Below are positions 1-64,000 of a stretch of DNA of 64,000 bases, piece by piece. The DNA comes from Flavobacteriia bacterium (lineage in GTDB: Bacteria; Bacteroidota; Bacteroidia; Flavobacteriales_D; Crocinitomicaceae). The translations under genes and the position numbers were made by a program. The notes under the pieces were generated by a model, which was not told where the DNA came from, did not search any database, and saw only the letters and a program-made list of their open reading frames with translations. Where the stretch lies: the NCBI GenBank assembly GCA_016178305.1, contig JACOTM010000024.1, forward strand, positions 1 to 64,000, given 5' to 3'. Numbering within the stretch: position 1 is the stretch's first letter; the number at the start of each line of letters is the position of its first letter.

Positions 1-2
1 CT

Positions 3-257
3 AAGCAAAAGTTCGAATCTTACGATCAAGACAAATACCGTTTACCAGCGAATGTCACCAAAAAAGGATCTGTTTTAAGTCTTGGTTTAGGTTTAAATGG
101 AGGAGCGAAATATACATTTGCGGGTTACGGAACCATTTTTTTTGATGCCAGTATTGATTATTTAATTCGAAACATAGCAACTGCAAGCATTCAAACAAAC
201 TACTATAGTCCCCTAATATTAAGTTTTAATTTAGGTTTTCGCAAAGAATTTTATTGA
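3..257 (+). CDS. C-terminal end of a probable outer-membrane beta-barrel protein (5' partial)
   Basis: An open frame enters from the left edge and stops at 255-257, giving about 84 residues. The visible part alternates polar and aromatic or aliphatic residues (GLGLNGGAKYTFAGYG, IFFDASIDYLIR, LILSFNLGFRKEFY), as transmembrane beta strands do, and it ends in an aromatic residue, the usual signal of proteins inserted by the BAM complex. This suggests a porin-like or OmpA-like barrel, but the family cannot be named from the tail alone. The stop overlaps the convergent kinase gene by a few bases. Confidence 0.6.
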   Translation, partial: KQKFESYDQDKYRLPANVTKKGSVLSLGLGLNGGAKYTFAGYGTIFFDASIDYLIRNIATASIQTNYYSPLILSFNLGFRKEFY

Positions 258-1150
258 AAAATTTTCTTCCAAATAGAAATTCGATTTTCAATTTTATCTA
301 ACTTTTCACAAATTTCATCCATTGATTGAATTCGTTGATTCATTGCATTCGATAAATAACATTCAACATCTTCAACTTTCATTTTATTGGGAACTTGTCT
401 AAAAATATGTTTCTGGCAAATTTGACTCAATAATTGATATAATTCATTAGAAATTGCTACATTTTCTGGTAGCGGATACGTTATTTGTAAATTCGTCATT
501 ATGCTTGGATTCGGATGAACTAAAGGTAATTTTCCTGTTATTAATCTCCAACAAATAATACCTATAGAAAATAAATCTGTTGTATGATTCATACACTTTT
601 GGCAATTTAAAATTAATTCAGGTGAAGCATAACCTAAAGGAAATAATATCTTTCTCGTTTCCTCTACGGAATTTAGATTAAATGCTAACCCAAAATCAAT
701 GATGTGTGCAATTATTTGATTGTCTTTGATTTCAATTATAATATTTGAAGGCTTTAAATCACAATGAATAATTGATTTCTCTTTCAACTCATTTAAGGGT
801 TCTCGCAAACTTTTTACAATTTTCTTTAAGGTTTGAAACTGATCTTTTTTGCGAACAGATTTCCAAAATTCATCCAATGGAGTCCCTTCAACATAGGATT
901 TCACAAAATAGATGTCGTTTTCATTTTGAACGAGACATCTGTTTTTTTGAAAAGTAAAATGTTCTAAATTTATTGAAAAATCTCTTAAATAACTTTCTAT
1001 AATTAACTTATTTTGAACTGTTTTAGAGCATTTTTTAAGAACAAAAAGCTGATTATCATCTAATTTTCTAATTAGAAAAACATCCCCAAATTTTCGTTTC
1101 TTTTGTGTCCCTAAAGTTTTAATAATTTCATATTCAAAATCCAGTACCAT
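251..1150 (-). CDS. Serine/threonine protein kinase, single domain, cytoplasmic
   Basis: The 299-residue protein is almost only a eukaryotic-type (Hanks) kinase domain. The catalytic loop reads IIHCDLKPSN (Asp131, Asn136; HCD replaces the usual HRD), the metal-binding DFG is at 152-154, and GYASPEL fits the activation/APE segment. The ATP-anchoring lysine is probably in FVLKK at 37-40. The glycine-rich loop (LGTQKKRKFGDVFL) is poor in glycine. No membrane segment or sensor domain is seen. The ATG abuts the stop codon of the upstream methyltransferase, so the two are very probably co-transcribed and translationally coupled. Substrate unknown. Confidence 0.85.
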   Translation of the reverse strand: MVLDFEYEIIKTLGTQKKRKFGDVFLIRKLDDNQLFVLKKCSKTVQNKLIIESYLRDFSINLEHFTFQKNRCLVQNENDIYFVKSYVEGTPLDEFWKSVRKKDQFQTLKKIVKSLREPLNELKEKSIIHCDLKPSNIIIEIKDNQIIAHIIDFGLAFNLNSVEETRKILFPLGYASPELILNCQKCMNHTTDLFSIGIICWRLITGKLPLVHPNPSIMTNLQITYPLPENVAISNELYQLLSQICQKHIFRQVPNKMKVEDVECYLSNAMNQRIQSMDEICEKLDKIENRISIWKKIFQ

Positions 1151-1918
1151 TTAATATCGAATAATAAAATGTTCCTTTTCTTGTTGCTTCCTTTTTATTA
1201 AAATTCCCATTCGAAATAAATCCATGGTTAAATGAATATGTTTGTCTTGTACAATTTTTTGCCAAGAGCCGAACATAGAATCACTCCAACGAATATCATC
1301 AAGAATGAAAATAGTATCATTATGTGTAATTTTTTCTAATAAATCTATATAATGCGTTAAAGCCTCTCCATCATGATGCCCATCGATAAATACTAAATCA
1401 AATTTATGTCCTTTGTAATTTTCTAAAAAGTGGCTAAATGTGCTATTTACAAATGAAATATTCGATATTTTTGCTTTTTGAAGATTATCAATTGCAATGT
1501 TTTGAATTGAAGAACAAGCTTCGACTGTTACGACCTTTGCCAAAGGATTTGCTATTGCCATTTGAAAACTACCAACCCCCAGTGAAGTTCCAAATTCTAA
1601 AATATTTTGTGGTTGATAATATTGAACTATTTTATACAACAATATGCCATATTTTCCCTTGGAAGTATTCAAGTTAAAAATCGAACTTACTTTTCGCTGA
1701 AGTCCTAATTTCTTTGATCCTGCTCCAAAATCTTCAATTTGAATGATTCTTTTGTCATTTTTTAATGATTTAAACAATTTTTTACGTGCTATCACAAAAT
1801 TATTGTCCATATTTGTTATTAAACATTTACTGACAAAATTGTAAACAAAAGGAGAATGAGTTCCATGTTTCCCTTTAGCTTTGAAAAAGTATTTTATAAA
1901 TTCTGTTACTAAATTCAT
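1151..1918 (-). CDS. Class I SAM-dependent methyltransferase (O-methyltransferase-like)
   Basis: A Rossmann-type methyltransferase of about 255 residues. The SAM-binding motif I is NILEFGTSLGVGSFQMA, the acidic strand-2 end is VVTVEA, and FDLVFIDGHHDG plus FILDDI match the O-methyltransferase pattern in which acidic and His residues hold the metal or substrate. The frame is open upstream to 1987, but I chose the ATG at 1918 (MNLVTEFIKYFF) because the sequence after it (HGTHSPFVYNF) is how this Bacteroidota family usually begins, and the longer form would overlap the divergent gene at 1952. It forms an operon with the kinase downstream. Substrate unknown. Confidence 0.85.
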   Translation of the reverse strand: MNLVTEFIKYFFKAKGKHGTHSPFVYNFVSKCLITNMDNNFVIARKKLFKSLKNDKRIIQIEDFGAGSKKLGLQRKVSSIFNLNTSKGKYGILLYKIVQYYQPQNILEFGTSLGVGSFQMAIANPLAKVVTVEACSSIQNIAIDNLQKAKISNISFVNSTFSHFLENYKGHKFDLVFIDGHHDGEALTHYIDLLEKITHNDTIFILDDIRWSDSMFGSWQKIVQDKHIHLTMDLFRMGILIKRKQQEKEHFIIRY

Positions 1919-1951
1919 AGATACAAAGAAAAGAAACTTTAGATAAAAAGC

Positions 1952-3346
1952 ATGACAATAGTACCAAATACTAAAATTGAAGAACAAAGAAAACGTGTTT
2001 TAGGAAATCATCCTGATGTAAAATTGATCGCTCCGTGTAAACTAGGTGAAGGAATTCTTAGTTTTTCTGAAACAGAAAAATTAGAAAAAATTGCCCTTTT
2101 TGAAAAATTAAATTTCACGTCCTCTTTTTTCATACCTGCATCAGGTTCTGGTTCTCGTATGTTTCAATTTTTATTTGATTTTTTAGACGATCCAAATGAA
2201 GAAAACAGAAGCCAAGTCGAACGTTTTTTAAATCACATTTCAGATTTTGCCTTTTTTCAACAACTTCCAATTGATATTAGAAAAAAATTAAAAAATCACG
2301 ATGTTGAATTAGATGAATTTGTTTCTTATTTATTGAATAGTCATGGAATGGGGTATGGTGATTTACCTAAAGGATTAATCCCTTTTCATAAAAACGACCC
2401 TTTCATTTTAACTCCTTTTCAAGAACATATTTTACAAGGATCAAAAGTCGTTGAAGAAAACATCAATTTTCATTTCACTGTTCAATCATTCTTTAAAACT
2501 AAAATTCAAAAAGTAATTCAAAATATTCAAGGATTGACAGGGCAATTATACCATGTCGATTTTACAGAACAAAACAATGAATCAAATGCAATTGCCTTTA
2601 AATTAAATGGTGAAGTTTGCCAAAATGATGAAGGTGAAGTTTTAGAAAGACCTGCAGGTCATGGTGCTTTATTAGAAAATTTAAATTCGATAGATTCCGA
2701 TTTAATTTTCATAAAAAACATTGATAATATTCAACATTTTTCAAAATCTAATGACACAATTCATACATGGAAATATCTTGGGGGAGTCCTTTTAGATTAT
2801 AGAAATGAGGCTAAAAACATTTTTGAAAATCCAACAATTGAAAAACTAATTTCGCTAAATAAAAAATATCAACTTTATAATTCCGAAAATTATAACAACT
2901 TGTCATTGAACGAAATGTTAGACTTATTAAACAGACCTATTAGGGTATGTGGAATGGTCAAAAACGAAGGTCAGCCTGGAGGAGGTCCATTTTGGATACA
3001 GGAAGGAGAAAATGTCTCAAAACAAATTGTTGAAAAATCTCAAATTACAATGCGAGGAGAACAATATCGTTTGATGGTACAAAGTAGTTATTTTAATCCT
3101 GTTATGATTGTTGCTTCAAGTAAAGATTTGACTGAATCAAAATTTGATTTAACTCATTTCAAAGATGATTCTAAATTTTTTGTTGTTAAAAAGAAATATA
3201 AAGGTCAGGACATTCGATTTATTGAACTTCCAGGTTTATGGAACGGGAGTATGGCCCATTGGAACAGTATTTTTATTGAAATTCCATCCACTACTTTTAG
3301 CCCTGTAAAAACAGTGTTGGATTTATTAGAAAACACCCATTTATAA
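1952..3346 (+). CDS. DUF4301 family protein
   Basis: A 464-residue soluble protein with the hallmarks of DUF4301, a Bacteroidota family distantly like nucleotidyltransferases: an early FIPASGSGSRMFQFL segment, where the loop resembles the G-rich nucleotide-binding turn of NDP-sugar pyrophosphorylases, and a conserved RVCGMVKNEGQPGGGPFW segment near residue 330. RPAGHGALLENLN is also characteristic. No signal peptide. Its reaction is not established, and the nucleotidyltransferase link is inference from the fold-like motif. It ends 11 bp before the next gene, so the two may form a small operon. Confidence 0.8.
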   Translation: MTIVPNTKIEEQRKRVLGNHPDVKLIAPCKLGEGILSFSETEKLEKIALFEKLNFTSSFFIPASGSGSRMFQFLFDFLDDPNEENRSQVERFLNHISDFAFFQQLPIDIRKKLKNHDVELDEFVSYLLNSHGMGYGDLPKGLIPFHKNDPFILTPFQEHILQGSKVVEENINFHFTVQSFFKTKIQKVIQNIQGLTGQLYHVDFTEQNNESNAIAFKLNGEVCQNDEGEVLERPAGHGALLENLNSIDSDLIFIKNIDNIQHFSKSNDTIHTWKYLGGVLLDYRNEAKNIFENPTIEKLISLNKKYQLYNSENYNNLSLNEMLDLLNRPIRVCGMVKNEGQPGGGPFWIQEGENVSKQIVEKSQITMRGEQYRLMVQSSYFNPVMIVASSKDLTESKFDLTHFKDDSKFFVVKKKYKGQDIRFIELPGLWNGSMAHWNSIFIEIPSTTFSPVKTVLDLLENTHL

Positions 3347-3357
3347 ATCAATTTTTG

Positions 3358-4329
3358 ATGAAATTAAGATATAAAATCATTCTCTCTCTTATTCTTATTA
3401 CAGCGTTTTCTTTTTATTCTTTTCAGACTAAAAGTAACCTTAGTATATCCAATCCGAAATTTTACCAAACAGAAAATGTTATCGTATTAATTATCGATGG
3501 ACCTCGTTTTTCTGAAACTTTTGGAGATAGTACACACGAAAATATTCCGCATTTATTTAAAGAAATAGCTCCCGCAGGAGTCCTTTTTCATAATTTTAAA
3601 AACAACGGCACAACAACAACTGTTTCTGGTCACACTGCTATTACAACTGGAAATTATCAAAACCTTAAAAACAATGGACTAGATTTCCCACGAAATCCAT
3701 CTTTTTTTCAATATTTTTTAAAAAAAACGAATCTAACAAAAGATCAAGCATGGATTATTTCAAGTAAAGGAAAATTGAATATATTATCAAATGCGAAAAC
3801 TAAAAAATGGAAGGACACCTATTCTCCAATGTCTTATTGCGGAATTAAAGGATCAGGAGTCAGTTATGAAAATGACAATACAACGTGGATAGATGTCAAA
3901 AGAATTTTGGCTAATTATCATCCTAAATTAATGCTAATAAATTTACTAGAAGTTGATGTAAGAGCGCATGAAAATGATTGGAAAGGATATATAAAAGCTT
4001 TAAAAAACACAGATGAAAAAGCGTTTGAACTTTTTAATTTAATTAATACAGATAATCATTACAAAGGGAAAACAACGTTAATTATTACGAATGATCATGG
4101 AAGGCATTTAAATGGTCATAAAAATGGCTTTGTCAACCATGGAGATAAATGCGAAGGTTGTAAACATATATATTGCATTGGAATAGGTCCTGATTTTAAG
4201 AAAAACTATAAATCGAATACAAATTATGAATTAATCGATATCAGTAAAACAATTTCAGAATTACTTTATTTTGATATGCCTACCTCAAAAGGTAAAATAA
4301 TGACTGAATTGTTTTTAGATTCGAAGTAA
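3358..4329 (+). CDS. Alkaline phosphatase superfamily / type I phosphodiesterase-like protein, exported
   Basis: An N-terminal hydrophobic segment (about residues 5-24) indicates a signal peptide or membrane anchor. The rest fits the alkaline phosphatase/phosphodiesterase superfamily: a first metal ligand in NVIVLIIDG, a Thr-rich nucleophile region (TTTTVSGHTAITTG), LINLLEVDVRAHE, and a late metal cluster TLIITNDHGRH with a further His in FVNHGDKC. Three Cys near 265-275 (CEGCKHIYC) are unusual and might form disulfides outside the cytoplasm. The ATG at 3358 is preferred over an in-frame TTG at 3355. Substrate unknown. Confidence 0.8.
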   Translation: MKLRYKIILSLILITAFSFYSFQTKSNLSISNPKFYQTENVIVLIIDGPRFSETFGDSTHENIPHLFKEIAPAGVLFHNFKNNGTTTTVSGHTAITTGNYQNLKNNGLDFPRNPSFFQYFLKKTNLTKDQAWIISSKGKLNILSNAKTKKWKDTYSPMSYCGIKGSGVSYENDNTTWIDVKRILANYHPKLMLINLLEVDVRAHENDWKGYIKALKNTDEKAFELFNLINTDNHYKGKTTLIITNDHGRHLNGHKNGFVNHGDKCEGCKHIYCIGIGPDFKKNYKSNTNYELIDISKTISELLYFDMPTSKGKIMTELFLDSK

Positions 4330-4352
4330 TAACCTGAGATTCTGTGTTAATT

Positions 4353-5120
4353 TCATATATATCCAACAAGATCATAAACAAAATAACCTATCCATTCTTT
4401 AATTAATTTATTCCATTGCCCCATAGCATCCTGATTTGGAATAAAATATTGATCCCAAAAATAATTTCGATGAGGACCTGTGATTAAGTCCGTTGAAAAA
4501 GAATCACATTTTAAACCAACTTTATTGAAGCAAGCTAAAGACCTACGCATGTGAGAACCGGAAGTAATTAAAAGAAATTTGGTAAAATGAGGATACGACC
4601 TATTTAATACTTTTTGAGTCTCTACTGCATTTTCATGCGTGTTTTTTGATTTCTCTTCTACTAATAAATCATTGGCGGGTATCCCCCATTCGACAAGTAC
4701 TTTTTTAAATTGTTTTGCTTCATGCAATCCGCGATCAGTAATATAACCAGAATCACCTGAAATTAAAATCTTCTTGATTTTACCTTTTTTATAAAGTGTA
4801 ATCGCCTGCCAAATTCGATCTCCATGTCCCGTAATACTTAACACATCTAAATCTGAATTATATTCAGACATTCCACCTAAAACGATACCAACATCGTATA
4901 TCTTTGTATTTTCAAATCGTGTGCCGTGAACTTCCCATTTTCGCATCAATTCAGCTAAAATTACCGTATTTGAAAAAAAGAAGAAAACAAAAACCGCAAT
5001 GTATTTAAATCGCTTTTTCCATTTCTCATTTTTTAAGAAAAACGCGCAAAAAACACTTGTAATAAACCAAGTATAAGGTGTTGTGAAAATCAACAACACT
5101 TTTGAGAGTATAAAAAACAT
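4353..5120 (-). CDS. YdcF/SanA/ElyC-family (DUF218) membrane protein
   Basis: A 255-residue protein with two N-terminal membrane helices (about 5-27 and 40-58), then a DUF218 domain: GIVLGGMSEYN, AITLYKKGKIKKILISGDSG, ANDLLVEEKSKNTHENA and FLLITSGSHMRRS. In E. coli, members of this family are linked to envelope integrity and peptidoglycan/undecaprenyl metabolism (ElyC, SanA); the enzymatic activity is not settled. It stands alone, convergent with the phosphatase-like gene and divergent from mscS. Confidence 0.85.
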   Translation of the reverse strand: MFFILSKVLLIFTTPYTWFITSVFCAFFLKNEKWKKRFKYIAVFVFFFFSNTVILAELMRKWEVHGTRFENTKIYDVGIVLGGMSEYNSDLDVLSITGHGDRIWQAITLYKKGKIKKILISGDSGYITDRGLHEAKQFKKVLVEWGIPANDLLVEEKSKNTHENAVETQKVLNRSYPHFTKFLLITSGSHMRRSLACFNKVGLKCDSFSTDLITGPHRNYFWDQYFIPNQDAMGQWNKLIKEWIGYFVYDLVGYI

Positions 5121-5207
5121 GATACAAAATAAAGAAAATAAGTTAAAAAAATGTCAACGGACAATAAAATTTAATAGATATACTATTTTTGTAAAAAAAA
5201 TGAAACA

Positions 5208-6041
5208 ATGTTGAAATTTATTGAAAATCTTTTTGGAATTGAGTATGCTGATGTCAATGTCTTTTTTTTAAGACTTGGGACCAAATTAGCGATTGCATTA
5301 TCAATATTAATATTTGGATTGTGGGCTGTTAAAATCGCAACAAAAGCTATTAAAAAAATATTACGAAAAAGTAAAACAGACGAAAGTTTGGTTACTTTTT
5401 TATCCAGTTTAGTATCTATGGCTTTCAAAGCATTGGTCGTAATCACAGCAATTACACAATTAGGAGTAGAAATGACTTCATTTGTAGCAATACTTGGTGC
5501 TGCTGGTTTAGCAGTTGGGATGGCTTTTTCAGGTACACTCTCAAATTTTGCCGGTGGTGTTATGATTTTAATTTTCAAACCATTTAAAGTTGGAGATGTA
5601 ATTTTAACTCAAGGAGAACAAGGAACAGTAAAAGAAATTCAAATTTTCAATACTTACCTACATACTTCTGATAATAAAGTAATTATACTCCCAAATGGAC
5701 CAATAGCGAATGGAAATATAACCAATTTCACTAAAGCTGAAAAAAGACGGGTGGATTTAATTTATGGAATCGCTTATGGCGATAATGTTCAAGTAGCTAG
5801 AGACACATTGAATGAAATAATTAATACTGATACACGTATCATCCAAGACCCCGCTCCATTTATAGGATTAGGCGCATTAACCAATAATTCTGTTGATATT
5901 GTTGTTCGAGTTTGGACATTAACAGATGATTATTGGCCTGTTTATTTTGATTTAAATGAAAAAGTGTATAAGGAATTTGAAAAACATGGGTTACATTTTC
6001 CGGCACCATCTACACAATTAGTTGTCAATAATGAAATGTAA
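5208..6041 (+). CDS. mscS: MscS-family small-conductance mechanosensitive channel
   Basis: A 277-residue MscS-type channel that releases solutes through the inner membrane on hypo-osmotic shock. Three N-terminal helices (about 20-45, 60-82, 88-115) are followed by the pore-lining TM3 with its small-residue rhythm (GAAGLAVGMAFSGTLSNFAGG) and the beta-domain entry FKPFKVGDVI, then the cytoplasmic alpha/beta vestibule. Length matches the compact E. coli MscS. The downstream DUF3078 gene begins inside its last codons, so the two are co-transcribed. A TATTTTTG box (5184-5191) fits a Bacteroidota -7 element but has no clear -33 partner. Confidence 0.9.
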   Translation: MLKFIENLFGIEYADVNVFFLRLGTKLAIALSILIFGLWAVKIATKAIKKILRKSKTDESLVTFLSSLVSMAFKALVVITAITQLGVEMTSFVAILGAAGLAVGMAFSGTLSNFAGGVMILIFKPFKVGDVILTQGEQGTVKEIQIFNTYLHTSDNKVIILPNGPIANGNITNFTKAEKRRVDLIYGIAYGDNVQVARDTLNEIINTDTRIIQDPAPFIGLGALTNNSVDIVVRVWTLTDDYWPVYFDLNEKVYKEFEKHGLHFPAPSTQLVVNNEM

Positions 6042-7017
6042 AAATATCCTGTTATTATTAGTAACATTCAACATGTATCTATTTCAATTGAATGCTCAAA
6101 ATGACAGTATTCTGTTAGTTAAACGTGATTCTTTAGACTCAATTACAAATATTCCAAAATGGAAATTAAAATCAATAAGTGCCTTAAATGGAACACAAAC
6201 AACTTTAAAAAACTGGAATTCAGGAGGAAAATCTAGTATTTCAATATTAGGTTTTATAAATACAAGTGCTTATTATAATAACAAAAATGTTAAATGGGAA
6301 AATGATATAAGTTTATCATTAGGCGGAGTAAGGTATTTTAATAATGCTGAAAAAACAAACGTCGTACAAAAAACAGATGATAAAATCGATATTTCAACCA
6401 AATTTGGCTATCACTTAAATAAGAAAAAATATTTTTCAATAATTAGTGGATTGAAAACACAGTCCTTAGTTGGCTATAATTTTCCAAATGATTCTGTGCG
6501 AATCTCAAATTTCATGGCTCCTGGATATTTAAATTCTGCAATTGGCTACGATTATGTGACAAGTGATAATTTCGGAATATTTATCTCTCCTTTTGCAGCT
6601 AAAATGACTTTTGTAAGAGATCAAAATCTAGCAAATCAAGGCGCCTTTGGTGTTACAAAAGCAAGTTATAATGATATTGGTCAAATTATTCAAAACGGAA
6701 AAGAATTTAGGGGTGAATTTGGTGCTTATTTTAAAATAAAATGGAATAAAGCTATCGCTAAAAATATTGAATTTAAATCAAAATTAGATCTTTTTAGCAA
6801 TTACAATCACAATCCTCAGAATATAGATGTTAACGCCGAACTTTTAATTACATTTAAAGTAAATTCTTGGTTTTCATCTTCAATACTGTGTAATGCGATA
6901 TATGATGATGATGTGTTAATAACGAATAATTTGGGGAAAGCAAGTCCAAAATGTCAAATAAAATCGATTATTGGAATGGGAATTTCTTATACGATGAAAA
7001 ATTTCAAAGAAAAATAA
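6031..7017 (+). CDS. DUF3078 family protein, probable outer-membrane-associated
   Basis: Begins with a signal peptide (MKCKNILLLLVTFNMYLFQLNA). The mature part carries the DUF3078 pattern WKLKSISALNGTQTTLKNWNSGGKSSIS followed by alternating strand segments, and predicts a small beta-rich, barrel-like envelope protein. Function unknown; Bacteroidota-specific family. The ATG at 6031 lies in the final codons of mscS (11-bp overlap). A TTG at 6022 is in frame but would put three extra residues before the natural signal peptide, so it is rejected. Confidence 0.8.
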   Translation: MKCKNILLLLVTFNMYLFQLNAQNDSILLVKRDSLDSITNIPKWKLKSISALNGTQTTLKNWNSGGKSSISILGFINTSAYYNNKNVKWENDISLSLGGVRYFNNAEKTNVVQKTDDKIDISTKFGYHLNKKKYFSIISGLKTQSLVGYNFPNDSVRISNFMAPGYLNSAIGYDYVTSDNFGIFISPFAAKMTFVRDQNLANQGAFGVTKASYNDIGQIIQNGKEFRGEFGAYFKIKWNKAIAKNIEFKSKLDLFSNYNHNPQNIDVNAELLITFKVNSWFSSSILCNAIYDDDVLITNNLGKASPKCQIKSIIGMGISYTMKNFKEK

Positions 7018-7079
7018 TCGAATCTTTTTTTAAAGTTCAACTATTTACTGATTAAAGTTTAGTAAATTCGCTCATCATT

Positions 7080-9161
7080 ATGCGTTTTAATTCAGACATA
7101 TCAATTTGGTGGTTACTGCCTTGGATTGGAGTTTCCATTCTTTTAAGTATCTATTTATATAAAAAAGAAAATTGGTTCGATGAACTTCACGTAAAATGGA
7201 AATTAATTTTAAAAATTTTACGAGCATCTAGTATTTTTCTACTTGGCGTATTAATAATTGGTCTTTTATTTGAATCAGTCACTTATCGAATTGAAAAGCC
7301 AATATTCATTAGTTTAATTGATAATTCCAGTTCTTTAACGAATTATAAAGATAGTAATGATGTCAAAAATCAAATCAATAGTTTTCAAAAAAAATTAAAT
7401 GAAAAATACAAAGATCGTTTCGAATTAAAACAATACACTATTGGTTCTAAAGTATTAGAAAATGGTAAAATTAGTTTAACAGAAAACATTTCAGATTTAG
7501 CGAATGGATTTGAACATATACATTCAACTTATTACAATCGAAACATTGGGGGAATAGCATTTATCTCTGACGGTAATTTCAATAAAGGTTCGAATCCGAT
7601 TTATAGTGCTGAAAAAATTGATTTAACACCAATATTTACCTTAGGAGTTGGTGATTCTACACCTCAAAAAGATCAATACATAAAAAATGTAAACACGAAT
7701 GAAATTGCATTTTTAAAAAATAAATTCCCTATTGAAATTGATGTTGAAGCTATAAAAATGGGTAAAACATCCGCAACAGTATCAATTCAGCATGCAGGAA
7801 AAACAGTCGCAAGTCAAAATATCAGCTTTACAAATGGTAAATATGATTATAAACACATTTCCTTTTTAATTGAAGCAAATCAGTTAGGTTTTCAACAATA
7901 TACAGTATCCGTTTCAAAATCAAAGGATGAACATACACTTCTGAATAATACAAGAAATTTTTATATTGAAATCTTAGACTCAAGAAGTAAAATAATTGTC
8001 TTAGCTGGAGCTCCTCATCCAGATGTTGCAGCAATAAAAAGTGTTATAGAAAAAGATGAAAATTTAGATGTTAATTCCTACCTAATAAAAGATTGGAAAA
8101 AAGACACCAAAAATGTCGATTTAATAATTTGGCATGAACCAGGAATTCAATTTGATAATAGTGTTCTTGAGTTAATTAATAATCTAAATATTCCTATTCT
8201 TTATTGTTTAGGCCCAAATACACCCAACTCAATAATTCAAAAATTAAACATCAACACGTCTATTCCTAATGGAACTCAAATTGATGAAGTCCAAGCAAAA
8301 TTCAATTCAAACTTTGAAAAATTTGAAATATCTCCAAATCTTCAAAATGTCATTAATTTTTATCCCCCATTAACCGTAAAATTCGGGCATATAAAAACAG
8401 CTCCAAACAGTGAAATTTTACTTTATCAAAAAATTGGAAATATTCAAAAAGATGAACCTATACTTTATTTTGGATCGAAAGATAAAGTAAAATATGGTGT
8501 TATTCTAGGAGAAGGTATTTGGAAATGGAAATTAAATGAATATGTTAGATTTGGTGAAACTATTAATTTTACGGAATTATTTCAAAAGATAACGCAATAT
8601 TTAGTTGTAAAACAAAACAATTCATCCTTAAGAGTCAATTTACCAAAAAGATTTTATGTTGACGAAGAAGTTGAAATTAAAGCTGAATTCTACAACGATG
8701 CAATGCAATTAATTATAAAACCAAAAATTGATTTCAAATTAAAGCATGAAAATGGACATTACGATAAATTTCAATTTAGTACCACTGATGAATATTATAA
8801 ATTAAATCTCGGAACTTTAAAACCAGGAAAATATGACTGGGTTGCATCAACTAAGTTTGACGGAAAAACACATCACAAATCGGGAACATTTATCGTTGAA
8901 AATATTGTAATTGAACAATTAGAATCTTCATCTAATTTTAATTTACTGAACCAAATTTCAAATCAATCGCATGGAAATTTTCACCTCTTAAAAGATAATA
9001 ATTCATTGTTAAATGAAATCGATCAAAGAAAAGATATTGCTGAAATGAGCTATAAGGAATCTATATTTAAAAACCTTATCGATATAAAATGGCTCTTTTT
9101 TTTATTGATAACATTATGCAGTTTAGAATGGTTTTTAAGACGTTTTTTTGGAGCTTACTAA
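7080..9161 (+). CDS. Membrane-anchored VWA-like protein
   Basis: 693 residues. Two N-terminal membrane helices (about 10-26 and 45-66) are followed by a von Willebrand A-like domain: the MIDAS-type motif is LIDNSSSL (D-x-S-x-S) and GIAFISDGNFNKGSNP gives the SDG strand. The large middle part is beta-rich and the protein ends with a membrane helix and EWFLRRFFGAY, a tail typical of Bacteroidota BatA/BatB-like or uncharacterised VWA membrane proteins. No MoxR ATPase or other bat genes flank it, so it is probably a stand-alone family. Function unknown. Confidence 0.75.
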   Translation: MRFNSDISIWWLLPWIGVSILLSIYLYKKENWFDELHVKWKLILKILRASSIFLLGVLIIGLLFESVTYRIEKPIFISLIDNSSSLTNYKDSNDVKNQINSFQKKLNEKYKDRFELKQYTIGSKVLENGKISLTENISDLANGFEHIHSTYYNRNIGGIAFISDGNFNKGSNPIYSAEKIDLTPIFTLGVGDSTPQKDQYIKNVNTNEIAFLKNKFPIEIDVEAIKMGKTSATVSIQHAGKTVASQNISFTNGKYDYKHISFLIEANQLGFQQYTVSVSKSKDEHTLLNNTRNFYIEILDSRSKIIVLAGAPHPDVAAIKSVIEKDENLDVNSYLIKDWKKDTKNVDLIIWHEPGIQFDNSVLELINNLNIPILYCLGPNTPNSIIQKLNINTSIPNGTQIDEVQAKFNSNFEKFEISPNLQNVINFYPPLTVKFGHIKTAPNSEILLYQKIGNIQKDEPILYFGSKDKVKYGVILGEGIWKWKLNEYVRFGETINFTELFQKITQYLVVKQNNSSLRVNLPKRFYVDEEVEIKAEFYNDAMQLIIKPKIDFKLKHENGHYDKFQFSTTDEYYKLNLGTLKPGKYDWVASTKFDGKTHHKSGTFIVENIVIEQLESSSNFNLLNQISNQSHGNFHLLKDNNSLLNEIDQRKDIAEMSYKESIFKNLIDIKWLFFLLITLCSLEWFLRRFFGAY

Positions 9162-9393
9162 CTATATTACAAGCAAATAACACATCTACATCTATTCATC
9201 ATTCCTTTGTTCGTTTTATCAAAGAAAGTACTTTTGAAATATTAGGAATGAATCTTTATTGATTAAAAAAATCAATAATAGTCTAATTCATCCATCTAAA
9301 ATAGATCAATTAATTTCAAGGAGATATAAAACTATTTAGATAAAAAAAATAAATGATTTTTTTTTATTAAATTTGAAAAACAACTAATCTGGT

Positions 9394-9921
9394 ATGGGAA
9401 AAATAATGTATAAAATAAATGGCTTCTTACTTTCTATGTCCCTATTAATTTTCGGAAGTACGATTGCATTATTTTTATCTGATTCTATCTCTGAAATATT
9501 AACTATCAAATTGTTATTTGGGTCGATTGGAGCTGTAGCTATTTTATTAGCTAATTATCTGATAATAAAAAGTAAAAACAATCCCTTAAAACTTATTTAT
9601 ATCTTTAGTTACAGCTTGCTAATTCTTATGATAGTTTCTATTGTACACTCAATTTTGATTCTTTATACTTGGAATTATTTATTTGCTGGAATTTTGTTCT
9701 TATTATTATATGCTTTAGATTTAAAGTTAGCATTAACAATGTTATACAATTACTCTGTTTTTAAATTGATCTTTAAGATCGGATCTTTTATATTAATTTT
9801 CTGCACTTTAATTAAAATAGAATCATCATTGATATTATCATTTGGTGTATTTATTTTAATTCTATTAACATTAATTGCGTTAATAGCCTTAATAATTCCC
9901 AAAAAAGAATCTGAAAATTAA
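9394..9921 (+). CDS. Small integral membrane protein, unknown function
   Basis: 175 residues, almost entirely hydrophobic, with about five or six predicted helices and a short basic/acidic tail (IIPKKESEN). I do not recognise a family; the general look is that of the HdeD/DUF308-type small membrane proteins, but no diagnostic motif is visible. Its stop overlaps the stop of the convergent Ppx/GppA gene by four bases. Confidence 0.6.
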   Translation: MGKIMYKINGFLLSMSLLIFGSTIALFLSDSISEILTIKLLFGSIGAVAILLANYLIIKSKNNPLKLIYIFSYSLLILMIVSIVHSILILYTWNYLFAGILFLLLYALDLKLALTMLYNYSVFKLIFKIGSFILIFCTLIKIESSLILSFGVFILILLTLIALIALIIPKKESEN

Positions 9922-10805
9922 ACTTTTAAAGCACCTTCTTTCAATGAACAAGTAGATAAATACACTTTTTCTATACCTAGTTTTTCAATAATCCATTGTA
10001 CTTTAATTGCTGCTATTGGCGCCATTTTCTTTCTAATTGGAACGATACGTTCGTTGGATTCTCTTTCACTTTCATTTGACGATATAATCGATTGAATTAC
10101 TTTAATAAATTTTTCAAAAGGAAGTTCTATTAACGCAATTTTATCTTCTAATTCTTGATCATGTAGCATTTCATAAAATGTCTCAAAAGTACCTGAAGCT
10201 CCTATTAATATTTTTTCCTTTTTATCTACAAAATAATCCCCCGCTTGATCGTCAAGCCATTTTTTAACGATAGCTATATCCTGTGATGTCATCGGATCTG
10301 AAAATGTAAAGTGCTGAAAAATTCTTAATAAACCGATATTTAAACTAATTTTATCAACAATACCGTTTTTATTAGCAAAAATAAATTCTGTACTCCCACC
10401 ACCAATGTCCATTATTACAGCTTTTTCAGAAAAATCATACGACCAACTAACTCCTTTATAAATTAGTTCTGCTTCAAGTTCACCAGTAATGACTTCTATT
10501 TTTATACCTGTTTTTGAATAAACTAGTGAAATAAATTCTTCAGAATTTTCAGCATCTCGAATTGCAGATGTACCATAAGCATTTATTTTTTCGACTTTAT
10601 AATCGAGGCATAATAACTTAAATCGTTCCAAACAATCAACACCACGCACAATAGCATCCTTAGCTATTTTACGGTTATTAATTCCGCCCATTCCGATAGA
10701 AACCCCTTCTTTAACTGAAAAAAGCACTTCAAAATCAATATCGTTAACTCTTGCTATTAACAAATTAAATGTATTTGTTCCTAAGTCAATTATTGCTACA
10801 TGCAT
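9918..10805 (-). CDS. Ppx/GppA-family phosphatase (exopolyphosphatase-like)
   Basis: 295 residues with the ASKHA-fold phosphate-binding motifs of exopolyphosphatase/guanosine pentaphosphate phosphatases: AIIDLGTNTFNLLIA (phosphate 1), AYGTSAIRDAENS, AVIMDIGGGSTEFIFA (phosphate 2) and a C-terminal RKKMAPIAAIKVQWI. It is the short, single-module form common in Bacteroidota, without the HD-like C-terminal domain of the E. coli enzymes. The expected reaction is release of phosphate from polyphosphate or pppGpp in the cytoplasm; which one cannot be told. Its ATG follows the stop of the ABC permease by one base, making it the third gene of that operon. Confidence 0.88.
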   Translation of the reverse strand: MHVAIIDLGTNTFNLLIARVNDIDFEVLFSVKEGVSIGMGGINNRKIAKDAIVRGVDCLERFKLLCLDYKVEKINAYGTSAIRDAENSEEFISLVYSKTGIKIEVITGELEAELIYKGVSWSYDFSEKAVIMDIGGGSTEFIFANKNGIVDKISLNIGLLRIFQHFTFSDPMTSQDIAIVKKWLDDQAGDYFVDKKEKILIGASGTFETFYEMLHDQELEDKIALIELPFEKFIKVIQSIISSNESERESNERIVPIRKKMAPIAAIKVQWIIEKLGIEKVYLSTCSLKEGALKV

Positions 10806-10806
10806 A

Positions 10807-12144
10807 TTATGATTTTTTCATCCATTTAAAAAATTGACTCCATTTAATGCGATGACCAAATTGAAGTATTCCATTCGAATATAATCTTCCTGCAATATTC
10901 AAAACAAGAAATGATGAAATAATTAACAACAACAACGAAATAAAAATTTCATATACATGTCCTGGTTCAAATCCTTGTGCTAATTTAACCATTACAACAA
11001 CAGGTGAAGTAAATGGTAAATAATTAAAAAATAAAGACAACTCAGAATTCGGATTTTCTAAAACGTAATATCCCGAATATAGAGCAAATAAAAGCAACAA
11101 TATTAAAGGAAGTACAAATTGTTGACCATCATTTTCTGATCCCGAAGTAGCACCAATTGCAGCAAAAATTGTCCCATAAAAAAAATAACCAACGATAAAA
11201 AACAATAAAAAATAAACTGTCATTGATGAAAAATTAATTCTTTCATACACCAATTCAACAAACTGATTATATTCTTTATTTACAAAAAATTGCTCTTGGT
11301 ATGTTTGATTTTGCATTTCAGCAGTCATTTGGGTAATATTTAAATTTGATGCTTCTAACAAATTAGGAAATAGCATTTCACGCATAAAATATAAACCAAC
11401 ACCAATAATAATGAACCAAAGTAAAAATTGCACCAATGCTGAACAACCTATTCCAATAATTTTCCCTATCATTAATTGATTTGGGGTTGTACTCCCTAAT
11501 AATACTTCAACAATTCGATTACTTTTTTCTATTGAAACACTTCTTAAAATAGACATACCAAAAAGGAAAATAAAAATAAATATAATAATGCCATAGAAAT
11601 AACCAACCCATCCTTCTATATTTGAAGCTTCATTCTTTGGATCATAAACATTTCTAAAACTCATTGAAATCGGTTGTTTAATTTTTCTAAATTCAGAGAT
11701 ATTAAATTTTGTAAATTCTTTAACTAATATCTCTTCAATTCGTCTTTCAAACTGATATTGAATTCGCGTTTGCATTGATAATGATGGTTGTTCTCTATAA
11801 AAAACAAAAGCACTTTTATTAGACAATACCTTTTCATTTACTTCCAATAAAGCATCAAATTTTTGATATTTTTTTGCTTTTTCAAACTCTTCTATTTCAA
11901 TAATTCCATCAGCAAAAGAATAGGTTATTGAATTGTCTTCTTGTGCCATTATTTTATTCTCCAATATAAATCTACCATCAGAAACTAATACTTCCCAATG
12001 CTTTTTGGTTTTTCCCCCTATTGAAAAAAGAAAATAAATTAAAATTAATATTGTTAGTGGTCCTAAAATAGAAAGTAAAATAAAAGGTCTTGAACATATT
12101 TTTTCTTTCAATTCTCTAGATGCAATTAATAAACTATTTCTCAT
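10807..12144 (-). CDS. ABC-2 type transporter permease (NatB-like)
   Basis: 445 residues. One helix near residues 20-42, a large extracytoplasmic domain (about 45-175), then five or more helices toward the C-terminus: the arrangement of ABC-2 permeases of the NatB class. The segment SIEKSNRIVEVLLGSTTPNQLMIGKIIG matches the conserved ABC-2 cytoplasmic loop that contacts the ATPase. It begins one base after the stop of the ATPase gene, and the pair forms an exporter (Na+, lipid, peptide or drug). Substrate cannot be inferred. Confidence 0.88.
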   Translation of the reverse strand: MRNSLLIASRELKEKICSRPFILLSILGPLTILILIYFLFSIGGKTKKHWEVLVSDGRFILENKIMAQEDNSITYSFADGIIEIEEFEKAKKYQKFDALLEVNEKVLSNKSAFVFYREQPSLSMQTRIQYQFERRIEEILVKEFTKFNISEFRKIKQPISMSFRNVYDPKNEASNIEGWVGYFYGIIIFIFIFLFGMSILRSVSIEKSNRIVEVLLGSTTPNQLMIGKIIGIGCSALVQFLLWFIIIGVGLYFMREMLFPNLLEASNLNITQMTAEMQNQTYQEQFFVNKEYNQFVELVYERINFSSMTVYFLLFFIVGYFFYGTIFAAIGATSGSENDGQQFVLPLILLLLFALYSGYYVLENPNSELSLFFNYLPFTSPVVVMVKLAQGFEPGHVYEIFISLLLLIISSFLVLNIAGRLYSNGILQFGHRIKWSQFFKWMKKS

Positions 12145-12145
12145 A

Positions 12146-13078
12146 TTACAATGCTTTTTCTGGTTGAATTAAATCTATAAAAACCTCCTGCATAGAAGGA
12201 ACAACTTCCCATGCTGCTTCAATTTTTATTTGACCAATTAGTACATTTAGTAAGTCTTCAAATTGACTTTCTCCCCTCATTTTAACATAAACAATAAAAC
12301 GGTCATCTGCTAAAATTTCTTTATCAACGATCTCAAATCCTGTCCATAAAGCATTAACGAAAGCAAGCATGTTTCCTTTAAATTTTACAGCATAAATATT
12401 TTTCTTAAGACTTTCTCTTAAATTAACAACGGAATTTTCTGCGATTTTTTTCGATTCATGAATTAAGACAACGCGATCACAAAGTTCCTCTACACTTTTC
12501 ATGTTATGAGAAGATAAAATGATTGTTTTACCTTTTTCTTTTAATTCTTTTAATTCTTGTTGGATTAATTCAATATTCAAAGGATCAAATCCACTAAAAG
12601 GCTCATCTAAAATTAATATTTCTGGATTATGCAAAACCGTACAAATAAACTGAATTTTTTGCGCCATCCCTTTTGAAAGCTCTTCAATTCTTTTTTTTCT
12701 CCAAGATTGTATATTGAATCTATTTAACCAATAATCTAATGAAATTTCAACTTCTTTCTTTGACATTCCTCTCAAACGACCTAAAAAAACTGCTTGATTT
12801 TCAACTGTCATTGTTTTATACAAGCCTCTTTCTTCTGGTAAATAACCGATGATTTCTAAGTGTTTTTGAGAAAGTATATTCCCTTTTATAAAAACGGAAC
12901 CACTGTTTGGAATAATAATTCGATTGATAATTCGAATTAGTGTTGTTTTTCCAGCCCCATTTGGACCTAATAAACCGAACATTTCACCTTTGTTTACTGA
13001 AAAAGAAAGATCTTCCAAAGCTGTTTTTCGAAAAAAAGTTTTTGAAACATTTCGTATTTCTAGAATTTTATTTTCCAT
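12146..13078 (-). CDS. ABC transporter ATP-binding protein (NatA-like)
   Basis: 310 residues. Walker A GPNGAGKTT near residue 38, signature LSKGMAQKIQF near 138, Walker B ILILDEPFSGFDP near 158, and the H-loop SSHNM. A C-terminal DUF4162-like domain (about 220-305) is usual for ATPases paired with ABC-2 permeases. First gene of a three-gene operon (ATPase, permease, Ppx/GppA) read leftward, with one-base gaps suggesting tight coupling. The link of an exporter to a polyphosphatase-family enzyme is positional only. Confidence 0.92.
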   Translation of the reverse strand: MENKILEIRNVSKTFFRKTALEDLSFSVNKGEMFGLLGPNGAGKTTLIRIINRIIIPNSGSVFIKGNILSQKHLEIIGYLPEERGLYKTMTVENQAVFLGRLRGMSKKEVEISLDYWLNRFNIQSWRKKRIEELSKGMAQKIQFICTVLHNPEILILDEPFSGFDPLNIELIQQELKELKEKGKTIILSSHNMKSVEELCDRVVLIHESKKIAENSVVNLRESLKKNIYAVKFKGNMLAFVNALWTGFEIVDKEILADDRFIVYVKMRGESQFEDLLNVLIGQIKIEAAWEVVPSMQEVFIDLIQPEKAL

Positions 13079-13336
13079 AATTCGAATTTAATTTTTTTTT
13101 AATTACCATTTATTATCTTTTTAAAGAACAATTAACAATCGAAGCTTCATAAACTAAACCAAATATTAAAAAAAAAGAGAGGGATGCTTAAAATTAAGGA
13201 AGCTACATAGATTCTTAGAAAGATTAATCCACCTAAAAACTTACCAATATCGAATTTTCAGATAAAACAAGGTTCTATAAATCAATATAATTCACTTTTA
13301 AAAAAAATAATTTTAACCTCGGTTTTTATTCCAAAA

Positions 13337-13366
13337 TTGATTTTAAAGAATATTAATCTAAATTTG
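13337..13366 (+). promoter_or_regulatory. Bacteroidota-type promoter for the acyltransferase pair
   Basis: TTG at 13337-13339, exactly 19 bases, then TAAATTTG at 13359-13366, which matches the Bacteroidota consensus TTTG-N19-TAnnTTTG. The expected start of transcription is near 13371-13374, at or just before the ATG at 13373, so the message would be leaderless or nearly so. Confidence 0.65.
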
Positions 13367-13372
13367 CACAAA

Positions 13373-14191
13373 ATGATGGAAGAACAAAAATACATTGATG
13401 TCAAAAAAATAATTGGGAGTAAAAACCCTAGATTATTAAAATGGTTACCCAAATTCATAATTAACTATCTCATAAAAATTATTCATCAAAATGAAATAAA
13501 TGACTTTTTAAAACGAAATCATCATTTACAAAACATTGATTTTTGCTTAAAAGTTATTGAAGAGTTTAAAATACACATTGACATTCAAGGAATTGAAAAC
13601 ATCCCTAAAGAAGGTAAAATCGTATTAGCTTCCAACCATCCTTTAGGTGGCATGGATGCAATGGCCTTAGTATCCGGAATGAAGGGGCGTCGAGAAGATA
13701 TAAAATTTGTAGTGAATGACCTCCTTCTAAATTTAGTTAGCTTAAGAGGCATTTTTCTTGGTATAAATAAACATGGAAGAAATGGGGCTACTATGAAACA
13801 ACAAATGCACACTCTATTTTCAAGCGACAATTGTATTTGTATTTTCCCGGCAGGATTAGTTAGCCGTAAAATTGAAGGGCAAATTATCGATTTAGAATGG
13901 AAAAAATCTTTTATTAGTTTATCAAAAGAATACAACCGAACGATTATCCCTGTTTTTATTGATGGTAAACTTTCAAATTTCTTTTACAGATTATCGAACT
14001 TTAGAAGTAAAATAGGAATTAAAGTAAATATTGAAATGTTGTATCTTTCAAATGAAATGTTTAAATTGCGTAATAAGAAATTGAAAATTATTATCGGAAA
14101 ACCAATCAAAGTAAATGAACTTCCTCAAGGTAAATCTGATAAAGCAATAGCACAATTTATTAAAGATAAAGTTTACGAACTAAAAAAATAA
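13373..14191 (+). CDS. Lysophospholipid-type acyltransferase (PlsC/OlsA/GlsA-like)
   Basis: About 272 residues. The acyltransferase block has SNHPLGGMDAMAL (His and Asp of the catalytic H-x5-D variant seen in this subfamily), FLGINKHGRNG, and IFPAGLVSRK (the substrate-phosphate block corresponding to FPEGTRS). It is followed nine bases later by an N-acyltransferase-like gene, the arrangement of the glycine-lipid genes (glsB/glsA) of Bacteroides and of olsB/olsA for ornithine lipids. By analogy it would add the second, ester-linked fatty acid to an N-acylated amino acid. The frame is open to a TTG at 13337, but that lies in the -33 promoter element; the ATG at 13373 (or 13376) is the better start. 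Confidence 0.85.
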   Translation: MMEEQKYIDVKKIIGSKNPRLLKWLPKFIINYLIKIIHQNEINDFLKRNHHLQNIDFCLKVIEEFKIHIDIQGIENIPKEGKIVLASNHPLGGMDAMALVSGMKGRREDIKFVVNDLLLNLVSLRGIFLGINKHGRNGATMKQQMHTLFSSDNCICIFPAGLVSRKIEGQIIDLEWKKSFISLSKEYNRTIIPVFIDGKLSNFFYRLSNFRSKIGIKVNIEMLYLSNEMFKLRNKKLKIIIGKPIKVNELPQGKSDKAIAQFIKDKVYELKK

Positions 14192-14200
14192 CAATATAAA

Positions 14201-15127
14201 ATGAATACCCCAAAAGATATTATTTCTCCCATAAGTAAAGAGATTCTTTTAAAAGAATTAAATAATAACCGATTTGTAAGAAAAACACGGAAAGGTGATA
14301 ATGAAATATATATCGTTAACCAACATAATTCCCCAAATGTAGTTCAAGAAATCGGAAGACTAAGAGAAGTAACTTTTAGAGCTGCTGGTGGAGGAACAGG
14401 TGATTCTATTGATTTAGATGAATTTGATACAAATGAAATTTGCTACGATCAATTAATTGTTTGGTCTCCTGAAGATCAAGAAATTATTGGTGGCTATCGC
14501 TTTATTAAATGCATTGAAACCCTAAATTCAAAGCATGACGAAATTTTATTATCAACTAGTCATTATTTTGATTTTACGGAAAAATTTATCCAAGAATATT
14601 TACCTCACACTGTAGAATTAGGAAGAAGTTGGGTGCAACCAAATTTCCAACCATCTGTCAACCCTCGAAAAGGTTTATATGCCCTTGATAATATTTGGGA
14701 TGGTTTAGGTGCAATCGTAATTATGAACCCTGAAATAAAATATTTTTTTGGTAAGGTAACAATGTACCCGACTTATAACGAAGAAAGTAGGGATATGCTT
14801 TTACATTTTATGCATCATTACTTCCCAGACAAAGAGAACTTAATGAAACCTTTTCAACCACTTATTCAAAACTACAATGTACAAGAAGCTGAAAATATGT
14901 TGAATGGTTTGGAATTTAAAGATGGATTCAAAGTTTTAAATAGCTTTGTTCGAAATCATGGAGAAAACATTCCTCCTCTTGTAAATATTTACATGAATCT
15001 ATCTCCTACTATGAAAACTTTTGGAACAGCAGTAAATCCAGATTTTGGAAATGTGGAAGAAACAGGTATCTTAGTGACAATAGCAGATATTTATCCTGAT
15101 AAAAAAGAAAGACACATGCAATATTAA
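14201..15127 (+). CDS. N-acyltransferase of the OlsB/GlsB-like GNAT family
   Basis: 308 residues with the GNAT-like N-acyltransferase pattern of OlsB/hemolysin-type proteins: VQEIGRLREVTFRAAGGG, DLDEFDTNEICYDQLIVW, IIGGYRFIKC and VELGRSWVQPNFQPS. In known systems such enzymes transfer a 3-hydroxy fatty acid from ACP to the amino group of glycine or ornithine, the first step of aminolipid synthesis, at the cytoplasmic face. The nine-base gap to the upstream O-acyltransferase supports a two-step pathway in one operon. Which amino acid is used cannot be read from sequence. Confidence 0.82.
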   Translation: MNTPKDIISPISKEILLKELNNNRFVRKTRKGDNEIYIVNQHNSPNVVQEIGRLREVTFRAAGGGTGDSIDLDEFDTNEICYDQLIVWSPEDQEIIGGYRFIKCIETLNSKHDEILLSTSHYFDFTEKFIQEYLPHTVELGRSWVQPNFQPSVNPRKGLYALDNIWDGLGAIVIMNPEIKYFFGKVTMYPTYNEESRDMLLHFMHHYFPDKENLMKPFQPLIQNYNVQEAENMLNGLEFKDGFKVLNSFVRNHGENIPPLVNIYMNLSPTMKTFGTAVNPDFGNVEETGILVTIADIYPDKKERHMQY

Positions 15128-15158
15128 AAATGATTCATTGCTTTGTTCTAGACATTCA

Positions 15159-16805
15159 TTATTGAGTACCAACATCATTTTTTCTCAATATATACAAAGC
15201 CTTATAATTTGAGGATAAAAACACACCTGTCTGTAATTTTTTAACAGGTAAAAAACCTTTTTTATATGCTTTTGTCGATACAACATAAGTATCCTCTTTT
15301 ATCCACCACCACCTTCCTTGATGAGTTGGGTTATAAACTCCCTCTTCCTCTAAAAAATAAGCGTTAAATTCAAAACCTCCATCAATTTTAGAAACTGGGA
15401 TATTTAATTCATTTCGAAGTATTGATATTGCTTTCCATCTGCAATTATGAATCTTAAAATTATTCGAAATACTCACTATTACGTAAAAACTAAGTGGAAT
15501 AAATATAGTTCCAAATAACAATAATTTTATTTGTGTATGCCCTGAAATTAAATAACAAATCAAAAGAAGTGGTAAAATAAAAACTAAATAACGATCATTG
15601 GCATAATTTAAACTAACAATCAATAAATAAATTGGCGCCAAAATTCCAAAAAACAAAATGAAATTGCGTTGACTTTTACAATTATTAGGCTTAAAAAAAC
15701 GATAGCAACTTTGAACAACTAAACAAAAACTTATTAAACCTAAACAAGATAATAATCCATAAAAAAATTGAAGATACAATGGGATTTCGGTTTCTAATTC
15801 ATTACCTGTCATTATTATTGGTCCTATTCCTTTATCATGAAATACATTACCAACAAATGGGAGAAATTTATGAAAAATAAGCACTTTAACTAAAACAAAA
15901 ATACCAATTAACAATAATAAAAAGATACTTTTTCTATAACAAAAAAACAGAATATGTTTTTTAAAATTGGCTAAAACAAAAGGGAAAAGCATCAATCCTA
16001 AACACATACACGAAGTAAGTAAATAATAGATGGTTGTAACTATTAATTTGAATGGGTTTGTTTTTAATTGCCTAAACAATGTTTCAATTTGTAAATTATA
16101 GTTTGAAGGGAGAACATGATGGATTGTAGCAAAATATTGATAGCAAAGCAAACTAGAAATGGTGATAAAAAAAGGTAAAAGTGCCAATAGAATTAATTTG
16201 AAGTTTTTATTACCCTGAATAATTTCCCCAATAAAAAAAGCAAAAGGTATCGTAACTCCTATTTGTCGTGTTAAAGTTACGGAAACAGAACTAATTATGA
16301 ATAATATAAAAAATAAATAATTATCTGTTTTCCAATACTTAATCATAAAAAAAACAGCTAAAACAGAAAAAAACACAATGTAAATATCTGGTAAAAATGT
16401 ATTTGAAAGATAAAGGAAAATTGGATTTAACAGCAAAAAAATCAAAAGTAAAAATCTTAAAGGAGGCTTGAACGAAAATTCTTTGAAAATTTCATTGATA
16501 GCAGCTATTGTACAAAAAGAAATGAATAAAGTAATTAGCCTTAAAACAAAAAAAGAAAAACCAAAGATTTTACAGGTAAATACTCCAAATATCAATTGGG
16601 TTAAAAAAGGAACAGCAATAAAATTAGAAATCTTTATATGGTTTGTATCAAGATAATATTTTATGGTTTTTGCATAAGCCCAATCGTCATTTAACGGGTA
16701 ATTTCCTGTAGGATTGATAAAAAGTTCAACCGCAATAAATACAAAAAAAATACCCAACCAAAAGTATCGTTTTCGATTGAACATTTTACGCATTAAATAA
16801 TCCAT
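15159..16805 (-). CDS. GT39/ArnT-like membrane glycosyltransferase family protein
   Basis: 548 residues with about 11-12 membrane helices. The first periplasmic loop contains NPTGNYPLNDDWAYAKT, with the acidic DD typical of GT-C enzymes that use polyprenyl-phosphate sugars. The C-terminal soluble part (about 440-548) is short. A role in transferring a sugar to a lipid or protein outside the inner membrane is inference from fold. Its start lies six bases downstream of the symporter stop; Met5 and Met8 are alternative starts. No other glycan genes are adjacent. Confidence 0.75.
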   Translation of the reverse strand: MDYLMRKMFNRKRYFWLGIFFVFIAVELFINPTGNYPLNDDWAYAKTIKYYLDTNHIKISNFIAVPFLTQLIFGVFTCKIFGFSFFVLRLITLFISFCTIAAINEIFKEFSFKPPLRFLLLIFLLLNPIFLYLSNTFLPDIYIVFFSVLAVFFMIKYWKTDNYLFFILFIISSVSVTLTRQIGVTIPFAFFIGEIIQGNKNFKLILLALLPFFITISSLLCYQYFATIHHVLPSNYNLQIETLFRQLKTNPFKLIVTTIYYLLTSCMCLGLMLFPFVLANFKKHILFFCYRKSIFLLLLIGIFVLVKVLIFHKFLPFVGNVFHDKGIGPIIMTGNELETEIPLYLQFFYGLLSCLGLISFCLVVQSCYRFFKPNNCKSQRNFILFFGILAPIYLLIVSLNYANDRYLVFILPLLLICYLISGHTQIKLLLFGTIFIPLSFYVIVSISNNFKIHNCRWKAISILRNELNIPVSKIDGGFEFNAYFLEEEGVYNPTHQGRWWWIKEDTYVVSTKAYKKGFLPVKKLQTGVFLSSNYKALYILRKNDVGTQ

Positions 16806-16811
16806 TCTTTT

Positions 16812-18227
16812 TTAATCCTCTAACAAGTTAGGATGTTCTTCGACGTATTCTAATTTTGCTTTATTCATATCGAATTCACCTTCACTTTTGGCAATGACAA
16901 CAGTTGCCAAGCAATTTCCTAGTACATTAACACTCGTTCTTCCCATATCCATCAAGGCATCAACGGCTAAAATGACACTTGCTTTTTCGGCACTTAAACC
17001 TTCGATATTCCCAACTGCTCCTGCAAGAATTACAAAGGATGCTCCACGAACTCCCGCAACACCTTTGCTTGTCAGCATTAAAGTAAAACAAATTCCTATC
17101 TGCTGACCAATAGATAAATCAACACCACACATTTGAGCAACAAAAACAGTTGCTAATGAGAGGTATAAAGTCGTTCCATCTAAATTAAAACTATAACCTG
17201 TAGGAATAACAAATGCCACTACTTTTTTAGAAACTCCAAATTTCTCTAAATTTTCCATCGCAATAGGCAGTGCAGATTCACTACTTGCTGTTGTAAAAGC
17301 TAACGAAACGGGTTCGTAAATTCGTTGTAAAAATTGTTTGATCGGGATTTTGAATGCCAAAGCAATTGGTAAGAAAACTGTCAAAACAAAAACAATCAAA
17401 GCAATATACAATGTCCCAACTAATTTCAATAAATTTTGTAATATTTGAATATCTGATTTTGCAATTGTACTTGCTAAAGCTCCAAAAACGGCTAAAGGAG
17501 CCAAATACATAACTATATCCGTAAACTTAAACATCACTTCACTTAACCCTTCAAAAAAAGTAAGCATAGTCTCTTTATGACCTTTATTTTTCACCATCCC
17601 AAGACCAATTGCAAAAATAACCGCGAATACTACAATTTGTAAAACATTATTCTCGGCTATTGATTTAGCGATATTTTCAGGAAAAATATCAACTAAATGA
17701 TCTTTATGTTCTGTTGCTTGGCTTAATAATTCGGAGGATTTCTCCATAATTTTAGAAGATGCTTCTTGACGAACACCTACCCCCGCTTGAGACAAATTAA
17801 TTGCAGCTAACCCTATAAATAAAGCTATTGTAGTAACAATTTCAAAATATAAAATACTTTTAATTCCAATTCGTCCAAGTTGTTTCAAATTACTGTGTCC
17901 AGCTATACCAACGACTAAAGTTGCAAAAATCAGAGGAGCTACTAACGATTTAATTAAGCGAAGAAATATTTTTCCGAAGCGTTCCATTTCCATAGAAAAT
18001 GCTGGAAAATCTAGACCAACTTCAACACCAAGAATCATTGCTGAAAAGATCCATAAAGACATTTTTTTACGGTTGTATGAAACAACAAATAAATGTCCCA
18101 TTAATATATACCTAATCGTTTGAAATATTTTAGGTTCAATCGTTGGAAATAGCGATTCAATATAAAACAAACAACCAACTAACATAAAGGAAGTGATATA
18201 TGCAAAAAGGGACTTGAAAATTTTCAT
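16812..18227 (-). CDS. Dicarboxylate/amino acid:cation symporter (DAACS family)
   Basis: 471 residues, with family motifs in the C-terminal transport core: AFTTASSESALPIAMENL (the Ser-rich HP1 loop), GYSFNLDGTTLYLSLATVFVAQ (TM7 NMDGT-type motif, here NLDGT), the HP2 region TSKGVAGVRGASFVIL, and DALMDMGRTSVNVLGNCLATVV (TM8 substrate and cation ligands). Such carriers import glutamate, aspartate or C4-dicarboxylates with Na+ or H+. The N-terminus is extended by about 50 residues with two extra hydrophobic segments. It is the promoter-proximal gene to the GT39-like gene. Confidence 0.9.
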   Translation of the reverse strand: MKIFKSLFAYITSFMLVGCLFYIESLFPTIEPKIFQTIRYILMGHLFVVSYNRKKMSLWIFSAMILGVEVGLDFPAFSMEMERFGKIFLRLIKSLVAPLIFATLVVGIAGHSNLKQLGRIGIKSILYFEIVTTIALFIGLAAINLSQAGVGVRQEASSKIMEKSSELLSQATEHKDHLVDIFPENIAKSIAENNVLQIVVFAVIFAIGLGMVKNKGHKETMLTFFEGLSEVMFKFTDIVMYLAPLAVFGALASTIAKSDIQILQNLLKLVGTLYIALIVFVLTVFLPIALAFKIPIKQFLQRIYEPVSLAFTTASSESALPIAMENLEKFGVSKKVVAFVIPTGYSFNLDGTTLYLSLATVFVAQMCGVDLSIGQQIGICFTLMLTSKGVAGVRGASFVILAGAVGNIEGLSAEKASVILAVDALMDMGRTSVNVLGNCLATVVIAKSEGEFDMNKAKLEYVEEHPNLLED

Positions 18228-18462
18228 ATCTATTTATTGTTTTTACTTACTAATATTTCATTATACCGTCTAAATCTTTGCAATGTTTATTACAATTACA
18301 GTATAATTTTATTCATTTGTAGCTGCCAAAGATAATATATTTTAAATAGATAAATTGGAATAATTAAAGCATTAACATCCATATATCTTCGATAGAGGCA
18401 ACTAAATCAAGTTTTACACACTTATAAGTTAAAATTAAATCACATATTTTTTATTTTTTTCA

Positions 18463-18529
18463 TTGTCTTAACAAAGAAATTGATTAATATTGCATCACGA
18501 GAGAATCGACTATCATTTTCATTCTCGTG
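18463..18529 (+). promoter_or_regulatory. rho promoter and 5' leader hairpin
   Basis: TTG at 18463-18465, 19 bases, then TAATATTG at 18485-18492, close to the Bacteroidota promoter form. Immediately downstream, CACGAGA (18496-18502) can pair with TCTCGTG (18523-18529), a hairpin at or near the 5' end of the rho message, followed by about 60 bases of leader. In other bacteria rho leaders mediate autogenous control; a similar role here is inference. In the rest of the 364-bp gap (18228-18591) I see only AT-rich sequence. Confidence 0.5.
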
Positions 18530-18591
18530 ACAATCAAATATTTTTCAAATAAAACCTTTGGTTTCAAAATAAGACACATTTATCATTTTTT

Positions 18592-20568
18592 ATGGATAAA
18601 AAAGAATTAGAGAGTAAAAAACTTCCTGACTTAAAAGAAATTGCAAAATCTATAGGAATTAACAATTATGAAACGCTTAAGAAAGCAGAATTAATTGACA
18701 AAATTATTGCTGAACCTCAATCAGTAGGAAAAGGAATTGAATCCAAAACAACTAAAACGGTTAAAACAAAAGAAACTAAAGTAGTTGAAGCAATAAAGGA
18801 AGTTAAGGAGGTTAAAGTCAAAACAAATAAGCCTACTGTAGTAAAAGAAGAAGCTGAAAAAAAAGAAGTAACTTTAGAAGTTAAATCCGAAAACGAACCC
18901 CCTTCAAATTCAGAGGAAGTTGCAAGACCAAAAAGAGCAAGAACAGTAAAGAAATTGGCAAGTTCTGGGAGTATTACACAAGAAGTTCAGCCAAATTTAT
19001 TTGCAACAGAAGAAATAAAAAGTGATGAAAAAGTAACCGTTTTTATTAAAGGTCAAAAAATCACAAAACAAGTTGCTAAAAAAGTTGAAGAAGTTCCTCT
19101 TGAAGCAACAGAAGTAAAGGCGGAAGAGAATACGAAAACTGCTGTTGCACCTCAAAAAGAACGTTTCGAAAATAGAAATCAAAATAGTAATTTCAAAAAT
19201 CCGAATAACCCGAATTACAGAAAAGAAGAGACTAATCAAGGGGAAAATCAAAATCAGCCAAGACATAATAATCAAAATCAACAAAGAAATAATCCTAATC
19301 AAAACCGTCCTCAAAATAATAATCAAAACAACAATCGAGGAAACAATAATAATCCTAATCAACACAACAACAACAACAACAATAATAATAATAATAATCA
19401 ACAAAATGCAGTTTCTCAACAATTAGAAAAAGATGAGGAAATGTATGATTTAGTTGGTATTGTTACAGCTGAAGGAGTATTAGAAGTTTTACCAGAAGGA
19501 TTCGGATTCTTACGTTCATCGGATTATAACTATTTATCTTCTCCTGATGATGTTTATGTTTCTCAAAGTCAAATCAAATTATTCGGAATAAAAACGGGTG
19601 ATACAATTAAAGGTTCTATTCGACCACCTAGAGAAGGAGAAAAATTCTTCCCTTTAGTAAAAGTTGAATCAATTAATGGCAGACATCCTTCGTACATTCG
19701 GGATAGAGTTCCTTTTCAATATCTAACCCCTTTATTTCCAGATGAAAAATTCAAATTAACGGGACATAAACAAGAAACAATGTCAACACGTGTCATGGAC
19801 TTGTTTGCTCCTATTGGTAAAGGTCAACGTGGATTAATTGTTGCGCAGCCAAAAACTGGTAAAACAATGTTATTAAAAGATGTTGCCAATGCTATTGCTG
19901 CAAATCATCCAGAAACATATTTAATTGTTTTATTAATTGATGAAAGACCCGAAGAGGTTACAGATATGGCTAGAAGTGTAAAAGCAGAAGTGATTGCCTC
20001 TACATTTGACGAGCCGGCAGATAGACATGTAAAAGTAGCCAATATGGTTCTTGAAAAAGCAAAAAGAATGGTTGAATGTGGTCATGATGTTTGTATTTTA
20101 TTAGACTCGATTACTCGTTTGGCAAGAGCATATAATACTGTTTCTCCTTCATCTGGTAAAGTTCTTTCAGGAGGTGTTGATGCGAATGCATTACATAAAC
20201 CAAAACGTTTCTTCGGTTCAGCTCGAAAAATTGAAAATGGTGGTTCTCTTTCCATTTTAGCTACTGCATTAACTGAAACTGGTTCTAAAATGGACGAAGT
20301 TATTTTCGAAGAATTTAAAGGTACAGGGAACATGGAGTTGCAATTAGATCGTAAAATTTCTAACCGCCGTATTTACCCTGCGATTGATATTTTAGCTTCT
20401 GGAACTCGTCGTGAAGATTTACTTTCCGGGAAAGATGCATTGCAACGTATCTGGTTGTTAAGAAAATTTATTGCGGACATGAATCCTGTAGAAGCAATGG
20501 AATTTATCAAATCAAACATGGAAAACACGATTTCAAACGAAGAATTCTTAGTTTCAATGAATCGTTAA
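18592..20568 (+). CDS. rho: Transcription termination factor Rho with long disordered insertion
   Basis: 658 residues against about 419 in E. coli. A SAP-like Rho N-domain (about 8-42) is separated from the RNA-binding cold-shock domain (about 290-365, GFGFLRS and [14 protein letters not shown]) by some 240 residues of Lys/Glu-rich then Asn/Gln-rich low-complexity sequence, including 12 consecutive Asn (259-270). The ATPase core has Walker A QPKTGKT (420-426), Walker B VCILLDS (501-507) and the R-loop region [18 protein letters not shown]. It acts as a hexameric RNA-dependent helicase ending untranslated transcription. A strong terminator follows. Confidence 0.97.
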
Positions 20569-20588
20569 AAAAGATATACTTACATTTG

Positions 20589-20620
20589 TCCCGATTTAGA
20601 AAACTAAGTCGGGATTTTTT
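20589..20620 (+). terminator. Intrinsic terminator after rho
   Basis: An 11-bp stem (TCCCGATTTAG at 20589-20599 with CTAAGTCGGGA at 20604-20614, one G-T wobble), an AAAA loop and six T. Confidence 0.9.
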
Positions 20621-20632
20621 ATACATTATGAT

Positions 20633-21199
20633 ATGAAGATTACAATTAAAACAGCTATTATATTTGCTTTCATTTGGATGATGATTAAGATTAGTTTTCT
20701 CGGAATGGGAAAAGCGCATGATTTATTAAAAATAGCTGTAATTATCAATATCTTATGTCTTTTACTTTCAATTTCAGTTGGTTTATATCTTCAAAAGAGA
20801 AAAGATACCGAAGAAACTTCAGCTTTAAAAGATGTTAAAAATGGTATGGGTGCAGGTGTAATTTATACTGTTATTGTAAGCTTCTTTATCTATCTATATT
20901 ATTCGAAAATTGATTTAGACTTTAATAAACATCAAATTGCTGAACAAGAAATTTTACTTGAAAAAACAATTAACAATCCAAGTGATTATAAAAAATTAAA
21001 AGAATCGAATGAATCTTTTGAAACAATGAGTGACAAACAATTGAAAATTCAAATTCAAAAAAATATTAGAGCTACATACAGTCCTCAATCCGTTACTACC
21101 GTTGCTTTATTAGGAATGTTATTATTAACTACTATTAACAGTATTTTTGTAACTGCTGTTTACCGTAAGGTTGTATTTACTCCAAAAGCAATGAAGTAA
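20633..21199 (+). CDS. DUF4199 family membrane protein
   Basis: 188 residues with four hydrophobic helices (about 5-22, 28-50, 72-95, 155-175) and the DUF4199 pattern: a GMGAGVIYTVIVSFFIYLYY segment, a charged middle loop (about 97-145) and a last helix ending in VYRKVVFTPKAMK. Function unknown; the family is typical of Bacteroidota. It lies 13 bp after the rho terminator and 10 bp before the GH38-like gene. Confidence 0.78.
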   Translation: MKITIKTAIIFAFIWMMIKISFLGMGKAHDLLKIAVIINILCLLLSISVGLYLQKRKDTEETSALKDVKNGMGAGVIYTVIVSFFIYLYYSKIDLDFNKHQIAEQEILLEKTINNPSDYKKLKESNESFETMSDKQLKIQIQKNIRATYSPQSVTTVALLGMLLLTTINSIFVTAVYRKVVFTPKAMK

Positions 21200-21209
21200 A
21201 ATTGACAAT

Positions 21210-23921
21210 ATGATTTCAAAATTTCTTTTCTTATTTTTTGTAATTTTTCAATTTTCAATTTTTTCTCAAGAAAAAGATACGATAGCAGGTTTTGAAACAA
21301 AAATAAAAGGTGAAGAAATTAATTATTTTTCCCCGCTTGCAGAATTTGCCCCAACAGCTTTATTAACACGTGCAAATGGAGAATCAGAAATTTCTTGGAA
21401 TGCCCCTAAATCACAATCAAATTCAAAAATAATAACTTATGAATTACTAATCGGTCATTCATCTGGTACCAGTTCCGATAATCGGTCATTTGAAGTAAAA
21501 CTCAATGGAGAAATTCTATTCATTTTTAAAACATCCAAAGTAAACAAATTAGTTCCTTTTGAAAAAAAAGTTTCCAAACAAATAAATTATTATTTTCAAC
21601 CGCAAACTTTTGATGTTAATGGTGATGTATTTGGGAAATTATATATTACTGTTCCGCAAAAAAGCGTCAAAAAAAACACCCATTTTTCAATCAAAGGCAT
21701 CAATCAAAACAGTCGAGATTGGCTTATGGTTTTTATGTATCAAAAAGGATTCAAAATAAATGTGCATCCGAACAACTTAATTCATAAAAAAGAAGATAAG
21801 AGGCAATTAATTTTTTCAATTGAAAATCCTTTAAACTATTCCGCTGTTTTAGAAATTCAATCACATTATTTTTCTCAAAATATACTCTTAAAAGCTGGAT
21901 ATAATAAATTTACAATTCCAGCTTATGAAAAAGATTTCATAGGTAAGGATTCATTGTTATTCATTTTCAATAAACAAGATTCTTTAAGTAAAATAGTTCT
22001 ATTAGAAAAAATAAATGATTATACTTTCCACATCATTCATCATTCTCACAATGATATTGGATACTCCCATCTCCAAACAGAAGTTGAAGAAATCCAAATA
22101 AGAAATATTCGAACAGCAATAAAATGGATTAAGGATAATCTAAATTCAAAAGAAAAACCTTATTGGCATATTGAATCTCTATGGGCTGTTGAAAATTACT
22201 TGAAAGTAGCTTCTGAAACCGAAAAAAATGAATTTATCGAAATTGTAAATAACGGAAACATTCAACTTTCTGCAAATTATGCAAATATTTTAAGCGGATT
22301 ATCTCAACCAGAAGAACTAAATTGGATGATTGAATATGCTAAAATATTAGAACAAAAATATGGCTTAAAGTTTTCTAATGCTATGATTACAGATATTCCA
22401 GGTATCACTTGGTCAGGCTTAAATGTTTATCCGACAAATAATATCCCTTATTTATCTCTCGGTCCAAATTATGTTGATAGTCAAGCTGATAAAGGAGACC
22501 GCGTCGGTGGAGTTATTAAAGAACAAGGAGATGTTGTTTTTTACTGGAAACCAGATAGTTTATCAAATAAAAAAGTACTCGTTTGGACAGCAGGAAAAGG
22601 ATATTCTTTTTTTCATGGAATAACAGAAAAAGATAAACAAACAAGTTGGGAAGAACGAATTTCTAATTATTGCGACGAGCTAAATTTAAAACAATATCCA
22701 TACAATATTATTCAATTGAGATATACTAAAAACAGTGATAATGGACCAGTAGATACCAATTTATGTTCTTTTATTGAAAATTGGAACAACACCTATTCAT
22801 CACCAAAATTAAAAATCACAGGTTTAACACCATTGTTTTCTGAATTAGAGTCAAAATACAAAAATGATATTCCTCAATTAACAGGTGAAATTTCACCTTA
22901 TTGGGAAGACGGAGCATATTCAACAGCTGTTGAAGAAATGGAAAATAGAGAATTATCTATTCAAACAATAGCAATGGAAAAATATGCTAAAAATTTAAAC
23001 AAGTTATTCGAAAACAAAGAATTATTCTATCATTTACATAAAAACATTCTACTTTTTCACGAACATACTTGGGGTTCATGGTGTAGTATTTCAGATCCTG
23101 AAATCTTTTTTACTACTGAACAATGGAAAGTTAAAAAACAATTTATTGATTCGGCTAAGTTTTATTATAATCAATTATCAAAAAAATTAAATTATACTTA
23201 TAATAAATCGATTGCTACAAATATCTCTGATAAAAAAATAATTGATTTTTCTATTGATCTAAAGCATGGAGGAATTCAATCTTTACAAATTAATGACTTC
23301 ATAGTGAATACAAGTAATTCAGAATATAAACTTTTTGAACCTATTTACTCAAAAGGAATAAACCCTTCTACCCTGTTTCAATCCAGTGAAGTTATCGTAA
23401 AAGAAATTGAAAATTCTGACACTTTAAAAATTCTCGAAGTCCACTCAAGTATTCCATCTATTGATTCTTTTGTTTGGACATATACATTAAACAAAAACCA
23501 AAACCGTTTAATATGCCATTATCATTTTAACAAAGCAATTGAAAAAAATAAAGAATCACTTCACATTGCAATACCATTTGGTAAAGAAGATGTTTCGATA
23601 AGATATGGTACGAATTCCAAAATGATTGACTTATCAAAAAATCAACTTCCTGGTTCAAATAAAGACTTTATTTGTGTAGAAAATCAACTTGAAATGCAAT
23701 CTAAAAATCTAACAATGGTCATAAATTCACCTAAAATTAATCTTTTTGAAATTGGCTCTATAATCAATGAAGATAAATTAAAGGGTTCAAAAAATTGGAA
23801 AAAAACATTACTTCAAAACAATAGTGTTTACTTATATGTATTCAATAATTACTGGCACACCAATTATAAAGCATATCAAGAAGGTATGTTTGACTTTGAA
23901 ATTGAAATCTCATTTAAATAA
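21210..23921 (+). CDS. Secreted glycoside hydrolase family 38-like protein (alpha-mannosidase-like)
   Basis: 903 residues with a signal peptide (cleavage near IFSQ, residue 20). After a beta-rich N-terminal region of about 260 residues comes a GH38-like catalytic domain: IIHHSHNDIGYSH near 275-286 (metal-binding His and Asp), WHIESLWAVENYL, the probable nucleophile in MITDIPGITW (Asp395), and LLFHEHTWGSW. C-terminal beta domains follow. GH38 enzymes cut alpha-mannosides with a divalent metal; true substrate unknown. No SusC/SusD partners are adjacent, so it is not in a classic polysaccharide-utilisation locus. It is followed six bases later by a lipoprotein gene. Confidence 0.8.
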   Translation: MISKFLFLFFVIFQFSIFSQEKDTIAGFETKIKGEEINYFSPLAEFAPTALLTRANGESEISWNAPKSQSNSKIITYELLIGHSSGTSSDNRSFEVKLNGEILFIFKTSKVNKLVPFEKKVSKQINYYFQPQTFDVNGDVFGKLYITVPQKSVKKNTHFSIKGINQNSRDWLMVFMYQKGFKINVHPNNLIHKKEDKRQLIFSIENPLNYSAVLEIQSHYFSQNILLKAGYNKFTIPAYEKDFIGKDSLLFIFNKQDSLSKIVLLEKINDYTFHIIHHSHNDIGYSHLQTEVEEIQIRNIRTAIKWIKDNLNSKEKPYWHIESLWAVENYLKVASETEKNEFIEIVNNGNIQLSANYANILSGLSQPEELNWMIEYAKILEQKYGLKFSNAMITDIPGITWSGLNVYPTNNIPYLSLGPNYVDSQADKGDRVGGVIKEQGDVVFYWKPDSLSNKKVLVWTAGKGYSFFHGITEKDKQTSWEERISNYCDELNLKQYPYNIIQLRYTKNSDNGPVDTNLCSFIENWNNTYSSPKLKITGLTPLFSELESKYKNDIPQLTGEISPYWEDGAYSTAVEEMENRELSIQTIAMEKYAKNLNKLFENKELFYHLHKNILLFHEHTWGSWCSISDPEIFFTTEQWKVKKQFIDSAKFYYNQLSKKLNYTYNKSIATNISDKKIIDFSIDLKHGGIQSLQINDFIVNTSNSEYKLFEPIYSKGINPSTLFQSSEVIVKEIENSDTLKILEVHSSIPSIDSFVWTYTLNKNQNRLICHYHFNKAIEKNKESLHIAIPFGKEDVSIRYGTNSKMIDLSKNQLPGSNKDFICVENQLEMQSKNLTMVINSPKINLFEIGSIINEDKLKGSKNWKKTLLQNNSVYLYVFNNYWHTNYKAYQEGMFDFEIEISFK

Positions 23922-23926
23922 CATCC

Positions 23927-24571
23927 ATGAAAACAACTATTATTCTTATTGCTCTTAGCTTCTTTTTATTTATTTCTTGTAGTCAAAATTCTGGTAAAAA
24001 ATCGAACTTTGAAGGAATTATTGAATATCATAACTCCTTTATTTGCAAAACAAAAAATATAGATTCAATAGCATTAAGAGTTATTTTCGGAAAAAGTGCA
24101 ACATTATATTTCAAAGACGGAAATTTCTCAGAACGCTATAATGATGGGGTAATGTTGGAACAATTTTACAATAAAAAAGAGAACAAAACGTATATTAAAA
24201 AGAATTTATCTGACACTTTATTTTGGTTCAATTGCGCGCAAAAACCTGAAAAAATAATCAAATGGAAATTAATTCCTCACCAAACAAAAGTATTAAAAAT
24301 AGATTGTGATGAATTAGTAACCTATTATAAAGAAAAAACCATTCATTTTTATTTCAATTCCGATTCATTCCCTATTAATCCTAATTGGTACAATAAATAC
24401 AGTTATTCGAACAAAAATTTTGTTACAAAAATCATGAAATCAATGTATTTAAAATACAAAATTGAATATCCTGATTTTATTGCAGAAGTAACTGCTACTT
24501 CAATTTCCAAACAAAAAGTTGATCCTAGAACTTTTGAAATTCCCCAAACAGCAATTCTAATAAAAGAATGA
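23927..24571 (+). CDS. Lipoprotein of unknown function
   Basis: 214 residues. N-terminal signal with lipobox LFISC (Cys at about residue 19), so it should be lipid-anchored in the envelope. The mature part starts FEGIIEYHNSF, the type of opening seen in DUF4412/GLPGLI-like proteins of this phylum, and stays beta-rich to the end (EVTATSISKQKVDPRTFEIP). I cannot name the family with confidence. The short gap to the GH38-like gene suggests one operon. Confidence 0.65.
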   Translation: MKTTIILIALSFFLFISCSQNSGKKSNFEGIIEYHNSFICKTKNIDSIALRVIFGKSATLYFKDGNFSERYNDGVMLEQFYNKKENKTYIKKNLSDTLFWFNCAQKPEKIIKWKLIPHQTKVLKIDCDELVTYYKEKTIHFYFNSDSFPINPNWYNKYSYSNKNFVTKIMKSMYLKYKIEYPDFIAEVTATSISKQKVDPRTFEIPQTAILIKE

Positions 24572-24666
24572 AACACTACTCCCTTGAGATTTTGTGAATT
24601 ATTATTTTTAATTTCACTAGCTAAAATTGTGGAATATTCCTATATTTAAAAGAAAAAAATAAAAAT

Positions 24667-26604
24667 ATGAAAAAAAACTCATTTACATTTATCACATTAA
24701 TGTTACTGAGTTTTAACTGTTTATATTGTCAAACAGAAAATAAAGATCTCGATATATTAATTGATCTCGAAAAAAAAGGACATACAAAAAAAATAAATTA
24801 TTCTAAAAGCTTAGTCACAAACAATTACGATAATATTTATAACAGATGTTATTGGAAGATTGATCCATTTGTTAATTATATCGCAGGAAACATTACTTCC
24901 TATTTCAAACCAACTTCCGCTAATTTTAGTCAAATTGAATTTGATCTTTCATCATCGTTAACCGTTGATTCTATTAAGTATCATCAAACTTTAGTTAGTT
25001 TTATTCACGATGATTTTGATTTATTAAAAATTAATTTGAATACAATTATAGCTATAAACCAAATTGATTCCTTAACAATTTATTATCAAGGTTTACCTCA
25101 AAATGGAAATTCTGAAACCTTTATTCAAGAAATTCATGATAATTACCCAATAATTTGGACTAAATCAGAACCTTATGGTGCAAAGGATTGGTGGCCCTGT
25201 AAACAAAATTTAAATGATAAAGTTGATTCACTTGATATTTATGTAGAAATTCCTTTTGGAAATAAAGTAGCTAGTAATGGAAAACTAATTGAAATTATTT
25301 CGAATTCAAATTCAAACACTTACCATTGGAAAAGCTTATACCCTATTGCAGCTTATTTAGTTGCCATTGGAGTAACTAATTACACTGAATTTAGCCAATA
25401 TGTTGTTCATCCTTCAATCACTTATGAAGTTCTCAATTATGTTTATCCTGAAACCTTAGATACTGCATTGGTTCATACGCTTGAAATTATTGACATCCTT
25501 AATCTATACGATAGTTTAACAATAATTTATCCTTTTGCTGCTGAAAAATATGGGCATGCACAATTTGGTTGGGGAGGTGGCATGGAACATCAAACGATGA
25601 GTTTTATGATTAATTTCGATTTTGGATTAATGGCTCATGAATGTGCACATCAATGGTTTGGCGATTATATTACATGTGGAAGTTGGGAGGATATTTGGTT
25701 AAACGAAGGATTTGCGACATTTTTTGAAGGCTTGGCACAACAAAAATTACACCCTGAAAACTGGTATAACTGGAGATATTTTAAAAAAAATAATATTACC
25801 TCAAAATCGTATGGAACTGTTTTTTGTGACGATACTACAAATATCTCTAGAATATTTGATGGTCGTTTAACATATAATAAAGGGGCATATATATTGCACA
25901 TGTTACGTTGGAAACTTGGAGATTCTCTTTTTTTTAATGCGCTTACAAATTACTTAAATGATCCAACTTTGAAATACAATTATGCTAAAACTCAAAGTTT
26001 AATTACCCATCTAGAAGTTACAAGCGGCCAGGATTTAACTAGCTTTTTTGATAAATGGTTTTACAAACAAGGTTATCCAACTTATGAAGTCATTTGGAAT
26101 AAAAAAAATGATCTTCTTAATTTACAGATAAATCAAGTTACTTCTGATCCAAGTGTGCTTTTTTACGAAATGCCCGTTCCAATTAAAATTATCGGTGAAT
26201 TCATGGATACCACAATTATTTTAAATCATCTTTATTCCGGACAAATTTTCACAACTTCGATTCCTTTTCCAATAAAAGAAATTCAATTTGATCCAGAAAT
26301 GTGGATATTATCGCGTAATAATTTAGTTATTAATTCAAATACAGATTACACAAATCCCTTTCAAATCAATATTTTTCCAAACCCAAGTTCTGATGTATTG
26401 TCAATCGAATCTCATAATACGAGTTCTAGCATAAATAAAATCGAAATCTTTGATTTAAATGGCAATTTAGTCTATTATGAATCCGTTACTGATTCCATTT
26501 CAACGATTAAAACGATAGATATTAAAAAATTAGATACTTCAATATATAATTTAAAAATATATACCATGAATGAAGTCGTTAATTTTCAATTTCTGAAAAA
26601 CTAA
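24667..26604 (+). CDS. M1-family zinc metallopeptidase with T9SS C-terminal sorting domain
   Basis: 645 residues. Signal peptide (ending near LYCQ), an N-terminal M1 beta domain, then the zinc site HECAH (near 323-327) with the third ligand Glu in WLNEGFATF. The GAMEN-like exopeptidase motif is changed to GGGMEH. The last about 80 residues (INIFPNPSSDVLSIES..., FDLNGNLVYY) form a type A T9SS sorting domain, so the protein should cross the outer membrane by the Por/Gld machinery and be released or attached outside. Expected activity is aminopeptidase-type peptide cleavage. Its stop overlaps the convergent gene's stop. Confidence 0.92.
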   Translation: MKKNSFTFITLMLLSFNCLYCQTENKDLDILIDLEKKGHTKKINYSKSLVTNNYDNIYNRCYWKIDPFVNYIAGNITSYFKPTSANFSQIEFDLSSSLTVDSIKYHQTLVSFIHDDFDLLKINLNTIIAINQIDSLTIYYQGLPQNGNSETFIQEIHDNYPIIWTKSEPYGAKDWWPCKQNLNDKVDSLDIYVEIPFGNKVASNGKLIEIISNSNSNTYHWKSLYPIAAYLVAIGVTNYTEFSQYVVHPSITYEVLNYVYPETLDTALVHTLEIIDILNLYDSLTIIYPFAAEKYGHAQFGWGGGMEHQTMSFMINFDFGLMAHECAHQWFGDYITCGSWEDIWLNEGFATFFEGLAQQKLHPENWYNWRYFKKNNITSKSYGTVFCDDTTNISRIFDGRLTYNKGAYILHMLRWKLGDSLFFNALTNYLNDPTLKYNYAKTQSLITHLEVTSGQDLTSFFDKWFYKQGYPTYEVIWNKKNDLLNLQINQVTSDPSVLFYEMPVPIKIIGEFMDTTIILNHLYSGQIFTTSIPFPIKEIQFDPEMWILSRNNLVINSNTDYTNPFQINIFPNPSSDVLSIESHNTSSSINKIEIFDLNGNLVYYESVTDSISTIKTIDIKKLDTSIYNLKIYTMNEVVNFQFLKN

Positions 26605-27389
26605 AAAGCTGCTGTTAGTAAATCTAATAATTCAGGTTTTTTGTCCGCAGCCATTGAAAAAATAGAATTTTCTTGCGGAATATATATTCCATCTGAATGA
26701 TTTTTTAATTTATCTTTATCCCCACTCCATGCGTTTGCTTGGGGCACAACAGACATAATACCTCTCATTGTATTGTCTTCAAATTCAGGTTTTGAATTGG
26801 ATTCAGCGAACTTAAATTCCCGTGTTTCTGAATTGCTGAATTGCTCTGCATCAATATTTTCTACAGCACTATCCGCAACATTATTAATCATTGGTGAAAC
26901 AAATGCAATTTCAGTATTGGAAGAAACTTCAGATTTCTTGTTAATTTGTTGATTAGGGACATAATAATTTGAAGGTTTTTCATTTTTTTCTTTGAATCTT
27001 GAATTCTCCAATTTCATTTTAGTCATCGCTAAAATTTCATGTTCCTTAACTTTTGGTTTTAACAAAAATGGCACTGCTAATAGCACAATAATTCCTATAG
27101 CAGCTATTTGCACTAATGGTCTCGCTATAAAATTTTGATTTAGTGGGTATAATTTATGAAAGAAGTTGATATTTTTACTTGAATATTTTGCTTCAAATAA
27201 TAAATCTAATTTATTTTTAGTTTTAAAGGAAACTTCCATTAAATTTTCTTCTATAATTACCGGAAAAACGGCTTTTAATTGATTAAATTCTTCTTCATTC
27301 GTGAACAAGTCTTTAAACGCTTCTTTTTCTTGCATTGTTAATTCAATGAAAGCTTTTTGAAGTATGCTATGTTGTAATTCTTTCTCCAT
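26601..27389 (-). CDS. Probable anti-sigma factor (single-pass membrane protein)
   Basis: 262 residues lying two bases downstream of an ECF sigma gene. An N-terminal helical part of about 90 residues is followed by one membrane helix (about 95-115, VQIAAIGIIVLLAVPFLL) and a long, poorly conserved, polar outer part. This topology and position are those of anti-sigma factors. The N-terminus lacks an obvious zinc HxxxCxxC motif. It would hold the sigma factor at the membrane until an envelope signal releases it. Assignment rests mainly on gene order. Confidence 0.65.
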   Translation of the reverse strand: MEKELQHSILQKAFIELTMQEKEAFKDLFTNEEEFNQLKAVFPVIIEENLMEVSFKTKNKLDLLFEAKYSSKNINFFHKLYPLNQNFIARPLVQIAAIGIIVLLAVPFLLKPKVKEHEILAMTKMKLENSRFKEKNEKPSNYYVPNQQINKKSEVSSNTEIAFVSPMINNVADSAVENIDAEQFSNSETREFKFAESNSKPEFEDNTMRGIMSVVPQANAWSGDKDKLKNHSDGIYIPQENSIFSMAADKKPELLDLLTAAF

Positions 27390-27391
27390 AA

Positions 27392-27979
27392 CTAACGATT
27401 TATCAATGGATTAAATTCTTTTAATAAACTGGCTAAATGTTTTGTCGCATAAAATAATCTTGATTTTACTGTACCTTCATTTAAATCTAACATTTCAGCT
27501 ATTTCTTTAATCGACAAACCATCTTCATGTCTTAATGAAAAAACTTCTCGATGTTTCAAATCTAATTGTTGCATAGAATCAATATAAGTCTTTTGAAAAA
27601 TAGATTCATGTGTTTCTTTCAAAACATCATGAGATTCAGAAACAACTTGAACATGATCAATTCCATTGGAGGTATTTTTGCGGACTTCCTGTTTTTTATA
27701 TTCATTTTTGCACATATTATTGGCAACAGAATACACCCATGTTTTAAAAGTTCTAGAAGCATCAAAAGATTCTGGCTTTTGGATAATTTTGGCAAACAAA
27801 TCATGAACAAAGTCCTCTGCTTTTTCTTTATCTTTCCATAACATACGAAAAAAATAACGCATCAAAGCATTCGCATAACGTGTGTATAATTCGTCAAAAG
27901 CTTTCTTCTCTCCCTTAGAAATTGAAAGCATCAACTCTTCATCACTCCTACTTTTATATGACGTTTTGAAAAATAGCAT
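27392..27979 (-). CDS. ECF-type RNA polymerase sigma factor
   Basis: 195 residues with sigma-70 region 2 (YTRYANALMRYFFRMLWKDKEKAEDFVHDLFAKI, then FKTWVYSVANNMCKN) and region 4 (LDLKHREVFSLRHEDGLSIKEIAEMLDLNEGTVKSRLFYATKHLASLL). No region 1 or 3, hence the ECF class. Its ATG overlaps the upstream gene's TAA by one base (TAATG), and the probable anti-sigma factor follows two bases later, so three genes form one leftward operon. Confidence 0.93.
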   Translation of the reverse strand: MLFFKTSYKSRSDEELMLSISKGEKKAFDELYTRYANALMRYFFRMLWKDKEKAEDFVHDLFAKIIQKPESFDASRTFKTWVYSVANNMCKNEYKKQEVRKNTSNGIDHVQVVSESHDVLKETHESIFQKTYIDSMQQLDLKHREVFSLRHEDGLSIKEIAEMLDLNEGTVKSRLFYATKHLASLLKEFNPLINR

Positions 27980-29163
27980 TAATACTTTTTCTTGATTTTT
28001 TGAACTTGTTCATATTTTTTACATTGAACAGCAATTTTATCTATAATAGCATCTATTTCTACCACTTTTTTCTTTTCATTTTTCGACGCGTAAACATCTC
28101 TTAGTTGAAAAAGCATTAATAAATAATTAGACGATAATTGCTTCGCTTTTTCAGATGAAGGAGAACTTATCAACTTCTTTTCCAATACCGAATTCCAAAT
28201 AAATTCATTTTTATAAAAATTATTTTCAGGAATAGAATGGAATTCAAAAATCAATCCGACAACAAACAAATTTGTTTGAATGGTCTGAAAATATTCTTTT
28301 GGAACTGTTAACGATATAGCAATTTTCTTAAATTCATTATTTTTACAAAATTCGGTTAAATAGGTTACATCTATATTTTTTTGAGCTGGCAAGGTAAAAC
28401 CTAATTTAGTTAAATCATTCTTATACTTTTCACTCTGTAAAAAATCTAAATTTATTATTTTTACATCACTTCTTAAATTTTCATTTAATTGAAGATACAT
28501 TGACGCATAAGAATCATCAAAGCCATGTGTAATTAAAACTCCATTTTCAGGAACAGAAAGCAATAAATCTTTGGCATAAACTATTGATTCTGAACTTAAT
28601 TTATTATTCGCTATTAACTTATTTAAATTTACTAAAGTATTGCTTTTATCTTCACTCAACCAGTAGTAAGCTACTAATTGGGACAGTACTTCGGGATTAT
28701 TTGGTTGAATTTCCTGAGCTTTAAAAAGATATTGATTCAATGCTAGATTGTAATTTCCTGACACATATTTATAAAAATTATATTCAAAAGATTCAGGTGC
28801 ATTTTCCTCTAAATATTGAACAACTTCGTTCATCGATTGTTGATTTGCATCCGTGGGAGTTTTTTGAGTTCTTTGTATAGAAGATTGTGTTTTAGAAACA
28901 TTAAATTCAATCGACTTTTTTTGAACATTTACACCTGTATCTTGAGTTGTAGCAGGTTCATTTTTCTTTTTAGAATAAGATTTTATTACTTTTTCTTCCG
29001 TTTTTTTATCCGATTCTTCCTTTCTAAAATTAGAATCCAATTGGATTTCTTCAACCGAATTGTAATTAATATTTGTATTTTGAACAGGCGCATTCTTTTC
29101 CACTTGACCACTTAAAGAAAACCAACTGAATAATAGATAAAATACGATTTTATGACGTAACAT
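27979..29163 (-). CDS. Exported protein of unknown function heading the ECF sigma operon
   Basis: 394 residues with a signal peptide (FSLSGQ near residue 19), a low-complexity Lys/Ser/Thr linker (about 45-110), a helical TPR-like stretch (QYLFKAQEIQPNNPEVLSQLVAYYWLSE) and a segment PENGVLITHGFDDSYASMYLQLNENLRSDVKIINLDFL that resembles the soluble part of Bacteroidota DUF2723 proteins (NGDNDTYP...RPDVRVVN-type). It is encoded immediately upstream of, and overlapping, the sigma factor, so it may take part in signal sensing; that is inference. Confidence 0.65.
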   Translation of the reverse strand: MLRHKIVFYLLFSWFSLSGQVEKNAPVQNTNINYNSVEEIQLDSNFRKEESDKKTEEKVIKSYSKKKNEPATTQDTGVNVQKKSIEFNVSKTQSSIQRTQKTPTDANQQSMNEVVQYLEENAPESFEYNFYKYVSGNYNLALNQYLFKAQEIQPNNPEVLSQLVAYYWLSEDKSNTLVNLNKLIANNKLSSESIVYAKDLLLSVPENGVLITHGFDDSYASMYLQLNENLRSDVKIINLDFLQSEKYKNDLTKLGFTLPAQKNIDVTYLTEFCKNNEFKKIAISLTVPKEYFQTIQTNLFVVGLIFEFHSIPENNFYKNEFIWNSVLEKKLISSPSSEKAKQLSSNYLLMLFQLRDVYASKNEKKKVVEIDAIIDKIAVQCKKYEQVQKIKKKY

Positions 29164-29213
29164 AGTCCTTGTTTTTTAGTGCTGTACAAATTAATTCTAA
29201 AAAAGTTCAAAAA

Positions 29214-29696
29214 TTATAAATCTTTACCAAAACTATGAATATCATTGTGATTTTCTTCAATTTTATCTTTCACTTTTTTTATAGCTTGAGCAAGCATAAA
29301 GATATCTGGGCTAGCTTTTGTTCGAAGCCAAATCCAGCTATTATTTTCATCTTCAACTGCCATTGCTATATGAAATAATAATTCAAATTTATGTTTTTTT
29401 AACCAAGATTGAGCAGAAGAAATACCTTCAGCAGCATTGATCATAGCCATCAAATGCGGATAACCATTTTTCATCAACCAATCTCTTGCTTCATTATTTA
29501 ATAAAATAGCTGAAGAAGCAATTACTAATTCGGGATAACCATTTGTATTCAACCAATGAATAACTTTTTCATTACCTTCAATTGCTTTTATCCAAGCTAA
29601 AATAATTTTCGGATGATAATCTAATGGTTTCAAAGCTGTTTTCACTACTTTTCCAGTCGTATTAGAAGTTTTTTTCTTTTTGTTAAACCAACTCAT
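29214..29696 (-). CDS. Protein with four to five tandem 25-residue helical repeats
   Basis: 160 residues, no signal peptide; the N-terminus is basic (NKKKKT). From residue 28 the sequence repeats with a period of 25: each unit starts with an aromatic or His followed mostly by Pro (HP, YP, YP, FE, SP at 28, 54, 79, 104, 129), has a central Ala-rich helix and ends with W-L (WL at 48, 73, 98, 123). I do not recognise the family. Its ATG overlaps the end of the SpmA-SpmB-like gene by four bases, so the two should be made together. Confidence 0.75.
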   Translation of the reverse strand: MSWFNKKKKTSNTTGKVVKTALKPLDYHPKIILAWIKAIEGNEKVIHWLNTNGYPELVIASSAILLNNEARDWLMKNGYPHLMAMINAAEGISSAQSWLKKHKFELLFHIAMAVEDENNSWIWLRTKASPDIFMLAQAIKKVKDKIEENHNDIHSFGKDL

Positions 29697-30940
29697 TTTA
29701 ACTCATAAAATAAATATGAAACTAGAATTGCTGTAATAACTCCAACAATGTCAGCAATTATGCCACCTAAAGCTGCATATCGGGTATTTGTAACTTTTAC
29801 AGAACCAAAATAAACAGCTAAAACATAAAAAGTCGTTTCTGTACTTCCTTGGAATGTTGCTGCAAGTTTTGAAACAAAAGTATCAACTGTTTTAACTCCG
29901 TTTGTATTGAATGTTTCCATCATTAATGAACGAGCCCCACTTCCAGAGAAAGGTTTCATGAATGCAACTGGCATTGCTTCAACAAATTCTGTATGAACAA
30001 CCCCTATTAATATTAATAAATTTCGTAATCCATCCGTTAATACCTCCATTGCACCACATTCTCGAAATACAGCTATAGCGCAAAGCATACCAACTAAATA
30101 CGGAATGATTCCGATTGCAACTCCAAACCCTTCTTTTGCTCCCTCTATAAAATTCTCATAAATATTAACTTTAGCTCTGATTGCTAACAATATAAATCCC
30201 GTAATTATTGTAAATAACGTTACATTACTTCCAACTGATGAAACAATTCCAACCATTTCTGGATGATAGTTAAGGTAAATAATTAAACTAATGATTCCTA
30301 TAGTCAATGAACCAACATATAGTAAAATTGTTTTATTAAATAGATTGATTCGCTGCTTTATACCAACATAAATCAATGCTGCTAAAGTAGCAAAAAATGT
30401 AGATATTAATATTGGCAAAAATACTTCTGATGGAGAACTTGAACCAGCAGCTGCTCTTGCGGCTAAAATACTTACAGGAATAATAGTCAATCCAGATGCA
30501 TTTAATACTAAAAACATTATTTGAGCATTTGTAGCTATATCTGGGTTCGGATTCAAAGTTTGTAATTCTTTCATTGCTTTTAACCCCATTGGAGTTGCGG
30601 AGTTATCTAAGCCTAACATATTTGCAGAAATATTCATCATCATCGAACCAATTGCAGGATGATCTTTAGGAACTTCTGGAAATATTTTGGAGAACAATGG
30701 GGAAACTAAACGTGTTAAATATCGAATTGCACCACCAGCCTCTCCGACCTTCATAAATCCTAACCAAAAACACAGAGCGCCCGTCAATCCAATTGATAAA
30801 GTGAAACCAGTAGTTGCTGCATCAAATAATGCCTTCATCATTTTTTCAAAGATTGTTACATCCTGCCAATGAATAAGTTTTTCCAATCCCATTAACATGG
30901 CAATTAGAAACATTCCAAAAAAAATTCTGTTTAATAACAT
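29693..30940 (-). CDS. Fused SpmA-SpmB-like nucleoside-recognition domain membrane protein
   Basis: 415 residues with about ten helices and two Gate/nucleoside-recognition domains. The N-terminal half (FWLGFMKVGEAGG, MNISANMLGLDNSATPMGLKAMKELQ) matches spore maturation protein A and the C-terminal half (VAIGIIPYLVGMLCAIAVFRECG, GSGARSLMMETF, STETTFYVLAVYFGSVKV) matches SpmB. Such fusions are common in non-sporulating Bacteroidota, so the spore name is historical; the transported substrate is unknown. It leads a two-gene operon with the repeat protein. Confidence 0.88.
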   Translation of the reverse strand: MLLNRIFFGMFLIAMLMGLEKLIHWQDVTIFEKMMKALFDAATTGFTLSIGLTGALCFWLGFMKVGEAGGAIRYLTRLVSPLFSKIFPEVPKDHPAIGSMMMNISANMLGLDNSATPMGLKAMKELQTLNPNPDIATNAQIMFLVLNASGLTIIPVSILAARAAAGSSSPSEVFLPILISTFFATLAALIYVGIKQRINLFNKTILLYVGSLTIGIISLIIYLNYHPEMVGIVSSVGSNVTLFTIITGFILLAIRAKVNIYENFIEGAKEGFGVAIGIIPYLVGMLCAIAVFRECGAMEVLTDGLRNLLILIGVVHTEFVEAMPVAFMKPFSGSGARSLMMETFNTNGVKTVDTFVSKLAATFQGSTETTFYVLAVYFGSVKVTNTRYAALGGIIADIVGVITAILVSYLFYELK

Positions 30941-31004
30941 TTTACTAAAATCGGAATTATTTCTTTGTATCTGATATCTTTAAAAACAAGATTTCAACAG
31001 TTTT

Positions 31005-31041
31005 ATTAAAAAAAAATCCTCTCCGAATTAAGAGAGGATTT
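31005..31041 (-). terminator. Intrinsic terminator of the E1 dehydrogenase gene
   Basis: A perfect 9-bp stem, AATCCTCTC (31015-31023) with GAGAGGATT (31032-31040). On the minus strand it is followed by eight T. It lies 17 bases beyond the stop of the dehydrogenase gene. Confidence 0.9.
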
Positions 31042-31057
31042 GAAACGTATTTTTCAT

Positions 31058-33502
31058 TTAGTAAATCGAAGGGAATTCTTTCGGATTTACTTCCTGTACG
31101 ATTGAATATGCTTTTTCAAAAATATCTTCCACACTTGGTTTAGAGAAATAATCCCCATCAGAACCATAAGCAGGTCGGTGATCTTTCGCCGACATTGTTT
31201 CTGGTGCTGAATCTAAAACTAAATAACCTTTTTGTTCTACTAAAATTTTATCTAGCATGTAACCTGTAGCTCCACTGCTAACATCTTCATCTACAATTAA
31301 TAATCTACTTGTTTTTTCAAGTGATTGTTTAATTAAATGATTCACATCAAATGGTATTAATGTTTGGGCATCTATTAATTCAACGAAAATACCAACTTCT
31401 GCTAATTGTTTAACAGCAACTTCACATAAATTAAATGTCGAACCATAAGATACAAGAGTTAAATCTGAACCTTCTTTTACTATTTCAGGAATCCCTAAAG
31501 GAATTTTATATTCCCCAATATTTGTTGGAACAGGCTCTTTTGTTCGGTAACCATTCAATGGCTCTATAACTAGAGCTGTATCATCCGCCTCCATTAATGT
31601 ATTATAGAATCCAGCCGCTTTAGTCATATTTCGCGGTGTGCAAACATAAACACCTCTTAAAGCATTCACAATTAATCCCATCGGACTACCAGAATGCCAA
31701 ATACCTTCCAATCGATGGCCTCTTGTACTGATAATTAAAGGTGCTTTTTGTCCTCCTTTTGTACGATATTGGACTGTTGCCAAATCATCAGACATTACTT
31801 GCAAACCATATAATAAATAATCTAAATATTGAATCTCAGCAATTGGTCTTAATCCTCTCATTGCCATACCAATACCTTGACCAATAATCGTACATTCACG
31901 AATACCTGTATCTGTAATTCTTAATTCTCCAAATTGTTCTTGTAATCCTTCTAACGATTGATTAACTCCTCCTATTTTACCTGCATCTTCTCCAAAGATT
32001 AATGCTTGTGGATATTTTTCAAATAATTTTCGATAATTTTCTCTTAAAATGATACGACCGTCTTCCATCACTGGATTTGCTTCATAATTTGGTGCAACAG
32101 GAATTACCGACATTGCATTCGAAGAAGATTGAGAATATAAATGAGAGCCATATCTGTCTTTATTAACATTCATTTGTTGTTGAATCCAATTTGAAAGAGC
32201 TGTTCTAGCTGGAGAATTCTCTCCTCTAACCATTCTTAAAACTTTTCTTGACGTGTTCAAAATATCTTTACGAATTGGCTCCATTGCCTTTTCTAAAGAC
32301 TCAATTTCTTTATTAATAAAAACTGCATTTCCACTTTCATTTGAAACAGCTTTCAATAAATCTAAAGCAGCATTTAAATCTATTTTAATTGAATCACTGA
32401 AAGCTTTCCATGCTGCATTCTTCTGATCTCTAACAATTGTTTTCGCTTCTTTAGAAATTGTTTCTAATTCCTCTTCATTAGCAAGCACCAAACCATCTGC
32501 ATTAAAACTTAAAATCCATTCCTTAAATTTATGAATACAGTCAAATTCAACTTCCCATTTCAAACGTTCTTCTGATTTGTATCTTTCGTGAGAACCTGAA
32601 GTTGAATGACCTTGAGGTTGATTAACTTCTTTTACATGTACAAGCACTGGTACGTGTTGTTCACGAGCAACTCGAACTGCTTTTTCATACGTTTCGCATA
32701 AGTGAACATAATCCCAACCTTTCGTTACAAAAATTTCATAACCTGTTTTATCTTCTGTGCGTTGCATCCCTGCTAATGCCTCTGAAATACTATCTTTTGT
32801 AGTTTGATTATGTCGTGGGACAGAAATTCCATATCCGTCATCCCAAACAGACATAACCAATGGAACTTGCAATACGCCAGCAGCATAAATTGTTTCCCAA
32901 AACGGACCTTCAGAAGTTGAAGCATCGCCTATAGTACCAAAAGCAACTTCATTTCCACCATTTGTGAATTTTTTAAATTCTTCTAATTCACTTAATGTCG
33001 GGTGATTTCTATAAATTTTAGAAGCTTGAGCTAATCCCAAAAGGCGAGGCATTTGACCAGCAGTTGGCGAAATATCTGCAGAACTATTTTTTTGTTCCAT
33101 CAAATTTTTCCAGTCGCCATTTTCATCCAAATTTCGAGTTGCATAATGCCCTCCCATCTGTCTTCCTGCTGAAAGAGGTTCGTGATTTACATCTGTATGT
33201 GCATATAATCCAGCAAAATATTGTTGTATCGTAAGTTGATCAATAGCCAACATTAAGGTTTGATCTCTGTAATATCCAGAACGAAAATCCCCATTTTGAA
33301 ATTGTTTAGCTAAAGCAATTTGAGCTAATTCTTTACCATCTCCAAAAATTCCGAATTTTGCTTTTCCGGTCAAAACCTCTCTTCTACCTAATAGTGAAGC
33401 TTCTCTAGAAACACAAGCTAATTTATAATCTGCTAAAACTTGTTGTTTAAATGTTTCAAAATCAACAGATGTTTCTAATTCTTTAACGGTTTGTTTTGCC
33501 AT
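31058..33502 (-). CDS. 2-oxoacid dehydrogenase E1 component, fused alpha and beta subunits
   Basis: 814 residues. The first half is an E1-alpha domain with the thiamine-diphosphate site GDASTSEGPFWETIYAAG...SVWDDGYGIS, and the second half (about 470-814) an E1-beta domain (QALIFGEDAGKIGGVNQ, EIQYLDYLLYGLQ, GTRGH-like STRGHRLEG, VDEDVSSGATGYM). Such fusions in Bacteroidota are annotated as branched-chain 2-oxoacid (or pyruvate-type) dehydrogenase E1: decarboxylation of the 2-oxoacid and acyl transfer to the E2 lipoyl arm. E2 and E3 genes are not next to it. It has its own promoter and terminator, so it is a one-gene unit. Confidence 0.92.
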   Translation of the reverse strand: MAKQTVKELETSVDFETFKQQVLADYKLACVSREASLLGRREVLTGKAKFGIFGDGKELAQIALAKQFQNGDFRSGYYRDQTLMLAIDQLTIQQYFAGLYAHTDVNHEPLSAGRQMGGHYATRNLDENGDWKNLMEQKNSSADISPTAGQMPRLLGLAQASKIYRNHPTLSELEEFKKFTNGGNEVAFGTIGDASTSEGPFWETIYAAGVLQVPLVMSVWDDGYGISVPRHNQTTKDSISEALAGMQRTEDKTGYEIFVTKGWDYVHLCETYEKAVRVAREQHVPVLVHVKEVNQPQGHSTSGSHERYKSEERLKWEVEFDCIHKFKEWILSFNADGLVLANEEELETISKEAKTIVRDQKNAAWKAFSDSIKIDLNAALDLLKAVSNESGNAVFINKEIESLEKAMEPIRKDILNTSRKVLRMVRGENSPARTALSNWIQQQMNVNKDRYGSHLYSQSSSNAMSVIPVAPNYEANPVMEDGRIILRENYRKLFEKYPQALIFGEDAGKIGGVNQSLEGLQEQFGELRITDTGIRECTIIGQGIGMAMRGLRPIAEIQYLDYLLYGLQVMSDDLATVQYRTKGGQKAPLIISTRGHRLEGIWHSGSPMGLIVNALRGVYVCTPRNMTKAAGFYNTLMEADDTALVIEPLNGYRTKEPVPTNIGEYKIPLGIPEIVKEGSDLTLVSYGSTFNLCEVAVKQLAEVGIFVELIDAQTLIPFDVNHLIKQSLEKTSRLLIVDEDVSSGATGYMLDKILVEQKGYLVLDSAPETMSAKDHRPAYGSDGDYFSKPSVEDIFEKAYSIVQEVNPKEFPSIY

Positions 33503-33524
33503 AGTGTATTTTATAAGACGTGCA

Positions 33525-33555
33525 AATATAAGAAAAATCCCTCAAAAAAGAAAGC
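33525..33555 (-). promoter_or_regulatory. Bacteroidota-type promoter for the E1 gene
   Basis: Read on the minus strand: TTTC (33552-33555), exactly 19 bases, TATATTTG (33525-33532), then about 22 bases to the ATG at 33502. The -33 element differs from TTTG by one base. Confidence 0.6.
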
Positions 33556-33630
33556 CTATAAACTAGCTAGAATAGAATATTTTACCACTATCTGTTAGAA
33601 CAATTCTACCTTTAATTATTTTGTCTAAAA

Positions 33631-34041
33631 TTATTTTGCTGGCTTCACTTCCCAAACTTTTAAAAACTGCCCAACGGCCATATTTTGTGCACGTTGTTTT
33701 GCCAATAAAGCCTTTTCTCCTCGAAACAATGAATCAACAGTTGCAAACCACAATTCTAGCCAATGCGTAAAATGTTCTTGTCCAATAGAATAATCTAATT
33801 TCTTATCTACATTTTGATGCGCCAAAACTGGATTACCTTTAAAATCAAGAGTTCCAAATAAATGTGTTCCCCAAAAATCAGTTAATTTTTCAATATGAGA
33901 TTCCCATTTATCATCTGGTATAATTCTAAGAAAAATTGGACCTAACATCTCGTCTAATTTAATGACATCATAAAATGTAGATACCAAAAACTTTAAATCT
34001 GCTCTCGTTAATATGTCTGTTAATTTACTCTCTGCTTCCAT
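33631..34041 (-). CDS. Group III truncated haemoglobin
   Basis: 136 residues with the layout of group III (P-type) truncated globins: an N-terminal A/B helix region, FYDVIKLDEMLGPIF, then WESHIEKLTDFWGTHLFG and a probable proximal-His helix AHQNVDKKLDYSIGQEHFTHWLELW. Expected to bind haem and react with O2 or NO in the cytoplasm; physiological role uncertain. It is divergent from the tryptophan dioxygenase gene, and a perfect dyad lies between them. Confidence 0.85.
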   Translation of the reverse strand: MEAESKLTDILTRADLKFLVSTFYDVIKLDEMLGPIFLRIIPDDKWESHIEKLTDFWGTHLFGTLDFKGNPVLAHQNVDKKLDYSIGQEHFTHWLELWFATVDSLFRGEKALLAKQRAQNMAVGQFLKVWEVKPAK

Positions 34042-34094
34042 TTTATTTTAGTTTTGATAAATTTAACAAACAAAGTAAAACATGTTTTTTGGGT

Positions 34095-34120
34095 TTTATT
34101 ATGATTGAAGTCATAATAAA
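34095..34120. promoter_or_regulatory. Perfect 10-bp dyad between the globin and tryptophan dioxygenase genes
   Basis: TTTATTATGA (34095-34104), six bases, TCATAATAAA (34111-34120): a perfect inverted repeat whose core TTATGA-N6-TCATAA has the spacing of CRP/FNR-family operators. It sits 54 bases from the globin start and 48 from the dioxygenase start. An operator serving one or both genes is inference. Confidence 0.5.
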
Positions 34121-34167
34121 TTTAACTAAGAATTATCGATATTTGGCGCATTAAAAAAACTATATTC

Positions 34168-35079
34168 ATGGACATATTAAAGGAATTAGAAAAGAAATAC
34201 TCTTCTACCAACCAATCAATGGACACCTATTTACAGGGATTACTACACGCCAAACCAATTACTTATTGGGATTATATTGATACTGATGTACTTTTAAATT
34301 TACAAAAACCAAGAACAAATTTTCCTGACGAAATGGTCTTTATTATGTACCATCAAGTCAATGAAATCTTATTTAAAATGATTTTATGGGAAATGGAACA
34401 AGTTCATAATACTGAATCAATTACCCCTGATTTTTTCACTGAAAAATTAAGACGGATTAGTCGATATTTTGACATGTTATCTGAATCATTTAATGTCATG
34501 ACTAATGGTATGGAAATCTCTCAATACATGCAATTTAGAAATTCTTTAACTCCAGCAAGTGGTTTTCAGAGTGCACAATACCGGCTTATAGAATTTGGTT
34601 CAACAGAATTAATCAATCTAATTGATTTTAGATTCAGAGCTACAATAGATAGAAACACACCTTTCGAACATGCTTTCGAACATTTGTATTGGCAAGCAGC
34701 TGGTAAAGATCATAAAACGGGAACAAAATCTGTACTAATTCAAGAATTTGAGAAAAAATACAAAACCGAGTTTATTAATTATATGCAAAAAGTTAATACA
34801 ACAAATCTCTATACCAAATATAAGGCATTGCCGGAAAATATCAAAAGCAACCCAGAATTAATCGCCGCATTACGTCATTATGATTACACTGTAAATGTAA
34901 CTTGGGTAATGTGTCATTATAAAACAGCAGAAAAATATTTAGAAAGCGGTCCTAAAAAAGCAGAAGCAACGGGTGGAAGTGAATGGAAAAAATACATGCA
35001 TCCTAAATATCAACGTAGAATTTTCTTTCCTGAAGTATGGTCTGAAGATGAATTGAAAAACTGGGGTGAAAACATTTAA
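34168..35079 (+). CDS. kynA: Tryptophan 2,3-dioxygenase
   Basis: 303 residues, family-typical. This haem enzyme opens the indole ring of L-tryptophan to N-formylkynurenine, the first step of the kynurenine pathway. Visible signatures are FPDEMVFIMYHQVNEILFKMILWEM (haem pocket and substrate region), FRNSLTPASGFQSAQYRLIE, and the C-terminal ATGGSEWKKYMHPK with the TGGS loop that closes over tryptophan. No other kynurenine genes are adjacent. A terminator follows. Confidence 0.95.
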   Translation: MDILKELEKKYSSTNQSMDTYLQGLLHAKPITYWDYIDTDVLLNLQKPRTNFPDEMVFIMYHQVNEILFKMILWEMEQVHNTESITPDFFTEKLRRISRYFDMLSESFNVMTNGMEISQYMQFRNSLTPASGFQSAQYRLIEFGSTELINLIDFRFRATIDRNTPFEHAFEHLYWQAAGKDHKTGTKSVLIQEFEKKYKTEFINYMQKVNTTNLYTKYKALPENIKSNPELIAALRHYDYTVNVTWVMCHYKTAEKYLESGPKKAEATGGSEWKKYMHPKYQRRIFFPEVWSEDELKNWGENI

Positions 35080-35100
35080 TTAAACAAAAAAAACACCAAA

Positions 35101-35133
35101 AGGCGTCTTTGCTTGTCAAAGATGTCTTTTTTT
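35101..35133 (+). terminator. Intrinsic terminator after kynA
   Basis: An 11-bp stem with three G-T wobbles: AGGCGTCTTTG (35101-35111) pairs with CAAAGATGTCT (35117-35127), with a five-base loop and a run of seven T (35127-35133). Confidence 0.85.
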
Positions 35134-35148
35134 AGAAAAAATCTAATT

Positions 35149-36039
35149 TTATTGAATATAAGTTCCAAAAGAATGAATTCGGTTTAACCAATATTCTGAT
35201 TTCTCTAAATCTGTAATAATCACACCTTTTGAAGAGCTTGCATGTATCATTACTAAAGGCTCTCCTTTTTCAGAAATAATCATTCCAACATGTGAAATAC
35301 CAGATCCATTATCAAAAAAAACTAAATCTCCTTTTTGTGCATTTTTCCTTTTAACTTCTACACACTCTTTTTGCATGTCAACCGCCCTTCGCTGAGTCTG
35401 TATTTTAAACTCTTTTAAAACAAACCCTGTGTAACCGCTACAATCAAAACCTTTAGGATTTGTTCCTGCCCATAAATAAGGAGCTCCAATATATTGCTTA
35501 GCATAATTTACAATATCTTCCCGCAACACACCTGTTAATGGTGACTCTTTGGCTGCAATTTCATTAATTTCGCCTTCAGAATCTGCTGTTGGTATAAAAC
35601 TAAATAAATCCCTCATGATTAACTGAAGTAACTCTAAATCAGCTTTTCTATCTTCTTTTTTTAATTGCTCAATCCAAGCAAGTAAATCACTTTTTAAAAA
35701 TACAATTTCACTTTGATGAGCAGTAAATATTTTTTTGCCATCATTTGATTTTTTAACTAAAATAAATAATTCTTTTGCCTCTTTTAAAGCATCGGGGTGT
35801 TTTTTAAAATACAATTCATTTTGACACAATTGAAACAAACTGATACTTTTATAAAAAGTCGGAATCATTGAATAATCATAATCTGGAACATTTAATAAAT
35901 TGTTTGCTTTTCGAAAAACTAATTTATAATGTTGTTGCGCATACAACATCTCCATTTTATCGAATACAGGTATTTGCCCAAATCCATTTATCGAAAATAG
36001 AACAACACAGATTAAAATAATTTGTTTACAATTTTTCAT
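35149..36039 (-). CDS. NlpC/P60 (C40) peptidoglycan endopeptidase, exported
   Basis: 296 residues. Signal peptide (cleavage near INGFGQ), a helical N-terminal region of about 140 residues without a recognised domain, then a C-terminal C40 domain: YIGAPYLWAGTNPKGFDCSGYTGFVL (catalytic Cys near 197), GDLVFFDNGSGISHVGMII (catalytic His) and VMIHASSSKGV. Such enzymes cut the D-Glu to meso-DAP bond in peptide stems of the cell wall in the periplasm. Single gene, convergent with kynA. Confidence 0.9.
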   Translation of the reverse strand: MKNCKQIILICVVLFSINGFGQIPVFDKMEMLYAQQHYKLVFRKANNLLNVPDYDYSMIPTFYKSISLFQLCQNELYFKKHPDALKEAKELFILVKKSNDGKKIFTAHQSEIVFLKSDLLAWIEQLKKEDRKADLELLQLIMRDLFSFIPTADSEGEINEIAAKESPLTGVLREDIVNYAKQYIGAPYLWAGTNPKGFDCSGYTGFVLKEFKIQTQRRAVDMQKECVEVKRKNAQKGDLVFFDNGSGISHVGMIISEKGEPLVMIHASSSKGVIITDLEKSEYWLNRIHSFGTYIQ

Positions 36040-36234
36040 TTAACTGATTCTAGTACGAAGAACGGAAAAAATACAAATCATATTTTCAAAATCCTTTTTT
36101 TCATTTAACAGTGAATTGTTTATTCATTTTTAACAGAATTCAACTTCGATAACCTAGAAATTAATTTAAAGACATAGTAGCGATTCAGTATTAATACTTA
36201 TATTTATGTAATAATTCGAATAAACACAAAATAA

Positions 36235-37839
36235 ATGAAATATATATTAACATCTATCTTTGTCATTGTCAGCATTACTATAACATTGGCTCAAAGTAAT
36301 CCTGCTACAGTCTCTACAAATCAAAAATTCAATGAAGTATTAATGTATATAAATAAATTATATGTTGATTCTGTAAATGACAAACAACTAACTGATGCTG
36401 CAATTGTTGCCATGTTAGAAAAGCTAGATCCACACAGTGTTTATATTTCAAAAGAAGAAGTTGATGATGCTAATATGCAAATTGAAGGAAGTTTTGTCGG
36501 AATTGGAATTCGTTTTCAAATATTAAAAGACACATTGATGGTAGTCGCAACAATTCCTGGTGGTCCTTCTGAAAAGTTAGGAATTCTGGCAGGAGATAAA
36601 ATTGTTAAGGTTGAAGATAAAAACATTGCAGGAATAGGCTTAAAAACAGCTCAAGTTAGAGAACATTTATTGGGTGAATTAGGTTCAAAAGTAAGAATCG
36701 AAGTCATTCGTAAAAACGCCCAAAAACCATTAAATTATCTAATTACCAGAGATAAAATTCCTTTAAATTCTGTAGATTGTTATTACATGGTTACTCCCGA
36801 AACAGGTTATATTAAATTGAATAGTTTTTCAAGATCGACTGTGGATGAAATTCATAAAAGCATCAAAGAATTAAAAAATAAAGGTATGAAAAACCTTATA
36901 TTCGATTTACAAGGGAACGGTGGCGGTTTGTTGTATGCAGCACAAAAAGTAGCCGATGAATTTTTAAATGGTGATAAATTAATTGTTTATTCAGAAGGGA
37001 GATCACAACCTAGAACTGATTATAAATCAGGAGAAAAAGGAAATTGGGAAAAGGGAACTTTAATTATTTTAACCGATGAGTATTCTGCTTCAGCAAGTGA
37101 AATTGTTTCAGGTGCGATTCAAGACTGGGATCGAGGATTAATCATCGGAAGAAGAACGTATGGCAAAGGATTAGTTCAAAGACCAATCGATTTAACAGAT
37201 GGTTCACAAATGCGATTAACCATTGCAAGATACTACACGCCAGCAGGACGATTTATTCAAAAACCTTATGATGATGTTGATGAATATAGGAAAGATTTAA
37301 GTAATCGCTATAAAAATGGTGAATTTCAGCATGCTGATTCAATTCATTTACCCGATTCATTAAAACATCTGACTTTATTGACAAAACGTACCGTATATAA
37401 CGGTGGAGGAATTATGCCTGATGTATTTGTACCGTTAGACACCATGGAAATTACCGATTATTATAGAGATTTAGTTCAAGGCGGACATATTAATTCTTTT
37501 TCGCTAACGTATGTTAATGAAAATAGAGACGCAATTTTAAAACAATATCCAACATTTGCTGAGTTCAAATTAAAATTTACAAATGATGAAAAATTTATGA
37601 AATCATTTTTTGATTATGTTCAAAAAGAAGATGTAAAATTAGAATATAATGATAAAGAGTATAAAATAAGTGAAAAATTAATTCAATTAAGACTGAAAGC
37701 ATATTTAGCTCAAGATATTTGGGGATATAATGAATTTTATGAAATCTACAATGATACAAACGAAGCTTTAATAAAAGCATTGGAAGTATTAAAAAATAAT
37801 CAATATGAAAAAATGAATTTAGATAATGGCAAAAATTAA
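36235..37839 (+). CDS. S41-family C-terminal processing protease with PDZ domain
   Basis: 534 residues. Signal peptide (TITLAQ), an N-terminal helical part containing LDPHSVYISKEE, a PDZ domain (about 85-170; GPSEKLGILAGDKIVKVEDK) and the S41 catalytic domain: EYSASASEIVSG carries the catalytic Ser (near 286) and GRRTYGKGLVQ the catalytic Lys. Tail-specific proteases of this kind cleave periplasmic proteins at their C-termini. A DUF1573 lipoprotein gene lies 38 bases downstream. Confidence 0.92.
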   Translation: MKYILTSIFVIVSITITLAQSNPATVSTNQKFNEVLMYINKLYVDSVNDKQLTDAAIVAMLEKLDPHSVYISKEEVDDANMQIEGSFVGIGIRFQILKDTLMVVATIPGGPSEKLGILAGDKIVKVEDKNIAGIGLKTAQVREHLLGELGSKVRIEVIRKNAQKPLNYLITRDKIPLNSVDCYYMVTPETGYIKLNSFSRSTVDEIHKSIKELKNKGMKNLIFDLQGNGGGLLYAAQKVADEFLNGDKLIVYSEGRSQPRTDYKSGEKGNWEKGTLIILTDEYSASASEIVSGAIQDWDRGLIIGRRTYGKGLVQRPIDLTDGSQMRLTIARYYTPAGRFIQKPYDDVDEYRKDLSNRYKNGEFQHADSIHLPDSLKHLTLLTKRTVYNGGGIMPDVFVPLDTMEITDYYRDLVQGGHINSFSLTYVNENRDAILKQYPTFAEFKLKFTNDEKFMKSFFDYVQKEDVKLEYNDKEYKISEKLIQLRLKAYLAQDIWGYNEFYEIYNDTNEALIKALEVLKNNQYEKMNLDNGKN

Positions 37840-37877
37840 TTTCTATAATTATTTTTGCATAGAATAATATTAAAACA

Positions 37878-38375
37878 ATGAAAAAAACAGTTTATATCAT
37901 TTCAAGTTTTCTTCTTATAACAGCATGTATTGAATCTAAAAAAGAGGAAGGGAATTCATATTCTTCAATCGCTGCAGGAGGAGAAAGTGAAAAAGAATTG
38001 CAAGAAAATTTGAAAGAATTTGAAAAAGAAGAATCTAAAAGATTAAAAGCAGAAGAAGCAAATAAAACAACATTGTCCTTTGATAAAATTGTTCATGATT
38101 ATGGAAATGTGAAACCAGACTCAGATAATTCAACATATTTTACAATTACAAATACAGGAAAAAAGCCTCTAATTATAGAAAATGTAGAAGCTAGTTGTGG
38201 ATGTACAACACCTGAAAAACCAGAGCATCCAATATTACCAGGTAAAAGTGACAGAATGAAAGTCTCATTTCACCCAAAACCAGGTCAAATGAATGAAATA
38301 GAAAAGAAAGTAACTGTTACGGCAAATACAAATCCAAGATTATCAATTTTAACAATTAAGGCGTTTGTGAAATAG
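37878..38375 (+). CDS. DUF1573 domain lipoprotein
   Basis: 165 residues. Lipobox LITAC (Cys near residue 17) marks a lipoprotein; a Glu/Lys-rich linker (about 20-58) follows, then a DUF1573 immunoglobulin-like domain: IVHDYGNVKPDSDNSTYFTITNTGKKPLIIENVEASCGCTTPE with the characteristic CGC. Function unknown, very common in Bacteroidota. It may be co-transcribed with the S41 protease; an intrinsic terminator follows. Confidence 0.87.
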   Translation: MKKTVYIISSFLLITACIESKKEEGNSYSSIAAGGESEKELQENLKEFEKEESKRLKAEEANKTTLSFDKIVHDYGNVKPDSDNSTYFTITNTGKKPLIIENVEASCGCTTPEKPEHPILPGKSDRMKVSFHPKPGQMNEIEKKVTVTANTNPRLSILTIKAFVK

Positions 38376-38409
38376 CTATTAAATATGCTTACTAAGATGT
38401 TAAATTATC

Positions 38410-38435
38410 AAGGTTGGGGAAATCCAACCTTTTTT
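38410..38435 (+). terminator. Intrinsic terminator after the DUF1573 gene
   Basis: An 8-bp stem (AAGGTTGG at 38410-38417 with CCAACCTT at 38424-38431), a six-base loop and a run of T to 38435. It touches the end of the convergent flippase gene. Confidence 0.85.
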
Positions 38436-39936
38436 ATGCTAAAAATTTAAATTTTCTCTTACATAATTTGAAACAAATTTTATTAAGATAATCATTGAAA
38501 TCTACACTCAACTTAAACTTAATTATTGTTGTAAAATATATAAAAGTAACGATAAACGAATTTATACCAATTATTATAATTTTATTAAAATGAAATTCTG
38601 GTAATAAATTAAAACCTATTATTATTCCAAAAAACAATAATATAATATAAAATTGATTTATTTCAAACGGATGTAATTTATACCATTTCCATAAATAATA
38701 TAATCTTCCTACATTATATACAATTATGGCAAAAGAAGTTGATACAGCTGCTCCATTTATCCCATAAGTCGGTATTAGATATAAATTTAATACGTAAACT
38801 GTTACCAATAAAAAACCTGTAAAAATAATATCAAATTTATATTTCTTAGATGTAATAAAAATTATACCATTCAGCCCAAAGTAAATATCTATTAATTTCC
38901 CAATCATAAAGATTAGAAAAGTATAAATTCCAACTTGAAAATCTTTAGGTAAAAACATAAAAATCTGGTCTATACTTAACCAAACAATTAAAAACGTATA
39001 TAAAGAAATAATCAAAGAAATCGAACTTACTTTTTGGTATAATTCATTCATTTTAAACATATCACGATCTTTCCAATATTTAGCTACTAAACTCGTTCCT
39101 ACTCTAAAAATGGAGCGATTTGGTATTTGCATTGCGCTAATTAAATACAAAATCGTTGAATAAATCCCAGTTTCTTTCAAGCCTAAAAAACTAGCAATCA
39201 TCATCGCATCCATCGTTATTACAACCATAGCTCCGATTGAATTGAAGTAACTAAAAATACTATATGAAAAAAGAATTTTTTTAAATTTCTTAGATATTTT
39301 ACCTGATGATTTTGAAAAAACAAGCTCTTTAGTTTTAATTAAAACAAAAATTAAAATTAAAGATGGCAAAAAATAAGATAAGGCAAACAATACTACAAAA
39401 AAATCAAATGAAATAAACTTAAATCCAAACAAAAGAAGAATTATTGTCACACTAAATCTATGAAAAAACTCATTGGCAATTACAGATATAGAATTTTTAT
39501 TTAAACCTCTTAGAAACATATCTGAGATTAAATAAATCACATTACCTATTCCGATAGGAATTATCCAATAATAATAATCTACAAATAGTTTAGATTTTTC
39601 AGAATACAATATTACTATTTGATTTTGAATAAGATAAGAGACTATTGAAAATAAAATCGAACTTAAAAAAACAATTTTAAATACACCTTTTAAAAAGCCA
39701 AAATGACCTTTTTTATCATCCCTAAAAAAAGGGAAAAATCGCCAAACAGTATTAATTAATCCTACATTAGATAATTGTCCAAATAATAAACCTACAGATA
39801 ATATCAAATTCACTAATCCAATTTGCTCTGTCGAAAGAAAAATTATAAATAGGAATCCCTTATTAATGTATCCCACAATCAAGCCGACATAAGAAATAAT
39901 TGTAGTAATTAATGCTTCTTTTTGAACTATACCCAT
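38434..39936 (-). CDS. Polysaccharide flippase (Wzx/MATE-like)
   Basis: 500 residues with about 12-14 hydrophobic helices and the opening of the oligosaccharide flippase family (ALITTIISYVGLIVGYINKGFLFIIFLSTEQIGLVNLI). A basic loop (about 205-222, FSKSSGKISKKFKK) lies midway. Such proteins move lipid-linked repeat units or teichoic/O-antigen-type oligosaccharides across the inner membrane. It is divergent from the glycosyltransferase-FkbM operon, which supports a surface-glycan role. Confidence 0.85.
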   Translation of the reverse strand: MGIVQKEALITTIISYVGLIVGYINKGFLFIIFLSTEQIGLVNLILSVGLLFGQLSNVGLINTVWRFFPFFRDDKKGHFGFLKGVFKIVFLSSILFSIVSYLIQNQIVILYSEKSKLFVDYYYWIIPIGIGNVIYLISDMFLRGLNKNSISVIANEFFHRFSVTIILLLFGFKFISFDFFVVLFALSYFLPSLILIFVLIKTKELVFSKSSGKISKKFKKILFSYSIFSYFNSIGAMVVITMDAMMIASFLGLKETGIYSTILYLISAMQIPNRSIFRVGTSLVAKYWKDRDMFKMNELYQKVSSISLIISLYTFLIVWLSIDQIFMFLPKDFQVGIYTFLIFMIGKLIDIYFGLNGIIFITSKKYKFDIIFTGFLLVTVYVLNLYLIPTYGINGAAVSTSFAIIVYNVGRLYYLWKWYKLHPFEINQFYIILLFFGIIIGFNLLPEFHFNKIIIIGINSFIVTFIYFTTIIKFKLSVDFNDYLNKICFKLCKRKFKFLA

Positions 39937-40094
39937 TAAAAGAGATTTTACACAAAAATATAAGTTTATTTGTTTTACAAACTATTCTAATTAAAAATAG
40001 AATGTTTCTTTATTAATTCCGATTAATTTTTGGAATATAAAATGATTCAAGTAATATAATGAACTCAAACAAATTCATCTTCTAAAAGAAACCA

Positions 40095-40124
40095 TTGTCT
40101 ATTCTTACATTTTTTTTAAATTTG
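40095..40124 (+). promoter_or_regulatory. Bacteroidota-type promoter for the glycan operon
   Basis: TTG (40095-40097), exactly 19 bases, TAAATTTG (40117-40124), 38 bases before the glycosyltransferase ATG. Confidence 0.65.
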
Positions 40125-40162
40125 TGTAATTACATGATTTAAATATTGAAATAGAAAATTTA

Positions 40163-41380
40163 ATGCTTGAAAAAAAAAATGAAGAAAATATCGAATTTAC
40201 TCTTTCATTAATAGAATTAGATTTTCATTTTGATTCTTTGGATGGCCTAATCAAAATTTTTGAGAATACATCAATTATTGTCCATGTATTTACCACGACA
40301 AAAAATATCAAATTATTGAGTGGAATTCAATATAGTTCAAATATTATTTTTCATCCTTATAAAAGTTTTTCAAAGTTTTTATTCTTGAAAAAGAATAAAA
40401 AAATAATAAATGACAGTAAATTTATTTTTATTAATACAATTGGTTCTGATTTTGGATCTTATTTAGCAATAAAAAAATCTAAAAAAATAATATTAAGAAT
40501 TCATAACATTAATAAACAATTTAATCCAAATAAATCAATTGTTTTCCCTAATTCAATCTTCAGTTTATGGAAATTTACTTCTTACTTTTTTAGGCAAATA
40601 ATTTTTAAAGCATATCCTATTTTTAGAAGAATTATTAATTCAAGAGTAAATTATTTTGTTTTTCCTGATAATGGATTAAAAGATTATGCTTTAGAGCAAC
40701 AATATATTTCTCCGTCAAAAGTTATCAATTCAATACCTTTAAAAATATTTAACTCATCACCCATACCTAACGAATATACAAATATTCTTCAAATAACAAT
40801 AATTGGTGCAACTGATGAAAACAGAAGGAATTATACACCAATAATTGAAGCTCTTAACAATATTTATTCTGATGATAAAACTCAAATAAAAATAAAATTG
40901 ATTTTACTAGGAAAAACAGATAGCGAATTTGGTAAAAAGATTATCTCAAGCTTAATAGCCATTAATAATTCAAATTTTTCTTTTAAATCATTTTCTACGA
41001 ATGTAGATGAAGCTGAATTTATTAAGTACATGAATAATTCACATTTAATTATTAGTCCAATTATTCAATTTGCAAAAAATGAAATTTATCGTGAGATATA
41101 TGGCAAAACCAAGACTACTGGTAGTGTATTGGACTTTATTAAATTTGGAATAACAACACTTATTCCTGATTATTATACTGCACCAAAAGAAATGGAAAAA
41201 TATATGATTAAATATTCTGATGGAAAGTCTCTTGCAAATCAAATCTTTCAATTTTACAATAACCCATCAGAATTGAATCAATTAAACCATAATGCAAAAT
41301 CTTTTGTTTCAAAAACTTACAACAAAGAAGAAGTTTTAAATCAATGTTTAGAATTAATAAAATTTATTTCAAAAAATTAA
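40163..41380 (+). CDS. Probable glycosyltransferase (GT-B-like)
   Basis: 405 residues with no signal peptide or long membrane helix. The C-terminal half is organised like GT-B enzymes: a strand-helix opening (LQITIIGATDENRRNYTPIIEAL), KIKLILLGKTDSEFG, HLIISPI, TKTTGSVLDFIKFGITTLIPDYY and a closing helix. The classic EX7E motif is not obvious, so family number and donor sugar are unknown. The stop abuts the ATG of the first FkbM gene, and its base composition is very AT-rich, as in surface-polysaccharide loci. Confidence 0.65.
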   Translation: MLEKKNEENIEFTLSLIELDFHFDSLDGLIKIFENTSIIVHVFTTTKNIKLLSGIQYSSNIIFHPYKSFSKFLFLKKNKKIINDSKFIFINTIGSDFGSYLAIKKSKKIILRIHNINKQFNPNKSIVFPNSIFSLWKFTSYFFRQIIFKAYPIFRRIINSRVNYFVFPDNGLKDYALEQQYISPSKVINSIPLKIFNSSPIPNEYTNILQITIIGATDENRRNYTPIIEALNNIYSDDKTQIKIKLILLGKTDSEFGKKIISSLIAINNSNFSFKSFSTNVDEAEFIKYMNNSHLIISPIIQFAKNEIYREIYGKTKTTGSVLDFIKFGITTLIPDYYTAPKEMEKYMIKYSDGKSLANQIFQFYNNPSELNQLNHNAKSFVSKTYNKEEVLNQCLELIKFISKN

Positions 41381-42217
41381 ATGTTAAAAAATACAAAATA
41401 TAATCTATATCAGTTAATTGGATTATTATTCCCCTCTTTTTTCAAAAAAAGAGCATTTTCAAATTTACAAAGTAAATTACAAAAAGGAAGTATTTCTCTG
41501 CCTCCTGAACATGAATTATTAATTTTACAATACTTGATAAATCCAAAAACAACGATAATTGATATCGGAGCAAATAATGGGCTTTATTGCTATTATTTTC
41601 AAGAAATATTAAAGTGCAAAGAAATCCATGCATTTGAGCCGATACCTTCTTTATTCAATAAATTAAATCGTTGGTTTAAAAATATTTACTTATATAAAAT
41701 TGCTATTAGTGATGAGAAAAAAATCACAAAATTAAAAATACCTTATATCAATTCCGTTAAGTATGAAACTAGAGCAAAACTTGATGATTTAATTGAAGAA
41801 GGAGAAAATAAATGCAAGGAAATTGTTATTCAAACAAATACCTTAGATAATATTTTTGATAATCACAATTCAAAAATTGGTTTTATAAAAATTGATATTG
41901 AAGGACATGAACTTAATGCTATTTTAGGTGCAAAAAAGTTGCTTTTAAAACATGCTCCAATATTAATGATTGAAATTGAAAAAAGACATCATTCTGAAAA
42001 TTTTGAAAAAACAATAAATTTAATTTGTCAAATAGGCTATGAATGTTATTTTTTTAATTTAATACTCAAACAATTAATACCATTTTCAGAATACAATGTC
42101 GAAATATACCAAAACAATAATTCTACGAATACATATTATATTAATAATTTCTTTTTTATACCTAAAAACACAATATCCATAGATCAATTAAATACAATTA
42201 TTCAAAACGCTATATGA
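41381..42217 (+). CDS. FkbM-family methyltransferase (first of two)
   Basis: 278 residues. SAM-binding motif I is TIIDIGANNGLYCYYF, followed by EIHAFEPIPSLF, a middle ITLDN-like NTLDNIF and the FkbM hallmark GFIKIDIEGHELNAILGAKKLL. Enzymes of this family O-methylate sugars or other small molecules. Starts directly after the glycosyltransferase stop and overlaps the next FkbM gene by four bases (ATGA), so the three genes are coupled. Acceptor unknown. Confidence 0.85.
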   Translation: MLKNTKYNLYQLIGLLFPSFFKKRAFSNLQSKLQKGSISLPPEHELLILQYLINPKTTIIDIGANNGLYCYYFQEILKCKEIHAFEPIPSLFNKLNRWFKNIYLYKIAISDEKKITKLKIPYINSVKYETRAKLDDLIEEGENKCKEIVIQTNTLDNIFDNHNSKIGFIKIDIEGHELNAILGAKKLLLKHAPILMIEIEKRHHSENFEKTINLICQIGYECYFFNLILKQLIPFSEYNVEIYQNNNSTNTYYINNFFFIPKNTISIDQLNTIIQNAI

Positions 42218-43026
42218 AAAAAGTAATCATAAAAATTTTAAAGACAATATTTGATAATCAATTTGGGCAACGCTTATTACAAAAAATACATTTATTAGTT
42301 TTGTACCTTCAAAATTATGGTATGTCAGGTGAATGTGATTCAAGTGGCGAAATTAATGTAATAAAAAAAATAGCAAAAAAACTAAGTACTGTAAATAACC
42401 CTACCATTTTTGATGTAGGTGCTAATATTGGAAAATATATATTATTCTTAGATAAATACATGATCAATTCCTATAATAGTTATTGTTTTGAACCTTCAAC
42501 TTTAACTTTCAAAGAATTAATGAAAAATACATCAAAAATCCAAAATATTAATCTAATAAATAAAGGTTTAGGTGATTCAAATGAAACATTAACACTTTAT
42601 TCAAACTCAATCACAAACACACAATCATCTGTTTTAAAACGTGACATGTCGCATTGGAGTGAAGATTATAATTTAACCAATGAAGAATCAGTTAATATTA
42701 CAACATTAGACAATTTTTGTTTCGAAAATAACATTGATTACATCGATTTTTTAAAAGTTGATGTTGAGGGATATGAAATAAAAATGTTTGCCGGATCAAA
42801 ATATTTTTTAGAAAACAAAAAAATAGGAATTATTCAATTTGAATTAGGAGTAGCTTCAGTTGATGGTAAATATTTTTTTAAGGATGTTTTTCAGCTTCTA
42901 CATGAAAATTATAAAATCTATAGGATTACAAACAAAAATTTATTTGAAATAAAAAATTATAGTGAACAATTTGAAATCTTTTTGACCACAAATTATTTAG
43001 CTGTATTAAAAAATATAAATCTTTAG
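42214..43026 (+). CDS. FkbM-family methyltransferase (second of two)
   Basis: 270 residues. Motif I TIFDVGANIGKYILFL, CFEPSTLTFKEL, TTLDNFCFENNIDYIDFLKVDVEGYEIKMFAGSK and GIIQFELG. It shares only the family core with the preceding FkbM protein, so it is probably not a recent duplicate. Last gene of the glycan operon; the following 397 bases hold no intact gene. Confidence 0.85.
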   Translation: MKKVIIKILKTIFDNQFGQRLLQKIHLLVLYLQNYGMSGECDSSGEINVIKKIAKKLSTVNNPTIFDVGANIGKYILFLDKYMINSYNSYCFEPSTLTFKELMKNTSKIQNINLINKGLGDSNETLTLYSNSITNTQSSVLKRDMSHWSEDYNLTNEESVNITTLDNFCFENNIDYIDFLKVDVEGYEIKMFAGSKYFLENKKIGIIQFELGVASVDGKYFFKDVFQLLHENYKIYRITNKNLFEIKNYSEQFEIFLTTNYLAVLKNINL

Positions 43027-43046
43027 GAGTATTTATAATCATTAAC

Positions 43047-43330
43047 TATCATACTAAAATAATACCCAAAAGATTTCTTTTTATTTTTTTTTTGCGATAG
43101 GTATCCGTGGACTGTATGGATCTAATGCGTATTAGCCCGTTATTGCCTCGCTGCAATAGCGCGTTTAATATAAACAAAAATAAAGTTGTGGTTGATTGTA
43201 AACCAGATTCAATTTTTATCACGGTTCCTTCTTCATCATAATATTCTCGAAACGGTAAGAAAATTGAAATTAAAGAAATTAAAAAAACTAATAAAACATA
43301 AAGTCTTACTTTGTTTTTTTACATGCAAGT
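43047..43330 (-). pseudogene. Possible remnant of a small membrane protein gene
   Basis: On the minus strand a frame of about 90 codons is open but has no start codon; just upstream an ATG is followed directly by TAA. Its first part reads VRLYVLLVFLISLISIFLP then FREYYDEEGTVIKIESG, that is, one membrane helix and a plausible outer segment, which looks like real protein. The rest runs through the hairpin-rich island at 43103-43161 and is probably not coding. Family not recognised. Confidence 0.35.
43103..43161. repeat. Three back-to-back hairpins in a GC-richer island
   Basis: Within 59 bases three hairpins follow each other without a gap or nearly so: ATCCGT/ATGGAT (43103-43121, one G-T pair), CTAAT/ATTAG with a GCGT loop (43122-43135), and CGTTATTGC/GCAATAGCG (43138-43161, 9 bp with one G-T, CTCGCT loop). 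The island is close to 50% GC amid about 25% GC. No T run follows on either strand, so it is not a simple terminator. Could be a dispersed repeat, a MITE end or a small RNA. The remaining gap 43027-43423 shows nothing else. Confidence 0.5.
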
Positions 43331-43423
43331 TTTTATACTTCAATATTAGATTCATACATTATTTAATATTGTTCGTCTAATGCCCTATAACTTTTCCTAC
43401 CCCCTACGGTTTCTTTTCATTAA

Positions 43424-46384
43424 CTAGCTTTTAGCTTTAATTGTCTTTTTCATATTTAACAACACAAATAGCGTAGAAATAAGCAAAATCAAACTTGCAA
43501 TAATTGAATACAAATTAGCCTTATGATACTTTGGTAAATCAAAAACAAATTCAATTTTATGTTTTCCTGATTTCAGCTCTAAACCTCTTAACAAATAATC
43601 AACTTTTCTAATTTCGGTTTCTTTTCCATCTACAAATGCTTTCCACCCATTCCTATAATAAATTTCTGAAAATACTGCCATCTGATTTCCTTTACATTCA
43701 GCAGTATAAACTAATTTATTTGGTAAATATGAATTCAATTTTATTAACCCTTCAGCAGTAAAAGACTTACTTGCTATTTTTGAAGCTTCTTCTTTCACCA
43801 TTATGGCTTCATTTTGAGGATCAAAATCACTCAGCAACTCTATACTTACAAATGATTGAAAAGAAGAAGCTGTATCAACTAATTGAGTCGATTTTGGAAT
43901 CAAATTAGTTGAACCATTTGCATCCATTACAAATAAAGCTTGCATTCCTTTTGTAAGTCCATTAGATAAAGGAATAGACATCGTATCTTTTCCGTCGATT
44001 AAATATTGTATTTTTTCACTCCCGTGAACTTTTGCTTCTGAAACAATTTTCCCATTTACAAAAAATGTCCCTTTTCCTATATTTTTAATCTCTAGAATTT
44101 TTCCTAATGCTAAAATTTCAGCATTAACAGTTGGAACAGATTTAATTTTCTTGACAAACCAAGCATTTCCTAATGCCGTTGGATTTAAATTCATTTTTTC
44201 ACCTTGAATAATATACTTAACATTTAGCATGTCAATAACTTTATTATTCGTTTTTGATAAATGAAAATTAAATAAATTTTGAATATTATTCAATTTTGCC
44301 CCATGGTATCCCCCTAATGATTTATGAAAATAAGAAGCCCTTGTTGAACTCCAAAAACCATCATAATCCATTACTCTATAATCTGTAGCAAAATTAAGTG
44401 CACTAAACTTATATGCATCTATGACCCTTGCTCTATAAGAACCTGAATACCCTAATTCATCAGCTTTTTGCTTACCTTCAGCCTCTCCTTTTGCTACCAA
44501 TTTTGCAATGGAAGGGTTTCTAATTTCGTTTTCCAAAATTGCTAAATCACCTGCATTGGTTGAAATTGGAAATAATTTATTTTCTTTAGCGGTCCAAAAT
44601 TTATATTCTCCTCGATCATCAGTATCTGAATTTAAATAATTTCTATCAACTGGAATTAAATCCATTAATATCAAAATTCCTAAACCTGCAACAATATACA
44701 AACTTGAGATCGAAGTATAATAAATTAACAACAGCAACCCAATCGTTAAAATTGTAAACAAAATCGATCGGTTCATTGATGAACTAAAAATTAGATTTCT
44801 AGCTTCACGCATGGAATCAAATTGCTTATTTGTCGTTTCAATTTGTCCTTCGATTACTTGATTTACTTGTTCAACATTATTAATATCAATTCCGTATTGT
44901 TTTAATTGTTCCGGATCTGTTGATAATATTTGTTTTTCAATTTCAGGTCTAATACTTGCCAAACGATCTTTTTCAGCTTGTGTTGCAAAACCATCATTTA
45001 GACCAGCAAATTTTACAATAATTAAAAACAATAAAAATACTCCTGAAGTAACTAAAAAAGGTTTTTTATGAACTTTAATTTCTTCTCTGTTAAGAATTAT
45101 TTTATTTAATAAAAGTACCATGATAATTGGAATACACAATTCCACAACTACTAATATTATGGTTACTGTTCGAAATTTATTATATCCTGGAATATAGTCA
45201 ATAAAAAAGTCTGTTAAACCCATATAATTTTTACCCCAAGAAAGTAATAAAGCCAATATAGAAGCACCTAAATAAATCCATTTTGAGCGATCTTTAATAA
45301 TCACCATCCCTAATAATGCTAAGAAAACAACGACAACTCCTAGATAAACAGGACCAGAAGTCATAGGCTGATCTCCCCAATAAACAGCGTAAGGAGCTTC
45401 TAACGAATTTTTAATATCTTCAGGGTCTAAATCTGAATTTTCAATTAATTCTACAAAATTTGATTGCCCCAAACCGACAGTAGCTGAGCCTTTAACATAA
45501 GGAGATAGTAATGTAAAAGACTCTCCTTTTCCATAACTCCAGTTTGTAATATAATCTTTATCTAATCCTTCTGATTTAATTTTTGCTTTTCCTTCTGGAG
45601 TAATCGTTACATCGTTTCCTCCCCGAATTGTTTCTTTAGCGTATTCATTTGTTAATGAAATATTTCCATAATTAGCTAATAAGGCAATTAAATAAGCAAC
45701 CATTACAGCTCCACTGGAATACATGAAATTTTTTATTTTTTTATTTTTTATGGCTTCAATCAAAAAGTAAATCCCTAAGAATAATAATAAAATACCGAAA
45801 TAATAAGTAACTTGTAAATGATTACTTGCTAATTCTAGTGCCATAAAAAAGGCTGAAAGAATTGCCCCCCATTTCCAATTTGTTTTATAAGCATAAATAA
45901 AGGCCCCAATTACGGGAGCAATTAATGCAACTGTCATCGCTTTTGAATTGTGTCCAGCTTGTAAAACAATAATTTCATAAGAAGAAAAAGCAAATGCAAA
46001 AGCACCTATAACACCAACTAGAGGTTTTAATTTTAAAAATCTAGAAAATAAATAAAAGCCAATTAAATGCATAAAAAATATACCTGTTGGCACTCCTAAA
46101 AGTAAATACACACAAGTAATAATATTTTGAAAAATATTCCCATCATACAACATCGAAATTTGAGTTGTTGGCATTCCTCCAAACATTGAATTCGTCCACA
46201 ATGGTTCTTTATTAAATTTTTCTCGATACATCATGGTTTCATGTGCCATTCCAACATGTTGTTCTATATCATGTTGTTTCAATCCATAACCCTGAAATTC
46301 AGGTGAAAAATAAACAAACGTCACTATAAAAAACAGTGCTATAACAGCAAAATGCATCCAATTTTTTATGAAAAAATTTTTCAT
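43424..46384 (-). CDS. YfhO-family multi-pass membrane protein
   Basis: 986 residues: about 13 membrane helices in the first 600 residues, a large outer domain (about 600-960) and a final helix near 960-980. The N-terminus (FSPEFQGYGLKQHDIEQHVGMAHE) and the helix-loop pattern with TNSMFGGMPTTQIS match the YfhO family, membrane proteins related to GT-C glycosyltransferases; in Firmicutes YfhO-like proteins glycosylate lipoteichoic acid. The role in Bacteroidota is not known. Transcribed leftward after DUF4834, 74 bases downstream of it. Confidence 0.8.
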   Translation of the reverse strand: MKNFFIKNWMHFAVIALFFIVTFVYFSPEFQGYGLKQHDIEQHVGMAHETMMYREKFNKEPLWTNSMFGGMPTTQISMLYDGNIFQNIITCVYLLLGVPTGIFFMHLIGFYLFSRFLKLKPLVGVIGAFAFAFSSYEIIVLQAGHNSKAMTVALIAPVIGAFIYAYKTNWKWGAILSAFFMALELASNHLQVTYYFGILLLFLGIYFLIEAIKNKKIKNFMYSSGAVMVAYLIALLANYGNISLTNEYAKETIRGGNDVTITPEGKAKIKSEGLDKDYITNWSYGKGESFTLLSPYVKGSATVGLGQSNFVELIENSDLDPEDIKNSLEAPYAVYWGDQPMTSGPVYLGVVVVFLALLGMVIIKDRSKWIYLGASILALLLSWGKNYMGLTDFFIDYIPGYNKFRTVTIILVVVELCIPIIMVLLLNKIILNREEIKVHKKPFLVTSGVFLLFLIIVKFAGLNDGFATQAEKDRLASIRPEIEKQILSTDPEQLKQYGIDINNVEQVNQVIEGQIETTNKQFDSMREARNLIFSSSMNRSILFTILTIGLLLLIYYTSISSLYIVAGLGILILMDLIPVDRNYLNSDTDDRGEYKFWTAKENKLFPISTNAGDLAILENEIRNPSIAKLVAKGEAEGKQKADELGYSGSYRARVIDAYKFSALNFATDYRVMDYDGFWSSTRASYFHKSLGGYHGAKLNNIQNLFNFHLSKTNNKVIDMLNVKYIIQGEKMNLNPTALGNAWFVKKIKSVPTVNAEILALGKILEIKNIGKGTFFVNGKIVSEAKVHGSEKIQYLIDGKDTMSIPLSNGLTKGMQALFVMDANGSTNLIPKSTQLVDTASSFQSFVSIELLSDFDPQNEAIMVKEEASKIASKSFTAEGLIKLNSYLPNKLVYTAECKGNQMAVFSEIYYRNGWKAFVDGKETEIRKVDYLLRGLELKSGKHKIEFVFDLPKYHKANLYSIIASLILLISTLFVLLNMKKTIKAKS

Positions 46385-46458
46385 TGTTTTGTCAATTAAT
46401 TATTTATAAGGTTGTGAAGATAGTAAATTAGTTTTAGGTAATATATATTCTTTTAGAT

Positions 46459-46734
46459 TTAGTCAATCTCTTCAAAATCGACATCTTCAACACCATTTTT
46501 TGCATGTTGGTTTGATTTAGTTTTTGAATTAGAAATAACGGATGTTTTTCCAAAAGATTTAAAAACACGTTCTTTTTCTTTTGAGTATTTTCTTTGCCTT
46601 TCACTCAAAGATCTTTCTTCTTCCATATTTCTTTTGGCTACTGCCAATTGCCCTAAAAATCTTAGAAGCACAAATGCTCCTAAGATCATTAAAACAATTT
46701 TTATAACTCCATTTATGCTCGCTTGAACAATCAT
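46459..46734 (-). CDS. DUF4834 family small membrane protein
   Basis: 91 residues: one N-terminal helix (about 10-28, GVIKIVLMILGAFVLLRFLG) then a charged cytoplasmic tail with the DUF4834 ending VEDVDFEEID. Function unknown. Its ATG shares one base with the carB stop (TAATG), a coupling that would make DUF4834 translation depend on ribosomes finishing carB; the upstream frameshift in carB therefore also matters for this gene. Confidence 0.8.
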   Translation of the reverse strand: MIVQASINGVIKIVLMILGAFVLLRFLGQLAVAKRNMEEERSLSERQRKYSKEKERVFKSFGKTSVISNSKTKSNQHAKNGVEDVDFEEID

Positions 46735-49269
46735 TATTTAGATAAATGCATGTTTCTTTCAGAATAAATCTTTGTAAAGAATGGATCCTTCAAATTTTTA
46801 ATAAAGCGAATTCCTTCTCCTGTTGACTTCATTTCAGGACCTAATTCTTTTTTTACATCTGGAAATTTCTCATAAGAGAAAACAGGTATTTTTACCGCAT
46901 ATCCTTCTTTTTTAGGATTAAAATTAAAATCTTTAACTTTTGCTCCCAACATTACTTTCGTAGCATAATTCACATAAGGTTCATCATAGGCTTTTGCAAT
47001 AAATGGAACCGTTCTTGAAGCTCTTGGATTTGCCTCAATAACATATACTTTATCATCTTTAATTGCAAATTGAATATTTATCAAACCTACTGTTTTTAAT
47101 TCGACAGCTATTTTTCTAGTAATATCCTCAATTTGTGTCATCACAAAATCACCTAAATTATATGGAGGTAAAACCGCATAAGAATCTCCTGAGTGAATTC
47201 CTGCTGGCTCTATATGTTGCATTATTCCAATAATATAAACATCTTCTCCATCACAAATTGCATAAGTCCAATTCTTCTTTATTTATTACGATTTTCATTT
47301 TTTGTCCTCCTAACACATAAGAAGGGCGAACTAATAAGGGAAAACCTAAAACATCTGCTAATTCCAATGCTTGTTCCGCACTTTCAACTACACCATACTT
47401 AGGGAAAGGAATATTATTTTTCTCTAATAACTTAGAAAAACGTCCTCTATCTTCCGCTAAATCTAAAGCTTCATAGCTCGTTCCGATAATTTTTATTCCA
47501 AACCGTTCTAATTTTTCAGCTAATTTCAAAGCCGTTTGACCACCTAATTGAACAATTACTCCTTCTGGCTTTTCATGTCGAATAATATCATAAATATGTT
47601 CCCAAAAAACAGGTTCAAAATACAATTTATCTGCAGTATCAAAATCGGTCGAAACGGTTTCAGGATTACAATTAATCATAATTGTTTCATATCCCATTTC
47701 TTTAGCTGCCAAAACTCCATGAACACATGAATAATCAAATTCAATTCCTTGTCCAATTCTGTTTGGTCCTGAGCCTAGAACGACAACTTTTTTCTTTTCT
47801 GTTACAACACTTTCATTTGCATATTCAAAGGTTGAATAATAATAGTCAATTTTTCGTTCCAATTTAATTAAATCTTCAATTTGTTTTAAAAACCAAATAT
47901 CAATCTTCGTTTTCTCAACAATTGTTTTAAATGGAATTCCTAATTTTATTGCATCGTAAATATGAAATAAGCGATTCCAACTTGGATGTTCTAAACTGTG
48001 AAGAATATCGTTTTGACTTGTCATTTCTTTCCCGTCTGCACCCAAACCATTTCTTCCAATTTCTAACGATTGACAAGCTTTTTGTAATGCTTCTTGAAAA
48101 GTTCTTCCTATCGCCATCACTTCTCCAACAGACTTCATTTGAAGGCCTAGTTCACGATTAGTTCCTGGAAATTTATTAAAATTCCAACGAGGTATTTTTA
48201 CAATTACATAATCCAACGTTGGTTCAAATAACGCTGATGTTGTTTTTGTAATTTGATTTTTTAATTCATCTAAATTATATCCAATCGCTAATTTTGAAGC
48301 AATTTTTGCTATCGGGTAACCTGTTGCTTTAGATGCAAGAGCTGATGAGCGAGAAACTCTAGGGTTAATTTCAATTGCAATAATATCTTCTTTTTCATCT
48401 GGAGATACTGCAAACTGAACATTACATCCTCCTGCAAAATTTCCAATTGAACGCATCATTTTTATAGACATATCACGCATACGTTGGAAAGTTGTATCCG
48501 ATAAAGTCATAGCGGGTGCAACTGTAATAGAATCTCCAGTGTGAATTCCGATTGGATCAAAATTCTCAATTGAACAAATAATGACAACATTATCATTCCC
48601 ATCTCTTAATAACTCTAACTCATATTCTTTCCAGCCCATCAAAGCTTTATCAATCATCACTTCATGAATTGGTGATAATTGTAAACCTCTTTCCAATAAG
48701 CCATCAAACTCTTCAGGATCATGAACAATTGATGCTCCCGCCCCACCTAAAGTATAAGAAGGTCGAATACATAACGGAAAACCGAATTCCTGAGCAATTT
48801 CTTTTCCTTCTAAAAAAGACTTCGCTGTAGTTTGGGGAGCCATGGGTACTCCAATTTCATACATTAAATTTCTAAAAGCCTCTCTATTTTCAGTAATTTC
48901 AATTGCTGCAATATCCACACCGATCATTTCTACTCCATACTGCTCCCAAATTCCCATTTCCTCACATTTGATTGCTAAATTCAATGCTGTTTGGCCTCCC
49001 ATTGTTGGTAAAACAGCATCAATTTTATGATTTTCAAGGATTTGAACAATGCTTTCTGGTTCTAGCGGTTGTAAATAGATATTATCCGCTACAACTTTAT
49101 CTGTCATGATAGTTGCAGGATTTGAGTTAATTAATGTTACCTCAATACCTTCTTCTCTAAGTGATCTTGCTGCTTGAGATCCTGAATAATCGAACTCACA
49201 TGCTTGACCGATTACAATCGGACCGCTCCCTATTATTAGAACGGATTTAATAGAATTTTTTTTGGGCAT
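46734..49269 (-). pseudogene. carB: Carbamoyl-phosphate synthase large subunit, broken by an internal out-of-frame deletion
   Basis: The frame from 49269 encodes an intact first half (IGSGPIVIGQACEFDYSG; first ATP-grasp domain; oligomerisation region) and the start of the second (LGSGPNRIGQGIEFDYS, LVRPSYVLGGQKMKIVINKEEL), then runs into a stop at 47251. The rest of the protein (AICDGEDVYIIGIMQHIEPAG... to IYSERNMHLSK) continues in another frame. Between KEEL and AICDGE other CarB proteins have about 31 residues; here only seven bases remain, so some 85-90 bases are missing and the frame is lost in the second ATP-grasp domain, which phosphorylates carbamate. Either a real mutation or a sequence/assembly error. 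carA is not nearby. Confidence 0.88.
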
Positions 49270-49448
49270 TCTTCAACGCAATTTTATAACGATTCAATTG
49301 AAAAAATAGTTTTCAAATTGACGACAAAAATAATTAAAAGGATTAAGTACACCATTAAAAAAGTTATCTAATTTCAATTATTTTTCAAAAAGACTTTTAA
49401 AACCACCTTTAAATGAAGAAAATTAGTGGAATAATTCACTAATTTCAG

Positions 49449-49477
49449 TTGTCATTTATACAAGATCATTAAATTTG
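49449..49477 (+). promoter_or_regulatory. Bacteroidota-type promoter for the phosphoribosyltransferase-murQ pair
   Basis: TTG (49449-49451), 18 bases, TAAATTTG (49470-49477), 21 bases before the ATG at 49499. One base shorter than the ideal spacing. Confidence 0.55.
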
Positions 49478-49498
49478 TAATTCAAAAATTGAAATTCT

Positions 49499-49993
49499 AT
49501 GCAAACAATATTAAGTCAACTAGAAATTGAACGTAAAATCACAAGATTAGCTCATCAGATTTTAGAAAACACTTTTGAAGAACCCGTATTATTCATAGCT
49601 GGTATATGTGGAAATGGAATTCAAATCGCTCATAAATTAGAAGAAATAATAAAGCAAAATTCAACGCAAGAAATTTTCGTTTTTGAAATTCTTATTGATA
49701 AAGATGAACCTTGGTCTGAAAAAATAAAATTATCAATTCCTGAAGAAAAATTAAAAAATGGATATATTTTACTCGTTGATGATGTTTTAAACTCAGGAAA
49801 AACTATGCAATATGCATTAGTGAAATTATTAGAACAACCTACCAAAGCTATTAAAACGGTTGCTTTAGTGGATCGAACACATAGAAGATACCCTATTAAA
49901 GCAGATTTTGCTGGAATTAGTCTTTCAACAACCTTAAAAGAAAGAGTCGAGATTGAAATGAATGAATTAAATTGTTATGCTTATTTAGTTTAA
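49499..49993 (+). CDS. Phosphoribosyltransferase domain protein (PyrR-like)
   Basis: 164 residues with the PRPP-binding loop YILLVDDVLNSGKTMQYAL and a PyrR-like beginning (ITRLAHQILE, FIAGICGNGIQIAHKLEE) and end (VALVDRTHRRYPIKADFAGISLSTTLKERV). PyrR proteins bind UMP/PRPP and, in Firmicutes, regulate pyr genes; many also have weak uracil phosphoribosyltransferase activity. In this phylum the role is unclear. It is nine bases upstream of murQ and divergent from carB, a pyrimidine-pathway gene, which is suggestive but not proof of a link. Confidence 0.85.
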   Translation: MQTILSQLEIERKITRLAHQILENTFEEPVLFIAGICGNGIQIAHKLEEIIKQNSTQEIFVFEILIDKDEPWSEKIKLSIPEEKLKNGYILLVDDVLNSGKTMQYALVKLLEQPTKAIKTVALVDRTHRRYPIKADFAGISLSTTLKERVEIEMNELNCYAYLV

Positions 49994-50002
49994 AATGTTG
50001 CT

Positions 50003-50815
50003 ATGAAAAAAATTACTGAATCTGCATCAAATTACAATTCATTAGAAAAAATGTCAACTATAGAATTGTTAACAAATATAAATAACGAAGATAAAACTGT
50101 TCCGCTAGCTATTGAAAAAGAATTAATTGCAATTGAAAATTTTGTAAATGCCTGTTATTTAAAAATGAAAACTGGAGGTCGATTATTCTATATAGGTGCG
50201 GGTACCAGTGGACGATTAGGAATTGTTGATGCAAGCGAGTGTCCCCCTACTTTTGGTGTTTCTCATGGAATTGTTATTGGAATAATAGCAGGTGGGGATA
50301 CCGCCATAAGAAAAGCTGTAGAATTTGCTGAAGATGATTTAGAACAAGGCTGGAAAGATTTAATGGCGTATAACATCAATTCAAATGACACATTAATTGG
50401 AATTGCTGCCTCAGGATCAACATCTTATGTTATCGGTGCTTTAAACATGGCTAAAGAAAACCAAATCTTAACAAGTAGCATATCTTGTAATCCGGATAGT
50501 CCTATTTCTAAAATCGTTGATTACCCTATTTCACCTATTGTTGGTCCAGAATTTGTAACTGGAAGTACGAGGATGAAATCAGGAACAGCACAAAAACTTG
50601 TTTTAAATATGATTTCTACTTCATTAATGATTAAATTGGGACATGTAAAAGGGAATCGAATGGTTGATATGCAATTAAGTAATAATAAATTGATAGACCG
50701 TGGAGTAAAAATGGTTCAAGAAGCATTAAATATTTCTTATTCAGAAGCAGAAAAATTATTAACTGAAAAAGGATCGGTTAGAGCTGCTATCGATTTTTAC
50801 GAGAATAATAAATAA
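50003..50815 (+). CDS. murQ: N-acetylmuramic acid 6-phosphate etherase
   Basis: 270 residues, slightly shorter than E. coli MurQ (298). SIS-domain motifs are clear: RLFYIGAGTSGRLGIVDASECPPTFG, the catalytic-site Glu in KAVEFAEDDLEQGW, IGIAASGSTSYVIGAL and VGPEFVTGSTRMKSGTAQKL. The enzyme removes D-lactate from MurNAc-6-phosphate to give GlcNAc-6-phosphate in cell-wall recycling in the cytoplasm. No other recycling genes are adjacent. Confidence 0.94.
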   Translation: MKKITESASNYNSLEKMSTIELLTNINNEDKTVPLAIEKELIAIENFVNACYLKMKTGGRLFYIGAGTSGRLGIVDASECPPTFGVSHGIVIGIIAGGDTAIRKAVEFAEDDLEQGWKDLMAYNINSNDTLIGIAASGSTSYVIGALNMAKENQILTSSISCNPDSPISKIVDYPISPIVGPEFVTGSTRMKSGTAQKLVLNMISTSLMIKLGHVKGNRMVDMQLSNNKLIDRGVKMVQEALNISYSEAEKLLTEKGSVRAAIDFYENNK

Positions 50816-50816
50816 T

Positions 50817-51668
50817 TCATTTCTTTATCCATCCGTAAACATGTGTATATATAAAGTTTGAAGGGTTTATTATTCTATTATTTTCATTACTTGGCTCACC
50901 ACATAATAATACAAATTGCCATCCTTTTTCTGTTGCTAATATTCGATAAGGTGTTCCTTTTATGTATTTTGAAATTATATTTTGTTCAGAATATCTTGAT
51001 GCTTTTTCAATAATTTTTTCAGCCGACCATCTCACTTCCACATCTTTTAAAAGATAAGAATAGTTGGAAGAATAATTCACCTTTTTAGGAAATAATTTTG
51101 TTGCCATTTCATCAGGCCTAGCAATGAAAAATCTTTTTCGTAAATTAATTTTTCCATTTAATAACCGAATGGATTCAATATTGTGACTCATATTTGAACA
51201 ACATGGGTATTTATGTCTAAATAAGATTAATTCTTTAGTGTTCGGATGGATTTTATACGCAATTAACTTACCTGTATCAAAGTAAAATGATTTATATTTT
51301 CCTTTTTCAAATTTATAAATTTCAAAAACAGTTTCTTCTTGAAGTTTCGCTTCATTGTTAAAAAAAAGTTCATACTCACCATCATTATTCAAATCTAAAA
51401 CATGCCAAAACAAATTGTTTTTTTCCCAATAAAATTCAAATTTAGCATCTAGATCAAAAGCTTTCGTGTTTTCGTGATTTAATAAATCATCATTAAAAAG
51501 TTGTTTTACACTTTTTTCAAGAAAAATTTTATCTTGAATATAAATTTTTGAAAAATCAGTACAACCACGATTTACAAAAAGGTGTTCTGGGATCGTATAT
51601 GATTTTGAAAAACTCGTTCCAAAACATACAAACAAAAAAAATAACGTAGTTATACTTTTACTAAACAT
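50817..51668 (-). CDS. Exported protein of unknown function
   Basis: 283 residues. Signal peptide (FLFVCFGTSFSKS). The middle contains DLNNDGEYELFF, an FG-GAP/EF-like Asp-rich loop common in secreted Bacteroidota proteins, and ILFRHKYPCCSNMSHNIES with two adjacent Cys. The end (YRILATEKGWQFVLLCGEPSNENNRIINPSNFIYTHVYGWIKK) resembles an SH3-like module. Family not recognised. It is convergent with murQ and follows clpC after a terminator. Confidence 0.65.
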   Translation of the reverse strand: MFSKSITTLFFLFVCFGTSFSKSYTIPEHLFVNRGCTDFSKIYIQDKIFLEKSVKQLFNDDLLNHENTKAFDLDAKFEFYWEKNNLFWHVLDLNNDGEYELFFNNEAKLQEETVFEIYKFEKGKYKSFYFDTGKLIAYKIHPNTKELILFRHKYPCCSNMSHNIESIRLLNGKINLRKRFFIARPDEMATKLFPKKVNYSSNYSYLLKDVEVRWSAEKIIEKASRYSEQNIISKYIKGTPYRILATEKGWQFVLLCGEPSNENNRIINPSNFIYTHVYGWIKK

Positions 51669-51674
51669 AAAGCC

Positions 51675-51702
51675 GTAAAAAAAAGGGGGAAATATCCCCC
51701 TT
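51675..51702 (-). terminator. Intrinsic terminator after clpC
   Basis: AAGGGGGA (51683-51690) pairs with TCCCCCTT (51695-51702), eight base pairs; on the minus strand a run of eight T follows. It lies directly between the clpC stop and the next leftward gene. Confidence 0.9.
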
Positions 51703-51722
51703 GAAATAATTAATAGAAAATA

Positions 51723-54239
51723 CTATTTTGTTTTAGATTTTGATTTTCCTTTTTCAATTGAAATATTCAAATCATCTTTTCCATCTTCAATATCCATCAA
51801 AATTTTATCTCCTTCTTGCAGTTCAGCTTTAATAATTTGCTCTGCTAAAGGATCTTCAATTAATTTTTGAATGGCTCTTTTTAGTGGACGAGCACCAAAT
51901 TTTTCATCATAACCTTTATCACAAATATAATCTTTCGCTTTTTCTGTTAAAACTAAATTATAACCTAACGAAGTAATTCTACCAAACAATTTCTCTAATT
52001 CTAAATCGATGATTTTATGAATATCTTCTCGTTTTAATGAATGGAAAATGATTAAATCATCAATTCTATTTAAAAATTCAGGCGCAAAAGCTTTTCTTAA
52101 TGCATTTTGAATAACCGTTTTAGAATTTTCAGCAATTTGTTCTGATTGAGATTTTGTACCAAAACCAACTCCTGTTCCAAATTCAGCTAATTGACGTGCT
52201 CCAATATTGGAAGTCATGATGATAATTGTATTTTTAAAATCAATTTTACGTCCCAAACCATCAGTCATGTGCCCATCATCTAAGGCTTGCAATAATAAAT
52301 TGAATACATCTGGATGAGCTTTTTCAATTTCATCTAACAAAATAATTGAATATGGTTTTCTTCTAACTTTCTCCGTTAGTTGTCCTCCTTCTTCATAACC
52401 AACATATCCCGGAGGTGCTCCCACCAAACGAGAGATAGAAAATTTCTCCATATATTCTGACATATCGATACGAATTAGCGCATCTTCAGTATCAAATAAA
52501 TATTTAGCCAACACTTTTGCTAATTGAGTTTTCCCGACCCCTGTAGGTCCTAAGAAAATAAATGAGCCAATTGGCTTGTTAGGATCTTTTAAACCAGCTC
52601 TATTTCTTTGAATAGCTTTAACCACTTTCGAAACAGCCTCATCTTGTCCGATAACGCGACCTCTAAGTTCTTCGCCCATCTTCACAAGTTTACCACTTTC
52701 AGTTTCCGCGATACGTGTTACAGGAATACCACACATCATCGAAACAACTTCAGCAACATGCTCTTCTGTAACAACAATTCTATTTGCCTTAGATTCTGCT
52801 TCCCATTTTTTTGTTTCAGCTTCTAATTTTTCTTGTAATTTACGTTCATTATCTCGCAATTCTGCTGCTTTTTCGTATTGTTGAGATTTGATTACTTCAT
52901 TTTTCAAATCTTTCAATTCTTCAATACTTTTTTCAATATCAAAAATTTCTTTCGGAACATTAATATTTGTCAAATGAACTCTAGATCCAACTTCATCCAA
53001 AGCATCAATTGCTTTATCAGGTAAATGTCGATCAGTAATATATCTTTCAGTCAATTTAACACAAGCAGCAATCGCTTCATCCGTATAAGTTACTGAGTGA
53101 TGATCCTCGTATCTTTCTTTGATATTATTTAAAATCTGAATAGTTTCATCAACCGTAGTCGGTTCAATGATTACTTTTTGGAAACGTCTTTCCAGTGCCC
53201 CATCTTTTTCAATATGCTGACGATATTCATCTAAAGTTGTAGCTCCTATAGCTTGCATTTCACCTCTAGCTAAGGCTGGTTTAAACATATTTGATGCATC
53301 CAAAGAACCTGATGCTCCTCCTGCACCAATTATCGTATGAATTTCATCAATAAAAAGAATAATATCTGGATTTTTTTCAATTTCCTGCATCACAGCTTTC
53401 ATTCTTTCTTCGAACTGACCTCTGTATTTTGTGCCAGCCACTAAAGAAGCTAAATCTAATGAAACAACTCTTTTATTAAAAAGCACACGTGAAACTTTAC
53501 GTTGAATTATCCGAATAGCAAGACCTTCAGCAATAGCACTTTTACCAACTCCTGGTTCACCAATCAAAATTGGATTATTCTTTTTTCTTCTAGATAGAAT
53601 TTGACTTACACGTTCAATTTCTTTTTCACGACCAACAATAGGATCTAATTTTCCAACTTCTGCCATTTTAGTCAAATCTCTTCCAAAATTATCCAATACA
53701 GGAGTTTTAGATTTTGGATCTGTTGGTTTCTTTTGAGTTGCGAAAGATTCGCTTTCTTCATCAGAACTTCCTGGAAATTCTGCTCTTGGGGAAATGTTTT
53801 CTTCTCTCATGTTTTCTAATTCATCTTTTACATTATCGTAAATCACTCCGTACTTATTTAAGGTAAGGCATGCTACATTATCTTCATTTTTTAAAATTGA
53901 CAGAAGCAAATGTTCCGTTCCAATAATGTTACTTTTATATAATTTCGCCTCTAAATATGTAATTTTTAAAACCCTTTCTGCTTGCTTGACTAACGGTATA
54001 TTCACCAATGGCTTCGCTGTACTTTTACTATTTTTAGTTAAATTTATTTCTAATTCCTGTCTAATAAGTTTTAAATCTAATGAAAATTCTTGTAATATTT
54101 TCACTGCCTTCCCTTCACCTTCTCTTATTAATCCTAATAATAGGTGCTCAACTCCAATAAAATCATTACCAAGTCTTAACGCTTCTTCACGACTAAAACT
54201 AATTACATCTTTTACTCTGGGTGAAAATTTTGCCTCCAT
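51723..54239 (-). CDS. clpC: ATP-dependent Clp protease ATPase subunit ClpC
   Basis: 838 residues. Two Clp-N repeats (about 1-145), first AAA+ module with Walker A GEPGVGKS (near 224) and Walker B IILFIDE, a UVR-type coiled segment (about 430-475) that identifies ClpC rather than ClpB/ClpA, and a second AAA+ module with GPTGVGKT (near 565) and a C-terminal D2-small domain. It unfolds damaged or tagged proteins for ClpP. No McsAB/CtsR genes are adjacent. A TATATTTG box lies upstream (54284-54291, minus strand), without a clear -33 partner. Confidence 0.95.
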   Translation of the reverse strand: MEAKFSPRVKDVISFSREEALRLGNDFIGVEHLLLGLIREGEGKAVKILQEFSLDLKLIRQELEINLTKNSKSTAKPLVNIPLVKQAERVLKITYLEAKLYKSNIIGTEHLLLSILKNEDNVACLTLNKYGVIYDNVKDELENMREENISPRAEFPGSSDEESESFATQKKPTDPKSKTPVLDNFGRDLTKMAEVGKLDPIVGREKEIERVSQILSRRKKNNPILIGEPGVGKSAIAEGLAIRIIQRKVSRVLFNKRVVSLDLASLVAGTKYRGQFEERMKAVMQEIEKNPDIILFIDEIHTIIGAGGASGSLDASNMFKPALARGEMQAIGATTLDEYRQHIEKDGALERRFQKVIIEPTTVDETIQILNNIKERYEDHHSVTYTDEAIAACVKLTERYITDRHLPDKAIDALDEVGSRVHLTNINVPKEIFDIEKSIEELKDLKNEVIKSQQYEKAAELRDNERKLQEKLEAETKKWEAESKANRIVVTEEHVAEVVSMMCGIPVTRIAETESGKLVKMGEELRGRVIGQDEAVSKVVKAIQRNRAGLKDPNKPIGSFIFLGPTGVGKTQLAKVLAKYLFDTEDALIRIDMSEYMEKFSISRLVGAPPGYVGYEEGGQLTEKVRRKPYSIILLDEIEKAHPDVFNLLLQALDDGHMTDGLGRKIDFKNTIIIMTSNIGARQLAEFGTGVGFGTKSQSEQIAENSKTVIQNALRKAFAPEFLNRIDDLIIFHSLKREDIHKIIDLELEKLFGRITSLGYNLVLTEKAKDYICDKGYDEKFGARPLKRAIQKLIEDPLAEQIIKAELQEGDKILMDIEDGKDDLNISIEKGKSKSKTK

Positions 54240-54448
54240 ATTCTAAAACTTCTCGACTAAATAAACACTTTTTAGTCACTATACAAATATAAAACGAAAA
54301 AAATGTTAATAACTTGACGTTTTAACCAATTTTCCACAAGATTTTGTGAATAAATAGCCTTTTTCTATAGGTATTAATCGGGATAATTTATTTAATTTCG
54401 AAGCTTGCTTAAAACGAAAGCACAAATTTTAGAAAATATTAATTAATT

Positions 54449-57016
54449 ATGGCAGAAGGCGAAAAAATAATCCAAATTAACATTGAAGATGAAATGAAAT
54501 CAGCTTACATTGATTATTCAATGTCTGTTATTGTTTCAAGAGCATTACCTGATGTACGCGATGGTTTCAAACCTGTACACAGACGTGTTCTTTATGGAAT
54601 GCAAGATTTAGGAGTATTTTCAAATAGACCACATAAAAAGTCAGCAAGAATTGTTGGAGAAGTATTAGGTAAATACCATCCACATGGAGATACATCAGTT
54701 TACGATACGATGGTTCGTATGGCTCAACCTTGGTCGCTTCGTTACCCCTTAGTGGACGGACAAGGGAACTTTGGTTCAGTTGATGGTGATAGTCCAGCTG
54801 CTATGCGTTATACGGAAGCAAGATTGAAAAAAATTGCTGAAGAAATGTTGGATGATTTAGACAAAGAGACTGTAGATTTTTCTCCAAACTTTGATGAAAG
54901 TTTGCTTGAACCTACAGTTATGCCAACTAAAATCCCTAATTTATTATGCAATGGTGCAAGTGGTATTGCTGTTGGTATGGCGACTAACATGGCTCCTCAT
55001 AATTTAACGGAAGTTATAGATGGTATCAATGCTTACATTGAGAATAACGAAATTTCATGTGAAGATTTGCTGCAATTTGTAAAAGCTCCTGATTTTCCGA
55101 CTGGAGGTATTATCTATGGTTACGAGGGAGTTCGTGATGCTTTAACAACTGGACGTGGACGTATTGTTATGCGTGCAAAAGCGGAAATTGAAGAAGTAAA
55201 TGGACGTGAACAAATCATTGTAACCGAAATTCCTTATCAAGTTAACAAAGCTGAAATGATAAAAAAAACAGCGGAATTAGTTAACGATAAAAAAATTGAA
55301 GGAATTTCTGATTTACGTGATGAATCTGATAGAAATGGAATGCGGATCGTTTACGAATTAAAACGGGATGCTATTCCAAATGTTGTTTTAAATAAATTAT
55401 TCAAATTTACACAACTACAAACCTCTTTTTCAGTTAATAACATTTGTTTAGTTGATGGACGTCCACAATTGTTAAATTTAAAAGATATAATTTACAATTT
55501 TGTTGAATTCAGACATGAAGTTGTTGTTAGAAGAACAAAATTTGAATTAAGAAAAGCAGAAGAAAGAGCACATATTTTAGAAGGTTTAATTATTGCATCT
55601 GATAATATTGATGAAGTAATTAAATTAATCAGGGCTTCCAAAAGTCCAGATGAAGCAAGAGAAAAATTAATCGAACGTTTTTCTTTATCTGAAATTCAAG
55701 CTAGAGCAATTGTTGAAATGCGTTTACGTCAATTAACTGGACTTGAGCAAGATAAACTACGTGCTGAGTACGATGATTTAATGAAATTAATTGCAGATTT
55801 AAAAGATATTTTAGATAGAAAAGAAAGAAGAATGCAAATCATTAAAGATGAATTATTAGAAATTCAGGCTAAATATGGTGATGCAAGACGTTCTATCATA
55901 GAATACTCTGCAACTGAAATGAGAATGGAAGATTTAATTGCAGATGAGGAAGTAATCGTAACTATTTCTCATGCTGGCTATATTAAACGTACAAGTTTAT
56001 CCGAGTTTAAAGTTCAAAACAGAGGAGGAATGGGCTCTAAAGGTTCAACAACTCGAGATAAAGATTTCCTAGAACAATTATTTGTAGCAACAAATCACAA
56101 TTATCTTTTAATTTTCACAGAAAAAGGAAGATGTTTTTGGATGCGTGTTTATGAAATACCTGAAGGAAGCAAAACTTCTAAAGGAAGAGCTATTCAGAAT
56201 TTATTAAATATTGAACAAGATGATAAAGTAAAAGCTTATGTTAAAGTTCAAGATTTGACAGATAAAGAATATGTTCAAAATAACTTTATCATCATGTGTA
56301 CCAAAGAAGGTATTATCAAAAAAACTTCTTTAGAGGCTTATTCTCGACCACGTACAAATGGAATTAATGCAATATCAATTCGTGAAAATGATGAATTACT
56401 AGAAGCTAAATTAACAAACGGATCACATGAAATTGTTTTAGCTACAAGTAACGGTAGAGCTATCCGATTTAACGAAGAAAAAGTTCGTCCAATGGGAAGA
56501 AATGCTTCTGGTGTTAGAGGTGTGACATTAACAAGTGATAATGATGCTGTAATTGGAATGATCTGTGCTGAAGACATCCACTCTACGATCTTAGTTGTTT
56601 CAGGTAAAGGTTATGGTAAACGCACATTCTTAAATGATCCTGAAGATAATGAACCTGTTTACAGAATAACAAACAGAGGTGGTAAAGGTGTGAAAACATT
56701 AAATATTACAGAAAAAACAGGACCTTTATTAGCAATTAAAAACGTGACTGATGAAGATGATTTAATGATTATCACAAAAGCAGGAGTTACAATAAGAATG
56801 CATGTTGACACGCTTCGAACTATGGGTAGAGCTGCACAAGGTGTAAGATTAATCAACTTAAAAGGAAATGCTGAAATTGCTGCGGTTGCAAGAGTACCTA
56901 GAAGTGAAGACGAAGAAGAAATAGAATTTGATGAAGATGGAAATCCAATTGAACCAATCATAGGAGATGAAATTGGCACAGATATTGAATCAAGTCCTGA
57001 AACTGAGAATGAATAG
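54449..57016 (+). CDS. gyrA: DNA gyrase subunit A
   Basis: 855 residues. The DNA-cleaving tyrosine is Tyr121 in [11 protein letters not shown]; the quinolone region reads [10 protein letters not shown] with Thr82 and Asp86 at the E. coli Ser83/Asp87 positions. The C-terminal beta-pinwheel begins after residue 500 and contains a GyrA-box-like [10 protein letters not shown]. An acidic tail (about 825-855) closes the protein. With GyrB it introduces negative supercoils. Divergent from clpC. Confidence 0.96.
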
Positions 57017-57066
57017 AATTATTTATGGAATTATTTATTAAAGTTCATCTTATTAAATAAAAAAAT

Positions 57067-58275
57067 ATGAAAACAAATTGGATTAAATTGACGTTTGTTG
57101 GGGTAACATTATTGACTTCAACATTGTCTTTTGCTCAAAAAATGAATGAGACAGATGCTGCTGTTGCTTATAAAAATCAATATTTACCTGCTTATGCAGA
57201 AGGAGATTTTGCAGCTGCAAAAACGGCATTAACAAAAGCTAAATTAAAAATTGATTTAGCTGCTGAACATCCTGAAACTAAAGAAAATCAAAAAACACTT
57301 TATTATAAAGGGGCAATTTATTCTGCCATTTTTCAATTGAGTGTTCAAACACGCGACTCAATTTTTGGATTATCGATAGGGGAAAATGGATTGGATATTG
57401 CTGCGGAAGCTTTAAAAAATGGATATTTGAAAACAGGAAAAATGAAATCGGATATTGAAGAATGTGCGCTTTCAAATAAAATGATGTTACAAGTATTTGC
57501 TGAAGCTATTTTTAATGCTAATCAATTTAAAGAAGCCGCAGAAGTTTTTGCAACAGAAGCAAAATTTTCTGAAGCAATTAATCAACTCGATACATTTGCA
57601 GTATATAAAGCTGGGATTTCATTTGAAAAAATCAATGACTTTACTAATGCTATAAAATATTATATGATTCTTGCTAAAGTTGATTATAATGGCGCATATT
57701 GTTACGCATTAGCATCAAGCGCAATGAGAAAAAACAAGCAATTTGAAGAAGCAAAAACATTAGTCAATGATGCACGTAAAAAATATCCTTTAGACAAAGA
57801 TTTAATTTTAGAATCTGTAAATATTTATTTTGATTTAAACGATAAAGAAGGTGCCGAAAAGTCATTAACAGAGGCAATTGCAAATGATCCAAACAATAAA
57901 ATATTACACTATATTGTTGGAACAGTATATTCTGAATTGAAACAAAATGAAAAAGCTGAAGCATCTTTGAATAAAGCTTTAGAAATCGATCCCGATTACT
58001 CAGATGCACAATATCAATTAGGCGCAATATTAATTGGATGGGCCGCAGATATTCGAAAAGAAGCAAATGATTTAAAACCAGGTGATAAAAGATATGATCC
58101 GATGATGAAACAAGCTGATGACATTTTCAAAAGAGCCTTAACACCTTTAGAAAAATACGTTGTTAAACATCCAAATGAAAAAGACATATTAACAATACTT
58201 TCAAAATTATATCGTAGTTTAGGAAATACTGAAAAATATACCGAATACAAAAAAAGAGCTGAAGAAGCTAAATAA
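57067..58275 (+). CDS. Exported tetratricopeptide-repeat protein
   Basis: 402 residues. Signal peptide (VTLLTSTLSFAQ). Several TPR units are visible, the clearest at about 185-215 (INDFTNAIKYYMILAKVDYNGAYCYALAS) and 285-320 (NEKAEASLNKALEIDPDYSDAQYQLG), ending NTEKYTEYKKRAEEAK. Probably a periplasmic or outer-membrane scaffolding protein. It follows gyrA by 50 bases and may share its transcript; a strong terminator follows. Confidence 0.8.
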   Translation: MKTNWIKLTFVGVTLLTSTLSFAQKMNETDAAVAYKNQYLPAYAEGDFAAAKTALTKAKLKIDLAAEHPETKENQKTLYYKGAIYSAIFQLSVQTRDSIFGLSIGENGLDIAAEALKNGYLKTGKMKSDIEECALSNKMMLQVFAEAIFNANQFKEAAEVFATEAKFSEAINQLDTFAVYKAGISFEKINDFTNAIKYYMILAKVDYNGAYCYALASSAMRKNKQFEEAKTLVNDARKKYPLDKDLILESVNIYFDLNDKEGAEKSLTEAIANDPNNKILHYIVGTVYSELKQNEKAEASLNKALEIDPDYSDAQYQLGAILIGWAADIRKEANDLKPGDKRYDPMMKQADDIFKRALTPLEKYVVKHPNEKDILTILSKLYRSLGNTEKYTEYKKRAEEAK

Positions 58276-58278
58276 TTC

Positions 58279-58336
58279 AAAAAAAAAAAAAAAAAACTTA
58301 GAGGCTGCACATTTGGTGACAGCCTCTTTTTTTTTT
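58279..58336. terminator. Strong, possibly bidirectional terminator after the TPR gene
   Basis: Eighteen A (58279-58296), an 8-bp stem AGAGGCTG (58300-58307) with CAGCCTCT (58320-58327), and a T run to 58336. The A run gives T on the other strand, so the hairpin can stop transcription from either side. From here to about 58613 I see AT-rich sequence with no convincing gene. Confidence 0.85.
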
Positions 58337-58613
58337 GCAATTACAAAATTTCCAATATTTGGAAAACTTGAAATAATGATAATGTCGATTTTCAAAATGG
58401 CTATTAATCAATTTTTAGTTATAGCTTCTCACAATATTATGAAAATTCATAGTGAATATCCATACGGAAATCAAAATGTGGTGGAATTTCATTCATATTT
58501 TGATTGAATAAAGAAAACACCATTTTTTGTTCAGTTTAAAACTTAAAAACCAATTCTATGAATGTAAAAACCTTGATACAAAATGTAAAATTCAAATCAA
58601 AACAGATTTATAG

Positions 58614-59603
58614 ACTTTTTCAAATATAAAAAGAGCCGATATAGTTTGGAAAGACCTAATTGAACTTCATAAAAAAGAGAATTTCCACTTTGGCCAATAT
58701 GATTCAGATAAACATATTGTATCCACTTTTACTGTTGATGAATCGAATACTCCGATTGATTCCCGATATTTACAGGTAGATGAATCACCTATTAAGGTTC
58801 AAGACAAAGATAAGAAAAAGTATACTTTTGATAAAACAAGCGGTAGCGCAGTTGGAGCTACACATACTAGTTATATGTGAGTGTATCATGCTCCAATATT
58901 GAAAAATGTTTATTTTGATTATCGAAAAGGGAGAACACAAGAAGGACCTAAAGAAATGTTAAACGAATTTGAAGGTTATCTTCAAACAGATGGCTATGGG
59001 GCTTATCATCAGTTTGGTCTAAAAGAGCATATTACTCATATAGGATGCTGGGCACATGCCCGAAGGTATTTTGAAAAAGCATTGGGTTACAACAAAGCCA
59101 ATGCTTCACATGTAATGGTACTGATTCAAAAATTATACGATGTAGAACGAAAGGCAACTTTATTAAAGTTAGATCCTGCTGGACGAAAAACCTTACGATT
59201 AGACGATTATCATCCCATTTTGAATGAAATTGGAACTTATATTGCTGTGCAATCAAGAATAGAATTACCGAAAAGTCCTTTGGGGAGAGCATATGAATAT
59301 TGCCTAAACCGATGGGACACTTTACTCGATTATCTAAAAGATGGAAATCTGCTAATCGACAATAATCTTATTGAAAATGCTATTCGTCCGCTAGCACTTG
59401 GTAGAAAGAATTATCTATTTGCTGATTCACATGATGCAGCTAAGAATATTGCAATGTATTATTCTTTTTTTGCAACCTGTAAGAAGAATGAAATTAATCC
59501 TCTCAAGTGGTTGTGTTATGTTCTAATGAATATCAATAACACCAAAGTACCTGAACTTAATAAGTTGTTGCCACAGTATATTGATCCTAATTTATTGGAT
59601 TAG
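58614..59603 (+). pseudogene. Decayed IS66-family transposase (C-terminal portion)
   Basis: The frame shows IS66 transposase signatures: YLQVDESPIKVQDKD (first catalytic Asp region), YLQTDGYGAYHQFG, IGCWAHARRYFEKAL, and the end LIDNNLIENAIRPLALGRKNYLFADSHDAAKNIA with the catalytic Glu. It is interrupted by TGA at 58878-58880, where related proteins have Trp (SYM-W-VYHAP; TGG to TGA). Twelve extra codons (KYTFDKTSGSAV) sit between DKDKK and GATH. The N-terminal half of the transposase and the accessory tnpA/tnpB genes are missing, and the frame upstream of about 58760 does not look like IS66. No inverted termini or target duplication were found. Confidence 0.85.
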
Positions 59604-59800
59604 ATAGACGTAGTTCGTCGGGTGGATACTGACAAACCTGAAGCCTGACCGATTTTGCAGGCGAGCCTAACTCAAGCAACGGCAGACCCCTTGTAAATAC
59701 TTCGCGGAGCAGACCTTTTTGGGTTTTCAAGGGGGATGAAGTAGTTGCGACTGACGACGTATGAGGACGTTACAAAAATAAGTTATTTTTGTAACAGGAG
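59604..59800. other. GC-richer non-coding segment with RNA-like pairing downstream of the IS66 remnant
   Basis: Near 50% GC against AT-rich flanks. GCCTG (59643-59647) pairs with CAGGC (59658-59662); CCCCTTG (59687-59693) pairs with CAAGGGG (59728-59734); TACTTC (59698-59703), inside that stem, can pair with GAAGTA (59738-59743) outside it, a pseudoknot-like layout. A 12-bp inverted repeat GTTACAAAAATA/TATTTTTGTAAC follows (59769-59795). It may be the 3' part of the IS, a structured RNA or a remnant of another element. Confidence 0.45.
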
Positions 59801-59821
59801 GAATACCATATTTCCTTCCCG

Positions 59822-60115
59822 TTAATTACATAAAATATTATAATTATTCAATAAATGATTTGCAGAACATTTTGCCCTTTTGGAGCTATAAGCTATCCAT
59901 GTTTTACCGTAATAATCGCAATGATAAGTTCCAACAACTTTATCTAGTGCTACCGAAACTTCCTTATGTGTGACACCCGAATGATCCCAATTTTTATAAT
60001 CTTCAAGACTTCTTGGAGAAATAACGACATCTAAAGACCATTCAAATGATGGTGGATTATCATAAAGCCGATTTAAACGATTTACTCCTTCATCAAAAAA
60101 ATATGTTGTTACCAT
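59822..60115 (-). CDS. Small protein of unknown function
   Basis: 97 residues, no signal peptide or membrane helix. The sequence is rich in Tyr, His and Cys (VVGTYHCDYYGKTWIAYSS, ending NNYNILCN). I do not recognise a family. It sits between the IS66 remnant and fic, transcribed the same way as fic but 75 bases beyond its stop, so it could be an accessory or cargo gene. The frame is open, the start ATG is plausible and codon use is like the neighbours. Confidence 0.5.
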   Translation of the reverse strand: MVTTYFFDEGVNRLNRLYDNPPSFEWSLDVVISPRSLEDYKNWDHSGVTHKEVSVALDKVVGTYHCDYYGKTWIAYSSKRAKCSANHLLNNYNILCN

Positions 60116-60190
60116 AAATCATTCGTTAAATTAATATTTCCATATTTTTCCAAATGTAAGTTTTGCAACGTTTTTTTTGTGAATTTCATC

Positions 60191-61660
60191 TTATTCCAAA
60201 CCTGCATCAATTACCAAGTCAACATTGAATTGTGAATTTACACTGTCGGATTGAATTTCAAATACAACCTTCATCGGAAATTCATTATCCGAAGGCAAGC
60301 CACCGGCTAACGAATCCGGAATACTAATTGGTTCAATTAAATTAAAGATTGGATCATGACTAAATGGGGAAACGAATGTGCTTAACCCATATACATTTTG
60401 ACGCATAATCCCATTTTGACTAATGCATTCGACACGAAGCTTTAATCCTTCGTTGAAAAGTTTTGCACTCCATTCGTTGGGATCATTCCATTGAAATAAT
60501 GGGCGAAGCATGATTTTATTAATATCAATAAAATGACTTCGATGTGATAGCACACGTTCTTGTTTTGGTTGTTCAATTGTAAATTTCATTATCACATTTT
60601 TTTGAATTTTAATTCCTTGGACAATTGTATAATTTGTTCCTTTTCCAACACCATGTTGCTCAACAAATTTCGCTACTGTCAATTCTGCTAACATTCGTTT
60701 GACTGTAGGTAAAGCTATACCCAATTTCAGTGCAATTTGACTTGATTGGCAACCAGGGTTATTTTCGATAAAAGTCAATACCGTTTTTTCCTTAGGAGAT
60801 AATTTATTTTCTCGCTTTTGGCCTTCCAATTTATTGACTAATTTGGCCTGAATATTACTTAAACAAGAAGTGAAAAATAGTACCCATGCTTTTACTTCTT
60901 CTCCTGGACGCTTTTGTTGACATTCCATTAACACGCGATAATATTCGGGTTTGCGTTGTTCTATTTCATGCTCAAAACTGACGTATTGTACCCAATTATA
61001 TCCATTTTTCAGTAGCAGTAACGTTCCTATTAAGCGACTCAAACGTCCATTACCATCTTGAAAAGGGTGGATACTTAGGAATTCATATACAAAAGCTGCA
61101 GCTTTTAATAATGAAGGTGTTTGATTATCTGAATTGTACCATTCAATCAATTCTCTCATCGCATCCTCTGTTTCTATTCCGGGAGGGGTTGTATTAAAAA
61201 TAATGGTTTTAGAACCATCCGGATTTGTTGCTTCAACAGAATTTGAATTTTTCTTATAACCACCTTTATGCCATTTATCTTTATCGCTGAATTTCATCAG
61301 TTGGTTATGCAGATTCATGATACTGCTTTCATTTATTGAAATATCTTGAAAGCTTTCAGTAATAATATCCAATACGTTGAAGTACCCAATCACTTCTTGT
61401 TGGTCACGTTCCTCTAATTTTGAAATAGTAAGATTTTCAATAAGTACCTTTACCTCATCATTGGATAGTTTGGATCCTTCAATTCGAGTTGATGCTCCTG
61501 TACTTTGAACAGTAGCAATGGTTTTAAGTTCTCTTAATGTTTGAGGCCCTTCCCTCTTTTCAATAGCTGTCCATTCACCACCAAAGCGATCAATGGCACT
61601 AAGATCATTTAATAGTTTGAAATCCAGAGTTAAAAAGAATGTATGAATTGGTTGTTTCAT
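60191..61660 (-). CDS. Fic-family protein (class II) with winged-helix domain
   Basis: 489 residues. The N-terminal inhibitory motif STRIEG (57-62) fits (S/T)xxxE(G/N), placing it in class II Fic proteins, which are self-inhibited. The catalytic motif HPFQDGNGR (198-206) is complete, so AMP transfer to a protein Ser/Thr/Tyr is expected. Residues about 288-350 form a winged helix (LSPKEKTVLTFIENNPGCQSSQIALKLG...VKRMLAELT), and about 140 further residues (355-489) form an additional, unrecognised domain. The gene stands behind two 25-bp dyads. Target unknown; such genes are typical of accessory DNA. Confidence 0.93.
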   Translation of the reverse strand: MKQPIHTFFLTLDFKLLNDLSAIDRFGGEWTAIEKREGPQTLRELKTIATVQSTGASTRIEGSKLSNDEVKVLIENLTISKLEERDQQEVIGYFNVLDIITESFQDISINESSIMNLHNQLMKFSDKDKWHKGGYKKNSNSVEATNPDGSKTIIFNTTPPGIETEDAMRELIEWYNSDNQTPSLLKAAAFVYEFLSIHPFQDGNGRLSRLIGTLLLLKNGYNWVQYVSFEHEIEQRKPEYYRVLMECQQKRPGEEVKAWVLFFTSCLSNIQAKLVNKLEGQKRENKLSPKEKTVLTFIENNPGCQSSQIALKLGIALPTVKRMLAELTVAKFVEQHGVGKGTNYTIVQGIKIQKNVIMKFTIEQPKQERVLSHRSHFIDINKIMLRPLFQWNDPNEWSAKLFNEGLKLRVECISQNGIMRQNVYGLSTFVSPFSHDPIFNLIEPISIPDSLAGGLPSDNEFPMKVVFEIQSDSVNSQFNVDLVIDAGLE

Positions 61661-61670
61661 TTTATTTTAA

Positions 61671-61750
61671 TACGTATTGAGACGCAATGATACGAAATAT
61701 ATTTGAATAAATCAAATCAAAATGATACGTATTGACACGGAAATATACGA
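61671..61750. promoter_or_regulatory. Two directly repeated dyads upstream of fic, probable operator
   Basis: Two 25-base units, 61671-61695 and 61726-61750, agree at 21 of 25 positions and lie 55 bases apart. Both contain the inverted pair CGTAT-N12-ATACG and begin TACGTATTGA. Read toward fic, a TATATTTC box (61694-61701), a near match to the Bacteroidota -7 element, touches the fic-proximal copy. Such paired operators suit autoregulation, possibly by the winged helix of Fic itself. Confidence 0.65.
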
Positions 61751-61840
61751 AAGATATACGATAAGTTGATGAAGTAATGTTTCACCTCTTAGTTCCAATC
61801 TTGGCATCTCATATTTTTTTAGATAAAAATGAATGAAGGA

Positions 61841-62047
61841 TTAAATCATATTAAGAATGTCAATTAACTCATTTTGTGGATGGCAATCACTTTTATCTTT
61901 TCGATAACTTGAATGTGTATATATTCCAGTATCGCCTGCTAAGGCATTACAATTGATAAGGCTGTAAGCGAGTATTTACAAGCGATTGAACCATTTGCCG
62001 AGGACAAAAATAAGTCAAAAAAGTTGTCCCCTTTTTTGTCCGCTTAA
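61841..62047. pseudogene. Gene-tail fragments in the gap between fic and tRNA-Lys
   Basis: Two short protein-like frames overlap here. On the plus strand, 61943-62047 reads ITIDKAVSEYLQAIEPFAED then KNKSKKLSPFLSA and stops; on the minus strand, about 61977 down to 61841 reads AYSLINCNALAGDTGIYTHS then SYRKDKSDCHPQNELIDI and stops at 61841-61843. Neither has a start or enough length to assign. They could be ends of mobile-element genes (for instance an integrase) truncated beside the tRNA. The rest of 61661-62168 holds the fic control region and AT-rich sequence. Confidence 0.35.
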
Positions 62048-62137
62048 AACTTGTATTTGTTTGCATTTATTTGTGTTTGTTGCAAACTAACCGAATCAAT
62101 AAAACCTTGATAATCCTGAAATTTAGTGGGTATTAAC

Positions 62138-62166
62138 GAAAAAAGCCTTTCCGAAGAAAGGCTTTC
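62138..62166 (-). terminator. Terminator of tRNA-Lys
   Basis: Perfect 10-bp stem AAAGCCTTTC (62142-62151) with GAAAGGCTTT (62156-62165). On the transcribed strand the loop is TTCG, a stable tetraloop, and a run of T follows the stem. Confidence 0.9.
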
Positions 62167-62168
62167 AG

Positions 62169-62241
62169 TGATCCCGCTGGGATTCGAACCCAGGACCCAT
62201 ACATTAAAAGTGTATTGCTCTACCAACTGAGCTACGGAATC
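62169..62241 (-). tRNA. tRNA-Lys (anticodon TTT)
   Basis: 73 bases without encoded CCA. Acceptor stem GATTCCG (5') pairs with CGGGATC (one T-G wobble), the D arm has GCTCAGTTGGTAGAGC, the anticodon arm ATACA-CTTTTAA-TGTAT gives TTT, and the T arm is CTGGG-TTCGAAT-CCCAG. All four arms fold and the invariant bases are present. It has its own promoter and terminator. Confidence 0.97.
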
Positions 62242-62295
62242 TAATATCTTAATTTATTTTTTCTTTTTTTAATATCGCCGTTGCGATTACGGGTG

Positions 62296-62325
62296 CAAAG
62301 ATAGGTACTTTATTCAATTTTGCAA
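62296..62325 (-). promoter_or_regulatory. Bacteroidota-type promoter of tRNA-Lys
   Basis: On the minus strand: TTG (62323-62325), exactly 19 bases, TATCTTTG (62296-62303). About 55 bases separate it from the mature tRNA, so the precursor has a leader to be trimmed. Confidence 0.7.
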
Positions 62326-62509
62326 GTGTTTCAAGTATCTTTTTTCGTTTTTTTTTCACCTTAACATATAGAGGTCTGAAAATCAATTATTAATCTAATT
62401 TCATGAATTAGTATATTATAGTATTTGAATAATTAATATTTTCAAACACAAAAAAAGCGGGAAAACTCCTACTCTTTGACTATTTCATGAGCATTTATAT
62501 GAATGAAGA

Positions 62510-62815
62510 TTAAATATTATTTCTCAAAGAAGTCCACCCTCCCCCATTTTCAACCTCTTTAAAACCATTCGATTTTAACATCGCTTTCGCTGAACCACTT
62601 CTCATACCTGACGCACAACAGGTAATTATTGGTTTGTCTTTCTGTAATTTCCCCATTGAACTTGAAAGTGTTTGCAATGGTAAATTTATTGAGCCTTGGA
62701 TATGACCTGAATTATATTCTGCAGGTGTTCTAACATCCACAATCACAGCACCTCTTTGTAACATTTCTCTAAAATCTATTGATTTTATACCAAATAATTT
62801 TCCTAATATTCCCAT
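62510..62815 (-). CDS. Single-domain rhodanese (second of two)
   Basis: About 101 residues from the ATG at 62815 (MGILGKLFG). The rhodanese fold is seen as AVIVDVRTPAEYNSGHIQGSINLPL, then the active-site loop IITCCASGMRSGSA; of the two Cys, the second occupies the usual catalytic position, followed by a six-residue loop CASGMRS. Family members move sulfane sulfur. An in-frame ATG at 62842 would give nine more residues and overlap the upstream rhodanese gene by 17 bases; the start after the stop of that gene is preferred because MGILGKLF is a common opening in this family. Confidence 0.87.
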   Translation of the reverse strand: MGILGKLFGIKSIDFREMLQRGAVIVDVRTPAEYNSGHIQGSINLPLQTLSSSMGKLQKDKPIITCCASGMRSGSAKAMLKSNGFKEVENGGGWTSLRNNI

Positions 62816-62825
62816 TTTTAATAGA

Positions 62826-63095
62826 TTATAATGTCGAACCAAATTTATAATTTACATCTAACCATGAACCACCATTCTCACAATTGATTCCTAAACTTTT
62901 AAAAAGATGAACTGCCTGCTCACTTCTTCCTCCACTTGCACAACATAAAATAATCGGTTGTTGAAGTTTTTTTATTTCTTCTATTCGCTCTTGTATTTCA
63001 TTTAATGGAATATTAATTGAACGACCTACATTACCTCCAGAAAATTCTGATCTTGTTCTAACATCTACTATTGTCATCTTTAATTTTTTCTTCAA
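62826..63095 (-). CDS. Single-domain rhodanese (first of two)
   Basis: 89 residues: MTIVDVRTRSEFSGGNVGRSINIPL and the active-site loop IILCCASGGRSEQA, again with a Cys-Cys pair. It is shorter than its neighbour at the C-terminus (NGGSWLDVNYKFGSTL). The two genes lie in tandem, read leftward, and are similar enough in layout to be an old duplication. Role in sulfur transfer or stress is inferred from the family only. Confidence 0.87.
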   Translation of the reverse strand: MKKKLKMTIVDVRTRSEFSGGNVGRSINIPLNEIQERIEEIKKLQQPIILCCASGGRSEQAVHLFKSLGINCENGGSWLDVNYKFGSTL

Positions 63096-63159
63096 ATTTA
63101 TATTCTAAAAAAATTATAAATTGTATCTTTTGTTACAAATAAAAAAAGAGAGCTAAATT

Positions 63160-63207
63160 AGAAACTCCTATGTTCGTTTTATTGAGAAAACGAACATAGG
63201 AGTTTCT
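63160..63207. repeat. Perfect 21-bp inverted repeat with six-base loop
   Basis: The arms GAAACTCCTATGTTCGTTTT (63161-63180) and its exact complement (63187-63206), plus an outer A-T pair, enclose ATTGAG. It lies between the SPFH gene end and the rhodanese start. It may end transcription of the SPFH gene, although the T run on that strand begins some ten bases later. Its length and perfection exceed a usual terminator. Confidence 0.8.
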
Positions 63208-63281
63208 TAACCTCTTCTTTTCAAATTTAAATAAAATCTGAGTGTGAAATTTTAATCGAACTCCACAGATTTTTAATAAAA

Positions 63282-64000
63282 TTATTTTGTTTCAGTTGTG
63301 ATAAATGGTGTTGTTTTACCATCAGAAATTATAATTTTTGTATTTGGAGAATTCATTAAACTTTTCAACATTTCAATATTATTATACTGCAATAATTTAT
63401 CTGTCAAAGATGAATTAATTATATTTTGAGCTTGTTTTATTGCTTCTGCTTCAATAATTAATCGCTCAGCTTCTTTCTTTTGTTGCAATATTACAAACTC
63501 CATTTTCATTGCTGCTTGTTCTGCATTGACTTTGTCTTGTATTGCTTGAACCATTTGAGGAGGCAAAATAATATCCTTTAATAAAACAGCATCAATTACA
63601 AATCCTAATTTTTCAATATCCGTTTTAAGTTCATCCATTATCGCTTTTTCAACTTTATCTCTTTCTGTTGCGTATAAATCTTTAGCTGCATACTTAGCAC
63701 TAATTTCTCTTGCTGTTGCTCTAAAATTACTTAACACAATTACTTCTTCATAATCTCTACCATATTTTAGGTACACTTCATTTGCCATGTCATGATTTAC
63801 ATGATATAATAAACTAATATCCGCTTGAACATTTAAACCTTCTTGTGTAGGTAACGTTAATCGCGATAAACACTCAACTGTTCGAACATTTACCCGAACT
63901 ATTTGACCAATGAATGGATTATAAAATTTCACTCCTTGCTCTATCGGTTTCCCAACAATTTTTCCAAATCGTTGTTTAATACCTATTTCTCCTGGACGAA
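63282..64000 (-). CDS. SPFH/band 7 (prohibitin-like) protein, 5' partial
   Basis: The frame runs off the right edge, so the N-terminus is missing; 239 residues are visible. RPGEIGIKQRFGKIVGKPIEQGVKFYNPF leads into the band 7 domain (RVNVRTVECLSRLTLPTQEGLNVQADISLLYHVN), followed by a long helical, coiled-coil region rich in Ala, Glu and Lys (EQAAMKMEFVILQQKKEAERLIIEAEAIKQA) and a polar tail. Prohibitin-type proteins form large rings on membranes and modulate proteases. A GTG near 63932 could be mistaken for a start, but homology continues upstream. Confidence 0.88.
   Translation of the reverse strand, partial: RPGEIGIKQRFGKIVGKPIEQGVKFYNPFIGQIVRVNVRTVECLSRLTLPTQEGLNVQADISLLYHVNHDMANEVYLKYGRDYEEVIVLSNFRATAREISAKYAAKDLYATERDKVEKAIMDELKTDIEKLGFVIDAVLLKDIILPPQMVQAIQDKVNAEQAAMKMEFVILQQKKEAERLIIEAEAIKQAQNIINSSLTDKLLQYNNIEMLKSLMNSPNTKIIISDGKTTPFITTETK

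Follow-up and report, generated by a model that had tools for sequence, protein, structure and literature searches.

A conserved, unnamed family of small helical-repeat proteins was found from one gene in the window, by which we mean the whole stretch of 64,000 nucleotides of DNA that was analysed. The protein is built of 25-residue units carrying a W-L pair (WL-repeat protein). Its gene is a core and almost always single-copy gene in one order of Bacteroidia, has distant relatives in other families of the class, and is not an oddity of the window. Our best reading, to which we give a probability of about 0.5, is that the product is a soluble cytoplasmic helical-repeat protein that would serve as a small protein-binding scaffold or adaptor with a general role, and whose gene stands beside that of a SpmAB-like transporter in one family. 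Its standing as an unnamed core family makes the finding more interesting than a role as SpmAB adaptor would. No curated family searched covers this conserved protein, which offers a compact and testable repeat scaffold, and its various gene contexts (SpmAB-like, UbiA-like, TfoX-like and a small unnamed protein) supply candidate partners.

The 25-residue unit, its predicted fold and database searches

The repeat gene and its parts are located in the window as follows.

29214..29696, minus strand: WL-repeat protein gene (open reading frame, periodicity, AlphaFold2 model, family conservation)
29619..29696, minus strand: N-terminal basic-aromatic tail, residues 1-26, MSWFNKKKKTSN... (pLDDT, alignment, charge)
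29244..29618, minus strand: repeat region, residues 27-151: units 1-4, each of 25 residues and two helices, then unit 5 as a long last helix
29217..29243, minus strand: C-terminal peptide DIHSFGKDL, residues 152-160 (alignment, model)

The ORF starts with ATG and encodes 160 aa. Residues 27-152 are divided into the units YHPKIILAWIKAIEGNEKVIHWLNTN / GYPELVIASSAILLNNEARDWLMKN / GYPHLMAMINAAEGISSAQSWLKKH / KFELLFHIAMAVEDENNSWIWLRTK / ASPDIFMLAQAIKKVKDKIEENHND, with the approximate consensus G-Y-P-x-L-x-x-x-x-x-A-x-x-G-N-x-x-A-x-x-W-L-x-x-N. When residues 27-151 were scored against themselves with BLOSUM62, lag 25 gave 0.63, where shuffles average -0.94 (sd 0.21); none of 20000 shuffles scored as high at lag 25, and none of 2000 did so at any lag between 5 and 60. 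The second-best lag in the window protein is 50, and the top three lags in the 56-member family are 25, 50 and 75. The 25-residue repeat in the window protein is real. The tandem W-L units of this period, which the sequence-only reading had pointed out, comprise four units with WL (units 1-4) and a degenerate fifth without it.

The AlphaFold2 model of the window protein, made from a 56-row alignment, consists of nine helices, spanning residues 29-39 and 43-51, 55-64 and 68-76, 80-89 and 93-101, 105-114 and 118-127, and finally 130-151, with pLDDT of about 95-98 across residues 31-140. The identical nine-helix layout was obtained for the distant member L177 from an alignment that combined 20 distant rows with 10 near ones, and the two models are not fully independent, as some rows are common to both alignments. 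DSSP assigned no strands in either model, and the pTM values of 0.78 and 0.84 are compatible with a stacked superhelix. The helical character that had been proposed for the repeat is supported by these two confident models, one of the window protein alone and one of L177. Tandem all-helical units in register with the period of 25 are thus well predicted, and they would most likely stack as an alpha-solenoid.

Foldseek against the PDB returned nothing at E 0.001 or better, the best E being 0.39 for the window model and 1.5 for the L177 model. The top rows of a second-look structural search were designed PPR proteins for one model (Z 5.7, rmsd 6.5, 103 aligned) and a designed PPR protein for the other (Z 5.8, rmsd 4.6, 78 aligned), with Z values at a level that, by the structural tool's own description, may reflect no more than a common arrangement; such partial alignment to PPR chains is also compatible with a stacked superhelix. 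The search of viral structures gave a best E of 0.57, which is not significant; three of its rows, at E 0.69, 1.5 and 2.6 and likewise not significant, are giant-virus proteins named as ankyrins. Ankyrin rows are absent from the VIA structural lists as shown, an absence that excludes nothing. As modelled, the exact superhelix would be one without a clear solved counterpart in the structural searches run, which is not proof of a new fold.

At the sequence level, the window protein scores below the cut-off of every Pfam and NCBIfam model, and no PADLOC model matches it. A single weak match was found in PHROG (phrog_17501, E 7.8e-4, residues 116-155), to a family whose function is unassigned there, and the best E values in the PDB sequence search were 0.21 with the protein and 0.2 with the profile, neither of them convincing. 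Scans of family members, whose output does not include member-level cut-offs, yielded scattered weak matches, with a best E of 7.2e-5 for 56 members against Pfam and of 1.6e-3 for 30 members against NCBIfam. The weak Pfam matches that recur are LNS2_PITM (20 of 56 members, best 1.7e-4), SAM_3 and Peptidase_M24_C, the last of which gave the best value of the Pfam scan. The earlier remark that no named repeat has this pattern holds in the Pfam, NCBIfam, PADLOC, PHROG, PDB sequence and Foldseek searches. No paper on the family was found in the literature searched, and by these literature searches and the libraries searched the WL-repeat family is unnamed and undescribed.

Distribution and conservation of the family

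The gene is old, and homologs were detected in 57 of 59 relatives, with one match each. A profile search of the order, which took genomes of at least 90% completeness, was positive in 237 of 245 genomes; 231 of them have one copy and six have two matches, and G005 is counted with only a weaker match (E 4.3e-12). In the class, 92 of 296 evenly drawn genomes are positive, distributed over 20 families, and a profile including distant members raised the number to 93. Only three genomes of the phylum sample (3/247) are positive, all from the window's order, and the 20 listed non-matches belong to other families of the class (224 are unlisted). The gene is therefore rare outside certain families. 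Scanning of genome contigs from all species with two peptide patterns gave 265 relatives, and the best 80 of these are titled Flavobacteriales, Bacteroidetes and similar, with one titled only 'bacterium'. Cryomorpha ignava carries a copy on contig L097. Distant members from 20 loci are 123-173 residues long as called and keep the W-L units. The distant clade is contained in alignment A3, whose rows have 20-40% identity to L177. Two or three gene copies are present in a few distant genomes (G129, G136, G159, G173, G188 and G257). As a separate observation, L189 carries tandem repeat-protein paralogs (L189:4955-5380 and L189:5384-5884), which are 40 and 26% identical to L177.

The repeat gene is under strong purifying selection, with dN of 0.018-0.092 and dS of 0.50-1.82 in seven close pairs and dN/dS of about 0.02-0.08. 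A gene kept so widely in the order, mostly in one copy and under such selection, is likely needed by most cells of the order.

Core-type positions (A, W-L and L) are conserved across the units, and G91 has a counterpart in G41 and a less strict one in unit 4. Other residues are conserved without counterpart in other units, namely E56 in unit 2, H81 in unit 3, K143 in unit 5 and D152/H154. E56 and D152 are the invariant non-repeat positions. Of these unit-specific residues E56 alone persists in the distant clade, which does not retain H81, K143 or the D-x-H peptide. Conservation of this non-repeated kind suggests that the protein has a fixed surface for binding and is not a neutral spacer. In the C-terminal peptide D152 is invariant and H154 nearly invariant within the near clade, and the mean pLDDT over residues 151-160 is 64.

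The N-terminal tail has a net charge of +6 and is largely of low confidence in the model, with pLDDT below 50 in residues 1-3 and 7-16. F or W in residues 2-6 combined with at least 4 K/R in the first 12 was found in 23 of 33 rows from the window's family versus 1 of 23 rows elsewhere, about six of the latter being trimmed or without a certain start, so that their tails may be hidden. Tail and transporter are not strictly linked, because L021 is paired with the transporter and has no tail, and a basic tail is present in L016, L018, L020 and L022, none of which has the transporter next to it. Hydropathy revealed no transmembrane-like or hydrophobic segment, so the repeat protein is probably soluble. 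The core charge is negative in 49 of 56 near-clade rows, which fits protein binding rather than nucleic-acid binding; the rows of alignment A3 vary in this respect, with 16 of 30 negative.

Gene neighbourhood and proposed role

The neighbours of the repeat gene in the window are listed below.

29693..30940, minus strand: Gate-domain membrane protein of 415 aa, presumably SpmA-SpmB-like (PF07670 E 3e-15, hydropathy)
27979-29163, minus strand: ORF flanking the ECF sigma factor, no Pfam match at E 0.001
27392-27979, minus strand: ECF sigma factor, downstream of the repeat gene
26601-27389, minus strand: second ORF flanking the ECF sigma factor, no Pfam match at E 0.001

The 415-aa neighbour contains two Gate (Nucleoside recognition, PF07670) stretches; the name SpmA-SpmB comes from the sequence-only reading, and the search itself gave only the Gate model. 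The ATG of the repeat gene overlaps the stop of this upstream ORF, which bears out the four-base overlap described before. Among the 36 genomes of the window's family the repeat gene was located in 34, and in 30 of these it is immediately preceded by the Gate-domain gene on the same strand. The two genes overlap in 14 pairs, by the starts chosen, and are separated by 1-14 bases in 13 and by 51-136 bases in three. The exceptions are G013, G016 and G017, where both genes are present and unlinked, and G031, a 59% complete genome in which no transporter was detected. In 21 family loci, which were selected for having the pair, no downstream neighbour is common to more than three loci. In the window's family the two genes of the pair thus stay together more firmly than the genes around them do.

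The situation is different in the rest of the order. All 23 genomes sampled outside the family have the repeat gene, and the transporter is beside it in none of them within about 2.5 kb on each side; a transporter homolog is located elsewhere in eight and was not found in 15. Likewise, no transporter was seen in the flanks examined of 80 named loci of the wider order. The repeat gene is without this neighbour outside the family, and therefore the repeat protein does not depend on SpmAB. The proposal that it works with the nucleoside-recognition membrane protein retains its force within the window's family, where adjacency persists while the downstream gene varies, and fails as a general statement. 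The genome survey of the pairing divides along the same line, with consistent pairing in the family (30/34) and none in the rest of the order sampled (0/23).

Two further genes occur around the pair in the 21 family loci, each typed on one representative (loci L235-L254). A class-I glutamine amidotransferase gene is at upstream position -2 in ten loci, and a Sua5/YrdC-type gene is near the transporter gene in 13, upstream in 12 and downstream in one (L241).

An operon with the downstream sigma factor and its two flanking ORFs was considered and rejected, as the ORF at 27979-29163 adjoins the repeat gene only in the window's genome among the loci examined. A weaker homolog of this ORF is found farther off in L140, and distant sigma-factor homologs are present in four other loci. 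Different neighbours were found at the 20 distant loci. In four of them (L179, L181, L182 and L183), all from one distant family, a UbiA-like membrane ORF shares 4-55 bases with the start of the repeat gene; its PF01040 match, scored on one representative, has E 2.9e-5 and is below cut-off. A TfoX-like ORF, whose match is also below cut-off, is beside the repeat gene in five of the 20. An unnamed protein of 76-83 residues is encoded directly downstream in seven (L177:4498-4749, L184:5368-5598, L187:4468-4698, L189:4696-4938, L190:4589-4822, L192:4366-4611 and L193:4519-4767), and three homologs tested gave no Pfam match above cut-off. Since the neighbours outside the window's family are lineage-specific, no single partner emerges from genomic context. 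Among the 59 relatives, 40 have a homolog of the 76-83-residue protein, and the window's genome is one of them (G000:C54:35413-35649). As far as listed these homologs are not beside the repeat gene, and one in G017 is 4.8 kb away from it.

In the scaffold reading the W-L and A positions would build the protein core, and the unit-specific residues (above all E56, with H81 and K143 in the near clade) would mark a fixed surface together with the clade-specific D-x-H peptide. This surface would bind a conserved partner. Basic-aromatic tails are often found at the inner membrane, a location that would be consistent with co-expression with a membrane protein. In the window's family the tail is common and the gene is directly behind the transporter gene, so that there the repeat protein probably works on the inner side of the membrane, close to the SpmAB-like transporter or bound to it. 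The data establish the repeat and its conservation, the purifying selection and the extent of the gene pairing, and the helices are a computed prediction; we infer the stacking of the units, the binding function, the proximity to the membrane and any contact with the transporter. RNA, DNA and lipids are also among the ligands of helical repeat proteins, and this, with the mixed core charge in alignment A3, counts against a protein-binding scaffold.

One rival explanation sees in the repeat protein a subunit dedicated to the SpmAB-like Gate transporter, accessory or regulatory in nature, which would dock on the cytoplasmic face of the transporter and control it. The four-base overlap in the window, the same-strand adjacency across the family with its many overlapping starts, and the weaker conservation of the genes flanking the pair all argue for such a subunit. 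We nevertheless consider it unlikely, for the repeat gene is never beside SpmAB in the 23 order genomes outside the family, and SpmAB homologs were found in only eight of them; three family genomes carry both genes unlinked, and some distant lineages have the UbiA-like ORF, the TfoX-like ORF or the small unnamed protein next to the repeat gene. A general protein-binding scaffold, situated at the membrane in the window's family, is favoured over the dedicated subunit because tail and pairing are not strictly linked. An immunity, antitoxin or mobile-element protein might be suspected from the two or three gene places in a few distant genomes and the tandem copies in L189, and has only the slightest chance of being correct when set against a core and mostly single-copy gene of the order that no PADLOC model matches. 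The repeat protein had no match in plasmids or phages, and none of 39 pattern matches in viral contigs was confirmed; a mobile-element origin is disfavoured on these grounds.

Binding of nucleic acid by a solenoid of PPR-like two-helix repeats, for example on structured RNA, would agree with the designed PPR proteins at the top of the second-look search and with the Sua5/YrdC-type gene near many family pairs, which was typed on a single representative. It is very doubtful, given Z values that may reflect a common arrangement and a near-clade core that is mostly acidic. The unit could instead be a divergent form of a known short helical repeat, either a hairpin-less ankyrin or DUF4116, in which case only the sub-family would be new. 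Ank_4 matches 4/56 members and Ank_2 1/56 at E 0.1 or better (best 1.9e-4), and we take the GN-to-WL-to-NG layout of the WL unit to resemble the GH-to-LL-to-G of ankyrin. DUF4116 is present in G004 with the equal period of 25 residues, and an alpha-solenoid has been reported for it by contact-based modelling (PMC8078820). We judge this origin to be quite improbable, as the ankyrin matches score no better than the unrelated models LNS2_PITM and Peptidase_M24_C, which do as well or better. In addition, hhalign gave 0.5% (A1) and 10.5% (A3) against a single DUF4116 protein and 0.6 and 0.3% against a single ankyrin protein, and the unit-profile shift test with DUF4116 was weak, with 332 of 5000 column shuffles reaching the best shift, which is not the expected register.

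Comparison with known repeat systems

The SpmA-SpmB/Gate proteins are a likeness of the neighbour and not of the repeat protein, whose gene also occurs without it. For the repeat protein itself the relevant systems are helical repeats. The ankyrin unit has two short helices with short loops, as does the WL unit, and comprises 33 residues with a beta-hairpin. The WL unit differs in its 25 residues and in having no strand or hairpin in the models, and no Ank model (PF12796, PF13637) matched the window protein in the Pfam search. Eight alpha-solenoid subfolds are distinguished in a review, which describes proteins of the ankyrin kind as binding mainly other proteins (PMC11514114); Pfam models of those eight kinds are likewise not among the matches of the window protein.

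DUF4116 (PF13475) shares tandem 25-residue units with the WL family, a period seen in the G004 protein and from the 75-base spacing of matches. Its consensus, ALxFASxRLKDDKEIVLxAVKxN, is unlike the WL unit. It also differs by long arrays, with 17 units by motif in the G004 protein, and by its patchy occurrence in 1 of 25 relatives. DUF4116 is not among the Pfam matches of the window protein, nor among the 25 families listed each for the 56-member and 30-member scans (7 and 2 more being unlisted). The G004 protein was encountered in a congener of the window genome and has 649 residues (L206-L219; G004:C41:20642-22207); its N-terminal part is hydrophobic and is followed by about 17 DUF4116 repeats. 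DUF4116 had been considered as parent family for its identical period; homology is supported neither by hhalign nor by the unit-profile shift test, and at the level of profile comparison descent from DUF4116 or ankyrin appears unsupported.

PPR/TPR-like alpha-alpha solenoids resemble the WL protein in that PPR proteins were its best second-look structural rows, and differ by longer units of 35 and 34 residues (PMC8635915) and by Z values that reach only those given above; no PPR or TPR model is among the Pfam matches of the window protein. Set beside these systems, the WL-repeat family may tentatively be regarded as a new alpha-solenoid sub-type, with an unusually short 25-residue unit and a superhelical geometry absent from solved structures, which would fulfil an unrecognised conserved function in Bacteroidia by holding a partner on its unit-specific surface and C-terminal peptide.

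Follow-up and report, generated by a model that had tools for sequence, protein, structure and literature searches.

A phased array of direct repeats before a class II Fic gene of Bacteroidota and its probable reading by the Fic protein

Two nearly identical 25-bp sequences directly in front of a gene for a Fic protein raise the question of what form of site they make up and which protein reads it. The window, by which we mean the whole stretch of 64,000 nucleotides analysed here, holds such a pair, which a preliminary description had taken for two dyads of the form CGTAT-N12-ATACG. The two copies are real and far from chance. The pattern is present at 61673-61694 and at 61728-61749, the 25-mers are identical in 21 of 25 places by direct reading, and a pattern search returned these 2 matches and no more in the 64-kb window, where 0.02 were expected, and only 2 further matches elsewhere in the 3.6-Mb genome. 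In a repeat search the similarity extended over 33 nt with 85% identity and the copies 55 bp apart, and with the outermost box the repeated region runs from 61670 to 61760, which exceeds the extent given earlier.

When the copies are read on the strand of the gene, each of them is found to be three of four tandem direct repeats of a box that is CGTAT or a variant of it (Table 1). Relative to the fic ATG on the gene strand, the distal boxes start at -100, -89, -79 (CGTGT), and -69 and the proximal boxes at -45 (CAAAT), -34, -24 (CGTCT), and -14, so that every proximal box is exactly 55 bp from its distal counterpart. The period of the boxes is 10-11 bp, about one per helical turn, and all of them lie on the same face of the helix. 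The apparent dyad is seen because ATA happens to sit before the last box, and the supposed right arm, ATACG, consists of this ATA and the CG with which the last box begins. The 130 bases upstream of the window's gene contain 7 box pairings at 10, 11, 20, and 55 bp, a number that was reached by 0 of 5000 dinucleotide shuffles. The array is a helically phased direct-repeat array and not a pair of dyads.

Table 1. Positions of the array, the candidate promoter element and the parts of the fic gene in the window
Feature	Position	Strand	Basis
Distal module, four direct boxes, 11-10-10 spacing	61725..61760	-	CGTAT 61756-61760, CGTAT 61745-61749, CGTGT 61735-61739, CGTAT 61725-61729
Proximal module, four boxes, 11-10-10 spacing	61670..61705	-	CAAAT (degenerate) 61701-61705, CGTAT 61690-61694, CGTCT 61680-61684, CGTAT 61670-61674
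Candidate -7 element TATCATTG, one mismatch to TAnnTTTG	61685..61692	-	Fused with first intact proximal box; offset matches orthologues
fic gene (489 aa); class II Fic, winged helix, additional C-terminal domain	60191..61660	-	ORF; Pfam Fic 2.3e-17; PADLOC SoFic 1.8e-45
Inhibitory-helix motif STRIEG, residues 57-62	61475..61492	-	Fits (S/T)xxxE(G/N) N-terminal to Fic motif; definition PMC9755527
Fic domain, residues 109-216, with HPFQDGNGRLSR	61013..61336	-	Pfam; sequence
Winged helix, residues 287-345	60626..60802	-	HTH_IclR 24.4 bits, HTH_24 22.9 bits, above cut-off
Arg322 codon, recognition helix	60695..60697	-	Residue covarying with box base 6
C-terminal extra domain, residues 346-489	60194..60625	-	Predicted beta jelly roll, pLDDT 82.5

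The same array was found before related genes. Genes from the window's relatives, from the order, class, and phylum to which it belongs, and from named genomes were reduced to an orthologue set of 53 distinct members, at about 50% identity and above, which spans many Bacteroidota genera. It had been proposed that the 25-mer pattern be sought upstream of Bacteroidota fic homologues; the exact dyad precedes only 15 of the 53 orthologues, whereas 49 have a triplet of direct boxes at 10-10 bp in front (shuffles: mean 0.04, maximum 1), and this triplet is present in 32 of the 35 clusters that remain after clustering at 85% identity. In a first set of 21 loci, pairs of the same 5-mer at a lag of 10 bp numbered 167 upstream of the genes where shuffles gave 8.8 (z 42); lags of 20, 31, 45, 54, and 55 bp also stood out (z about 20 at 20, 54, and 55), and these peaks were absent within the genes themselves. 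The modules of the orthologues are about 45 or 55 bp apart, a spacing that differs mostly by about one helical turn, and at some loci (L013, L087) there are three modules. Among the box variants are CGTATC, CGTATA, CGGATA, CGAATC, CGTCTC, and CGAACC, and the boxes of one locus resemble each other while the sequence drifts between loci.

A scan of 26 genomes placed the triplet at fic in most of the fic-bearing genomes, and the few matches away from fic were mostly other sequence or plain tandem repeats; the background in a reversed control of the scan was similar. A regulon of other genes was considered and rejected, since outside fic the triplet is near background in these genomes. The array stays with fic while the flanking genes vary between genomes. 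The fic neighbour at L036 is an acetolactate-synthase-like gene, and in a Bacteroidia genome an AbiEi/AbiEii-like toxin-antitoxin pair (L038:2250-3910) adjoins fic, both named from reading their translations; the latter pair suggests a defence-type neighbourhood. Directly downstream of fic in the window is a 97-aa ORF (59822-60115) for which no Pfam or NCBIfam match was found, and beyond it lies the C-terminal part of an IS66 transposase (58881-59603). The SoFic gene of E. coli has a small antitoxin gene downstream. A dispersed repeat, CGGATARAAACGACTA..., at four places of the genome (G000 C21:40199, C21:75740, C21:90243, and C89:9330) is unrelated to fic.

Promoters of Bacteroidota carry TAnnTTTG at -7 (PMC7366714; PMC2483708), and an exact TAnnTTTG is present within the last 75 bp in 34 of the 53 orthologues (shuffle mean 2.0). 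In 20 orthologues it stands at one constant offset inside the array, -18 from the last box, and there it merges with the proximal triplet's first box, giving CG-TATATTTG-CG. The earlier statement that the two copies bracket the probable promoter is therefore only partly right, as in the orthologues the -7 element is mostly inside the proximal module. A protein bound at the proximal module would lie over the start site, and from this we infer repression as the natural reading.

The protein encoded by the gene has the parts expected of a DNA-binding Fic protein. Its winged helix, noticed in the preliminary description, is borne out by the two profile matches at residues 289-336, C-terminal to the Fic domain. 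Its sequence HPFQDGNGRLSR fits the class II active-site motif HPFx(D/E)GNGRxxR, which with N or K at one place is present in all 53 orthologues, and an STxIEG inhibitory helix is present in at least 42 of the 53. By its sequence the window's protein is a class II Fic protein and a putative AMP-transferase. The full-length AlphaFold model is mediocre (pLDDT 69.5). The C-terminal domain, which had been called unrecognised, indeed gave no family in a Pfam search, and a PDB fold search with its model returned nucleoplasmin-core jelly rolls (Z 9.2, rmsd 3.5, 101 residues), a likeness that we take as one of fold and not of function because jelly rolls are common. Nucleoplasmin is an oligomeric histone chaperone, and one idea is that the predicted jelly roll may be an oligomerisation module. 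A part for this domain in operator binding, as suggested earlier, did not hold: the 144 C-terminal residues are found, judged by length, in 11 of the 53 orthologues, and 38 of the 42 without them keep the triplet, so that a requirement for the domain is rejected.

The evidence that bears most directly on which protein reads the array is the covariation of the sixth base of the box with residue 322 of the recognition helix. Arg322 goes with C at base 6 and Lys322 with A: under Arg322 the boxes number 135 with C and 36 with A, and under Lys322 155 with A and 24 with C. Base and residue agree in 49 of the 51 untied loci, a correlation that was noticed before it was tested; the ties are L045 and L047, and the exceptions are L100 and L101, which have Lys322 but mostly C boxes of the CGAACC type. 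When the promoter-fused boxes are omitted, 48 of the 53 loci agree, 3 are tied, and 2 are exceptions. In the window itself the preference at base 6 is weak (3 C, 2 A, 1 T), and without the promoter-fused box the locus becomes one of these ties. Counted on a tree that leaves the winged helix out, there are 4 changes of the residue, 5 of the base, and 5 of the two taken jointly, which means that every switch of residue 322 coincides with a switch of base 6; the phylogenetically independent residue switches are only 3-4, all concordant, which is too few for a significant sign test. L038 (Arg, C) and L040 (Lys, A), which are sisters, fall in a starred clade. Column 322 fits best of all 489 columns, and among the columns with three residue types or fewer none comes near it.

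The conservation before 49 of the 53 genes, together with the covariation with the recognition helix of the protein, makes it very probable that the enzyme occupies the promoter of its own gene and regulates its own synthesis. Binding of the array by the Fic protein itself is well supported, by comparison and not by experiment. The probable explanation is that the winged helix of Fic reads the array as its own operator, with protomers arranged head to tail and with autorepression as the outcome. Several protomers would bind on a single face of the helix, one to each box of 10-11 bp, and would fill the two modules, which are about five helical turns apart. Occupancy of the proximal module would cover the -7 element and the start site, by which the Fic protein would repress transcription of its own gene and hold down the level of an AMP-transferase that is potentially toxic. 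That the protein binds physically, that it stacks head to tail, that it represses rather than activates, and that the enzyme is toxic are all steps that we infer. The autoregulation site proposed in the preliminary description finds good support in the conservation among 53 orthologues, the location at the promoter, the near-uniqueness in each genome, and the covariation with the recognition helix, but it cannot be called undescribed in kind, as the precedent of CccR shows (PMC9755527).

Other explanations have to be weighed against this one. If a Fic dimer bound each 25-mer as a dyad of two-fold symmetry, the occurrence of CGTAT-N12-ATACG twice, improbable by chance, would be accounted for, and the inverted repeat of the CccR operator would be a parallel. 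Class II Fic-HTH proteins of known structure (CccR and SoFic) are dimers, and such dimers would more simply fit inverted sites than a head-to-tail arrangement. However, the dyad is kept at far fewer loci than the direct triplet, the orthologues conserve the middle box within the dyad but do not conserve ATA as the three bases ahead of the last box, and tandem boxes without a palindrome, e.g. GGGTGTAAAT, are retained in divergent families. The dyad reading is rejected by the orthologue comparison and we hold it to be quite improbable. That the repeats are due to chance or are the remnant of a mobile element is a notion to which the nearby IS66 fragment lends some colour; it is refuted by conservation, for the orthologues keep the repeats in differing contexts and the box pairing was not matched in the window shuffles, and it has next to no likelihood.

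The array could also be bound by a regulator other than Fic. Against this, fic is the main place at which the array recurs in the scanned genomes, whatever the neighbours are, and base 6 covaries with a residue in the recognition helix of Fic, and we think another regulator unlikely. It is rather unlikely, too, that the array is mainly activating or a DNA gate, such that protein assembled on it would alter its AMP-transferase activity and control of transcription would be secondary. Coxiella CbFic2 has been reported to switch between AMPylation and deAMPylation upon DNA binding (PMC10628234), but that work used random DNA without a specific operator, and the overlap with the -7 element favours repression. 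A further reading to which we would give only a small chance is that the array is a scaffold on which Fic stacks head to tail in fibre-like form, with the stacking also gating the AMP-transferase. Loss of the array-bound state, e.g. when a phage interferes with host transcription or DNA, would then raise expression and release active enzyme, a toxin-antitoxin system of one gene in which the operator would be part of the antitoxin.

The nearest precedent for a Fic protein at its own promoter is CccR of Yersinia pseudotuberculosis, a class II Fic-HTH protein that represses itself through its HTH (PMC9755527, 2022). As in the window's protein, the HTH of CccR is C-terminal to the Fic domain. CccR, which is a T6SS effector, attaches close to the promoter boxes of its own gene and self-represses, and for the window's protein the counterpart is suggested by the covariation and the promoter overlap. 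The operators differ: that of CccR has two inverted AGATAATCAT boxes with 26 bp between them for one dimer, whereas the array of the window has two modules with eight direct boxes in total at 10-11 bp, which is not the CccR type of two inverted boxes with a long spacer. With SoFic, an abortive-infection defence protein of a single-gene anti-phage Fic family (PMC12249575), the likeness is in the Fic domain, the winged helix, and the N-terminal inhibitory helix, and the passages of its paper that were consulted mention no operator. The PADLOC SoFic profile matches residues 45-343 across Fic and wHTH (1.8e-45), but at the NCBIfam SoFic equivalog NF046030 the score is 51 bits against a cut-off of 550, so that the window's protein is a relative of SoFic and not SoFic itself; unlike SoFic, it has a further C-terminal domain. 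CbFic2 is likewise a class II Fic protein with a C-terminal HTH that binds DNA, as the window's protein is predicted to do; its binding was studied with random sequences, no operator is known for it, and its activity changes on DNA (PMC10628234). The arrangement of the boxes resembles that of OmpR/PhoB-type regulators (e.g. PhoP, PMC4832192), whose winged helices bind cooperatively to direct repeats about one helical turn apart. The Pfam matches of the window's protein, in contrast, include no receiver domain and its catalytic domain is unrelated, and this resemblance, drawn by analogy, is one in the way of working and not of kinship.

Among more distant Fic-HTH genes there are tandem boxes of other sequence, GGGTGT and GGATA. 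Boxes of the GGGTGTAAAT type precede L052-L066, which are genes in another family of the phylum, and L096-L098, with a period of 10-12 bp and ending a few bases from the ATG, and at L096-L098 TATATTTG lies between the boxes. GGATA boxes precede L015 and L016, and GGCTCA precedes L094. In BtFic-like and other groups the repeats are inverted or mixed (L032-L034, L127, L128). The last two are other Fic genes of the window's own genome, each with different promoter repeats of its own (TTGCGGT...ACCGCAA; TGATAGTATC twice). From reading these sequences, without statistics, it looks as if self-operators are common in Fic-HTH genes and the tandem form is confined to one branch.

Given CccR, Fic autoregulation as such is not new. 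What appears to be new here is the helically phased tandem architecture, its breadth, and a putative recognition code of one residue. The literature searches, whose coverage mostly excluded subscription papers, turned up no earlier account of direct repeats ahead of fic genes, nor of a tandem phased operator with a one-residue code. Class II makes up most of the Fic proteins, and little is known of the way in which its members are restrained (PMC9755527). A conserved and easily recognised operator with a one-residue switch would make the self-control of this anti-phage-like Fic group directly testable, the array may serve as a signature for finding such genes, and the array together with residue 322 would be a natural case of protein-DNA co-evolution within one gene.
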